From: an uncultured Lachnospiraceae bacterium
GTDB taxonomy: Bacteria; Bacillota; Clostridia; Lachnospirales; Lachnospiraceae
Direction of reading: 5' to 3'
Length of the DNA stretch: 33,195 bases
NCBI GenBank assembly: GCA_947382625.1
Contig: CANDAG010000041.1
Location: 1 to 33,195 of the forward strand
Translations under genes and position numbers: made by a program
Notes under the pieces: model-generated
Database searches by the model: none
Told to the model about the DNA's origin: nothing
The model's input: the letters and a program-made list of their open reading frames with translations, nothing else
Shown: one piece after another, positions 1-33,195 of the stretch
Numbering within the stretch: position 1 is the first letter of the stretch
How the letters are laid out: every line of letters begins with the position of its first letter

Positions 1-2
1 TC

Positions 3-722
3 TCAATTATAATCCATTTTTTCCAAATAAGGAAGAATATTTTCAAAAAGCTGTCTCACTACCGGCGCAGCCACCTGGCTGCCGTAGTAATTTCCCTGAG
101 GTGTGTGGACGATGGCAAGGGCAAGCACCTGTGGATCATCTGCCGGTGCAAAGCCAAGAAAGGATGCAATATACCGTCCGCTTCCTCTGGGAAGCGTCTG
201 GCTGGTAGCCGTCTTTCCGCCAACCCTGGCTCCTTCCACATAGCCGTTTTTTCCTGAGCCCTTCTCAACCACCTGTTCTAAGATCATCCGCATGGTGGCA
301 GAGGTTTCCTCTGATACAATATGCTCCGTCACCGGATAAGAGAACCTCTTTATCTCCGTCCCCTCCCTGTCTGCCGTCATCACCGCAAAGTGAGGGGTGA
401 TGCGGTTTCCTCCGTTAATAATGGAAGATACGGTTGTCGCAAGCTGTATGGGAGTGATCTGGAAGGACTGGCCAAAGGACACCGTTGCAAGCTCTACCGA
501 TTTCATATCCTCCATCTTGTGCATGATCGTTCCTGCCTCCCCGGGCAGATCCACCCCTGTCTTGTTCTTTAAGCCGAACTGAGTAAAGTAGTGATAGTAT
601 CTCTCCACCCCAAGCCGCAAGCCTACCGTAATGAACACCGGGTTACAGGAAGCTACATAAATGATTTTTTTATGTATGATAAACCTCCCATCTTCCGCCA
701 TGCCCCTGCCTGATATAAGCAA
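3..722 (-). CDS. spoVD: 3' part of split SpoVD-like penicillin-binding protein
   Basis: This is the C-terminal half of a class B penicillin-binding protein (transpeptidase domain). The spoVD-derived part is 3-648. The first 24 codons of the open frame (upstream of about 650) are sequence of the inserted element and overlap the recombinase gene in another frame, so this start is probably not used. The frame begins in SpoVD at SCNPVF, the SxN catalytic motif, and continues through VSFGQSFQITPIQLA to GGKTATSQTLPRG, where KTA replaces the usual KTG. It ends at TGA (3-5) with no PASTA domain. The matching N-terminal part lies at 5845-6963. Joining the two across the shared 13-bp repeat gives a 576-residue protein in frame. 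It is called SpoVD rather than FtsI because a separate intact FtsI-type gene sits next door. The split gene itself is clear; the SpoVD name is an inference. Confidence 0.85.
   Translation of the reverse strand: MLISGRGMAEDGRFIIHKKIIYVASCNPVFITVGLRLGVERYYHYFTQFGLKNKTGVDLPGEAGTIMHKMEDMKSVELATVSFGQSFQITPIQLATTVSSIINGGNRITPHFAVMTADREGTEIKRFSYPVTEHIVSEETSATMRMILEQVVEKGSGKNGYVEGARVGGKTATSQTLPRGSGRYIASFLGFAPADDPQVLALAIVHTPQGNYYGSQVAAPVVRQLFENILPYLEKMDYN
636..648 (-). repeat. Left attachment core (13-bp direct repeat)
   Basis: The plus-strand sequence CACCGGGTTACAG is identical to 5866-5878. Read on the minus strand it encodes C-N-P-V of the PBP SxN motif. It sits 21 bp beyond the recombinase stop codon, the usual place for an attachment site next to a site-specific recombinase gene. 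Confidence 0.88.
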
Positions 723-2460
723 GCCGCCCCTCTTCCTTCAGCTCCCTGACCCTCCCGCTCACATAAGAAACACTCTTTTTCATCTGCTCTGCAAGCTCCT
801 TTAAACGAAGCTCAGGTTCCTTCTGAAGTCTTTGAAGTATGATCTCCCTGTCCGTTTCTCTCCTTTTTTGAGAGTTTGTCCTGTGAAGATACTGCGCCCA
901 AAGCATGCAGGGCTCCTTATGATCCATAAGGATCAGCAGCCTTCCATCACTGTGTACCGTAATCTGCCTGACATGTCCCAAAAGCTCTCGCGTCATCGCC
1001 CTTTTGATCAGTTTTTCCTCCTCTACCGCCTCCTTTATCTGCCTGATACGTGTTTCATAGTTATTATATGGTTCATGCTCCGTTCTCATGTCCTTAAGCC
1101 TGTCTTCAAGCGCCTTCATTTTTTGTGTAATTTCGTCATTATATTTTTGAAACTCTCCATCTTCTATGACAGAAGAAAGGAGTTTTTCCATAAGAACATC
1201 TTTTTTTGCCGACAGCTTATGGTGCTCTCTTTCAAGCCGTTTTTCCTCCTTTTGATCCCTTTTGGGGAAAAGCTCCTCCTTCAGCACCTCCATCAGCGCT
1301 TCAAGTATTTTCTCATGTTCTTCACGGCTTTCAAAAAGCACGCCGTAATATTCCTTCTCAAAAGCCTCTTCCAAAGCCTCCATTACCTCCGCTTCCATAA
1401 GGGACGGATTTTTGCACCCCCGCTCTCTGCCCCCTTCCAAAAAGCCGGCGCATTTCCAGTACACATCCCTCTCACCGCGTCCTCCCACCCGATAATAATA
1501 CCTTTCGCAGCAGGCGCACTTAAGCTTCCCGGATAGCTCATATTTGCCGCAAGGCTCCCCGGTTTCCTTTTTCCGGCCTTCTGCGCGGTCCCTCCTGTCC
1601 TTTGTGCGTCTCACAGGAGAATGCTCTGCCCGCTTCCTCAAAACAGAAAGCACCTGTTCCTGATATTCCTTTGATACAATGGGAGGAAGGGCATTTTCCA
1701 TAATGACCCACTCCTGTCTGGGAACCTCTTCATATTTTTTCAGGTCAAAATTATAAGTCCTTTTGTTCAGCACCATAGTCCCATGGGCTCTGGGCGTATA
1801 GAGCATTTTCCGCCACTGGCTCTGGGAAATCTTCTGTCCCTGCCGCCCCCTGGCTCCCAGTTCATACAGGGTATTGCTTATGGCATAAAACCCCTTTCCT
1901 TCCCCTGCAAGCAAAAAGGCAGTCCTGTAATATTCCGCCTCCTTCTCATTGATCTCATAACTATCCTTTGCCACCTTATTCCATCCAAACATCTCGCAGG
2001 TAATGTTACAGCCGCTTTTTTTGTCCTGCCGCCTTCTGTGGGCATTTTTGATCTTCTTGGAAAGCTCCCTGCTGAAATCCTCCGCCAGTATGGCTTTGAT
2101 CCCCGAGATCAGATTATCGTCCGGGGTATAGAATTTTCCTTCTATATAAATATACAATCTCAGCCTGTTTTCCGTGAGCCGGTTCAAAAACAGATACCAG
2201 TCCTTTGCAGAACGCATGAGCCGGTCAATGGACTTGATCATGACAATATCAAAGCGGTCTCTCTCCATATCCATAAGAAGCCTCTGGTACTCCCCCCGCT
2301 TATAGGCCACTGTTCCGGTTTCTGATTCTATATATTGCTCTGCGATCTCCCAGCCCTTCCTTTCCGCGATCTCCCTGCTCTCCATCACCTGGGAGGCCAG
2401 GGCATTCTTCTGACTCTCCTCCTCCGTGCTGCATCTGTTATAAATTCCTACCCTTTCCAC
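670..2460 (-). CDS. Large serine site-specific recombinase
   Basis: A 596-residue recombinase expected to catalyse integration and excision of the surrounding element. The N-terminal resolvase domain (about 1-140) has the catalytic serine at residue 11 in YNRCSTEEES, plus the downstream arginines of the SIDRLMR region. A recombinase DNA-binding domain follows (about 155-290), then a zinc ribbon with Cys315, Cys318, Cys337 and Cys349, and a charged coiled coil (about 400-490). The last 65 residues (about 533-596) look like a winged helix (LKELAEQMKKSVSYVSGRV), an extension I do not regard as standard for SpoIVCA-type enzymes. Translation starts at GTG immediately after the stop of the small upstream ORF, with a GAGGAG-like ribosome site inside that ORF, so the two are coupled. 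The stop lies 21 bp from the left core. No terminator is seen after it. Confidence 0.93.
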   Translation of the reverse strand: MERVGIYNRCSTEEESQKNALASQVMESREIAERKGWEIAEQYIESETGTVAYKRGEYQRLLMDMERDRFDIVMIKSIDRLMRSAKDWYLFLNRLTENRLRLYIYIEGKFYTPDDNLISGIKAILAEDFSRELSKKIKNAHRRRQDKKSGCNITCEMFGWNKVAKDSYEINEKEAEYYRTAFLLAGEGKGFYAISNTLYELGARGRQGQKISQSQWRKMLYTPRAHGTMVLNKRTYNFDLKKYEEVPRQEWVIMENALPPIVSKEYQEQVLSVLRKRAEHSPVRRTKDRRDRAEGRKKETGEPCGKYELSGKLKCACCERYYYRVGGRGERDVYWKCAGFLEGGRERGCKNPSLMEAEVMEALEEAFEKEYYGVLFESREEHEKILEALMEVLKEELFPKRDQKEEKRLEREHHKLSAKKDVLMEKLLSSVIEDGEFQKYNDEITQKMKALEDRLKDMRTEHEPYNNYETRIRQIKEAVEEEKLIKRAMTRELLGHVRQITVHSDGRLLILMDHKEPCMLWAQYLHRTNSQKRRETDREIILQRLQKEPELRLKELAEQMKKSVSYVSGRVRELKEEGRLAYIRQGHGGRWEVYHT

Positions 2461-2655
2461 TTAACTCCTCTTTTCGCCGTGTTCCCGGACGATCCTTTTT
2501 TTGATGGAAAATCTTTCATCCCTGCTTATAAACCCCTTCTCCCAAAGCAGATCTGCTATATGGAGCAAAAGACGGGAGGTGGTCTGCTCCATAGTCCTTT
2601 CTCTGTTTTCCACGGCATGCTCCCTGCTGTCTTTTACTTCAATATATGTAGACAT
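2461..2655 (-). CDS. Small ORF coupled to recombinase; candidate directionality factor
   Basis: A 64-residue protein if started at the ATG at 2653-2655 (MSTYIEVKDSREHAVENRER). The frame is open further upstream to a TTG, but that has no ribosome site and overlaps the divergent promoter. An internal ATG at 2590-2592 is also possible. The C-terminal half (RLLLHIADLLWEKGFISRDE) resembles the short helical SHOCT-like pattern common in small proteins of mobile elements. TAA abuts the GTG of the recombinase, so the two genes are co-transcribed and coupled. Position and size fit a recombination directionality factor or a recombinase regulator, as known for the C. difficile skin element, but no sequence homology can be claimed here. 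Confidence 0.6.
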   Translation of the reverse strand: MSTYIEVKDSREHAVENRERTMEQTTSRLLLHIADLLWEKGFISRDERFSIKKRIVREHGEKRS

Positions 2656-2733
2656 TTCTGAAGACTGAACCTTTGTACGCCAAAATCCCCAAATCCCAGG
2701 TTCCGAAGGCTCTGAAATTCTCAAAAAATACGA

Positions 2734-2762
2734 TTGACTTTAGCGCTTTAAACTTGTATAAT
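2734..2762 (+). promoter_or_regulatory. Consensus sigma-A promoter of ABC transporter operon
   Basis: TTGACT (2734-2739), a 17-bp spacer and TATAAT (2757-2762), a near-perfect vegetative promoter. The spacer contains AGCGCT within an imperfect dyad (TTTAGCGCTTTA) that could be an operator. Transcription would start near 2769, giving a leader of about 100 nt. It points away from the recombinase operon and lies in the divergent intergenic region. Confidence 0.8.
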
Positions 2763-2782
2763 CTGATACTAGGCGAAACAAC

Positions 2783-2837
2783 GGACAGCACGCTCCGCGG
2801 ACTGTCCTTATGTTAACAACGGGCAACACCTGTGTTG
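2783..2837 (+). promoter_or_regulatory. Leader dyads before the binding-protein gene
   Basis: Two inverted repeats lie in the transcribed leader. The first is GGACAG (2783-2788) with CTGTCC (2802-2807), enclosing the palindrome TCCGCGGA. The second is CAACAC-CT-GTGTTG (2824-2837). Its central ACACCTGTGT recurs at 4048-4057 in the leader of the permease gene, which suggests a shared operator or RNA signal. The regulator is unknown. Confidence 0.45.
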
Positions 2838-2871
2838 ATCTTTCGCTAAAATATTGTAGGAGGAAATCATT

Positions 2872-3966
2872 ATGAAAAAAGCACTTGCACTACTTTTAAC
2901 CGTAGTCATGGTGGGTTCTCTTGCTGCCTGTGGAAACACAGACACCCAGCAGACCTCTGCCAATGATGCGGCCTCTGCAGAAGATGCAGAAAACACAGAA
3001 ACAGAAGGCGATACTGCTGATGTAGCCGGGGACGAGGCTGACAGCGCACAGACAGAAGGCGCTGACGATGCAGCCGCCGATGACGCCTCATACACCGTAG
3101 GTATCTGCCAGTTAATGCAGCATGAAGCATTAGATGCAGCCACCCAGGGCTTCAAGGATGCTCTGACAGAAGCATTAGGCGATAAGGTAACCTTCAAGGA
3201 GCAGAACGCCCAGGGCGACACCAACACCTGCGCCACCATCATCAACAGCTTCGTATCCGAAAAGGTAGACCTGATCCTGGCAAACGCAACTCCCGCCCTT
3301 CAGGCAGCAGCTGCCGGAACCAACGAAATCCCTATCCTGGGCACATCCGTGACCGAATACGGCGTGGCTCTTGATCTTGACGATTTCACCGGTACTGTAG
3401 GAAACAACATTTCCGGAACCTCTGACCTTGCTCCCCTTGACGGGCAGGCAGACATGCTGCAGGAGCTGTTCCCGGATGCCAAGACAGTGGGTCTTGTTTA
3501 CTGCTCTGCTGAGGCAAACTCTCAGTATCAGGTAGATACTGTAAGAGGTTATCTGGAAGAGAAGGGTTACACCTGTGAAGATTATTCCTTCTCTGATTCC
3601 AACGACATTGCTGCCGTTGTGACCAACGCTGCCAACTCTGTGGATGTTATTTATGTTCCCACTGACAATACGGCAGCCACCAACGCAGGGATCATCAACA
3701 ATATCTGTCTGCCTGCAGGTATTCCTGTGGTTGCCGGCGAAGAAGGTATTTGTGCAGGCTGCGGCGTTGCCACTCTTTCCATCAGCTATTATGACTTAGG
3801 CGTTGCCACCGGAAAGATGGCTGCAAGGATCCTCTCTGAAGGGGAAGATGTTTCCACCATGCCCATTGAATACGCCCCCAACTTTGTAAAGAAATACAAT
3901 GCCGCCAACTGTGAGGCATTAAATATTACAATCCCTGACGGCTATGAGGCAATAGCGGCCGAATAA
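2872..3966 (+). CDS. TrpX-family ABC transporter substrate-binding lipoprotein
   Basis: A 364-residue extracellular solute-binding lipoprotein. The signal peptide ends in the lipobox SLAAC, with Cys20 as the lipidated residue. An Asp/Glu/Ala-rich linker (about 21-72) tethers the folded domain to the membrane. The body (YTVGICQLMQHEALDAATQG onward) matches the ABC_sub_bind/TrpX family pattern (periplasmic-binding-protein fold). Some relatives bind tryptophan or tyrosine, so an aromatic amino acid or similar small ligand is plausible, but the substrate cannot be assigned from sequence. The ribosome site AGGAGG lies 8 nt before ATG. It is the first gene of a binding protein-permease-ATPase operon carried inside the spoVD-interrupting element and read from the promoter at 2734. 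A terminator-like hairpin follows it, consistent with more binding protein than membrane subunits. Confidence 0.88.
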   Translation: MKKALALLLTVVMVGSLAACGNTDTQQTSANDAASAEDAENTETEGDTADVAGDEADSAQTEGADDAAADDASYTVGICQLMQHEALDAATQGFKDALTEALGDKVTFKEQNAQGDTNTCATIINSFVSEKVDLILANATPALQAAAAGTNEIPILGTSVTEYGVALDLDDFTGTVGNNISGTSDLAPLDGQADMLQELFPDAKTVGLVYCSAEANSQYQVDTVRGYLEEKGYTCEDYSFSDSNDIAAVVTNAANSVDVIYVPTDNTAATNAGIINNICLPAGIPVVAGEEGICAGCGVATLSISYYDLGVATGKMAARILSEGEDVSTMPIEYAPNFVKKYNAANCEALNITIPDGYEAIAAE

Positions 3967-3984
3967 CAGCGTATTATCAAAATG

Positions 3985-4034
3985 GCGGGAGAAAATTTCT
4001 ATTGCAATTCTCCCGCTATTCTATTACTATTTTG
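3985..4034 (+). terminator. Attenuating hairpin between binding protein and permease
   Basis: GCGGGAGAA (3985-3993) pairs perfectly with TTCTCCCGC (4008-4016), followed by a T-rich tract (4018-4033) that is not a pure T run. It probably causes partial termination or 3'-end stabilisation, giving excess binding protein. TTGCAA (4002-4007) and TACTAT (4025-4030), 17 bp apart, could be a weak secondary promoter. Confidence 0.6.
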
Positions 4035-4047
4035 TATGGCAAAGCAC

Positions 4048-4057
4048 ACACCTGTGT
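4048..4057 (+). promoter_or_regulatory. Repeated ACACCTGTGT element upstream of permease
   Basis: The 10-mer ACACCTGTGT is identical to 2826-2835. It lies 52 nt before the permease ATG, compared with 46 nt before the binding-protein ATG. The neighbouring bases also resemble each other: GGCAA upstream, and AAAATAT then GGAGGAAA downstream. This looks like a duplicated leader signal. Confidence 0.4.
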
Positions 4058-4099
4058 ACTGCCCGACTATAAAATATCTATCCGGAGGAAACTGATCCA

Positions 4100-5023
4100 A
4101 TGAATATCCTAACTCTGTTCGGCTCCATGCCCGGCGCCATCGCCCAGGGACTGATCTGGGGAATTACCGCTATCGGAATCTACATAACCTATCGAATCCT
4201 GGACTTTGCAGATCTGACCGTGGACGGCTCCATGTGTACAGGCGGAGCTGTGTGTATTATGATGATGCTTTCCGACCATAACGTCTTCGTCTCCATGCTG
4301 GTAGCCACAATGGCAGGAATGCTGACAGGACTGGCCACAGGACTCTTTCATACTTTTATGGGCATCCCCCCTATCCTGTCAGGAATTTTGACCCAGCTTG
4401 CCCTGTATTCGGTAAACCTTGCCATCATGGGGAAGGCCAATCAGTCCATTAATGTTGACAAATACAACCTTCTGGTTGCTCTCAGATATATTAAGGGTGT
4501 TCCCTTTTACAGAAACCCGATCTTTGTAACCGCTGTCTGTATTCTCCTTTTGATCCTGTTTCTCTACTGGTTTTTCGGGACAGAAATCGGATGCGGCCTT
4601 CGTGCCACCGGCTGCAATGCGAATATGGCCAGGGCTCAGGGCATCAACACAGACTTTTCCAAGGTATTAGGACTTATGATCTCTAATGGTCTGGTAGGGC
4701 TTTCCGGCGCTCTGCTGGCACAATACCAGAACTTTTCGGATGTTTCCATGGGCAGAGGTGCAATCGTGATTGGTCTTGCCGCTGTGATCATCAGCGAAGC
4801 GATCTTCGGACGCCTTTTCCACAACTTCGGCTTCAAGCTCTTCGGCGTGGCGCTTGGCTCCATCCTCTACTATATGGTGGTGCAGACCGTCATCTGGATG
4901 GGTGTAAAGCCCGACTGGTTAAAGGCCCTCTCCGCTTTAGTGGTTGCTTTCTTCCTGGCTATCCCCTATTGGAAGAACAAATATATCTCCGGAAAAGATC
5001 TCGGAAAAAATAAAGTCGCATAG
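4100..5023 (+). CDS. TrpY-family ABC transporter permease
   Basis: A 307-residue multi-spanning membrane permease of the branched-chain/TrpY type (BPD_transp_2 fold), the channel partner of the binding protein at 2872. About eight to nine hydrophobic segments are visible. The N-terminal GLIWGITAIGIYITYRILDF followed by ADLTVDGSMCTGGA is typical of the family. A conserved cytoplasmic loop (GCGLRATGCNANMARAQGI, about residues 156-175) would contact the ATPase. GGAGG precedes the ATG by about 11 nt. The stop is 13 bp upstream of the ATPase start, so the two are translated from one message. The protein acts in the cytoplasmic membrane as a dimer. Confidence 0.88.
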   Translation: MNILTLFGSMPGAIAQGLIWGITAIGIYITYRILDFADLTVDGSMCTGGAVCIMMMLSDHNVFVSMLVATMAGMLTGLATGLFHTFMGIPPILSGILTQLALYSVNLAIMGKANQSINVDKYNLLVALRYIKGVPFYRNPIFVTAVCILLLILFLYWFFGTEIGCGLRATGCNANMARAQGINTDFSKVLGLMISNGLVGLSGALLAQYQNFSDVSMGRGAIVIGLAAVIISEAIFGRLFHNFGFKLFGVALGSILYYMVVQTVIWMGVKPDWLKALSALVVAFFLAIPYWKNKYISGKDLGKNKVA

Positions 5024-5036
5024 GAGGATCGTCATC

Positions 5037-5831
5037 ATGCTTGAAATGAGAAATGTTACCAAGGTTTTTAATAAGGGAACCGTCAATGAAAAGCTGGCTC
5101 TGGACAATTTCTCCCTGACCCTGGAGGAAGGCGATTTTGTCACCGTGATCGGCGGAAACGGCGCCGGGAAATCCACCATGATGAACGCCATCTCCGGCGT
5201 ATGGCCTGTGGATTCCGGTCAGATCATCGTAGACGGAGTGGACATCACCAGACTTCCGGAGCATAAACGCGCCAGGTTTCTTGGACGCGTCTTCCAGGAT
5301 CCTATGACCGGTACTGCCGCCACCATGGGGATCGAGGAAAACCTTGCTCTTGCCAAACGGCGCGGACGCACCCGCTCTCTCCGCACAGGAATCTCCAAAA
5401 AAGAACGGGAAGAATACAAAGAGCTGTTAAAAATTCTGGGTCTGGGACTGGAAGACCGTATGACCACCAAGGTAGGTCTTTTATCCGGCGGCCAGCGTCA
5501 GGCGCTTACCCTGCTGATGGCTTCGCTCCAAAAGCCCAAGCTGCTTTTGTTAGACGAGCATACCGCCGCCCTTGATCCCAAAACCGCCGCAAAGGTTCTG
5601 GACACCACCGAATACATTATAAACAGAGATCATCTGACCACCCTCATGATCACCCACAATATGAAGGATGCGATTGCTCACGGCAATCGTCTGTTCATGA
5701 TGATGGACGGAAAGATCATTCTGGATATCCGGGGAGAGGAAAAGAAGCGTCTGACAGTAGAGGATCTTCTCCACAAATTCGAGGAAGCCAGCGGGGAAGC
5801 CTTTGTAAGCGATAAGGCGATACTCGGATGA
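5037..5831 (+). CDS. TrpZ-family ABC transporter ATPase
   Basis: A 264-residue nucleotide-binding subunit that powers the transporter. Walker A is GGNGAGKST, the signature is LSGGQRQAL, and Walker B is LLLLDEHTAALD followed by the H-loop in MITHNM. The start chosen is the ATG at 5037 (MLEMRNVTKVF), which follows AGGAGG at 5022-5027. The frame is open upstream, but that part lies inside the permease gene. It is the last gene of the operon and stops 34 bp before the right attachment core. No terminator follows, so transcripts may continue antisense into the spoVD 5' part, up to the hairpin at 6968-7017. Confidence 0.92.
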   Translation: MLEMRNVTKVFNKGTVNEKLALDNFSLTLEEGDFVTVIGGNGAGKSTMMNAISGVWPVDSGQIIVDGVDITRLPEHKRARFLGRVFQDPMTGTAATMGIEENLALAKRRGRTRSLRTGISKKEREEYKELLKILGLGLEDRMTTKVGLLSGGQRQALTLLMASLQKPKLLLLDEHTAALDPKTAAKVLDTTEYIINRDHLTTLMITHNMKDAIAHGNRLFMMMDGKIILDIRGEEKKRLTVEDLLHKFEEASGEAFVSDKAILG

Positions 5832-5844
5832 GATTTATGATCTT

Positions 5845-6963
5845 TTAAGCCTGCAGTTCCATAACCACCGGGTTACAGCTGTTCATAGTGGCTTCTATAA
5901 AGTTCTGTGCGCCGTGACCCGCTGTCTTATGGCAGCGGATCCGCCGATCCTCCACCATGATAAATCCGGGACAGCTGAATCTGTCCTCCGGCGTCACTAC
6001 CCCCTCCTCTAAGCCTGCCGCAGCAGTGATGATCTTGAAGGTAGATCCCGGCTCATAGGTATCGTTGATACAGCCGTTCCTCCACATCCGGTTCAGCTGC
6101 TCCTGCTTTTGTTCCTCGGTAAGGCTTTCAGAGTCAATTCCTTCCGGAAGGGTATAAGGATTATTCAGGTCAAACTCCGGCACATCCACCATGGCCATCA
6201 ACTCCCCGTTCTGAGGATTCATGACCAGAATAGACACCCTCTCCGCCTCTTTTGTCTCCATCACCTGTTTGGCCAGCTGGGTGGCATAGCTTTGTATGTT
6301 CATGTCCAGACTGATGTAAAGATCATTTCCCGGTATGGATTCCACTCTTTTTTCCCCTGCGGCATCAATTTCCACACCTCTTGCATCAGTGACCGTAAGA
6401 ATCATCCCCTCCTGCCCCTGCAGATATTCCTCATATTTAACCTCCAGGCCAATGATTCCCTGGTTATCGCCGCCTGTGAAGCCCAGCACCTTTGATGCAA
6501 GGGTATCATAAGGATAATAACGCTTGTAATCCTCATCCACCTTGACACCTTCCAGATTATAAGCCCGGATGGCATCTCCTTTTTCCTTTCCCACATTGCT
6601 CTTGATCCGTTCGATAGATGAATACTTTTCTACCCTTTTGCGAACATAATCTTCTGAAAGCTCCAGCTCTCTGCTCAGGATCTCCACCACTTTGTCCGGC
6701 TCCTTGATCTGATTATGTATGACAGAGATCGTACAGACCGTCTTATTATCTGCGATCACCGTGCCGTTGGCATCCAGTATCCTTCCCCGCGCTGCCTTAA
6801 TGCTCCTTTCCCTCTCGTGAAGGTCATCGGCCTTTTCCGTATAATAATCAGACTGAAAGATCATCAGATATCCCAGCCGCGCTGCAAGAAGCAGTATGAT
6901 CATCAGCGAACCAAAGAAAATAGTAACGATTTTTTTTCTGTGAAAGGTTTTGCTGTTTTCCAT
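5845..6963 (-). CDS. spoVD: 5' part of split SpoVD-like penicillin-binding protein
   Basis: The N-terminal 372 residues of a class B PBP that cross-links peptidoglycan; SpoVD family members make spore cortex in sporulating cells. It has one transmembrane anchor (about 12-34), a PBP dimerisation domain with RGRILDANG, and the start of the transpeptidase domain with the nucleophile motif STFK (307-310). It breaks off at MNSCNPV, then reads six foreign residues (VMELQA) to TAA inside the element. Alone it lacks the rest of the active site and should be inactive. The start is the ATG at 6961-6963 (MENSKTFHRKK). A longer frame to 7011 runs through the terminator hairpin and has no ribosome site. 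The ribosome site TGAGG lies in the 3' arm of that hairpin. It can be rebuilt with the 3' part by loss of 5,230 bp. Confidence 0.88.
   Translation of the reverse strand: MENSKTFHRKKIVTIFFGSLMIILLLAARLGYLMIFQSDYYTEKADDLHERERSIKAARGRILDANGTVIADNKTVCTISVIHNQIKEPDKVVEILSRELELSEDYVRKRVEKYSSIERIKSNVGKEKGDAIRAYNLEGVKVDEDYKRYYPYDTLASKVLGFTGGDNQGIIGLEVKYEEYLQGQEGMILTVTDARGVEIDAAGEKRVESIPGNDLYISLDMNIQSYATQLAKQVMETKEAERVSILVMNPQNGELMAMVDVPEFDLNNPYTLPEGIDSESLTEEQKQEQLNRMWRNGCINDTYEPGSTFKIITAAAGLEEGVVTPEDRFSCPGFIMVEDRRIRCHKTAGHGAQNFIEATMNSCNPVVMELQA
5866..5878 (-). repeat. Right attachment core (13-bp direct repeat)
   Basis: An exact second copy of the core at 636-648, encoding C-N-P-V at the end of the spoVD 5' part. 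Flanks diverge immediately on both sides, as expected for a recombinase crossover core. Confidence 0.88.
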
Positions 6964-7017
6964 AAAAAACCTCATGAAACAGGTGTTAATACAATCTATT
7001 ACCTGTTTCATGAGGTT
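6964..7017 (-). terminator. ftsI terminator that buries the spoVD ribosome site
   Basis: A perfect 17-bp inverted repeat (7001-7017 with 6968-6984, 16-nt loop), read on the minus strand, ends in six T residues directly followed by the spoVD ATG. It begins about 20 nt after the ftsI stop, so it is a textbook intrinsic terminator for ftsI. TGAGG in its 3' arm is the only ribosome site for spoVD, so read-through RNA would also mask translation. The plus-strand side is T-rich too and may terminate the antisense transcript. Confidence 0.85.
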
Positions 7018-7036
7018 ATTCTTTTAATCGATAAGC

Positions 7037-9346
7037 TTATGGAGAAGGCGATGCAGATGCTTCCGGTGATGGTGATGCACCGGCTCCCGGATCCGTCTGT
7101 GATGTCTCCGGGCTAATACCGCCTTCATAGCTGCCGCCTAACACGGCACCGGTCTCTGGATCAACATAGGCGCCGGTCTCCGGATCCTTGGCATAACCTG
7201 TCTCCGGATCGATAGGAAAATCCTTCCAGGGCTCTTGTCTCGGTGCGTTTTCCGCCCCCTCGCCTTCTGTCCCTTCTCCGGAACCACCCTCCGGATTTTC
7301 ACCGGTTCCTGCTCCTTCTGTTCCCTCAGGATTCTCCCCTGCAGAACCCTCCACAGCTCCATCCGCGGAGTCCTCCCCGGTTCCCGCAGGCGGAGTCATG
7401 ATCTCAATGTGAAGTGCCTCTAATTCCTCTCTTTCCTTATCGGTAAGCTCCTCTGTCATAAAAATTCCCATATAGGGAAGAACCTCTGTCAATATATTTT
7501 TGACAATTTTTGTGGCAAACTTTGCATCCGCCTGCAGATCCCCCACAATATTGGGCCTGTCCACTACCACATAAATGGCCACCTGGGGATCGTCTACCGG
7601 TGCGTATCCCATAAAGGATACCACATACTCCTTGTTTCCTCTGGGCAATGTCTCCGCTGTTCCGGTCTTGCCGCCGATCATATAGCCTGCCGGTCTGGCG
7701 GTTTTTCCGGTTCCGTTTTCACCGGACACTACCAGATTACACATTTCGCGCACTTTGGCAGAGGTGGTTTCTGAAATTACCTGCTTTAGCAGCCTTGGTT
7801 CAATATTCTGAACAGTCGCGCCGGAAGGGCTTACGATCTTGCTGACCACATGGGGTTCATAATAATAGCCGCCGTTGATCAGGGAACAGAACCCTGCCAT
7901 CATCTCGATCATAGTAACGTTAAATCCCTGTCCGAAGCTGCCGGTGGCAAGCTCTGTAGGTCCCATGGGACCTGCAAGGCTCTCATCATTGTACACAAGG
8001 TCCGCGGTACGGGATTCCCCTGCCAGATCGATATTGGTCTTCAGTCCCATATTAAAAATATGCTGAAATTCCGTAAAGGTATCGATTCCTGTAGCCTGAG
8101 CGATATACATCATATTCACGTTGCAGGAGCTCTCAATTCCCTGCGCAACCGTTAAATAGCCGTCTCCCCATCTGTTATGGCATTTGATGTCATGGCCCCC
8201 GATATTCAGCGACCCATTGCAGGTGTAGCCTTCATTTCCCGTAATACTGCCGCTCTCTATCCCTGCCGCTACGGTAAAAGGCTTTGATACGGAGCCCGGT
8301 TCATAGGTATCGCTGATACAGAAATTTTTCCATAAGGCATTTAAGTTCTGGTAAAGAGCATCCGCGTCCTGCTCTAAGGCACGGATATTCTCTGCATTGA
8401 TATATTCCTGAGTCTTTTTTCCTTCGGCATCCAGCATCCGCATACCGATCAGGGCATCCGTATTCCGGGTATCATTCAGATCAAAAACCGGGTATGTGGC
8501 CATTGCCAGAACATTTCCGGTATTCACATCCATCATGATACAGCCTATATTATTGGCGCCGTTCCCTTCATGGAAATTATCTTTGTATTCTTCGTCATAT
8601 TTGGCAAGATATTTTTCTACGATCCTCTGGATATTTATATCTATCGTTGTGATGATATTATTGCCGTCCTCTGCCGGGATCGTGGTTCTCTCCAGATTGG
8701 AATCATCATTTAAATATCCATACTCCCTGCCGGCTGTACCGGAGAGCACATCGTTATAATATTCCTCCAGCCCGTAAGAGCCTACATTGTCACTGGTGGT
8801 AAAACCGACCACATCGCAGGCAAGGCTTCCGCCGGGATAAACTCTCTTATACTCATTCTCAAACCAGATTCCCTTTACGTTAGACCCTTCCTCATTCATC
8901 AGCTCCAAAAAACCGCTGATCTGTTCATATTCCAGCCGTCTTGCAAGAACCTTATAGCGGGATGAATCCTTATTTGCCTCCACATAGCTGCGCACCTCGC
9001 CGGTATCGATGCCGAACTGGCTTCTTAAGGCCTCCATGGTGGGCTCCATATATTCTTCCTTTTCCGTAAGAGCCACGGCATCCAGAATAACATTGTAAAC
9101 CTTTTCACTGGAAGCTAAAACGCTGCCGTTGGCATCTAAAATGGAACCCCTTTTGTAGGGGATCGTGGTGCTGTCATAACGCTGCTGGGAAAGCACCTGT
9201 TTTTTGTACTTCTCGCCCCGGTCCCTGGTAATGGCAAACAAACGATAAGATAGTCCTACAAAGGATACCAGGATCACCAGAAACATGACCAGGAGCTTTT
9301 TTTGCATTTTTATGGTAAATCTGTTATTTCTCTTTCTTTTTCTCAC
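7037..9346 (-). CDS. ftsI: Division-type penicillin-binding protein 2B/FtsI
   Basis: A 769-residue class B PBP that cross-links septal peptidoglycan in the divisome. A basic N-terminus and one transmembrane helix (about 17-39) precede the dimerisation domain (KRGSILDANGSVLAS). The transpeptidase domain carries SVSK (352-355), SCN (407-409) and KTGT (560-563). The body ends near 645. A long, probably extracellular low-complexity tail (about 653-769) follows, rich in Gly, Glu, Pro and Ser, with three DPETG units and a final ASPSPEASASPSP. The tail is unusual for FtsI. Start is GTG, with AGGTGA upstream, 12 nt after ftsL. Gene order ftsL-ftsI identifies it as the vegetative division enzyme. A strong terminator follows. 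Confidence 0.92.
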   Translation of the reverse strand: MRKRKRNNRFTIKMQKKLLVMFLVILVSFVGLSYRLFAITRDRGEKYKKQVLSQQRYDSTTIPYKRGSILDANGSVLASSEKVYNVILDAVALTEKEEYMEPTMEALRSQFGIDTGEVRSYVEANKDSSRYKVLARRLEYEQISGFLELMNEEGSNVKGIWFENEYKRVYPGGSLACDVVGFTTSDNVGSYGLEEYYNDVLSGTAGREYGYLNDDSNLERTTIPAEDGNNIITTIDINIQRIVEKYLAKYDEEYKDNFHEGNGANNIGCIMMDVNTGNVLAMATYPVFDLNDTRNTDALIGMRMLDAEGKKTQEYINAENIRALEQDADALYQNLNALWKNFCISDTYEPGSVSKPFTVAAGIESGSITGNEGYTCNGSLNIGGHDIKCHNRWGDGYLTVAQGIESSCNVNMMYIAQATGIDTFTEFQHIFNMGLKTNIDLAGESRTADLVYNDESLAGPMGPTELATGSFGQGFNVTMIEMMAGFCSLINGGYYYEPHVVSKIVSPSGATVQNIEPRLLKQVISETTSAKVREMCNLVVSGENGTGKTARPAGYMIGGKTGTAETLPRGNKEYVVSFMGYAPVDDPQVAIYVVVDRPNIVGDLQADAKFATKIVKNILTEVLPYMGIFMTEELTDKEREELEALHIEIMTPPAGTGEDSADGAVEGSAGENPEGTEGAGTGENPEGGSGEGTEGEGAENAPRQEPWKDFPIDPETGYAKDPETGAYVDPETGAVLGGSYEGGISPETSQTDPGAGASPSPEASASPSP

Positions 9347-9358
9347 AACTTCACCTGC

Positions 9359-9838
9359 TTAGTCCGGAATATTGCCGACCTGTCTCATGTAATCGCTCCC
9401 CTCTCCGTTAAACCGGATGATCTGTCCTTCCTCCGCATAACGCATCCCCAGCTCCTGCATGGCAACCCGCTTCACCTCTTCTAAATCCACATTGTTGGTG
9501 ATACGGCTGTAATTCTCGTCATTTTCCATTTTCAGCTCATTCAGGGTGCTTTCCAGCGAAGCGATATGCTTAATGCTGTTGGTGATATCCGACTGCAAAG
9601 TCAGATAAACGGTAAGGATCAGGCCTGCAGCTAACATGGCCACCGCCATAGACAGCACGGAACCGATATTCATATGTAAAGCACGTTCTCTGTTCTTCCG
9701 TGTTCTGCTGCTGAGCTTTTTCTGAGGCTGCTGCTCTTCATAAGCAGGAAGAGCCTGCAGCTTTCTGGCAGTACTTCCCTGCACATAAATGCTGTCTCTA
9801 TATGCAGTTCTTCTTCTGTCATTCCTGTTTACTGCCAT
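9359..9838 (-). CDS. ftsL: FtsL-type divisome protein
   Basis: A 159-residue bitopic membrane protein with a long basic cytoplasmic head (1-56, rich in Arg/Lys/Gln), one transmembrane helix (about 58-80) and a short extracellular coiled coil (about 83-112). It ends in a DLEEVKRVAMQELGM-type segment typical of FtsL/DivIC proteins. It would act with DivIB/DivIC to recruit and activate septal peptidoglycan synthesis. Sequence conservation in this family is low; the call rests on topology and on its place between rsmH and ftsI. AAGGAGA lies about 9 nt before ATG. Confidence 0.82.
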   Translation of the reverse strand: MAVNRNDRRRTAYRDSIYVQGSTARKLQALPAYEEQQPQKKLSSRTRKNRERALHMNIGSVLSMAVAMLAAGLILTVYLTLQSDITNSIKHIASLESTLNELKMENDENYSRITNNVDLEEVKRVAMQELGMRYAEEGQIIRFNGEGSDYMRQVGNIPD

Positions 9839-9905
9839 AATCTGCGTTCTCCTTTTCCAGGCAACATGTCTATCTTACATGTCATTCCAAATTTCGTCAA
9901 CTTAT

Positions 9906-10862
9906 TTATTCAGTAATAAGATTCTCATGTGTCTTTTCAAAAATCCGTAATTTTGCACTTTTGGCTCTCGGATTTGCTTTCAGCTCTTCCTCTCCCGGCA
10001 AGATGGGCTTTCCGGTGATCACTCTTCCCCTGCTTTTCTTCCCGCATACACAGACCGGGAACTCCGGCGGACAGGTGCATGGGTTTGCCGCCTGTTTGAA
10101 TGCAGTCTTTACGATCCGATCCTCCAGAGAATGAAATGTGATGATGCAAAGCCGTCCCCGGGGATTCAAAAGCCCGATCAGCTCTTCTAGAGATTCCTTC
10201 AATACCTCCAGCTCATGATTGCACTCGATCCTGATGGCCTGAAAGGTCCGTTTGGAGGGATGTCCTCCTTCCGCCCTCATCCTGGCCGGGATCGCCGCCT
10301 TAATGATCTCGTTTAGCTCTCCCGTAGTCTCTATGGGCTTAAGGCGTCTGGCCGCCGCAATATGCTTTGCGATATTCCTGGCGAATTTATCTTCTCCGTA
10401 CTCTCTGATGACCCGGAACAACTCTCTTTCCTCATAGGTATTGACAATCTCCCTGGCTGTGAGACGCTGGCGCTGATCCATGCGCATATCAAGGGGTACG
10501 TCAAACCGGTAGGAAAATCCTCTCTCCTCCGTATCCAGCTGATAGGAGGATACTCCCAAATCAAGGAGCATCCCGTCAATCCCTCTGATTCCTAAGGAGG
10601 ATAACACCTCTTTGGTATCTCGGTAATTACTTCTCACAATAGTTACCCTGTCCCCAAAGTCGGCAAGTCTTTGTCCTGCAGCCTGTATGGCGGCCTCATC
10701 CTGATCGATGCCGATCAGCCTTCCTCCTGCCAAAAGGCGGGCTGCAATCTCTCTTGAATGCCCTGCCCCTCCTAAGGTACCGTCTACATAAATGCCTTCC
10801 GGTTTTATCTCAAGTCCTTCAATTGTTTCCTTAAGCAATACGGATGTGTGTTCAAATGCCAT
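9906..10862 (-). CDS. rsmH: 16S rRNA (cytosine1402-N4)-methyltransferase RsmH
   Basis: A 318-residue SAM-dependent methyltransferase that modifies C1402 in the ribosomal P site. The SAM-binding motif [11 protein letters not shown] is near residues 26-36. Further family blocks are [35 protein letters not shown] and [13 protein letters not shown] Cys-containing segment ([17 protein letters not shown]) near the C-terminus is seen in many Gram-positive homologues. It follows mraZ by 9 nt in the usual dcw order. The 67-nt gap to ftsL contains two ACATGT palindromes (9864-9869 and 9877-9882) of unknown meaning. Confidence 0.96.
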
Positions 10863-10871
10863 TTCCGCTCC

Positions 10872-11303
10872 CTAAAAACCAATTCCAAGATTGATCATAT
10901 GCCTAGAAATCTCTTCCATATCCTGATAGGTAACCGTACCTTCCCATCTGTCCTTGCTCCAGATCTCCACTCTGCTTCCCACTCCCACAAGCACCACATC
11001 CTTTGTGATGTCTGCAAATTCCCGAAGGACTGCGGGTAATAAGATCCTTCCCTGCTTGTCCACCTCAACGCCGGCAGCTCCTGCAAGGAAAAAGCGTGTA
11101 AATTGCCTTGCCTCTTTATCGATCATGGGTAATCCCCGTAGCTTGTCAGCAAAAGCCTGCCATTCAGGATTGTCGAACACAAAAAGACATCCGTCCATTC
11201 CCTTCGTTACCACAAATTCATCACCTAATGCTTCGCGGAACTTAGAAGGAATGATCAGCCTGCCCTTAGCATCTATGGTATGGTTGTATTCTCCCATAAA
11301 CAT
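10872..11303 (-). CDS. mraZ: MraZ transcriptional regulator of the dcw cluster
   Basis: A 143-residue protein with two AbrB-like half-domains, each with the DxxxR-type signature: TIDAKGRLIIPSKFR near the N-terminus and EVDKQGRILLPAVLRE in the middle. MraZ oligomers bind tandem short repeats in their own promoter and repress or tune the division cluster. The matching repeat array lies just upstream at 11411-11458. Start ATG at 11301-11303 has AGGTGA upstream. It is the first gene of the mraZ-rsmH-ftsL-ftsI unit. Confidence 0.96.
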   Translation of the reverse strand: MFMGEYNHTIDAKGRLIIPSKFREALGDEFVVTKGMDGCLFVFDNPEWQAFADKLRGLPMIDKEARQFTRFFLAGAAGVEVDKQGRILLPAVLREFADITKDVVLVGVGSRVEIWSKDRWEGTVTYQDMEEISRHMINLGIGF

Positions 11304-11410
11304 ATGCGTTCACCTGCTTTGCCGCCAATCCATCAGACTCATCATACAGCTCTTTTAGAAGAGCTTTTGCTCCCAAAGTGGCCTGCCGCGGAAAATCAGG
11401 AAGATATGCG

Positions 11411-11458
11411 CCACTTTCTACCACTTTATTAACACTATCTACCACTTTCCACCACTTT
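11411..11458 (-). promoter_or_regulatory. MraZ-box array (AAAGTGG repeats)
   Basis: On the minus strand AAAGTGG occurs at 11452-11458, 11442-11448, 11421-11427 and 11411-11417, with a degenerate copy ATAGTGT at 11432-11438. Period is 10-11 bp, about one helical turn. AAAGTG-type repeats with 3-nt spacers are known MraZ boxes in Mollicutes. The array starts at the predicted transcription start and ends about 108 bp before mraZ, ideal for autoregulation. Confidence 0.85.
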
Positions 11459-11465
11459 AGATACA

Positions 11466-11494
11466 ATTTTAACCCAAATCCTCCACCAGTGCAA
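11466..11494 (-). promoter_or_regulatory. mraZ promoter
   Basis: On the minus strand TTGCAC (11489-11494), a 17-bp spacer and TAAAAT (11466-11471). The predicted start (about 11459) touches the first MraZ box. The 5' leader of about 155 nt also holds a 7-bp hairpin (11348-11365) with no T run. Confidence 0.7.
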
Positions 11495-11496
11495 GC

Positions 11497-11528
11497 AAAA
11501 AAAAGCCCTGCAGTCACCTGCAAGGCTT
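11497..11528 (-). terminator. Terminator of the murE-lgt operon
   Basis: On the minus strand a hairpin formed by 11518-11528 and 11503-11513 (AAGCCTTGCAG, loop GTGA, CTGCAGGGCTT; one mismatch) runs into eight T residues (11497-11504). It separates lgt from the mraZ promoter. Between it and lgt (11529-11620) there is only a 12-bp palindrome, ACAACATGTTGT (11556-11567). Confidence 0.82.
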
Positions 11529-11620
11529 TCAATCACCAAAATCACTCTACATTCCACAACATGTTGTCTTTCGTCGGGACCAGGTAGGCATATATTGTTG
11601 TTTTGCTGTAAAAAAATTAT

Positions 11621-12490
11621 TTATTGCTCTTCTGTCGTACACTTTTTCTTTCGCCACCGCACAACAAGATCGCAGGCTACAGCCCCCACAAACAGCAGTA
11701 CAGCCAGCACCTGGGATACCGGATAAGAGGTACCGGGAATAAAGAGCTGATCCGTACGGATCCCTTCGATCCAGGCTCTCCCCAGACCATAACCTCCTAA
11801 ATAGAGAAGAGCGATCTCTCCCTCGAATTTTTTGTGTTTCCAATAAAGGAGCATCAAAACAAGGATTCCCAGGTTCCACAGACTTTCATACAAAAATGTA
11901 GGATGCACCTGGATATAATTCACCCCTTCAGCCATATGAGCCATCAGAGATTCCGAAATATCCCGGCTGCGCACCGCCTCCACCGGAAGCCGCATGGCAA
12001 GAAGATTGTTGGTGTATTCCCCGAACACCTCCCGGTTGGTGAAGTTCCCCCACCTTCCAATGGCCTGTCCCAGGATCAGTCCTGTCACAGCCGTATCCGC
12101 CATCCGCAGAGCGTTTTGCTTTTTGACCGCCGCGTAAACAAATAAAGTAGTAAATCCGGCGATCACACCGCCGTAAATGGCAAGACCTCCCTCTCTGATA
12201 TTAAAAATCTTCAACAGGTTATCCTTATACATATCCCACTCAAAGATCACATAATAAATCCTTGCCCCTGCCACAGAAAGGAATACTGCATAAATTGAAA
12301 AATCCCAGTACAGATCCGGATTCTGACCGGTTACTTTGGCCTGCCTTGCCGCCATCAGGATCCCTGCGATCACACCGATGCCTATGATCACCCCATAAAG
12401 AGCGATCTGAAATCCAAAGACCGTAAAGCTTTTGGGTACATTTCTAAGGTAAATCCCAAGATTGGGAAACGCAATATCCATTATATCCAT
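11621..12490 (-). CDS. lgt: Prolipoprotein diacylglyceryl transferase
   Basis: A 289-residue integral membrane enzyme that transfers diacylglycerol from phosphatidylglycerol to the lipobox cysteine of prolipoproteins, the first step of lipoprotein maturation. Multiple transmembrane helices are visible. The Lgt signature GRWGNFTNREVFGE is at 145-158, preceded by GGLAIYGGVIAG, with HPTFLYESLWNLG and GLGRAWIEGIRTDQL later. Two in-frame ATGs (MDIMDI) are possible; GAGGAT precedes the first. It is the last gene of the long operon from murE. Its substrates would include the binding-protein lipoprotein at 2872. Confidence 0.95.
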   Translation of the reverse strand: MDIMDIAFPNLGIYLRNVPKSFTVFGFQIALYGVIIGIGVIAGILMAARQAKVTGQNPDLYWDFSIYAVFLSVAGARIYYVIFEWDMYKDNLLKIFNIREGGLAIYGGVIAGFTTLFVYAAVKKQNALRMADTAVTGLILGQAIGRWGNFTNREVFGEYTNNLLAMRLPVEAVRSRDISESLMAHMAEGVNYIQVHPTFLYESLWNLGILVLMLLYWKHKKFEGEIALLYLGGYGLGRAWIEGIRTDQLFIPGTSYPVSQVLAVLLFVGAVACDLVVRWRKKKCTTEEQ

Positions 12491-12541
12491 AAATTTCTAT
12501 CCTCGTATAGCCTTCTGCCTCTTCCTCCGCAAAAGAAGCCT

Positions 12542-13639
12542 TTACACATTAAAGCGGAAAAGGATCACATCCCCGTCCTTTACCACATAATCCTTTCCTT
12601 CCATACCTACCAGGCCTTTTTCTCTGGCCGCTGCAAGAGAGCCTTCCCGGAGCAGATCCTGATAGTTGACCACCTCCGCCTTGATAAAGCCCCGCTCAAA
12701 ATCGGTATGTATCTTTCCCGCCGCCTGAGGTGCCTTGGTTCCCAGTTTAATGGTCCATGCTCTGGTCTCGTCCTCTCCTGCCGTCAGGAAGCTGTGGAGT
12801 CCTAAAAGATGATAGCTGGCCTTGATCAGCTTTTCAAGCCCTGACTGAGACATCCCTAAATCCTCCAGGAACATGGCTCTCTCTTCCTCATCCAGCTCTG
12901 CGATCTCCTGCTCGATCTGAGCACAGATCACAAACACCTCGCTGCCGCTTTCTGCAGCAAACTCCCGTACCGCCTTTACTCCCCGATTCTCTGCCCCGTC
13001 ATCGGCAAGATCATCCTCTCCTACATTGGCTGCAAAGATCACCGGCTTGCTGGTCAGCAGATTAAAGGATGCAAGAAGCGCCACCTCGTCCTCATCCTCC
13101 GTCTGATAGCTTCTGGCAGGCTTTCCAGCCTCTAAATGCTCCTTCAACGCCTCTAAAAGAGCTGCCTCCCCGGCCAGGGTCTTGTCCATCCGGGCAGCCT
13201 TTCCCGTTTTGGCGATCCTGCGCTCTAACACCTCCAGATCTGAAAAGATCAGCTCCAGGTCTATGGTCTCAATATCTCTTAAGGGATCAATGCTTCCATC
13301 CACATGCACCACATTAGAGTCCTCAAAACAGCGTACCACATGCACCACTGCATCAACCTCCCTGATATGGCTTAAAAACTGGTTGCCCAGACCCTCTCCT
13401 TTGGAGGCTCCTTTTACCAGCCCGGCTATATCCACAAACTCGATCACTGCAGGGGTTACCTTTTTGGAGTGATACATATCTCCCAGAAGCTTTAACCTCT
13501 CGTCCGGCACCACTGCGATCCCCACATTGGGATCAATGGTACAAAAGGGGTAATTGGCGGATTCCGCTCCTGCCCTTGTGAGTGAATTAAATAAGGTGCT
13601 TTTTCCTACGTTGGGTAGACCTACGATTCCTAATTTCAT
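12542..13639 (-). CDS. ychF: Ribosome-binding ATPase YchF
   Basis: A 365-residue Obg-family P-loop protein that binds ATP and associates with ribosomes. Start MKLGIVGLPNVGKSTLF is chosen to match the family; the frame is open seven codons further, where an ATG overlaps the rsgA stop (TAATG). The P-loop GLPNVGKS is at 7-14, with Switch/G3 VEFVDIAGLVKGASKGEGLG downstream and a central coiled coil. The C-terminal TGS-like domain includes GKIHTDFERGFIKAEVVNY. Length matches the family. It lies 20 nt after rsgA in the operon. Confidence 0.95.
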   Translation of the reverse strand: MKLGIVGLPNVGKSTLFNSLTRAGAESANYPFCTIDPNVGIAVVPDERLKLLGDMYHSKKVTPAVIEFVDIAGLVKGASKGEGLGNQFLSHIREVDAVVHVVRCFEDSNVVHVDGSIDPLRDIETIDLELIFSDLEVLERRIAKTGKAARMDKTLAGEAALLEALKEHLEAGKPARSYQTEDEDEVALLASFNLLTSKPVIFAANVGEDDLADDGAENRGVKAVREFAAESGSEVFVICAQIEQEIAELDEEERAMFLEDLGMSQSGLEKLIKASYHLLGLHSFLTAGEDETRAWTIKLGTKAPQAAGKIHTDFERGFIKAEVVNYQDLLREGSLAAAREKGLVGMEGKDYVVKDGDVILFRFNV

Positions 13640-13659
13640 TTTCTCTTGCCTTTCTATCA

Positions 13660-14535
13660 TTAATATTTCTTTTTGTTCTTCAGCTCTTCATACAGCGTTA
13701 CATAATTATGATAGCGCACCTGGCTGATCTGTCCTGCCCTGAGCGCCTCCTTTATGCCGCACACCGGCTCGCTGATATGGGCACAGCCGCCAAAACGGCA
13801 GTTCTTTTCGTATTCTGCAAACTCCGGATAATAGCCCTGAAGCTCCTCCTTCTCTATATTCTCCAGATAAAGAGAAGTAAATCCGGGGGTATCCATGATA
13901 TAAGTGTCCTCCCACAGCGCAAACAGCTCCGCATGCCGGGTGGTGTTTTTTCCCCGCTTGATCTTGCGGCTGATCTCTCCCACCTCCATATTGGCCTGAG
14001 GATGGAGGGTGTTGATCAGGGTAGACTTTCCTACGCCGCTAGGGCCTGCCAGCACCGTGGTCTTTCCTGTAAGAGAGGCTTTGATCTCATCTAATCCCTC
14101 TCCCTTTCCTCCGCTCACAAACAAAACCTGGTAGCCGCAGCCGCCATAAGCCTCCTTCAGCATAATAAGCTCCCGGGCTGAGGCTATGTCCTTTTTGTTA
14201 AAGCAGATGACAACAGGAAGCTTTCTCTGCTCCATGGTGATCAGGAAACGATCCAGCAGGTTATAATTCGGATCCGGACGCAGGATCGCAAAGATCAGGA
14301 GCGCCTGATCAATATTAGCTGATGCAGGCCGGATCAGTACGTTTTTTCTGGGAAGGATACGGATGATATTTCCCTCTAAGGGTTCCCCGGCCGTAAGCTC
14401 TATTTCCACATCATCGCCTACTAAGGGCTTTATCTGATCCTTCCTGAAAATCCCCCGGGCCTTGCACTCTGCCACTCCCAAAGAGGTATGGACGTAATAA
14501 AAACCCGCAATTCCTTTAATGATCTTTCCCTGCAT
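13660..14535 (-). CDS. rsgA: Ribosome small-subunit GTPase RsgA
   Basis: A 291-residue circularly permuted GTPase that checks late 30S assembly. An N-terminal OB fold is followed by G4-like NKKD near residue 113, the P-loop GPSGVGKST (164-172), DTPGF (G3) and a C-terminal zinc motif (NCRFGGCAHISEPVCG). The stop overlaps the ychF region and the start overlaps the prkC stop by 1 nt (TAATG), so translation is coupled. The arrangement prpC-prkC-rsgA is widely conserved in Firmicutes; PrkC phosphorylates RsgA in some species. Confidence 0.96.
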   Translation of the reverse strand: MQGKIIKGIAGFYYVHTSLGVAECKARGIFRKDQIKPLVGDDVEIELTAGEPLEGNIIRILPRKNVLIRPASANIDQALLIFAILRPDPNYNLLDRFLITMEQRKLPVVICFNKKDIASARELIMLKEAYGGCGYQVLFVSGGKGEGLDEIKASLTGKTTVLAGPSGVGKSTLINTLHPQANMEVGEISRKIKRGKNTTRHAELFALWEDTYIMDTPGFTSLYLENIEKEELQGYYPEFAEYEKNCRFGGCAHISEPVCGIKEALRAGQISQVRYHNYVTLYEELKNKKKY

Positions 14536-16724
14536 TATTCCTCCATGAACTGGATCGGTCTTCTTACCTCTTTGCTCTCTGAGGTGCCTTCTATGGTAGA
14601 CGTAGAACCGTCTTCATTGGTAACAGTGGTTGCCTCTGTCACGTTCACATACTGGAACAACAGATAGCCTGTAGGACTCTTGATCCCTGTAATATTCTGC
14701 TGCTGGATAGGGAAGGAAGCCGTCTGGGTACTGAGCAGCTGGGTTCCGTCATCTGCCATCAGGGTCACTGTCACGGTTGTGCCCGAACGGTACCCCGGAT
14801 CTTCTTCCGGTGTAGGCCCTGCAATGGCTTCTATAAACCGGTAGGTTGCCTGTGCCGGTCCGATACTGATATTAACATCCACAACGGTTCCCGCATCCAC
14901 ATAGGTTCCCACGGAATAGCTCTGATAGCATACAAGGCCGGTCAATGCGGGATCCTCATGGTTGACCTCTCCTACCGCACCTAACTGGAGTCCTGCTTCC
15001 ACCAGGGTTGCCATGGCCTCCTCTTCTCCTTTTGCCATCAGATCAGGCACCTGGACCTTGGAAATCTCCGGTCCTAAGCTGACGGTAATGGTCACTGTGG
15101 TCCCTTTGGGCGCTTTGGAGCCTGCTGCAGGAGACTGGGTGATCACGTTTCCCGCTTTGATATAGGGGTCGTGGCTTTCTGTCTTATTGACTACAAAACC
15201 GCTTTTGCCTAAGGTAGCCGTAGCCTCTGCCTCAGACATACCCACGGTATCCTTAACCTCTACACCTTCAGATCCTGCACTGACTGTAAGCACTACATTG
15301 GATCCCTCATCTATCATAGTTCCCTTTGCCACACTGGATTTCATGACGATCCCCTGGGCAAATTCAACACTTTCTTCATATTCAATCTCAGGCGTAAGGC
15401 CAAGGTTAAGAAGGGCTACCTTTACCTCGTCCACATCCTTACCCTCCACCTCGATCATCTCCACCTGCTCTTTTGGTTCTTCCTCTTCCTCCTGTTGCTC
15501 TTCCTGAGTCTTTTCACCAAACAGGGTTCCGTCAAAAATCCCTAATGCCTTACCTACCAAAAACAGCACGATACAACCAATGAGAATTGCAGCGATCACC
15601 GCAAGGACTGTAGTGATCCTTTCCATTTTCGGATCGTAATCCTCATCGTCCTCGTCATCCTCATCCTCGTATTCGTACTCACTCTCGTCTATTTCATCTT
15701 CCTCGTCTTCTTCGTCCTCATCCTCTTCTATCTCATATTTCCTGCGGGCGTTCCGCTTCATGTCCGCTTCTTTACGAAGATGCATGGCCTCCTCCATGCT
15801 ATCCCTGTTTCTCGTTTGTCTCTTGATCTTCTCCCTCTCACTGCTCCCCATCATTTTGGTGGAGCCCTCCTCATTAGGATCCACCATTTTTACAAAATCC
15901 TCGTCCGGTGTCATCAGTGAACGCTTCAGATCCGCAATAAGCTGTCCCATTGACTGGTATCTCCGATCCGGACTCTTCTGGCAGCATTTAAAAACAATCT
16001 GCTCCACACTCACCGGAATCTCCGACACATACTCTCTTGGAGAAGGCATTTCCTCCTGGATATGCTTGATCGCAATTGCCACCGTTGTCTCCCCGTTAAA
16101 AGGCACACGTCCGGTAAGCATTTCAAACATGGTAACGCCAAGAGAATAAATATCGCTTTTCTCATCGGAATAGCCGCCTCTGGCCTGTTCCGGGGAAGTA
16201 TAGTGTACAGAACCCATCACATTGGAGGTAATAGTGTTGCTAGTGGCCGCCTTGGCTATGCCGAAATCAGTGACTTTTACCTTGCCCTCCTTGGATATAA
16301 TGATATTCTGGGGTTTAATGTCTCTATGGATAATATGATTATTGTGGGCGGCCTCGATACCCATGCTCACCTGAATGGCGATACTGACTGCTTCCTTTAC
16401 GGAAAGCCGGGCCTTCTTTTCGATATATTTTTTGAGGGTAATGCCTTCTACCAGTTCCATGACAATATAGTAGATGCCATTTTCTTCCCCTACGTCATAT
16501 ACATTTACGATATTGGGATGAGCAAGTCCGGCGGCAGCCTGAGCCTCCACTCTGAATTTGGATACAAAATTGGCATTTTCACTGAATTCCTGCTTTAAGA
16601 CCTTCACCGCCACAAGTCTGTTGAGTTTGTGATCTCTCGCCTTATACACATCGGACATCCCGCCTGTGCCTATTTTCTCCTGAACTTCATATCTGTCTCC
16701 GATTATCATTCCTATTTTAACCAT
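14535..16724 (-). CDS. prkC: PASTA-domain serine/threonine kinase PrkC
   Basis: A 729-residue membrane kinase that senses muropeptides or lipid II and controls growth, wall synthesis and spore germination. Kinase domain about 10-275: glycine loop GTGGMSDVY, Lys41, HRDIKPQN with Asp135, DFG (153-155) and the activation loop. A juxtamembrane stretch at 333-364 is almost purely Asp/Glu. One transmembrane helix spans about 369-393. Outside are an acidic linker and three PASTA domains (about 421-486, 487-551, 554-623). A further C-terminal beta-rich domain (about 624-729) is not a PASTA repeat and I do not recognise it. It is paired with the phosphatase gene 15 nt upstream. Confidence 0.96.
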   Translation of the reverse strand: MVKIGMIIGDRYEVQEKIGTGGMSDVYKARDHKLNRLVAVKVLKQEFSENANFVSKFRVEAQAAAGLAHPNIVNVYDVGEENGIYYIVMELVEGITLKKYIEKKARLSVKEAVSIAIQVSMGIEAAHNNHIIHRDIKPQNIIISKEGKVKVTDFGIAKAATSNTITSNVMGSVHYTSPEQARGGYSDEKSDIYSLGVTMFEMLTGRVPFNGETTVAIAIKHIQEEMPSPREYVSEIPVSVEQIVFKCCQKSPDRRYQSMGQLIADLKRSLMTPDEDFVKMVDPNEEGSTKMMGSSEREKIKRQTRNRDSMEEAMHLRKEADMKRNARRKYEIEEDEDEEDEEDEIDESEYEYEDEDDEDDEDYDPKMERITTVLAVIAAILIGCIVLFLVGKALGIFDGTLFGEKTQEEQQEEEEEPKEQVEMIEVEGKDVDEVKVALLNLGLTPEIEYEESVEFAQGIVMKSSVAKGTMIDEGSNVVLTVSAGSEGVEVKDTVGMSEAEATATLGKSGFVVNKTESHDPYIKAGNVITQSPAAGSKAPKGTTVTITVSLGPEISKVQVPDLMAKGEEEAMATLVEAGLQLGAVGEVNHEDPALTGLVCYQSYSVGTYVDAGTVVDVNISIGPAQATYRFIEAIAGPTPEEDPGYRSGTTVTVTLMADDGTQLLSTQTASFPIQQQNITGIKSPTGYLLFQYVNVTEATTVTNEDGSTSTIEGTSESKEVRRPIQFMEE

Positions 16725-16739
16725 ATCTACCTCTTAATA

Positions 16740-17474
16740 TCATTCTTTTGCGAATACGTCTATCAGTATTACCGCTATATTATCTTTTCCCCCATGGTCA
16801 TTGGCCGCTTCTATCAGTCTGGCCGCCTTCTCCTCAATGGAAATACGTTCTCTCACGATCTGCTCGATCTCCCCGTCCTCCAACATGTTTGTAAGTCCGT
16901 CGGAGCACATAAGTATCATATCTCCGGCCTTAAGCTCTTCGTTGAAAAAATCAATCTCAACCGTATCAAGCCCACCTATGGCCCGGGTGATGATGTTTTT
17001 GTCCGGATGGTGCTTTGCCATCTCCCGGTCAATGCCTCCCATGCGGACCATCTCCTCCACCAGAGAATGGTCACGGGTGATCTGTCTGATCCCGTCATTT
17101 ATAATGTAAAGCCTGCTGTCACCTACATTGGCGATCTGAAGATAATGCCCCATGCAGGTTGCCACCACTGCGGTAGTTCCCATACCAAAAAGACTGGCAT
17201 CCTCCCTGGCCTTGCGCCTAATCTGATCGTTGGCCGTGCGGATCGCCTTTCCCATGATCCGTACCGGGTTTTTTTCGAAGCTCCCGCGGATCTCCCTCAC
17301 TATGGTTTCTGCTGCACATTTGGAAGCATATTCTCCCGCATTGTGCCCGCCCATACCGTCTGCCACAATAAAAAGATTGGGAAGATTCCCTACAGGGTCT
17401 TCCGAGACATACACAAAATCCTGATTCAGTTTTCGTTTTTTTCCTATATCTGTTACAGAAAAGGATTTTAACAC
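16740..17474 (-). CDS. prpC: PP2C-type Ser/Thr protein phosphatase PrpC
   Basis: A 244-residue cytoplasmic, metal-dependent phosphatase that reverses PrkC phosphorylation. The PP2C motifs are in order: NQD near residue 17, ADGMGGHNAGEYAS (DGMGG at 39-43), a central GDSRLY, CSDGLTN and the terminal GGKDNIAVILI. These provide the Asp ligands for the two-metal centre. It sits 11 nt after rlmN and 15 nt before prkC, the conserved phosphatase-kinase pair. Confidence 0.95.
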   Translation of the reverse strand: MLKSFSVTDIGKKRKLNQDFVYVSEDPVGNLPNLFIVADGMGGHNAGEYASKCAAETIVREIRGSFEKNPVRIMGKAIRTANDQIRRKAREDASLFGMGTTAVVATCMGHYLQIANVGDSRLYIINDGIRQITRDHSLVEEMVRMGGIDREMAKHHPDKNIITRAIGGLDTVEIDFFNEELKAGDMILMCSDGLTNMLEDGEIEQIVRERISIEEKAARLIEAANDHGGKDNIAVILIDVFAKE

Positions 17475-17485
17475 AGTATTACCTC

Positions 17486-18529
17486 CTACTGTAATGCCCT
17501 TTGTCTTCTTCTCAGCTGCCCGCAGGCACCATCGATATCTCTTCCCATTTCCCTTCTTATAGTAACATTTATTCCATATTTTTCAAGATTATTTTTAAAA
17601 GCTGTGACATTTTTCGTATCCGGCTGTACAAAATTCCGCTCACGAACAGGATTTACAGGTATCAGATTCACGTGGCAGTTTAAGTTTTTGACAAGCCCCG
17701 CCAGGATATCTGCATCTTCTTTTCCATCGTTGAGCCCCTTCACCAGGGAATATTCAAAGGTGAGCCGTCTGCCTGTCTTTTCAAAATAATAGCCGCAGGC
17801 TTCCATCAGCTCTTCTATGGAGTACCTGTTTGCTACAGGCATCAGCTTCCTTCTTTTTTCATCGGTTGGAGCATGAAGGGAGAGCGCCAGGGTAATCTGA
17901 AGCCTTTCATCTGCCAGCATCCGCATCTCCCTGACCAGGCCGCAGGTGGATACTGTAATATTCCGCTGACTGATATGTAAGCCCTTTTCATCAGTTAGAA
18001 GGGCAATAAATCTAAGGAGATTCTGATAATTATCCAGAGGCTCGCCGATCCCCATGACCACCACATTGGAAATCCTCTCTCCGGTAAGAAGAGTAACCGC
18101 ATAAACCTGATCCAACATCTCCGAAGGCTCTAAGGAGCGCTCAAGTCCGTCAATCGTGGAAGCGCAGAAAGCACATCCCATCCGGCAGCCCACCTGAGAG
18201 GAAATGCACAGACTGTTTCCATGGTGATATTTCATCCATACGCTCTCCACCAGCCTTCCGTCCCCAAGCTCGAACAAATACTTCCTGGTCCCGTCTATGG
18301 AGGATTCCTGTACCCGCACCGGCTTTAAGGCAGTAAAGGTATACTCCTCTTCCAGCTTCTCTCTGAGAGCTGCAGAAAGACTGGTCATTTCCTGAAAACC
18401 TCTTGCCAGCTTCTGATGCATCCACTGATAGATCTGCCCGGCCCGAAAAGGCTTTTCCCCCAGCCGTTCCATCTCTTTTTTCAGTTCCTCCAAAGTGAAG
18501 GATTTGATATCATTCATTTGTTTTTCCAT
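17486..18529 (-). CDS. rlmN: Dual-specificity RNA methyltransferase RlmN
   Basis: A 347-residue radical SAM enzyme that methylates C2 of A2503 in 23S rRNA and of A37 in some tRNAs. The radical SAM cluster motif CRMGCAFC has Cys115, Cys119 and Cys122. GIGEPLDNYQN and the C-terminal DIDGACGQLR, with the methyl-carrying cysteine, complete the signature. Start ATG at 18529 lies 1 nt after rsmB; a second in-frame ATG five codons later is also possible. Confidence 0.96.
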   Translation of the reverse strand: MEKQMNDIKSFTLEELKKEMERLGEKPFRAGQIYQWMHQKLARGFQEMTSLSAALREKLEEEYTFTALKPVRVQESSIDGTRKYLFELGDGRLVESVWMKYHHGNSLCISSQVGCRMGCAFCASTIDGLERSLEPSEMLDQVYAVTLLTGERISNVVVMGIGEPLDNYQNLLRFIALLTDEKGLHISQRNITVSTCGLVREMRMLADERLQITLALSLHAPTDEKRRKLMPVANRYSIEELMEACGYYFEKTGRRLTFEYSLVKGLNDGKEDADILAGLVKNLNCHVNLIPVNPVRERNFVQPDTKNVTAFKNNLEKYGINVTIRREMGRDIDGACGQLRRRQRALQ

Positions 18530-18530
18530 C

Positions 18531-19934
18531 CTATATCCGTTTCAGCCTGCAAATGAAAAATCCGTCTGTCCTGTGATAGCCCGGAAAAAGCTGGAGCATA
18601 CCGTTTTTTCCTTCTCCCTTTAATGCCTCCGGAAGATAATCTGTAAGCTCCTCCGTTACAAAAGGATGATTCCGGGTAAACCACTCTATCATCTGTTCGT
18701 TTTCTCCGGGATTAATGGTGCAGGTACTGTAAATTAATACCCCGCCCGGCTTCACATACTGCCAGACCACACTAAGGATCTTCCTTTGAAGCTCTGCAAG
18801 GTCCTGCAGGCTTTTTTCTGTAACCCGGTACTTAATGTCCCGCTTCCTCCCGATCACCCCAAGCCCGGAACAGGGCAGATCGGCCAGGACCACATCAGCC
18901 TTTTCTACCAGGCTCCCGTCCAATACGGCGGCGTCAAAAACCTCGGCTTCTATCTTCTGGTATCCCATCCGTTCATTATTATCTCTCATCAGAGATACCT
19001 TATACTCCGATACATCCCTGGAGATCACTTTTCCTCTGCCGGCCATCTTTTCAGCCATATGCATGGATTTCCCCCCAGGAGCTGCACATACATCCACCAC
19101 CAAAGGCTCCAGCCTGTCATTCTCCAAAACCATACGGCTTATCCCTGAAACCTCCGCCACCAGCATACTGCTCACATCCTGTACCGCAAACCAGCCCTCC
19201 TCATATCCCGGCAGGCTGCGTATCCCTTCCGCGCTGCTGATCTGATAAGCATAAGAAAGATAGGGATGCTCCTGTGCCTTAAAGGGATCTCCTTTCATGG
19301 CAGTGATCCACTTTCGCCTTTGCTCTGCTGTGAGACTTTCTTTTAAACGGAGTGTCAGGGGCTGAGGCTCTAAAAGTCCCTTCAGGATAAAGTATGTGAG
19401 CTCCTCCCCATAGGTCACAAGCCAAAGCTTTACAAGCCACTGGGGCATGGAATATTTGATCGACAGATACTGATATTTTTCTTTTTGAGGATCCGGAATC
19501 AGTTTTCCATTCCGGTCCTTCTCCTCTCCAAAGGACAGTCTTTGTTTGTTTCTGGCCAGATTTCTGAGGACGCCGTTTACAAACCCTGAAAGCCCGCGAT
19601 AGCCTCTCTTTCCGGCCAGCTTTACCGCTTCATTGCACACGGCGCTGTCCGGAATACTGTCCATATACAGAAGCTGATAGACACTCATCCGCATCAGATT
19701 CCTGATCAGAGGCTTCATCCTGGTGACAGGAACCTTTGAAAACTGATCCAGATAATAGTCGATCTCTATAAGCCTTTCCAGCGTTCCCTCTGTCACTCTC
19801 TTTATAAAAGCCTTATCCCGGCCGTCCATATAATCATATTTGTCAAGCACATCTCTGACCACCAGATGGCTGTAAGCGCCATTTTCCAGAATCTCCACCA
19901 GCATATCCAGGATCAGCTCTCTCGTATTTTCCAC
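18531..19934 (-). CDS. rsmB: 16S rRNA (cytosine967-C5)-methyltransferase RsmB
   Basis: A 467-residue enzyme with an N-terminal NusB-like RNA-binding domain (about 1-135) and a C-terminal m5C methyltransferase. Motifs seen are CAAPGGK (283-289, SAM), DLPCSG with Cys354, and YSTCT with catalytic Cys405. Translation starts at GTG with GGAAGG upstream. The 77-nt gap from the preceding peptidase gene has no hairpin, so it is probably co-transcribed. Neighbours fmt, rlmN and prpC are the typical Firmicutes context. Confidence 0.95.
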   Translation of the reverse strand: MENTRELILDMLVEILENGAYSHLVVRDVLDKYDYMDGRDKAFIKRVTEGTLERLIEIDYYLDQFSKVPVTRMKPLIRNLMRMSVYQLLYMDSIPDSAVCNEAVKLAGKRGYRGLSGFVNGVLRNLARNKQRLSFGEEKDRNGKLIPDPQKEKYQYLSIKYSMPQWLVKLWLVTYGEELTYFILKGLLEPQPLTLRLKESLTAEQRRKWITAMKGDPFKAQEHPYLSYAYQISSAEGIRSLPGYEEGWFAVQDVSSMLVAEVSGISRMVLENDRLEPLVVDVCAAPGGKSMHMAEKMAGRGKVISRDVSEYKVSLMRDNNERMGYQKIEAEVFDAAVLDGSLVEKADVVLADLPCSGLGVIGRKRDIKYRVTEKSLQDLAELQRKILSVVWQYVKPGGVLIYSTCTINPGENEQMIEWFTRNHPFVTEELTDYLPEALKGEGKNGMLQLFPGYHRTDGFFICRLKRI

Positions 19935-20011
19935 TGCGGTCTTCCTTCCCTAATCCATCTTCCCCGCCGAGCGCTCTGCCGCGCCCAAAGCCACATTATA
20001 AATATCCCTTT

Positions 20012-20734
20012 TTAATCGTCCCTGCGCCTGTTACCGGCAATGAGTACCAGCCGCAAAAGCTGCAGGATCGAGGACGCCGCTGCCGCCACATAGGTCAGCG
20101 CTGCAGCCCCAAGTACCCGTCTGCAGCTCCCTGTCTCATCGCTTCCCATAATACCATAGCTTTCCAGCAGCTTTAAGGCCCTTCCCGAGGCGTTAAACTC
20201 TACCGGAAGGGTCACTACCTGAAACAGCACTGCCAGTGAAAACACCCATATTCCGATCTGTGCCAGGGAAAAATAGCCGCCTCCCGGCAAATCAAAGCCG
20301 ATCCCCAGGATCAGACCCAAGAATACCAGGGGAAGTCCCAGCCTTGAACCGATATTCGCCGCCGGAACCAAGGTAGACCGGAGCTTCAGAGGAAAATATC
20401 CTTCCTTGTGCTGCAGGGCATGTCCGCACTCATGCGCCGCCACTCCGATGGCCGCCACGGAACGTGATCCATAAACCGCATCCGAAAGCCGCAGCACCTT
20501 CCTTGCAGGATCATAGTGGTCCGTGAGATTTCCCGCAATGTGCTGGATCTGCACATCAAAAATGCCCGACATCTGAAGGATCCGCTGTGCCGCCTCTGCC
20601 CCTGTCATGCCGCTTCTGGCTCTCACCCCGGAATACTTCCTGTAAGTGCTGTTCACCCTGGAGCTGGCCCAGATACTTAAGATAGCGCCGATCAGTACCA
20701 AAATATAAGTGGGATCATAATAATAACCAAACAA
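20012..20734 (-). CDS. YugP-like membrane zinc metallopeptidase
   Basis: A 240-residue membrane protein of the Zn_peptidase_2 (YugP) family. The zinc site HECGH is at 101-105, preceded by SVAAIGVAA. An N-terminal hydrophobic helix (about 9-24) and two or three C-terminal ones flank it. An asparagine/proline motif (LPVEFNASGRALKLL) after the second helix is typical. Substrate unknown; the family is commonly found between fmt and rsmB in Clostridia. ATG follows AGGAGG-like sequence. Confidence 0.88.
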   Translation of the reverse strand: MFGYYYDPTYILVLIGAILSIWASSRVNSTYRKYSGVRARSGMTGAEAAQRILQMSGIFDVQIQHIAGNLTDHYDPARKVLRLSDAVYGSRSVAAIGVAAHECGHALQHKEGYFPLKLRSTLVPAANIGSRLGLPLVFLGLILGIGFDLPGGGYFSLAQIGIWVFSLAVLFQVVTLPVEFNASGRALKLLESYGIMGSDETGSCRRVLGAAALTYVAAAASSILQLLRLVLIAGNRRRDD

Positions 20735-20763
20735 ATCAAAAACCTCCTGTTACCTGATTACAT

Positions 20764-21705
20764 TCACTCTAACACCAAACCTGCTGGCAGCTCATAGCCC
20801 AAAAGAAATTCCTTTACCTGCATCCGCCTTTTTCCCTCTAACTGCAAAGTTTTCACCCGAAGAAGGCCGTTTCCTGCTGCAACATCAAAGAACTCTTTTT
20901 CCACACGGACAATGCTTCCCGGCTTATAAACCGCAGTTTCCTCCAAAGTATCTCTCACTACATCTGCATCCCATATTTTCAACTGTTTTCCTTTATAAAA
21001 GGTATAAGCGCTGGGCCACGGGTTTAATCCCCGGACCAGACGTTCAATGGAAGCCGCATCCTTCTGCCAGTCGATCTGTCCCATATTTTTGGTCAGCTTT
21101 CCCGCATAGGAAGAGTCCTCATCCCTTTGCGCCTCAGGCGTAAGCTCTCCCTTTTCTATCCCGGGTAACGCCCGGATCAAAAGCCTGGCCCCGGCTTCCA
21201 TCAGCTTGTCGTGAAGGCTTCCTCCGGTTTCCTTCTCATCGATGGGCACTACGGCTTTACAGAGCATATCTCCCGTATCCAGCCCCTTTGCCATCTGCAT
21301 GATGGTCACACCGGTTTCCTTCTCTCCGTTTAAGATCACATGCTGGATCGGCGCCGCTCCCCGGTAAGCCGGAAGAAGTGAGGCATGGATATTGATACAA
21401 CCAAGCCTTGGCATATTTAAAATTTCTTCTGACAAGAGCTGCCCGAAGGCGGCCACCACAAACAGATCCGCCCCAAATTCCGCAAGCTCTTTAACAGGTG
21501 CCTCCTCCCTGATCTTCACAGGCTGGAGCACCCTGATCCCATGACGCAGGGCGCATTCCTTCACGGGGGACATCTGCAGGGCCTTTCCCCGCCCCTTTTG
21601 CTTATCCGGCTGCGTAACTACCGCGCACACCTCATACCCTGCAGCAAGAAGTGCCTCTAACGGCGCTACAGCAAAATCCGGCGTTCCCATATATATGATC
21701 TTCAC
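20764..21705 (-). CDS. fmt: Methionyl-tRNA formyltransferase
   Basis: A 313-residue enzyme that formylates initiator Met-tRNA using 10-formyl-tetrahydrofolate. The N-terminus MGTPDFAVAPLEALL, the folate-site SLLPAYRGAAPIQ and the D-loop LDTGDML are diagnostic. A C-terminal tRNA-binding domain follows (LVRGLNPWPSAYTFYKG). Start is GTG, overlapping the def stop by 4 nt (GTGA), so translation is coupled. def and fmt act at opposite ends of N-formyl-methionine handling. Confidence 0.96.
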   Translation of the reverse strand: MKIIYMGTPDFAVAPLEALLAAGYEVCAVVTQPDKQKGRGKALQMSPVKECALRHGIRVLQPVKIREEAPVKELAEFGADLFVVAAFGQLLSEEILNMPRLGCINIHASLLPAYRGAAPIQHVILNGEKETGVTIMQMAKGLDTGDMLCKAVVPIDEKETGGSLHDKLMEAGARLLIRALPGIEKGELTPEAQRDEDSSYAGKLTKNMGQIDWQKDAASIERLVRGLNPWPSAYTFYKGKQLKIWDADVVRDTLEETAVYKPGSIVRVEKEFFDVAAGNGLLRVKTLQLEGKRRMQVKEFLLGYELPAGLVLE

Positions 21706-22241
21706 CTTCTGCCGCTCCTTTTCGCTTTTCTTTTTTCCCGTCTTTTTATTTCCTCTTCGTCTTCCTCTTCTTCCTCGAGCTCTGATACATCCATGAGCCT
21801 GCCTTCCACTTTTTCTACATAAAGGTGTCCGTCCAGATGCTCCATCTCGTGACAGATCGCACGGGCCAGCAGATCATCGGCTTCCATCTCAAATGCTTCA
21901 AGCTCCATGTCATAAGCCCTGATCCTCACATAGTCCGGCCTTGTCACTGCTCCGGTCTTATTGGGAACGCTAAGGCATCCTTCATTGGCGGTCTGGGAAC
22001 CGCTGCTCTCAAGGAGGACAGGGTTAATAAGTAAAAGCGGATCCTCTCCTGTTACATCGATCACCGCGATCCTTTTAAGGATTCCTACCTGAGGAGCCGC
22101 CAGGCCCACGCCCTCCGCCTCGTACATGGTATCAAACATGTCATCGATCAACTCCCTTGTCCGGTCTGTCATCTCCTTAACCTCTTTGCATACCTTGTTC
22201 AAAACCGGATCTCCTATTTCTCTTATGTTCCTGAGTGCCAT
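21702..22241 (-). CDS. def: Peptide deformylase
   Basis: A 179-residue metalloenzyme that removes the formyl group from nascent proteins. Motif 1 GVGLAAPQVGI (44-54), motif 2 EGCLS with metal ligand Cys89, and motif 3 HEMEHLDG (131-138) with two His ligands and the catalytic Glu are intact. The last 30 residues are an acidic block (EEEEEDEEE) followed by a basic block, an extra tail beyond the catalytic fold. It lies 33 nt after priA and overlaps fmt. Confidence 0.96.
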   Translation of the reverse strand: MALRNIREIGDPVLNKVCKEVKEMTDRTRELIDDMFDTMYEAEGVGLAAPQVGILKRIAVIDVTGEDPLLLINPVLLESSGSQTANEGCLSVPNKTGAVTRPDYVRIRAYDMELEAFEMEADDLLARAICHEMEHLDGHLYVEKVEGRLMDVSELEEEEEDEEEIKRREKRKAKRSGRR

Positions 22242-22274
22242 TTCTTTTCTTTCCTTCCTTTTTTATTATGCTGA

Positions 22275-24500
22275 CTAAAAACTGTTCATGGGATCAAAGT
22301 CAAACTGTATACTTTCTTCCTTTGGCCCTAACCCGTTCACATATTCCTCCACCTTGTCCTTGATCCCTGTCAGTATTTTGTATTCTGCTGACTTACAATA
22401 AAGCACAAAACGGTAAATATCGTTGATCTTTCCAATAGAGGCCTTAGCCGGTCCGATCAGCGTTATCTCTTCCTCCCTGATCAGATTCGCTATCCCGGCT
22501 GCCAAAGCCTCCCCCCGCTTTTCATGGGGAGATGTGATCAGGATCGCTACCATGTGGACCACCGGCGGATAACCGCCCAATCCTCTGTAAAGAATTTCTT
22601 CCTCATAAAAAGCTCTGTAATCCTGACTGGCTGACCGCAGGATACTGTAATGCTCCGGGCGGTAGGTCTGGATCAAAACCTCTCCCGGCCTCTGTCCTCT
22701 TCCGGCCCTGCCCGCCGCCTGGGTAAGGAGCTGGAATGTCCGCTCCCCGGCCCGGTAATCGCTGTCATTTAAGGACATATCCGCGGCAAGCACCCCCACA
22801 AGGGTCACATTCGGGAAGTCATGGCCCTTAACGATCATCTGGGTCCCTACCAGCACATCTGCCTCTCCGGAAGAAAATGCGGCCAGTATCTTCTCATAGC
22901 TGTCCTTCTTCCTTGTGGTATCTCCGTCCATCCGAAGCACCCGTATCCCCGGGAAACGAAGCCTTAGCTGCTGCTCGATCTGCTCCGTTCCTGCCTTAAA
23001 TCCCAGAATATAAGGTGATGTGCATTCCGGACACGTCTTTGGCTGACGGGTCTCGTAGCCACAGTAATGACACACCATCCTTCCGCCCATATGCTGCGAC
23101 AGGGATACATCGCAATGGGGACATTTCATAACATAGCCGCAGGCCCGGCAGGATACAAAGCCGGCATAGCCTCTGCGGTTTAAAAACAGCATGGTCTGTT
23201 CCTTTTTATCCAGTCTCTCTTCCATCAGCTCCTGCAGTCTCCTGCTGAAAATGGAACGGTTTCCTTCCTTCAGCTCCCTGCGCAGATCGATCACCGAGAC
23301 GGAAGCCAGACTCCCGCCCGTTGGTCTGTGGTTCAGGGTAAACAGCTCGTACTTGCCCTCACTGGCCCGATAGTATGCCTCCAATGAGGGGGTTGCCGAG
23401 CCAAGGACAAGAGAAGCGTTTTTTAGTCCGGCCAGGTACTCAGCAGTCTCTCTGGCATGGTATCTGGGCATGGTCTCACTTTTGTAGCTGGACTCATGCT
23501 CTTCATCGATCACGATCATACCCAGATTCGGGAAGGGGACAAACAAAGCAGAGCGGGGACCTATGATCACATCCAGCTCTCCCTTTTTGGCCCGCTCACA
23601 CTGATCAAATTTCTCACCGGCAGATAAGGTGGAATTCATCACTGAAACCCGGTCTCCGAATCTTTTGTAAAAGCGAAGCAGTGTCTGATAGGTAAGAGCA
23701 ATCTCCGGGATCAGCACAATACATTGCTTTTTTCTCTTTATCATACCCTCAATCAGGGATAAATAGACCTCTGTTTTTCCGCTTCCGGTAATCCCGTGGA
23801 TAAGATAGGTCTTTCTTTTGCCTTCGTCAAAATCGGAAAGCACCTTCTGCCTCACCTTAGCCTGCTCTTCATTCAGCACCCTGCCGTTCTCCTTTTCTGC
23901 CTCAAGCTTTACAGGATTGCGGTAATAGCTTTCACTTTCTATCCTGATAACTCCCTGACTCTCCAGACTCCTTAAGGCGGCAGGAGAAACATTCAGTTTA
24001 CCGGTCACCAGCTCATAGGGAAGCTCCGGCTCACTGACCAGCTCCTCCAGCACTCTGGCTTTCGCGCTCTGATGCTTTCGCACACATTCAGCCAGGACCG
24101 AACGGGTCTCCTCGGCATTTAAAAGCCGGGTAAGCTTCTTTTTTTCTTTGGGCTTCATAGATTGCTTTACCGGAAGCACGGTTCTTAAGGCGACGATCAT
24201 AGTGGAACCGTAGGTTCGCTTCATCCATGCCGCAAGCCTGATAGAGTCTGCCTCCACCGGAAGGCTTCCGGTCACGATCCCTGCGACCTGCTTTAGCTTT
24301 TCCTCCGGAAATTCTGCATGGTCTGTCACCGCAACCACATATCCCTGCCGCAGATGATCCCCTTTTCCAAAAGGCACCTGCACACACATCCCTTCCTCCA
24401 GGATCCCCGCAAGAGCTTCCGGTATCTTGTATTGGAAGGTTCTGTCTACCTTTTCGTGGGAAATATCTATGATAATATTTGCATATCTTCCCCTGGTCAT
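22275..24500 (-). CDS. priA: Primosomal replication restart helicase PriA
   Basis: A 741-residue superfamily 2 helicase that reloads the replisome at stalled forks. An N-terminal 3'-DNA-binding domain and winged helix are followed by Walker A GITGSGKT (236-243), DEEH (332-335), a zinc-binding insert with four CxxC pairs (CRACG, CPHC, CHYC, CPEC) and helicase motifs V/VI (GTQMIVKGHDFPN, TQAAGRAGRG). The start overlaps the murE stop by 4 nt, so the two are coupled. Confidence 0.96.
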   Translation of the reverse strand: MTRGRYANIIIDISHEKVDRTFQYKIPEALAGILEEGMCVQVPFGKGDHLRQGYVVAVTDHAEFPEEKLKQVAGIVTGSLPVEADSIRLAAWMKRTYGSTMIVALRTVLPVKQSMKPKEKKKLTRLLNAEETRSVLAECVRKHQSAKARVLEELVSEPELPYELVTGKLNVSPAALRSLESQGVIRIESESYYRNPVKLEAEKENGRVLNEEQAKVRQKVLSDFDEGKRKTYLIHGITGSGKTEVYLSLIEGMIKRKKQCIVLIPEIALTYQTLLRFYKRFGDRVSVMNSTLSAGEKFDQCERAKKGELDVIIGPRSALFVPFPNLGMIVIDEEHESSYKSETMPRYHARETAEYLAGLKNASLVLGSATPSLEAYYRASEGKYELFTLNHRPTGGSLASVSVIDLRRELKEGNRSIFSRRLQELMEERLDKKEQTMLFLNRRGYAGFVSCRACGYVMKCPHCDVSLSQHMGGRMVCHYCGYETRQPKTCPECTSPYILGFKAGTEQIEQQLRLRFPGIRVLRMDGDTTRKKDSYEKILAAFSSGEADVLVGTQMIVKGHDFPNVTLVGVLAADMSLNDSDYRAGERTFQLLTQAAGRAGRGQRPGEVLIQTYRPEHYSILRSASQDYRAFYEEEILYRGLGGYPPVVHMVAILITSPHEKRGEALAAGIANLIREEEITLIGPAKASIGKINDIYRFVLYCKSAEYKILTGIKDKVEEYVNGLGPKEESIQFDFDPMNSF

Positions 24501-25984
24501 GCCCGCTTTGCTCTTTCCTCCAGTATTTCTGCGATCAGCACCCTCTCATCCATAGGGTATTTGACGCCTTCGATCTCCTGATAATCCTCGTGTCCTTTGC
24601 CTGCAAGGACGATGATATCTCCCGGCTGCCCATTGTCAATGGCGTAGGCAATGGCTTCCCTCCGGTCGCAGATGGTGATGTACCTGCCCTCTGTCCTGCT
24701 GATCCCGGTCCTGATATCCTCTATGATATCCTCCGGCTTTTCAAACCGGGGATTATCCGATGTTATGATGGTAAAATCCGCATAACGGCCGCTGACCTCT
24801 CCCATTTCAAAGCGGCGCAGCTTCGACCGGTTTCCTCCGCACCCGAAAAGGCACACCAGCCTTGCAGGATCATATTCCCTTAAGGTTGTCAGCAGACTTT
24901 TCAGGCTCATGGCATTATGGGCGTAATCGATCAAAAGGGTAAATTTATCGGATACCGGAACCATCTCGATCCTTCCCTTCACATGAGCACCTAAAAGGGC
25001 CTTCTGGATCTGAGAATTTTTGACCTTGAAATGCCTGCACACTGCAATGGCCGCCAATGCATTATAAATGCTGAAACGGCCGGGAGTGGGTACCTCCACC
25101 TCAAAGGGAAGCTTCCCGATGCCTCTTTCCATAACCTTGAACGCAATCCCCAGTTCTCCCGGTTTATTTACCAGCTCTATCTGATCTGCATAGAGATCTG
25201 CCCCCGGATCAAGGCCATAGGTTTCCACCTGGCAGGTATGACCCTTCAGCACTGCCTGGGTATGGACATCATCTCTGTTAACGATGCCCAGCCAGCATTG
25301 CCGGAACAAAAGCCCCTTGCATGCCTGATATTCTTCAAAATCCGCATGCTCGTTGGGTCCGATATGATCCGGCTCCAAATTGGTAAAGATACCGATCTCA
25401 AAGGTAAAGCCCTGTGTCCTGTGAAGCTTCAATCCCTGAGATGCCACCTCCATCACCACGATATCGCAACCCTCTTCCTCCATCTCCCTAAAATACTGCT
25501 GGAGCACAAAGGATTCCGGTGTGGTATTGCCCGCAGGGATATGCCTGTCACCAATAATGGTTTCAATGGTTCCCACAAGCCCCACCTTGTAGCCTGCCCG
25601 CTCTAAAATGGACTTGATCAGGTAGGTGGATGTGGTCTTTCCCTTGGTGCCGGTAATTCCTATTACCTTCAGCCGGTCTGCAGGATGCCCGAAGTAAGCC
25701 GCCGAAATAAAGGCCATGGCATACCTGCTGTCCTTCACCCTGATCACCGTTGTATCGCTCTCTGCCGGCAGCTCTACCTCCTCCTGCACTACAAGGGCGG
25801 CTGCACCCTTTAAGGCCGCCTCCGGGGCAAACTGATGGCCGTCTACCTGATAACCGCAGATACAGATAAACATGCATCCCGGTTTTATCTTACGGGAGTC
25901 ATAAACCACCTCTTTGATTTCTCTGTCCACAGTTCCTCTTACGCATTCCCAGTCAAAGCCGCTTAGCAATTCTCTACATTTCAT
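24497..25984 (-). CDS. murE: UDP-MurNAc-tripeptide synthetase MurE
   Basis: A 495-residue Mur ligase that adds the third amino acid to the peptidoglycan stem. ATP loop TGTKGKTT (111-118), a central domain with NLEPDHIGPNEHA and the probable carbamylated Lys223, and a C-terminal domain with IDYAHN. DNPR at 410-413 is the motif of meso-diaminopimelate-specific enzymes. It is the first gene of the 12-gene operon. In many dcw clusters murE lies after spoVD; here it sits 13 kb upstream of mraZ. GGAGG is 12 nt from ATG, rather far. Confidence 0.95.
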   Translation of the reverse strand: MKCRELLSGFDWECVRGTVDREIKEVVYDSRKIKPGCMFICICGYQVDGHQFAPEAALKGAAALVVQEEVELPAESDTTVIRVKDSRYAMAFISAAYFGHPADRLKVIGITGTKGKTTSTYLIKSILERAGYKVGLVGTIETIIGDRHIPAGNTTPESFVLQQYFREMEEEGCDIVVMEVASQGLKLHRTQGFTFEIGIFTNLEPDHIGPNEHADFEEYQACKGLLFRQCWLGIVNRDDVHTQAVLKGHTCQVETYGLDPGADLYADQIELVNKPGELGIAFKVMERGIGKLPFEVEVPTPGRFSIYNALAAIAVCRHFKVKNSQIQKALLGAHVKGRIEMVPVSDKFTLLIDYAHNAMSLKSLLTTLREYDPARLVCLFGCGGNRSKLRRFEMGEVSGRYADFTIITSDNPRFEKPEDIIEDIRTGISRTEGRYITICDRREAIAYAIDNGQPGDIIVLAGKGHEDYQEIEGVKYPMDERVLIAEILEERAKRA

Positions 25985-26055
25985 TTTTCACACTATCCTC
26001 CCTGCCCTGATCGGCAAAACAGCAACGGGCATTACAGAAATTTTTTCCTTATAAT

Positions 26056-26084
26056 AAAATAACACGATTGCGCGCTTTTTTCAA
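26056..26084 (-). promoter_or_regulatory. Candidate promoter of the murE operon
   Basis: On the minus strand TTGAAA (26079-26084), 17-bp spacer, TATTTT (26056-26061), giving a leader of about 65 nt. The -10 matches only four of six consensus bases. It lies in an AT-rich region. Confidence 0.4.
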
Positions 26085-26269
26085 TCTTCTTAAAATCCCA
26101 CTCCTGCTTGATACTATATGTTTCTAAATATTTTTGTTGTGCTTAATTTTTTGTTTAGAGCTTTTAAGATTTTTATCATAAATCGGACACATTTTATACA
26201 CAATTTTCTTTTATGATATTAATCAAGATAGTTGAACAACTCACTATCTCCCCCCTCATAAGAATGTGA
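26085..26269. other. AT-rich intergenic region, no gene seen
   Basis: Part of the 364-bp gap between murE and the sugar kinase. It is AT-rich with several T/A tracts and has no convincing ORF, RNA gene or repeat. It may supply upstream promoter elements for murE. Confidence 0.5.
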
Positions 26270-26296
26270 AAGCCTCCGGCATCCCCGGAGGCTTTT
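26270..26296 (-). terminator. Terminator after the sugar kinase gene
   Basis: GCCTCCGG (26272-26279) pairs with CCGGAGGC (26285-26292) across a 5-nt loop. A short A/T tract lies on both sides, so it may work in both directions. It lies about 55 nt after the kinase stop. Confidence 0.7.
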
Positions 26297-26348
26297 GCAT
26301 CATAAGGATGTCTGGCGAAGCCTGGCATCCGTTGATTACATATCCCTG

Positions 26349-27281
26349 TTACAGCCGGATGCTTTCCACCTCCGCCTTCTCCATCAGCTCCCCCGCAAGC
26401 GTCATGGGGATCACACCGTTTTCTAATGTGGCGGCGTTGGCCGCTGAAATGCCCACACAAAATTTCAGCATTTCTTCGTCATCCATCCCCTTCTGATATG
26501 CCATGGCAAATGCTGCAACCACGCTGTCTCCGCAGCCTACTGTGTTCAATGCATGCACCCCGGGGGCTTTGGCTCTCAGGATCTTTCCCTCCTTTACATA
26601 CAAAATCCCCTTCGCTCCCATAGATACAAGCACATGGGCAATCCCCTTTTCGTTCACTGATACCGCCGCTTCCGCTGTCTCGCGAAGACCCTGTATTTTT
26701 CTGTCTGTCAAAAACTCCAGCTCCTTTATATTAGGCTTGATCATAAAAGGCTTTGCCCCTATACTTTCCCTGAGGAAGATACCGCTGGTATCAAGGAGTA
26801 CCTTTTTTTCCCGTTTTGCGGCCCTGTGTATCAGATCGCGATAAATCCCGGGGGAAACACTTCCCGGCACACTGCCGGAAAGGATCACCAGCTCACAGTC
26901 TGTGATCCCTTTTTCATAGTCTGCCAAAAAGCAACGGATTTCTTCCTCTGTGATCTCCGGTCCCGGCTCCAAAAGCTCTGTCACATAACCGTCCTGAGAA
27001 AGAATATTCACGCTGCATCTGGTCTCCCCGGCCACAGGAGTAAACCGGCATTCCGCACCGATATCTGTCACATGATCCCTGATCAGCTCTCCGGAATATC
27101 CTCCCAAAAGGCCCAGTGTCCTTACCGGATACTCATACTGGCGCAGCACCTTGGCCACATTGACCCCTTTTCCTCCCGCCAGATTTCTGACGCTGTCCAT
27201 CCGGTTCACCTGTCCCGGAAGAAATCTTGTGCAGGTATATGTCTTATCCACTGCCGGATTTAATGTTACTGTTGCTATCAT
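26349..27281 (-). CDS. PfkB-family hexose-phosphate kinase (1-phosphofructokinase-like)
   Basis: A 310-residue ribokinase-fold sugar kinase, closest in pattern to FruK/LacC/PfkB. N-terminal MIATVTLNPAVDKTY and NLAGGKGVNVAKVL are the substrate-binding signatures. The C-terminal NTVGCGDSVVAAF holds the catalytic Asp and anion hole (Cys where Ala is more common). Start is the ATG at 27279-27281 with GGAGG 5 nt before it; the longer open frame runs into recJ. Only 16 nt separate it from recJ, and no fru PTS or regulator genes are nearby, so the exact sugar (fructose-1-phosphate, tagatose-6-phosphate or other) is unresolved. Confidence 0.85.
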   Translation of the reverse strand: MIATVTLNPAVDKTYTCTRFLPGQVNRMDSVRNLAGGKGVNVAKVLRQYEYPVRTLGLLGGYSGELIRDHVTDIGAECRFTPVAGETRCSVNILSQDGYVTELLEPGPEITEEEIRCFLADYEKGITDCELVILSGSVPGSVSPGIYRDLIHRAAKREKKVLLDTSGIFLRESIGAKPFMIKPNIKELEFLTDRKIQGLRETAEAAVSVNEKGIAHVLVSMGAKGILYVKEGKILRAKAPGVHALNTVGCGDSVVAAFAMAYQKGMDDEEMLKFCVGISAANAATLENGVIPMTLAGELMEKAEVESIRL

Positions 27282-27297
27282 ATTGCCCTCCTTTCTG

Positions 27298-29085
27298 TTA
27301 ACAATAGTGCTGCATGACAAACTGCAGGGTCTGCCTGCCTGCAAAGGAATTGATCTCCGGATAATAGGCTATGCTGACAGACGCTCTCCCCGGCCGGATG
27401 CCGCCTTCGTAGATCGTCCGGACCGTGTCCTCCCCGAAACGCTCTGCAAGAAAGCGGTCAAACTCCTCCAGATCACCGAAATAGATCATTTCGTAGCTTT
27501 TGCCCTCCTCATCTGCGATCCGGTATTTCCCCACGTTTCTGTTCTTGCCTAATTTTCTGCCCGATATGATGCTGATCCCCTTCCTTGCAAATAAAGGCCT
27601 GGGATTTCCTGTCCCGTAGGGGGCCAGAAGGGAAAGCTCCTTCACAAAATCTATGGATGCGTAAGAAAGGGGCATGGGAACATCAATATGTACCACCTCC
27701 TGGAAATCCTCTGCGGTGAGCCGGCAGTTCTCATTCAGTCTCCTGCGGAAGATATCGATGGTGTCTTCTCCTGCCATGGAAAGTCCTGCCGCCATCTTGT
27801 GACCGCCGTATCTTGTAAAAAGCTCCTTACAGGCGGTAATCTCCTCATACATATGATAAGCCTCTATGGATCGTCCGCTGCCCTTGACCCCTTCCTCGCC
27901 CTTCGTGAGCACAAAGGTGGGTTTCCCGTATTTTTCCCTGACTCTCCCGGCAATGATCCCCGCCAGGCTTTCGTGGCAGTCGGGAAGATAGATCACAAGT
28001 ACCCGATCCTTTCCAATCCCTGTATTTTCCACTGCGGCAATAGCCTGCTCCAGACCTTCCTCCGTCATCTGCTTGCGACTGTCATTTAGGCTTTTCAGAT
28101 CCCCGGCAGCAGTGACCGCTTCCTTCCAGTCCCTGGAATCGAATAACTCAAGCGCCCGCTTCGCCGTATCCAGCCTCCCTGTGGCATTTAAACAGGGGCC
28201 GATCACAAAGCCTGCATGATAGGGGGTAAGCTCCTTCTCCTCAATACCGTTAACCACCAAAAGGGCCTTAAGTCCCTGATTTTTCGTCCTTGCCATAAGC
28301 TCCAGTCCCTTTTTCACAAGGATGCGGTTTTCGTCCTTCAGCTCCATCACATCACAGACCGTGGCAAGGGCTCCAAAGGTAAGCATCTGCTCCCAAATCT
28401 CCTCCCTGCTCATACCTCCTTCAGGTTCTTTCCGGTCAAGAAGCACCTGGATCAGCTTAAGCGCTACCACTGCGCCACAGATCTGTTTAAATGGATATCC
28501 GCATTCCGGCTGCTTGGGATCCACTACCGCATCCGCCTCCGGCAAAAGGTATGTCCTCTCCCCTGTCTCTGACTCTTCGTAAGGAATCTCATGATGGTCT
28601 GTTACCACCACTGTCATTCCCATATCCCTGGCCATCTGTATCTGAGCCGCTGCTGCAATCCCGTTATCACAGGTAATGATGGTGTCGATCCCGTCCTTTG
28701 CTGCCGCCTCGATCAGATGATCGTTCAGCCCGTACCCGTCCTTCTGCCTGTGCGGAATCACCGTATCCACTCTGCCTCCTATAGCCCGGATCCCCAAAAG
28801 CAGGATATAGGTGGAGCAGATCCCATCCACATCATAGTCCCCTATGATCCGAATCGGCTTTTGTTCCTTCACCTTTTGAAGAACGATCTCCGCCGCCCTC
28901 TCCATGCCCTTAAGAAGCAACGGGTCGTGGAGATCACTCAGATCCCCATGAAGATATTTTTCAATCTGCTCATCCCCTGTTATATCCCGGTTCCGCATGA
29001 TACGGGCCAGTACCGGGGAAATATGATATTTCTGTGCAATCCCGTCAAAATCTGCCTTCTTGGCAGCTACCATCCATCGTGCCAT
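27298..29085 (-). CDS. recJ: Single-strand-specific exonuclease RecJ
   Basis: A 595-residue 5'-3' ssDNA exonuclease for recombination and mismatch/base-excision repair. The DHH phosphoesterase motifs are present: GDYDVDG with Asp near 83-88, VVTDHHE near 158-161, and DHHA1-domain GGHKMAAGLS. A C-terminal OB-like domain follows. Start MARWMVAAKK is preceded by AGGAGGG; the open frame continues 14 codons upstream without a ribosome site. It is followed after 16 nt by the PfkB-type kinase gene. Confidence 0.94.
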   Translation of the reverse strand: MARWMVAAKKADFDGIAQKYHISPVLARIMRNRDITGDEQIEKYLHGDLSDLHDPLLLKGMERAAEIVLQKVKEQKPIRIIGDYDVDGICSTYILLLGIRAIGGRVDTVIPHRQKDGYGLNDHLIEAAAKDGIDTIITCDNGIAAAAQIQMARDMGMTVVVTDHHEIPYEESETGERTYLLPEADAVVDPKQPECGYPFKQICGAVVALKLIQVLLDRKEPEGGMSREEIWEQMLTFGALATVCDVMELKDENRILVKKGLELMARTKNQGLKALLVVNGIEEKELTPYHAGFVIGPCLNATGRLDTAKRALELFDSRDWKEAVTAAGDLKSLNDSRKQMTEEGLEQAIAAVENTGIGKDRVLVIYLPDCHESLAGIIAGRVREKYGKPTFVLTKGEEGVKGSGRSIEAYHMYEEITACKELFTRYGGHKMAAGLSMAGEDTIDIFRRRLNENCRLTAEDFQEVVHIDVPMPLSYASIDFVKELSLLAPYGTGNPRPLFARKGISIISGRKLGKNRNVGKYRIADEEGKSYEMIYFGDLEEFDRFLAERFGEDTVRTIYEGGIRPGRASVSIAYYPEINSFAGRQTLQFVMQHYC

Positions 29086-29113
29086 TGTCCCTCCTGCTTT
29101 CGGATATACCGGA

Positions 29114-29164
29114 AGAAAGCGTTCCAAGTACAGCCCTGTGCCGCTTTAGAACGCTTTCTTTTTG
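29114..29164. terminator. Hairpin between secDF and recJ
   Basis: AGAAAGCGTTC (29114-29124) pairs with GAACGCTTTCT (29149-29159), 11 bp perfect, 24-nt loop. The T run is stronger on the plus strand (29156-29163); on the minus strand it is only CTTTCTT. It probably ends the scfA-scfB-secDF transcript and blocks opposing transcription. Confidence 0.65.
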
Positions 29165-29223
29165 TCCATTGTTTATTTGCTCTCTTTCCACAGACGGCTG
29201 CAGACAGGCTCATGATCCTTCTT

Positions 29224-31476
29224 TTATGAAGCCTTCTGAGGAAATACCTTTCTTAAGATCAGCCACAATGCTCCCGTAATGCATATGGAGGAGTAGGTTC
29301 CGCACAGGATACCGGCCATCAGAGGCAGTGCAAACTCCTTCACGGAAGAAACGCCGAATGCATACAGCGCTGCTACCATAATAAATGTGGTCAGCGATGT
29401 AAAGATACTCCTGGTCAGGGTCTGGGTAATACTTCCGTTTACCATATCCTCCAGGGAATCGCCTTTTCCCATACTGTGCATGTTCTCACGGATACGGTCA
29501 AAGATAACAATGGTGGCATTGATGGAATAACCCACAATGGTCAGCATACATGCAATAAATGTAGTTCCCACGGATACCTTCACGATCGCATAAAACGCAA
29601 GCACCACCAAAACATCGTGGAGCAGGGCGATCACTGAGCTGGCGCCGAAACGGATATCCTTAAACCGGAACCAGATATATACCAGCATACACAGCGTGGC
29701 AACGATCACTGCCACCACTGCATCGGATTTCATTTCATTGCTGATGGTAGAGCTGATGGTTTCTGTGGTGATCTTCTCCGCATCCGCTTCAAAATTCTCA
29801 ACCATTGCATTCTTGAATGCATCTCTCTCATCAGTATTCAGGGACCTGGTCTTAAAGATCACCTCATTAGTCCCCTCGATCTTCTGGGTCTGAACATTAC
29901 TGTCTCCCGTAATGCCTTCGATCAGCGGTACTGCCTTAGAATCAATATCTGCCAGAGACATATCCTCATTGAAGGTCACATTGGTAGAAGTACCTCCTAC
30001 AAATTCAAGGCTGTAATTTAAAGCTCCGCCGGTCTGGGACTTATTGATTCCCATGAACACAAAGCCTGCCAGAATTGCCGCAATGGAAATTCCGAAAAAG
30101 ACGGTTCTCCTGGAAGTAAAGTGCAACGCCTTCCTCTCCTTAGCAGCGCCGTAAAGCTTCTGGCTCTGCAGCCCGATGGCATAGAAGGATTTCATCAGCA
30201 GCTTGGTGATGACCATGGCTGTAAACATGGAAAGCACGATACCCAAGGCCAGAGTAGCCGCGAATCCTTTAATGGTACCTGAGCCTAATACACCAAGCAC
30301 TGCCGCGGCGATCAGGGTTGTCACGTTTCCGTCCACAATTGCAGAAGTTGCCTTCTTATATCCGATATCAATGGCGGACTTCACACTCTTACCCTTCGCG
30401 ATCTCCTCTCTGATACGTGCAAAGATGATCACGTTGGCGTCTACCGCCATACCAATAGAAAGGATGATACCTGCAATACCGGGCAGAGTCAGGGTGATCT
30501 CAAAAGCATCCAGCAGGATAATGATCAGCTCTATATACAGAGCAAGAGCAAGGCTGGCAGCTACCCCTGAAAGATAATAAACCGCTATCATAAATACTAC
30601 GATCACTGCAAAACCAACGGCAGCGGCTTTGATGCTGGTGGAGATGGCCTCCTCGCCAAGCTGCGCTCCCACGATCTTGGAATGCAATTCTTCAAGCTCT
30701 AACTTAAGTCCACCGATACGGATGGTAGATGCAAGCTGCTGTGCCTCCTCAAAGGTAAAGTTACCTGTGATCTGAGCCTGTCCGTCTGTGATGGCGGAAT
30801 TAACATTAGGAGCACTTATGATGGAGCCGTCATAATAAATACCGATGGACTCGCCATTCTGCAGTGCTTTCGTGGTGGCATCCGCAAATTTAGTGGTTCC
30901 TTCCTCTGTCATGGACAGCTCCACTACAAATTCACTGTTCTGCATATCATTGCTGGTGGAGCCTGCCTGTGCATTTTTGACATCGGTACCTACTAATACA
31001 ATGGAACCCTCTTCTTCTAACTCCTCAATGGTCTTATACATGGTATAGACAGGTCTTCCGTCATTTCCCATGCCAAGGATCTGATAGTTTAAATTTCCTT
31101 CCGGATCATGCTCTGCTATAAAGTACAGAGAACCGGGCTTCCCCAATTCCTCAAGGATCGCATTGGCATCCGATACGCCGGGGATCTCGATATTGATCCG
31201 GTCACTCCCCTCCTGATACACCACTGCCTCTGTGCTATAGCCCTCTACACGCTTCTGCAGCTTGTAAATAGTATCTGCCATATCCTCACTGCTGGGATTT
31301 TCGTCTCCTACTACCTGATAGGTAATGCTTACACCGCCCTCTAAGTCAAGTCCCAGATTGATACTGGACGCTGAACCTGACCCGTCCGGCCCGAATCCCA
31401 CTGCGGCAGTATATCCAAAACCGCCCAGCAACAGCAAAAATACAAGCAGAGTGATAATTGCCCTATTCTTTTTCAT
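29224..31476 (-). CDS. secDF: Fused SecDF protein-export subunit
   Basis: A 750-residue fusion of SecD (about 1-430) and SecF (about 450-750), which uses the proton motive force to pull exported proteins through SecYEG. LGLDLEGGVSITY (about 42-54) is the SecD D1 motif. The large extracytoplasmic P1 domain follows, then the SecD membrane block (IGMAVDANVIIFARIREE). The SecF part begins after KALHFTSRRTVFFGIS and has YSINATIVIFDRIRE. Twelve transmembrane helices are expected. The start overlaps the scfB stop by 14 nt. Fused SecDF is found in many Firmicutes. Confidence 0.96.
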   Translation of the reverse strand: MKKNRAIITLLVFLLLLGGFGYTAAVGFGPDGSGSASSINLGLDLEGGVSITYQVVGDENPSSEDMADTIYKLQKRVEGYSTEAVVYQEGSDRINIEIPGVSDANAILEELGKPGSLYFIAEHDPEGNLNYQILGMGNDGRPVYTMYKTIEELEEEGSIVLVGTDVKNAQAGSTSNDMQNSEFVVELSMTEEGTTKFADATTKALQNGESIGIYYDGSIISAPNVNSAITDGQAQITGNFTFEEAQQLASTIRIGGLKLELEELHSKIVGAQLGEEAISTSIKAAAVGFAVIVVFMIAVYYLSGVAASLALALYIELIIILLDAFEITLTLPGIAGIILSIGMAVDANVIIFARIREEIAKGKSVKSAIDIGYKKATSAIVDGNVTTLIAAAVLGVLGSGTIKGFAATLALGIVLSMFTAMVITKLLMKSFYAIGLQSQKLYGAAKERKALHFTSRRTVFFGISIAAILAGFVFMGINKSQTGGALNYSLEFVGGTSTNVTFNEDMSLADIDSKAVPLIEGITGDSNVQTQKIEGTNEVIFKTRSLNTDERDAFKNAMVENFEADAEKITTETISSTISNEMKSDAVVAVIVATLCMLVYIWFRFKDIRFGASSVIALLHDVLVVLAFYAIVKVSVGTTFIACMLTIVGYSINATIVIFDRIRENMHSMGKGDSLEDMVNGSITQTLTRSIFTSLTTFIMVAALYAFGVSSVKEFALPLMAGILCGTYSSICITGALWLILRKVFPQKAS

Positions 31477-32872
31477 TGCTTTCTTCTCCTTCTGCTTCGG
31501 CCAAAGCCGCTTTTATCATGATTGCACATTCAATACGCTTTTTTTGTAATTCACATCCAAGCTCATAGGCGTCATTAATGTGTCCGTGGAACTGATAGGA
31601 ATTGGCTGCGCAGCCGCCGCTGCAGTAAAACCTTGCAAAACAGCTCCTGCACTTTTCTTTGGCATAGACATTGCAGGTCTTAAACTCATCCCTGATATCT
31701 GTCCTGGTAATCCCTTCCTCCACATTTCCCATAAGAAATTCTTCCATACCAACAAACTGATGGCAGGGATAAAAATCTCCCCAGGGCGTTACGGCCAGAT
31801 ACTCTGTTCCTGAGCCGCATCCGGAAAGCCTCTTGGCAACACAAGGCCCACCTTGTAAGTCTATCATAAAATGGAAGAAATTAACACCCCTTCCTTCTTT
31901 ACTTCTTTTTAGAAGCTCTGCCGCCAGCCTGTCGTATTCCTCAAGGATCACAGGGATGTCCTCCTCCCTGAGCGCGTAGTCTTCCTCAGGGGAGGCTACC
32001 ACCGGCTCCACAGAGATCTGCTTAAAGCCCAAATCCGCCAGATGCATTACATCTTTAGAAAAATCCAGATTGTTTCTGGTAAAGGTTCCCCTCACATAAT
32101 AATTCATCTGATCCCGGCTCTCTGCCACCTTTAAAAACTTAGGGACAATGGTGTCGTAGCTTCCCTGGCCTCCTCTGTGAGGGCGCATAAGATCATTGAT
32201 CTCCTTCCGGCCATCGATGCTCAAAACGATATTAGCCATCTCCCGGTTGGCGAACTCCATGATCTCGTCGTTTAAAAGAATGCCATTGGTGGTTAATGTA
32301 AAACGGAATTTTTTGTGGTAGGGTTCTTCAAGGCTTCTGCCGTATGCCACCAGATCCTTGACCACCTGCCAGTTCATAAGCGGCTCTCCGCCAAAAAAGT
32401 CCACCTCCAGATTTACCCGGTTTCCGGAATTCCGAACCAGGAAATCCAGTGCCTTCTTTCCTACTTCAAAGCTCATAAGAGCACGTCTGCCATGATACTC
32501 CCCTTCCTCTGCAAAGCAATATTTGCAGGCCAGGTTACAGTCGTGGGCAATATGAAGACACAGGGCCTTCACCACCGTCTCCCTCTTCTTAAAGTCCATG
32601 ATATAGTTTTCGTAGAGATCGGGGGCAAAAAGCATCTCCGCTTCCTTCAGCTCCAGGATCTGTGAAAGAGCATCCCGGATATCCTCTGCAGAATAACGCG
32701 CTCCAAGAGCCCGCTCCATCCCGTCCTTCATCTCTCCCTCTGTCTGTCCGGCCTTTAAGGCTTCCTCCACCAAAGGGATCAGATCATATACCACATCATC
32801 CACCACATGGACAGAACCGCTGTTCACGTCCAGGACGATGTTATAGCCATTGTTTTTGTACTGATGTATCAC
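31463..32872 (-). CDS. scfB: SCIFF peptide thioether maturase (radical SAM/SPASM)
   Basis: A 469-residue radical SAM enzyme that installs thioether cross-links in the Cys-rich SCIFF peptide. An N-terminal peptide-recognition (RRE-like) region precedes the SAM cluster motif CNLACKYC (Cys112, 116, 119) and FFGGEPLMNW. The C-terminal SPASM region has many Cys residues binding auxiliary Fe-S clusters (GCGSGTEYLAVTPWGDFYPC, CNVYAKEKCRSCFARFYCSGGC). Translation starts at GTG with GAAAGGA about 9 nt before it. That ribosome site is one copy of the 8-bp duplication flanking the adjacent MITE-like insertion. The substrate gene scfA lies just upstream. Confidence 0.94.
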   Translation of the reverse strand: MIHQYKNNGYNIVLDVNSGSVHVVDDVVYDLIPLVEEALKAGQTEGEMKDGMERALGARYSAEDIRDALSQILELKEAEMLFAPDLYENYIMDFKKRETVVKALCLHIAHDCNLACKYCFAEEGEYHGRRALMSFEVGKKALDFLVRNSGNRVNLEVDFFGGEPLMNWQVVKDLVAYGRSLEEPYHKKFRFTLTTNGILLNDEIMEFANREMANIVLSIDGRKEINDLMRPHRGGQGSYDTIVPKFLKVAESRDQMNYYVRGTFTRNNLDFSKDVMHLADLGFKQISVEPVVASPEEDYALREEDIPVILEEYDRLAAELLKRSKEGRGVNFFHFMIDLQGGPCVAKRLSGCGSGTEYLAVTPWGDFYPCHQFVGMEEFLMGNVEEGITRTDIRDEFKTCNVYAKEKCRSCFARFYCSGGCAANSYQFHGHINDAYELGCELQKKRIECAIMIKAALAEAEGEESNEKE

Positions 32873-32888
32873 TTGTCTTAATCCTTTC

Positions 32889-33020
32889 GTAACTGTTCAG
32901 TGCCTTCACAGTTACATGCAAAAATCCATCTAAAATCGCCTTCGGCGATGGGATTTTTGCACTCTTGAATCATTTTCTCACGGTCTGCGCAGTAGATGCG
33001 CAGACCTTCTGAACAGTTGC
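32889..33020. mobile_element. 132-bp MITE-like insertion between scfA and scfB
   Basis: Ends are inverted repeats GTAACTGTTCAG (32889-32900) and CTGAACAGTTGC (33009-33020), 11 of 12 matching. They are flanked by the direct repeat ATCCTTTC (32881-32888 and 33021-33028), an 8-bp target duplication. The interior is nested hairpins: GTAACTGT/ACAGTTAC; GCAAAAATCC/GGATTTTTGC with ATCGCC/GGCGAT; and GGTCTGCGCA/TGCGCAGACC (32982-33006). It has no ORF. Mobilisation by a transposase in trans is inferred; ISL3- and IS256-type elements make about 8-bp duplications. Confidence 0.75.
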
Positions 33021-33034
33021 ATCCTTTCAACATA

Positions 33035-33111
33035 TGCTGCAAAGCAGGCTTATCAGCGAATGCCGCAAAGCGGCTTATCGCAGAATAAGCAGCGGCAGAA
33101 GCCGCTGCTTA
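33035..33111 (-). repeat. Hairpin and tandem-repeat cluster downstream of scfA
   Basis: There is a perfect 11-bp stem with a 4-nt loop (33086-33096 with 33101-33111, TAAGCAGCGGC). Two imperfect tandem copies of TGCYGCAAAGC-GGCTTATC (33035-33054 and 33061-33079) each form a small hairpin. There is no T run, so this is more likely an RNA stabiliser or partial attenuator separating the abundant peptide from its enzyme than a full terminator. Confidence 0.6.
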
Positions 33112-33135
33112 CATACACTATCCTGGTTTCCTGCT

Positions 33136-33195
33136 TTATTTCACCTTTTCGCAGCTCTGGTTTCCTACTGTGCAGGAGGTCTTGCAGGCTGACTG
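33136..33195 (-). CDS. scfA: SCIFF precursor peptide, C-terminal part (window edge)
   Basis: The last 19 codons of a Cys-rich peptide run off the right edge: QSACKTSCTVGNQSCEKVK followed by TAA (33136-33138). Three cysteines in the spacing C-x3-C-x6-C and the SACKTSCTVGNQ block match the conserved end of SCIFF (six cysteines in forty-five residues). It is the substrate of the radical SAM maturase 263 bp downstream, whose thioether bonds join Cys to neighbouring residues. The biological role of SCIFF is unknown. The start and N-terminal half lie outside the window. Confidence 0.9.
   Translation of the reverse strand, partial: QSACKTSCTVGNQSCEKVK

Follow-up and report, generated by a model that had tools for sequence, protein, structure and literature searches.

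Comparison of the window (a stretch of 33,195 nucleotides from an uncultured Lachnospiraceae bacterium) with related genomes strongly suggests that, in many bacteria of one Lachnospiraceae genus, an element is cut out of the chromosome during spore formation and spoVD is thereby restored. As judged from sequence, the element found within the SxN codons of spoVD is very probably a site-specific, non-phage sporulation-gene-intervening element that is excised by its own recombinase, most likely in the mother cell. A cell-wall synthesis enzyme of gut bacteria would thus join the short list of sporulation genes apparently rebuilt by DNA excision. The gene and its surroundings are as follows:

5845..6963, minus strand: N-terminal half of the spoVD-type gene, stopping a few codons beyond SxN (Pfam PBP_dimer and the N part of Transpeptidase)
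3..648, minus strand: C-terminal half of the spoVD-type gene (Pfam, C part of Transpeptidase)
5866..5878, minus strand: left junction repeat, with the AA exchange core at 5873-5874
636..648, minus strand: right junction repeat, with the AA exchange core at 643-644
7037..9346, minus strand: intact neighbouring class B PBP, FtsI-like, 769 aa

The spoVD-type gene is the second of two tandem class B PBP genes in the window. The original prediction, that two PBP fragments are halves of one gene split inside its SxN active-site codons next to an intact ftsI, was borne out. The fragments matched successive parts of the SpoVD and transpeptidase models (positions 3-352 and 345-558 of spoVD_pbp for the N and C halves, respectively), with the spoVD model as best match and each half, taken singly, scoring under the whole-protein cut-off. 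The interruption falls at the Asn codon of SxN, where 5,230 bp are inserted, and the adjoining FtsI-like gene is unsplit. Collapsing the repeat was found to give an open frame of 576 aa (362 + 214), as had been proposed, and 15 of 18 uninterrupted relatives encode a protein of this length; the remaining three are of 575 aa, of 599 aa and cut by a contig end. No second copy of the spoVD-type gene was found in the same genome.

The 13-bp repeat CACCGGGTTACAG, described earlier as present once in each half at a spacing of 5,230 bp, was detected at 636-648 and 5866-5878, and no further exact copy was found in the 4.18-Mb genome. When the junctions of 18 split genes were compared, the stretch shared around the exchange point measured 2-17 bp; the bases AA, with which the Asn codon begins, were the only ones contiguous and common to both junctions in every case. 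The 13-bp repeat is a longer local match of the window's species. Joining at this point was in frame in all 18 split genes and agreed with the uninterrupted relatives. The genome's own assembly contained neither a joined nor a circle-junction form of the repeat, a result expected for vegetative DNA too.

Of the 35 genus genomes in which spoVD was detected, 17 had the same codon split; the other 18 were uninterrupted and provided the homologues with the predicted junction that the original prediction had called for. Two additional genomes (G012 and G013) had no spoVD match at E 1e-60. Identity of the C half was 80-97% among relatives. The window's contig begins 2 bp past the C-half stop codon in a draft genome that is 88% complete, as could be expected of an assembly artefact. 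An artefact is nonetheless contradicted, and its probability negligible, as 14 other genus genomes show the same arrangement within one contig (in G026 and G029 it was broken between contigs), and so do six titled contigs including Parablautia muri D42-62, five of the six being apparently among the genus genomes already counted. Outside the genus, the same codon was split in two other genera (G100 and G158) with a related recombinase and different cargo, and the same left junction was present in a third (G263). The cargo at the SxN codon varied from a transporter to glycerol-kinase-like genes and a DnaK-like gene.

Both halves of the gene are under strong purifying selection. For six close split pairs, dN/dS was 0.015-0.029 for the N half, 0-0.023 for the C half and 0.11-0.14 for the recombinase, the values of the halves being similar to those of uninterrupted pairs. 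Stops and frame breaks, which would have spoken against the original prediction, were absent from the N half of 19 split genes and the C half of 18. A dead insertion, in which spoVD is a relic in the split species and another PBP substitutes for it, would fit with the intact FtsI-like gene next door but not with dN/dS values of 0-0.03 nor with halves that read through without damage, and is thus considered very improbable. We give equally little credence to the assembly of an active enzyme from two separate chains without excision. A possible start upstream of the C half, as two chains would need, was detected in 8 of 16 genus loci; by contrast, the other 8 had no ATG, GTG or TTG from the last in-frame stop up to the core, the earliest ATG of the C half being codon 41, and in 7 of 17 genus genomes the Asn of SxN is replaced by Lys in the N half. 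Taken together, the selected halves, the missing C-half starts and the in-frame joins are hard to explain without excision at the time the enzyme is needed. The proposal of a sporulation intervening element in spoVD was supported by this selection and by the recurrence of the split with other cargo in other genera. The split also indicates which of the tandem PBP genes is not needed for growth, and annotation pipelines may label spoVD as broken where the gene probably works.

The element comprises the following:

670..2460, minus strand: large serine recombinase, 596 aa (Resolvase, Recombinase, Zn_ribbon_recom and HTH_24), with a C-terminal winged helix and a YNRCST motif with Ser11
2461..2592, minus strand: small ORF immediately before the recombinase; 43 aa when read from an internal ATG (the longest ORF reaches 2724)
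2641..2648, minus strand: promoter-like conserved motif CATATATT, preceding the small ORF and recombinase
2872..3966, plus strand: ABC transporter substrate-binding protein, TrpX-like (ABC_sub_bind)
4100..5023, plus strand: ABC transporter permease (BPD_transp_2)
5037..5831, plus strand: ABC transporter ATPase (ABC_tran)

The recombinase gene ends 21 bp from the repeat at 636-648, in agreement with the original prediction, and the YNRCST motif was present in 18 of 18 relatives. The small ORF had no family match in profile searches; 16 of 18 loci were judged by eye to have a comparable ORF before the recombinase, 13 of these being aligned, and its product is a candidate partner or directionality factor of the recombinase. 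The substrate-binding protein scored under the NCBIfam TrpX cut-off (229 vs 390 bits), and the ATPase was 84-89% identical in the other 16 split genomes. The element is non-phage: no phage structural or replication genes were found among its five ORFs, in which Pfam detected only recombinase and ABC transporter domains, and a pattern scan of viral_contigs found no relatives of the recombinase.

We propose that the large serine recombinase, probably together with the small partner encoded before it, would recombine the two AA cores such that the 5.2-kb element leaves as a circle and the 576-aa SpoVD is restored in frame. Excision would most likely take place in the mother cell during sporulation, controlled by a sigma-E-type mother-cell sigma factor; the forespore chromosome would retain the element, and its loss would not be inherited. 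The transporter would be captured cargo, itself lost with any loss of the element from the germ line.

Since the halves match the spoVD model best and sporulation markers are present, we infer that the gene is sporulation-specific in the genus. SpoIVA was found in 37 of 37 genomes and sigma-E in the window's own genome; spoVD is placed in the sigma-E regulon (PMC3416734). Of 18 loci, 16 had a motif of the CATATATT type upstream of the recombinase, compared to a mean of 2.4 and a maximum of 6 after shuffling; these motifs resemble the motif upstream of spoIVA in the genus. The reverse strand carried the motif in 9 of 18 loci and, as its A form is self-complementary, does not serve as an independent control. 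In the 150 bp preceding the substrate-binding protein gene, the motif was present in 5 of 15 cases; the window's copy lacks a good ATATT of the -35 type. Scanning with a sigma-E consensus gave a score of 9.5 ahead of the recombinase (8.58 in shuffles, maximum 9.22 of 100) but 9.44 for the reverse strand and 9.83 for the region preceding FtsI, and was dropped as unspecific. The presence of SpoIVA throughout and of a spoIVA-like motif upstream of the recombinase thus makes mother-cell excision the best and most likely reading, with its timing based on the identity of the gene, the sporulation genes present and this promoter-like footprint. Counting against sigma-E timing, SpoVD of C. difficile is reported to be active also at the polar septum (PMC12713402), which is earlier than sigma-E would allow. 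The element yields a testable prediction on the earliest time at which SpoVD can act.

Among known systems, skin of B. subtilis and C. difficile is likewise a large serine recombinase element that splits a mother-cell sporulation gene restored by a precise join, but its host gene is sigK and it spans 48 kb in B. subtilis compared to about 5 kb here (PMC5025042, PMC3416734). Unlike skin, the spoVD element carries metabolic cargo and no phage genes were found in it; its excision and the control of this are predicted from sequence. The gin element in gerE of B. cereus is similarly non-phage with a serine recombinase and a short common junction, but has 28.6 kb, 31 genes and three recombinases (PMC5595907), whereas the spoVD element has one recombinase and a transporter. 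The elements yin in yabG, vfbin in spoVFB, those in spoVR, SPbeta in spsM and the kamA prophage also lie inside sporulation genes, but in other host genes, and several are prophages or prophage-like (PMC10747680, PMC6957869). ICEBs1 has been found inside B. subtilis spoVD, but at a laboratory-selected secondary site with undetectable excision (PMC3715440). The word spoVD is absent from the texts of PMC10747680 and PMC5595907, and spoVD did not appear among the matches listed for PMC6957869. As the original prediction had supposed, no natural spoVD interruption was found in the open PMC literature. With spoVD, the skin-type class gains a new host gene.

The element persists through much of the genus with ordinary metabolic cargo, and other genera have different cargo at the same codon. 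There is perhaps an even chance that interchangeable non-phage cassettes, each pairing a recombinase with ordinary host genes, have long docked at the SxN codon of spoVD in four or more Lachnospiraceae genera; every sporulating mother cell would then rearrange its genome, gaining the cortex transpeptidase and losing the cargo, both of which the spore line would retain. If true, this would amount to a programmed germ-line/soma difference and a hard lock on SpoVD production during growth.

On the host tree, the split state requires 5 changes. Six uninterrupted species lie among split ones (G010, G018, G020, G023, G024 and G031), and in five of these the transporter is present as a free copy that clusters with other free copies and not with the element copies; therefore, multiple gains, or an ancestor carrying both transporter copies, are possible. 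Five uninterrupted genomes placed among split species have no close copy of the transporter, as if the element can be permanently lost. Together with the 18 uninterrupted genomes, and with the coexistence of integrated and excised yin in pure culture (PMC10747680), this is what would be expected of an excisable integrative element that leaves randomly or under stress, free of developmental control, such that only a sub-population with the restored gene finishes sporulation. Random excision would, however, strip the germ line over time, yet the element follows the host tree inside a nine-species clade and the conserved upstream motif is retained, and we regard this explanation as unlikely. In favour of the main reading, recombinase distances track host distances. 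The recombinase of one genome (G022) groups with those of other genera, on a long branch of unsure placement. Among related recombinases (about 30-40% identity), no PBP was found in the flanks read at 7 genus loci (L080-L086) and 21 family loci, and no sporulation gene was seen among the genes read around those of L080, L083 and L090. Two of these last three end beside an apparently truncated ABC permease.

The window is the entire contig C41 of a 4.18-Mb genome assembly (113 contigs, completeness 88%), and the genes of the split locus are arranged on it as follows:

rsmH, (-) strand, ahead of the PBP genes
Short ORF at the ftsL position, (-) strand, without NCBIfam match
Class B PBP of 769 aa, FtsI-like, (-) strand, preceding the split second class B PBP gene
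5845-6963, (-) strand, N half of the split gene, spoVD-model positions 3-352
3-648, (-) strand, C half of the split gene, spoVD-model positions 345-558
670-2460, large serine recombinase, inside the 5,230 bp separating the halves
Small ORF directly upstream of the recombinase, inside the element
ABC transporter (substrate-binding protein, permease and ATPase), on the opposite strand from the recombinase, inside the element

The original prediction of a 13-bp repeat with one copy per junction was borne out, as exactly two copies were found genome-wide and both lie at the junctions. The window recombinase has a C-terminal winged-helix part, as do those of G033, G100 and G158, judged from their length and terminal sequence; this part is seemingly lost in most other genus members.

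When the N half was used as query against 37 genomes of the genus (own included), it was found in all except G012 and G013. Examination of the locus in all 35 genomes revealed 17 split genes, own included, and 18 uninterrupted genes, with the two halves on separate contigs in G026 and G029. The ATPase and permease were carried by 17 of 17 split loci. The substrate-binding protein and recombinase were each detected in 16; in G026 the contig ends before the former gene, and a C-terminal fragment of the latter adjoins the C half. A close recombinase was found on six named contigs (five named as Lachnospiraceae, one of these being Parablautia muri), and 25 of 397 sampled family genomes yielded a recombinase hit at a threshold of E 1e-60. 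spoVD was split in four of these 25, namely G000, G001, G100 and G158, the last two of which represent two other genera. No PBP was found in the flanks read for the other 21 (mostly ~1.5 kb; several kb for 11). The cargo, named by reading of the genes, resembles glycerol kinase and FAD-dependent dehydrogenase genes in G100 and a DnaK gene in G158. Querying the family genomes with the N half gave a match in 257 of 397; among the matches listed, open frames of less than 450 aa occurred only in the same four genomes and in G263, a member of another genus. The G263 frame breaks at the same codon as in the split genus genomes; only 428 further bases of contig follow the match, and a search for the C half at E 1e-50 was negative.

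The two junctions were compared in 18 split genes, those of G100 and G158 and the 16 genus genes for which both ends were available. At the exchange point they share an unbroken run of 2 to 17 bases, which in G019 and G158 shrinks to AA, positions 1 and 2 of the SxN Asn codon. Large serine recombinases exchange two bases, which this minimal stretch fits. The right junction consensus, ATAAACACC-TGTAACCC-GGTGTTTAT, reads by eye as an inverted repeat centred between the two A's, with a poorer left arm in the window. Joining at AA yields MNSCNPVFITV throughout the 16 genus members; for G100 and G158 the product reads SCNPVF. MNSCNPVFITVG was present in 17 of the 18 uninterrupted genus genomes; G025, which is cut by a contig end, has KNS ahead of the core and falls outside the 17. 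In the unexcised N half, Lys stands in place of Asn in G100, G158, G263 and 7 of the 17 split genus genomes.

To examine selection on the halves, the Nei-Gojobori method was applied to six pairs of closely related split species, with synonymous distances of ~0.4-1.4. The dN/dS was 0.015-0.029 for the N half and 0-0.023 for the C half, compared to 0.042-0.071 for FtsI and 0.11-0.14 for the recombinase in the same pairs. Uninterrupted pairs gave similar values for the N and C parts (0.024 and 0.026 in G028-G006; 0.014 and 0.008 in G031-G010; 0.032 and 0.041 in G024-G018); one further uninterrupted pair, G027-G016, had an N half value of 0.134, given no weight because its dS was only 0.017. Comparing the window with G036, an uninterrupted neighbour, gave 0.022 and 0.028. 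The window C half gave 0.036 and 0.039 against split G019 and G002, for which the N half was saturated. The C-half core is preceded by no ATG, GTG or TTG after the last in-frame stop in 8 of 16 genus loci, and thus the C half in these loci is without a start of its own that includes the motif. A search of the own genome found no second spoVD copy. Based on the low dN/dS, the startless C halves and this lack of a second copy, excision would be by far the most reasonable route by which selection sees the joined enzyme.

Each half matched the spoVD model better than any other NCBIfam model, in both cases below the whole-protein cut-off, and the same was true of the adjacent FtsI-like protein. The order of FtsI-like gene and then spoVD matches the pbpB-spoVD order of B. 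subtilis. All 37 genus genomes have SpoIVA (36 above cut-off) and 36 have sigma-K-like matches, all below cut-off, as was a B. subtilis control; sigma-E of the own genome was above its cut-off. In 16 of 18 loci (all but G019 and G158), the motif [CA]ATAT[AT][CTA]T lies upstream of the small ORF and the recombinase, against 2.4 loci on average and 6 at most over 300 shuffles; ATATT precedes it by 13 bases in several loci, the window not among them. At the matching place upstream of spoIVA, compared in 20 genus genomes, 16 had CATACATT, G000 and G036 had CATACACT (its last six bases visible in G034), and G015 had CATATATT, with an ATAA-like sequence ~14-15 bases before the motif in most completely shown regions. 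Against this motif evidence, a scan with a sigma-E consensus failed to set the region upstream of the recombinase apart from controls, and mother-cell timing of excision is therefore only probable. spoVD is listed in a sigma-E regulon table (PMC3416734), and SpoVD of C. difficile is reported to make the spore cortex (PMC8417463, PMC12713402) and to act also at the polar septum (PMC12713402). In split species the polar-septum step would need a different PBP, for instance the FtsI-like neighbour.

The recombinase tree repeats host-tree sub-groups within a nine-species clade, and recombinase and FtsI distances were correlated (Mantel r 0.57 for 16 species, 0.82 without G022; reached by 0 of 2000 permutations). 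In the transporter tree, 17 element-borne copies are separated from eight free-standing copies by one branch (support 90/95), a ninth free copy (G008) having been left out as its sequence is full of N. Nine uninterrupted species carry the operon free in the chromosome (L100-L108), and its gene neighbourhood is not the same in all of them. The split state requires five changes on the host tree, for which one gain and several losses would be the simplest reading; repeated gains of the element are also possible. In five uninterrupted species placed among split species (G006, G028, G030, G034 and G036), a search at E 1e-70 detected no copy of the ATPase, which loss of the entire element would predict. 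Free-type transporters in five of six others so placed (G010, G018, G020, G023, G024 and G031) fit whole-element loss less well. The G022 recombinase (L027) groups with those of G100 and G158 although it travels with the transporter typical of the genus, which would suit a swap of recombinases at one site; the long branch makes this unsure.

The predicted action of the element is like that of skin, and at the sequence level it shares with the skin class an interrupted, probably sporulation-specific gene, a site-specific recombinase of its own and a precise join that restores the frame, with excision and its control only predicted. It differs in its host gene, in its small size (4.8-8.0 kb across the genus) without phage genes, and in its metabolic cargo. 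Among the interrupted genes named in PMC6957869 and PMC10747680 are sigK, spoVFB, spoVR, spsM, gerE, kamA and yabG. Searches of the open PMC literature alone, which could miss published cases, turned up no natural spoVD interruption; an experimental ICEBs1 secondary site (PMC3715440) was the one spoVD insertion encountered.

Two further recombinases (L080 and L090, ~36-39% identity) end within ~70 bp of an apparently truncated ABC permease whose end reads GLGYLIIYGSQVF, which may likewise be a gene that a related element interrupts. Immediately before the spoVD start codon of the window (6966-7017, (-) strand), a terminator-like, hairpin-forming leader was noted by eye, with a Shine-Dalgarno-like GAGGT within the 3' arm; similar leaders were seen by eye before spoVD in most of the relatives listed, whether split or uninterrupted.
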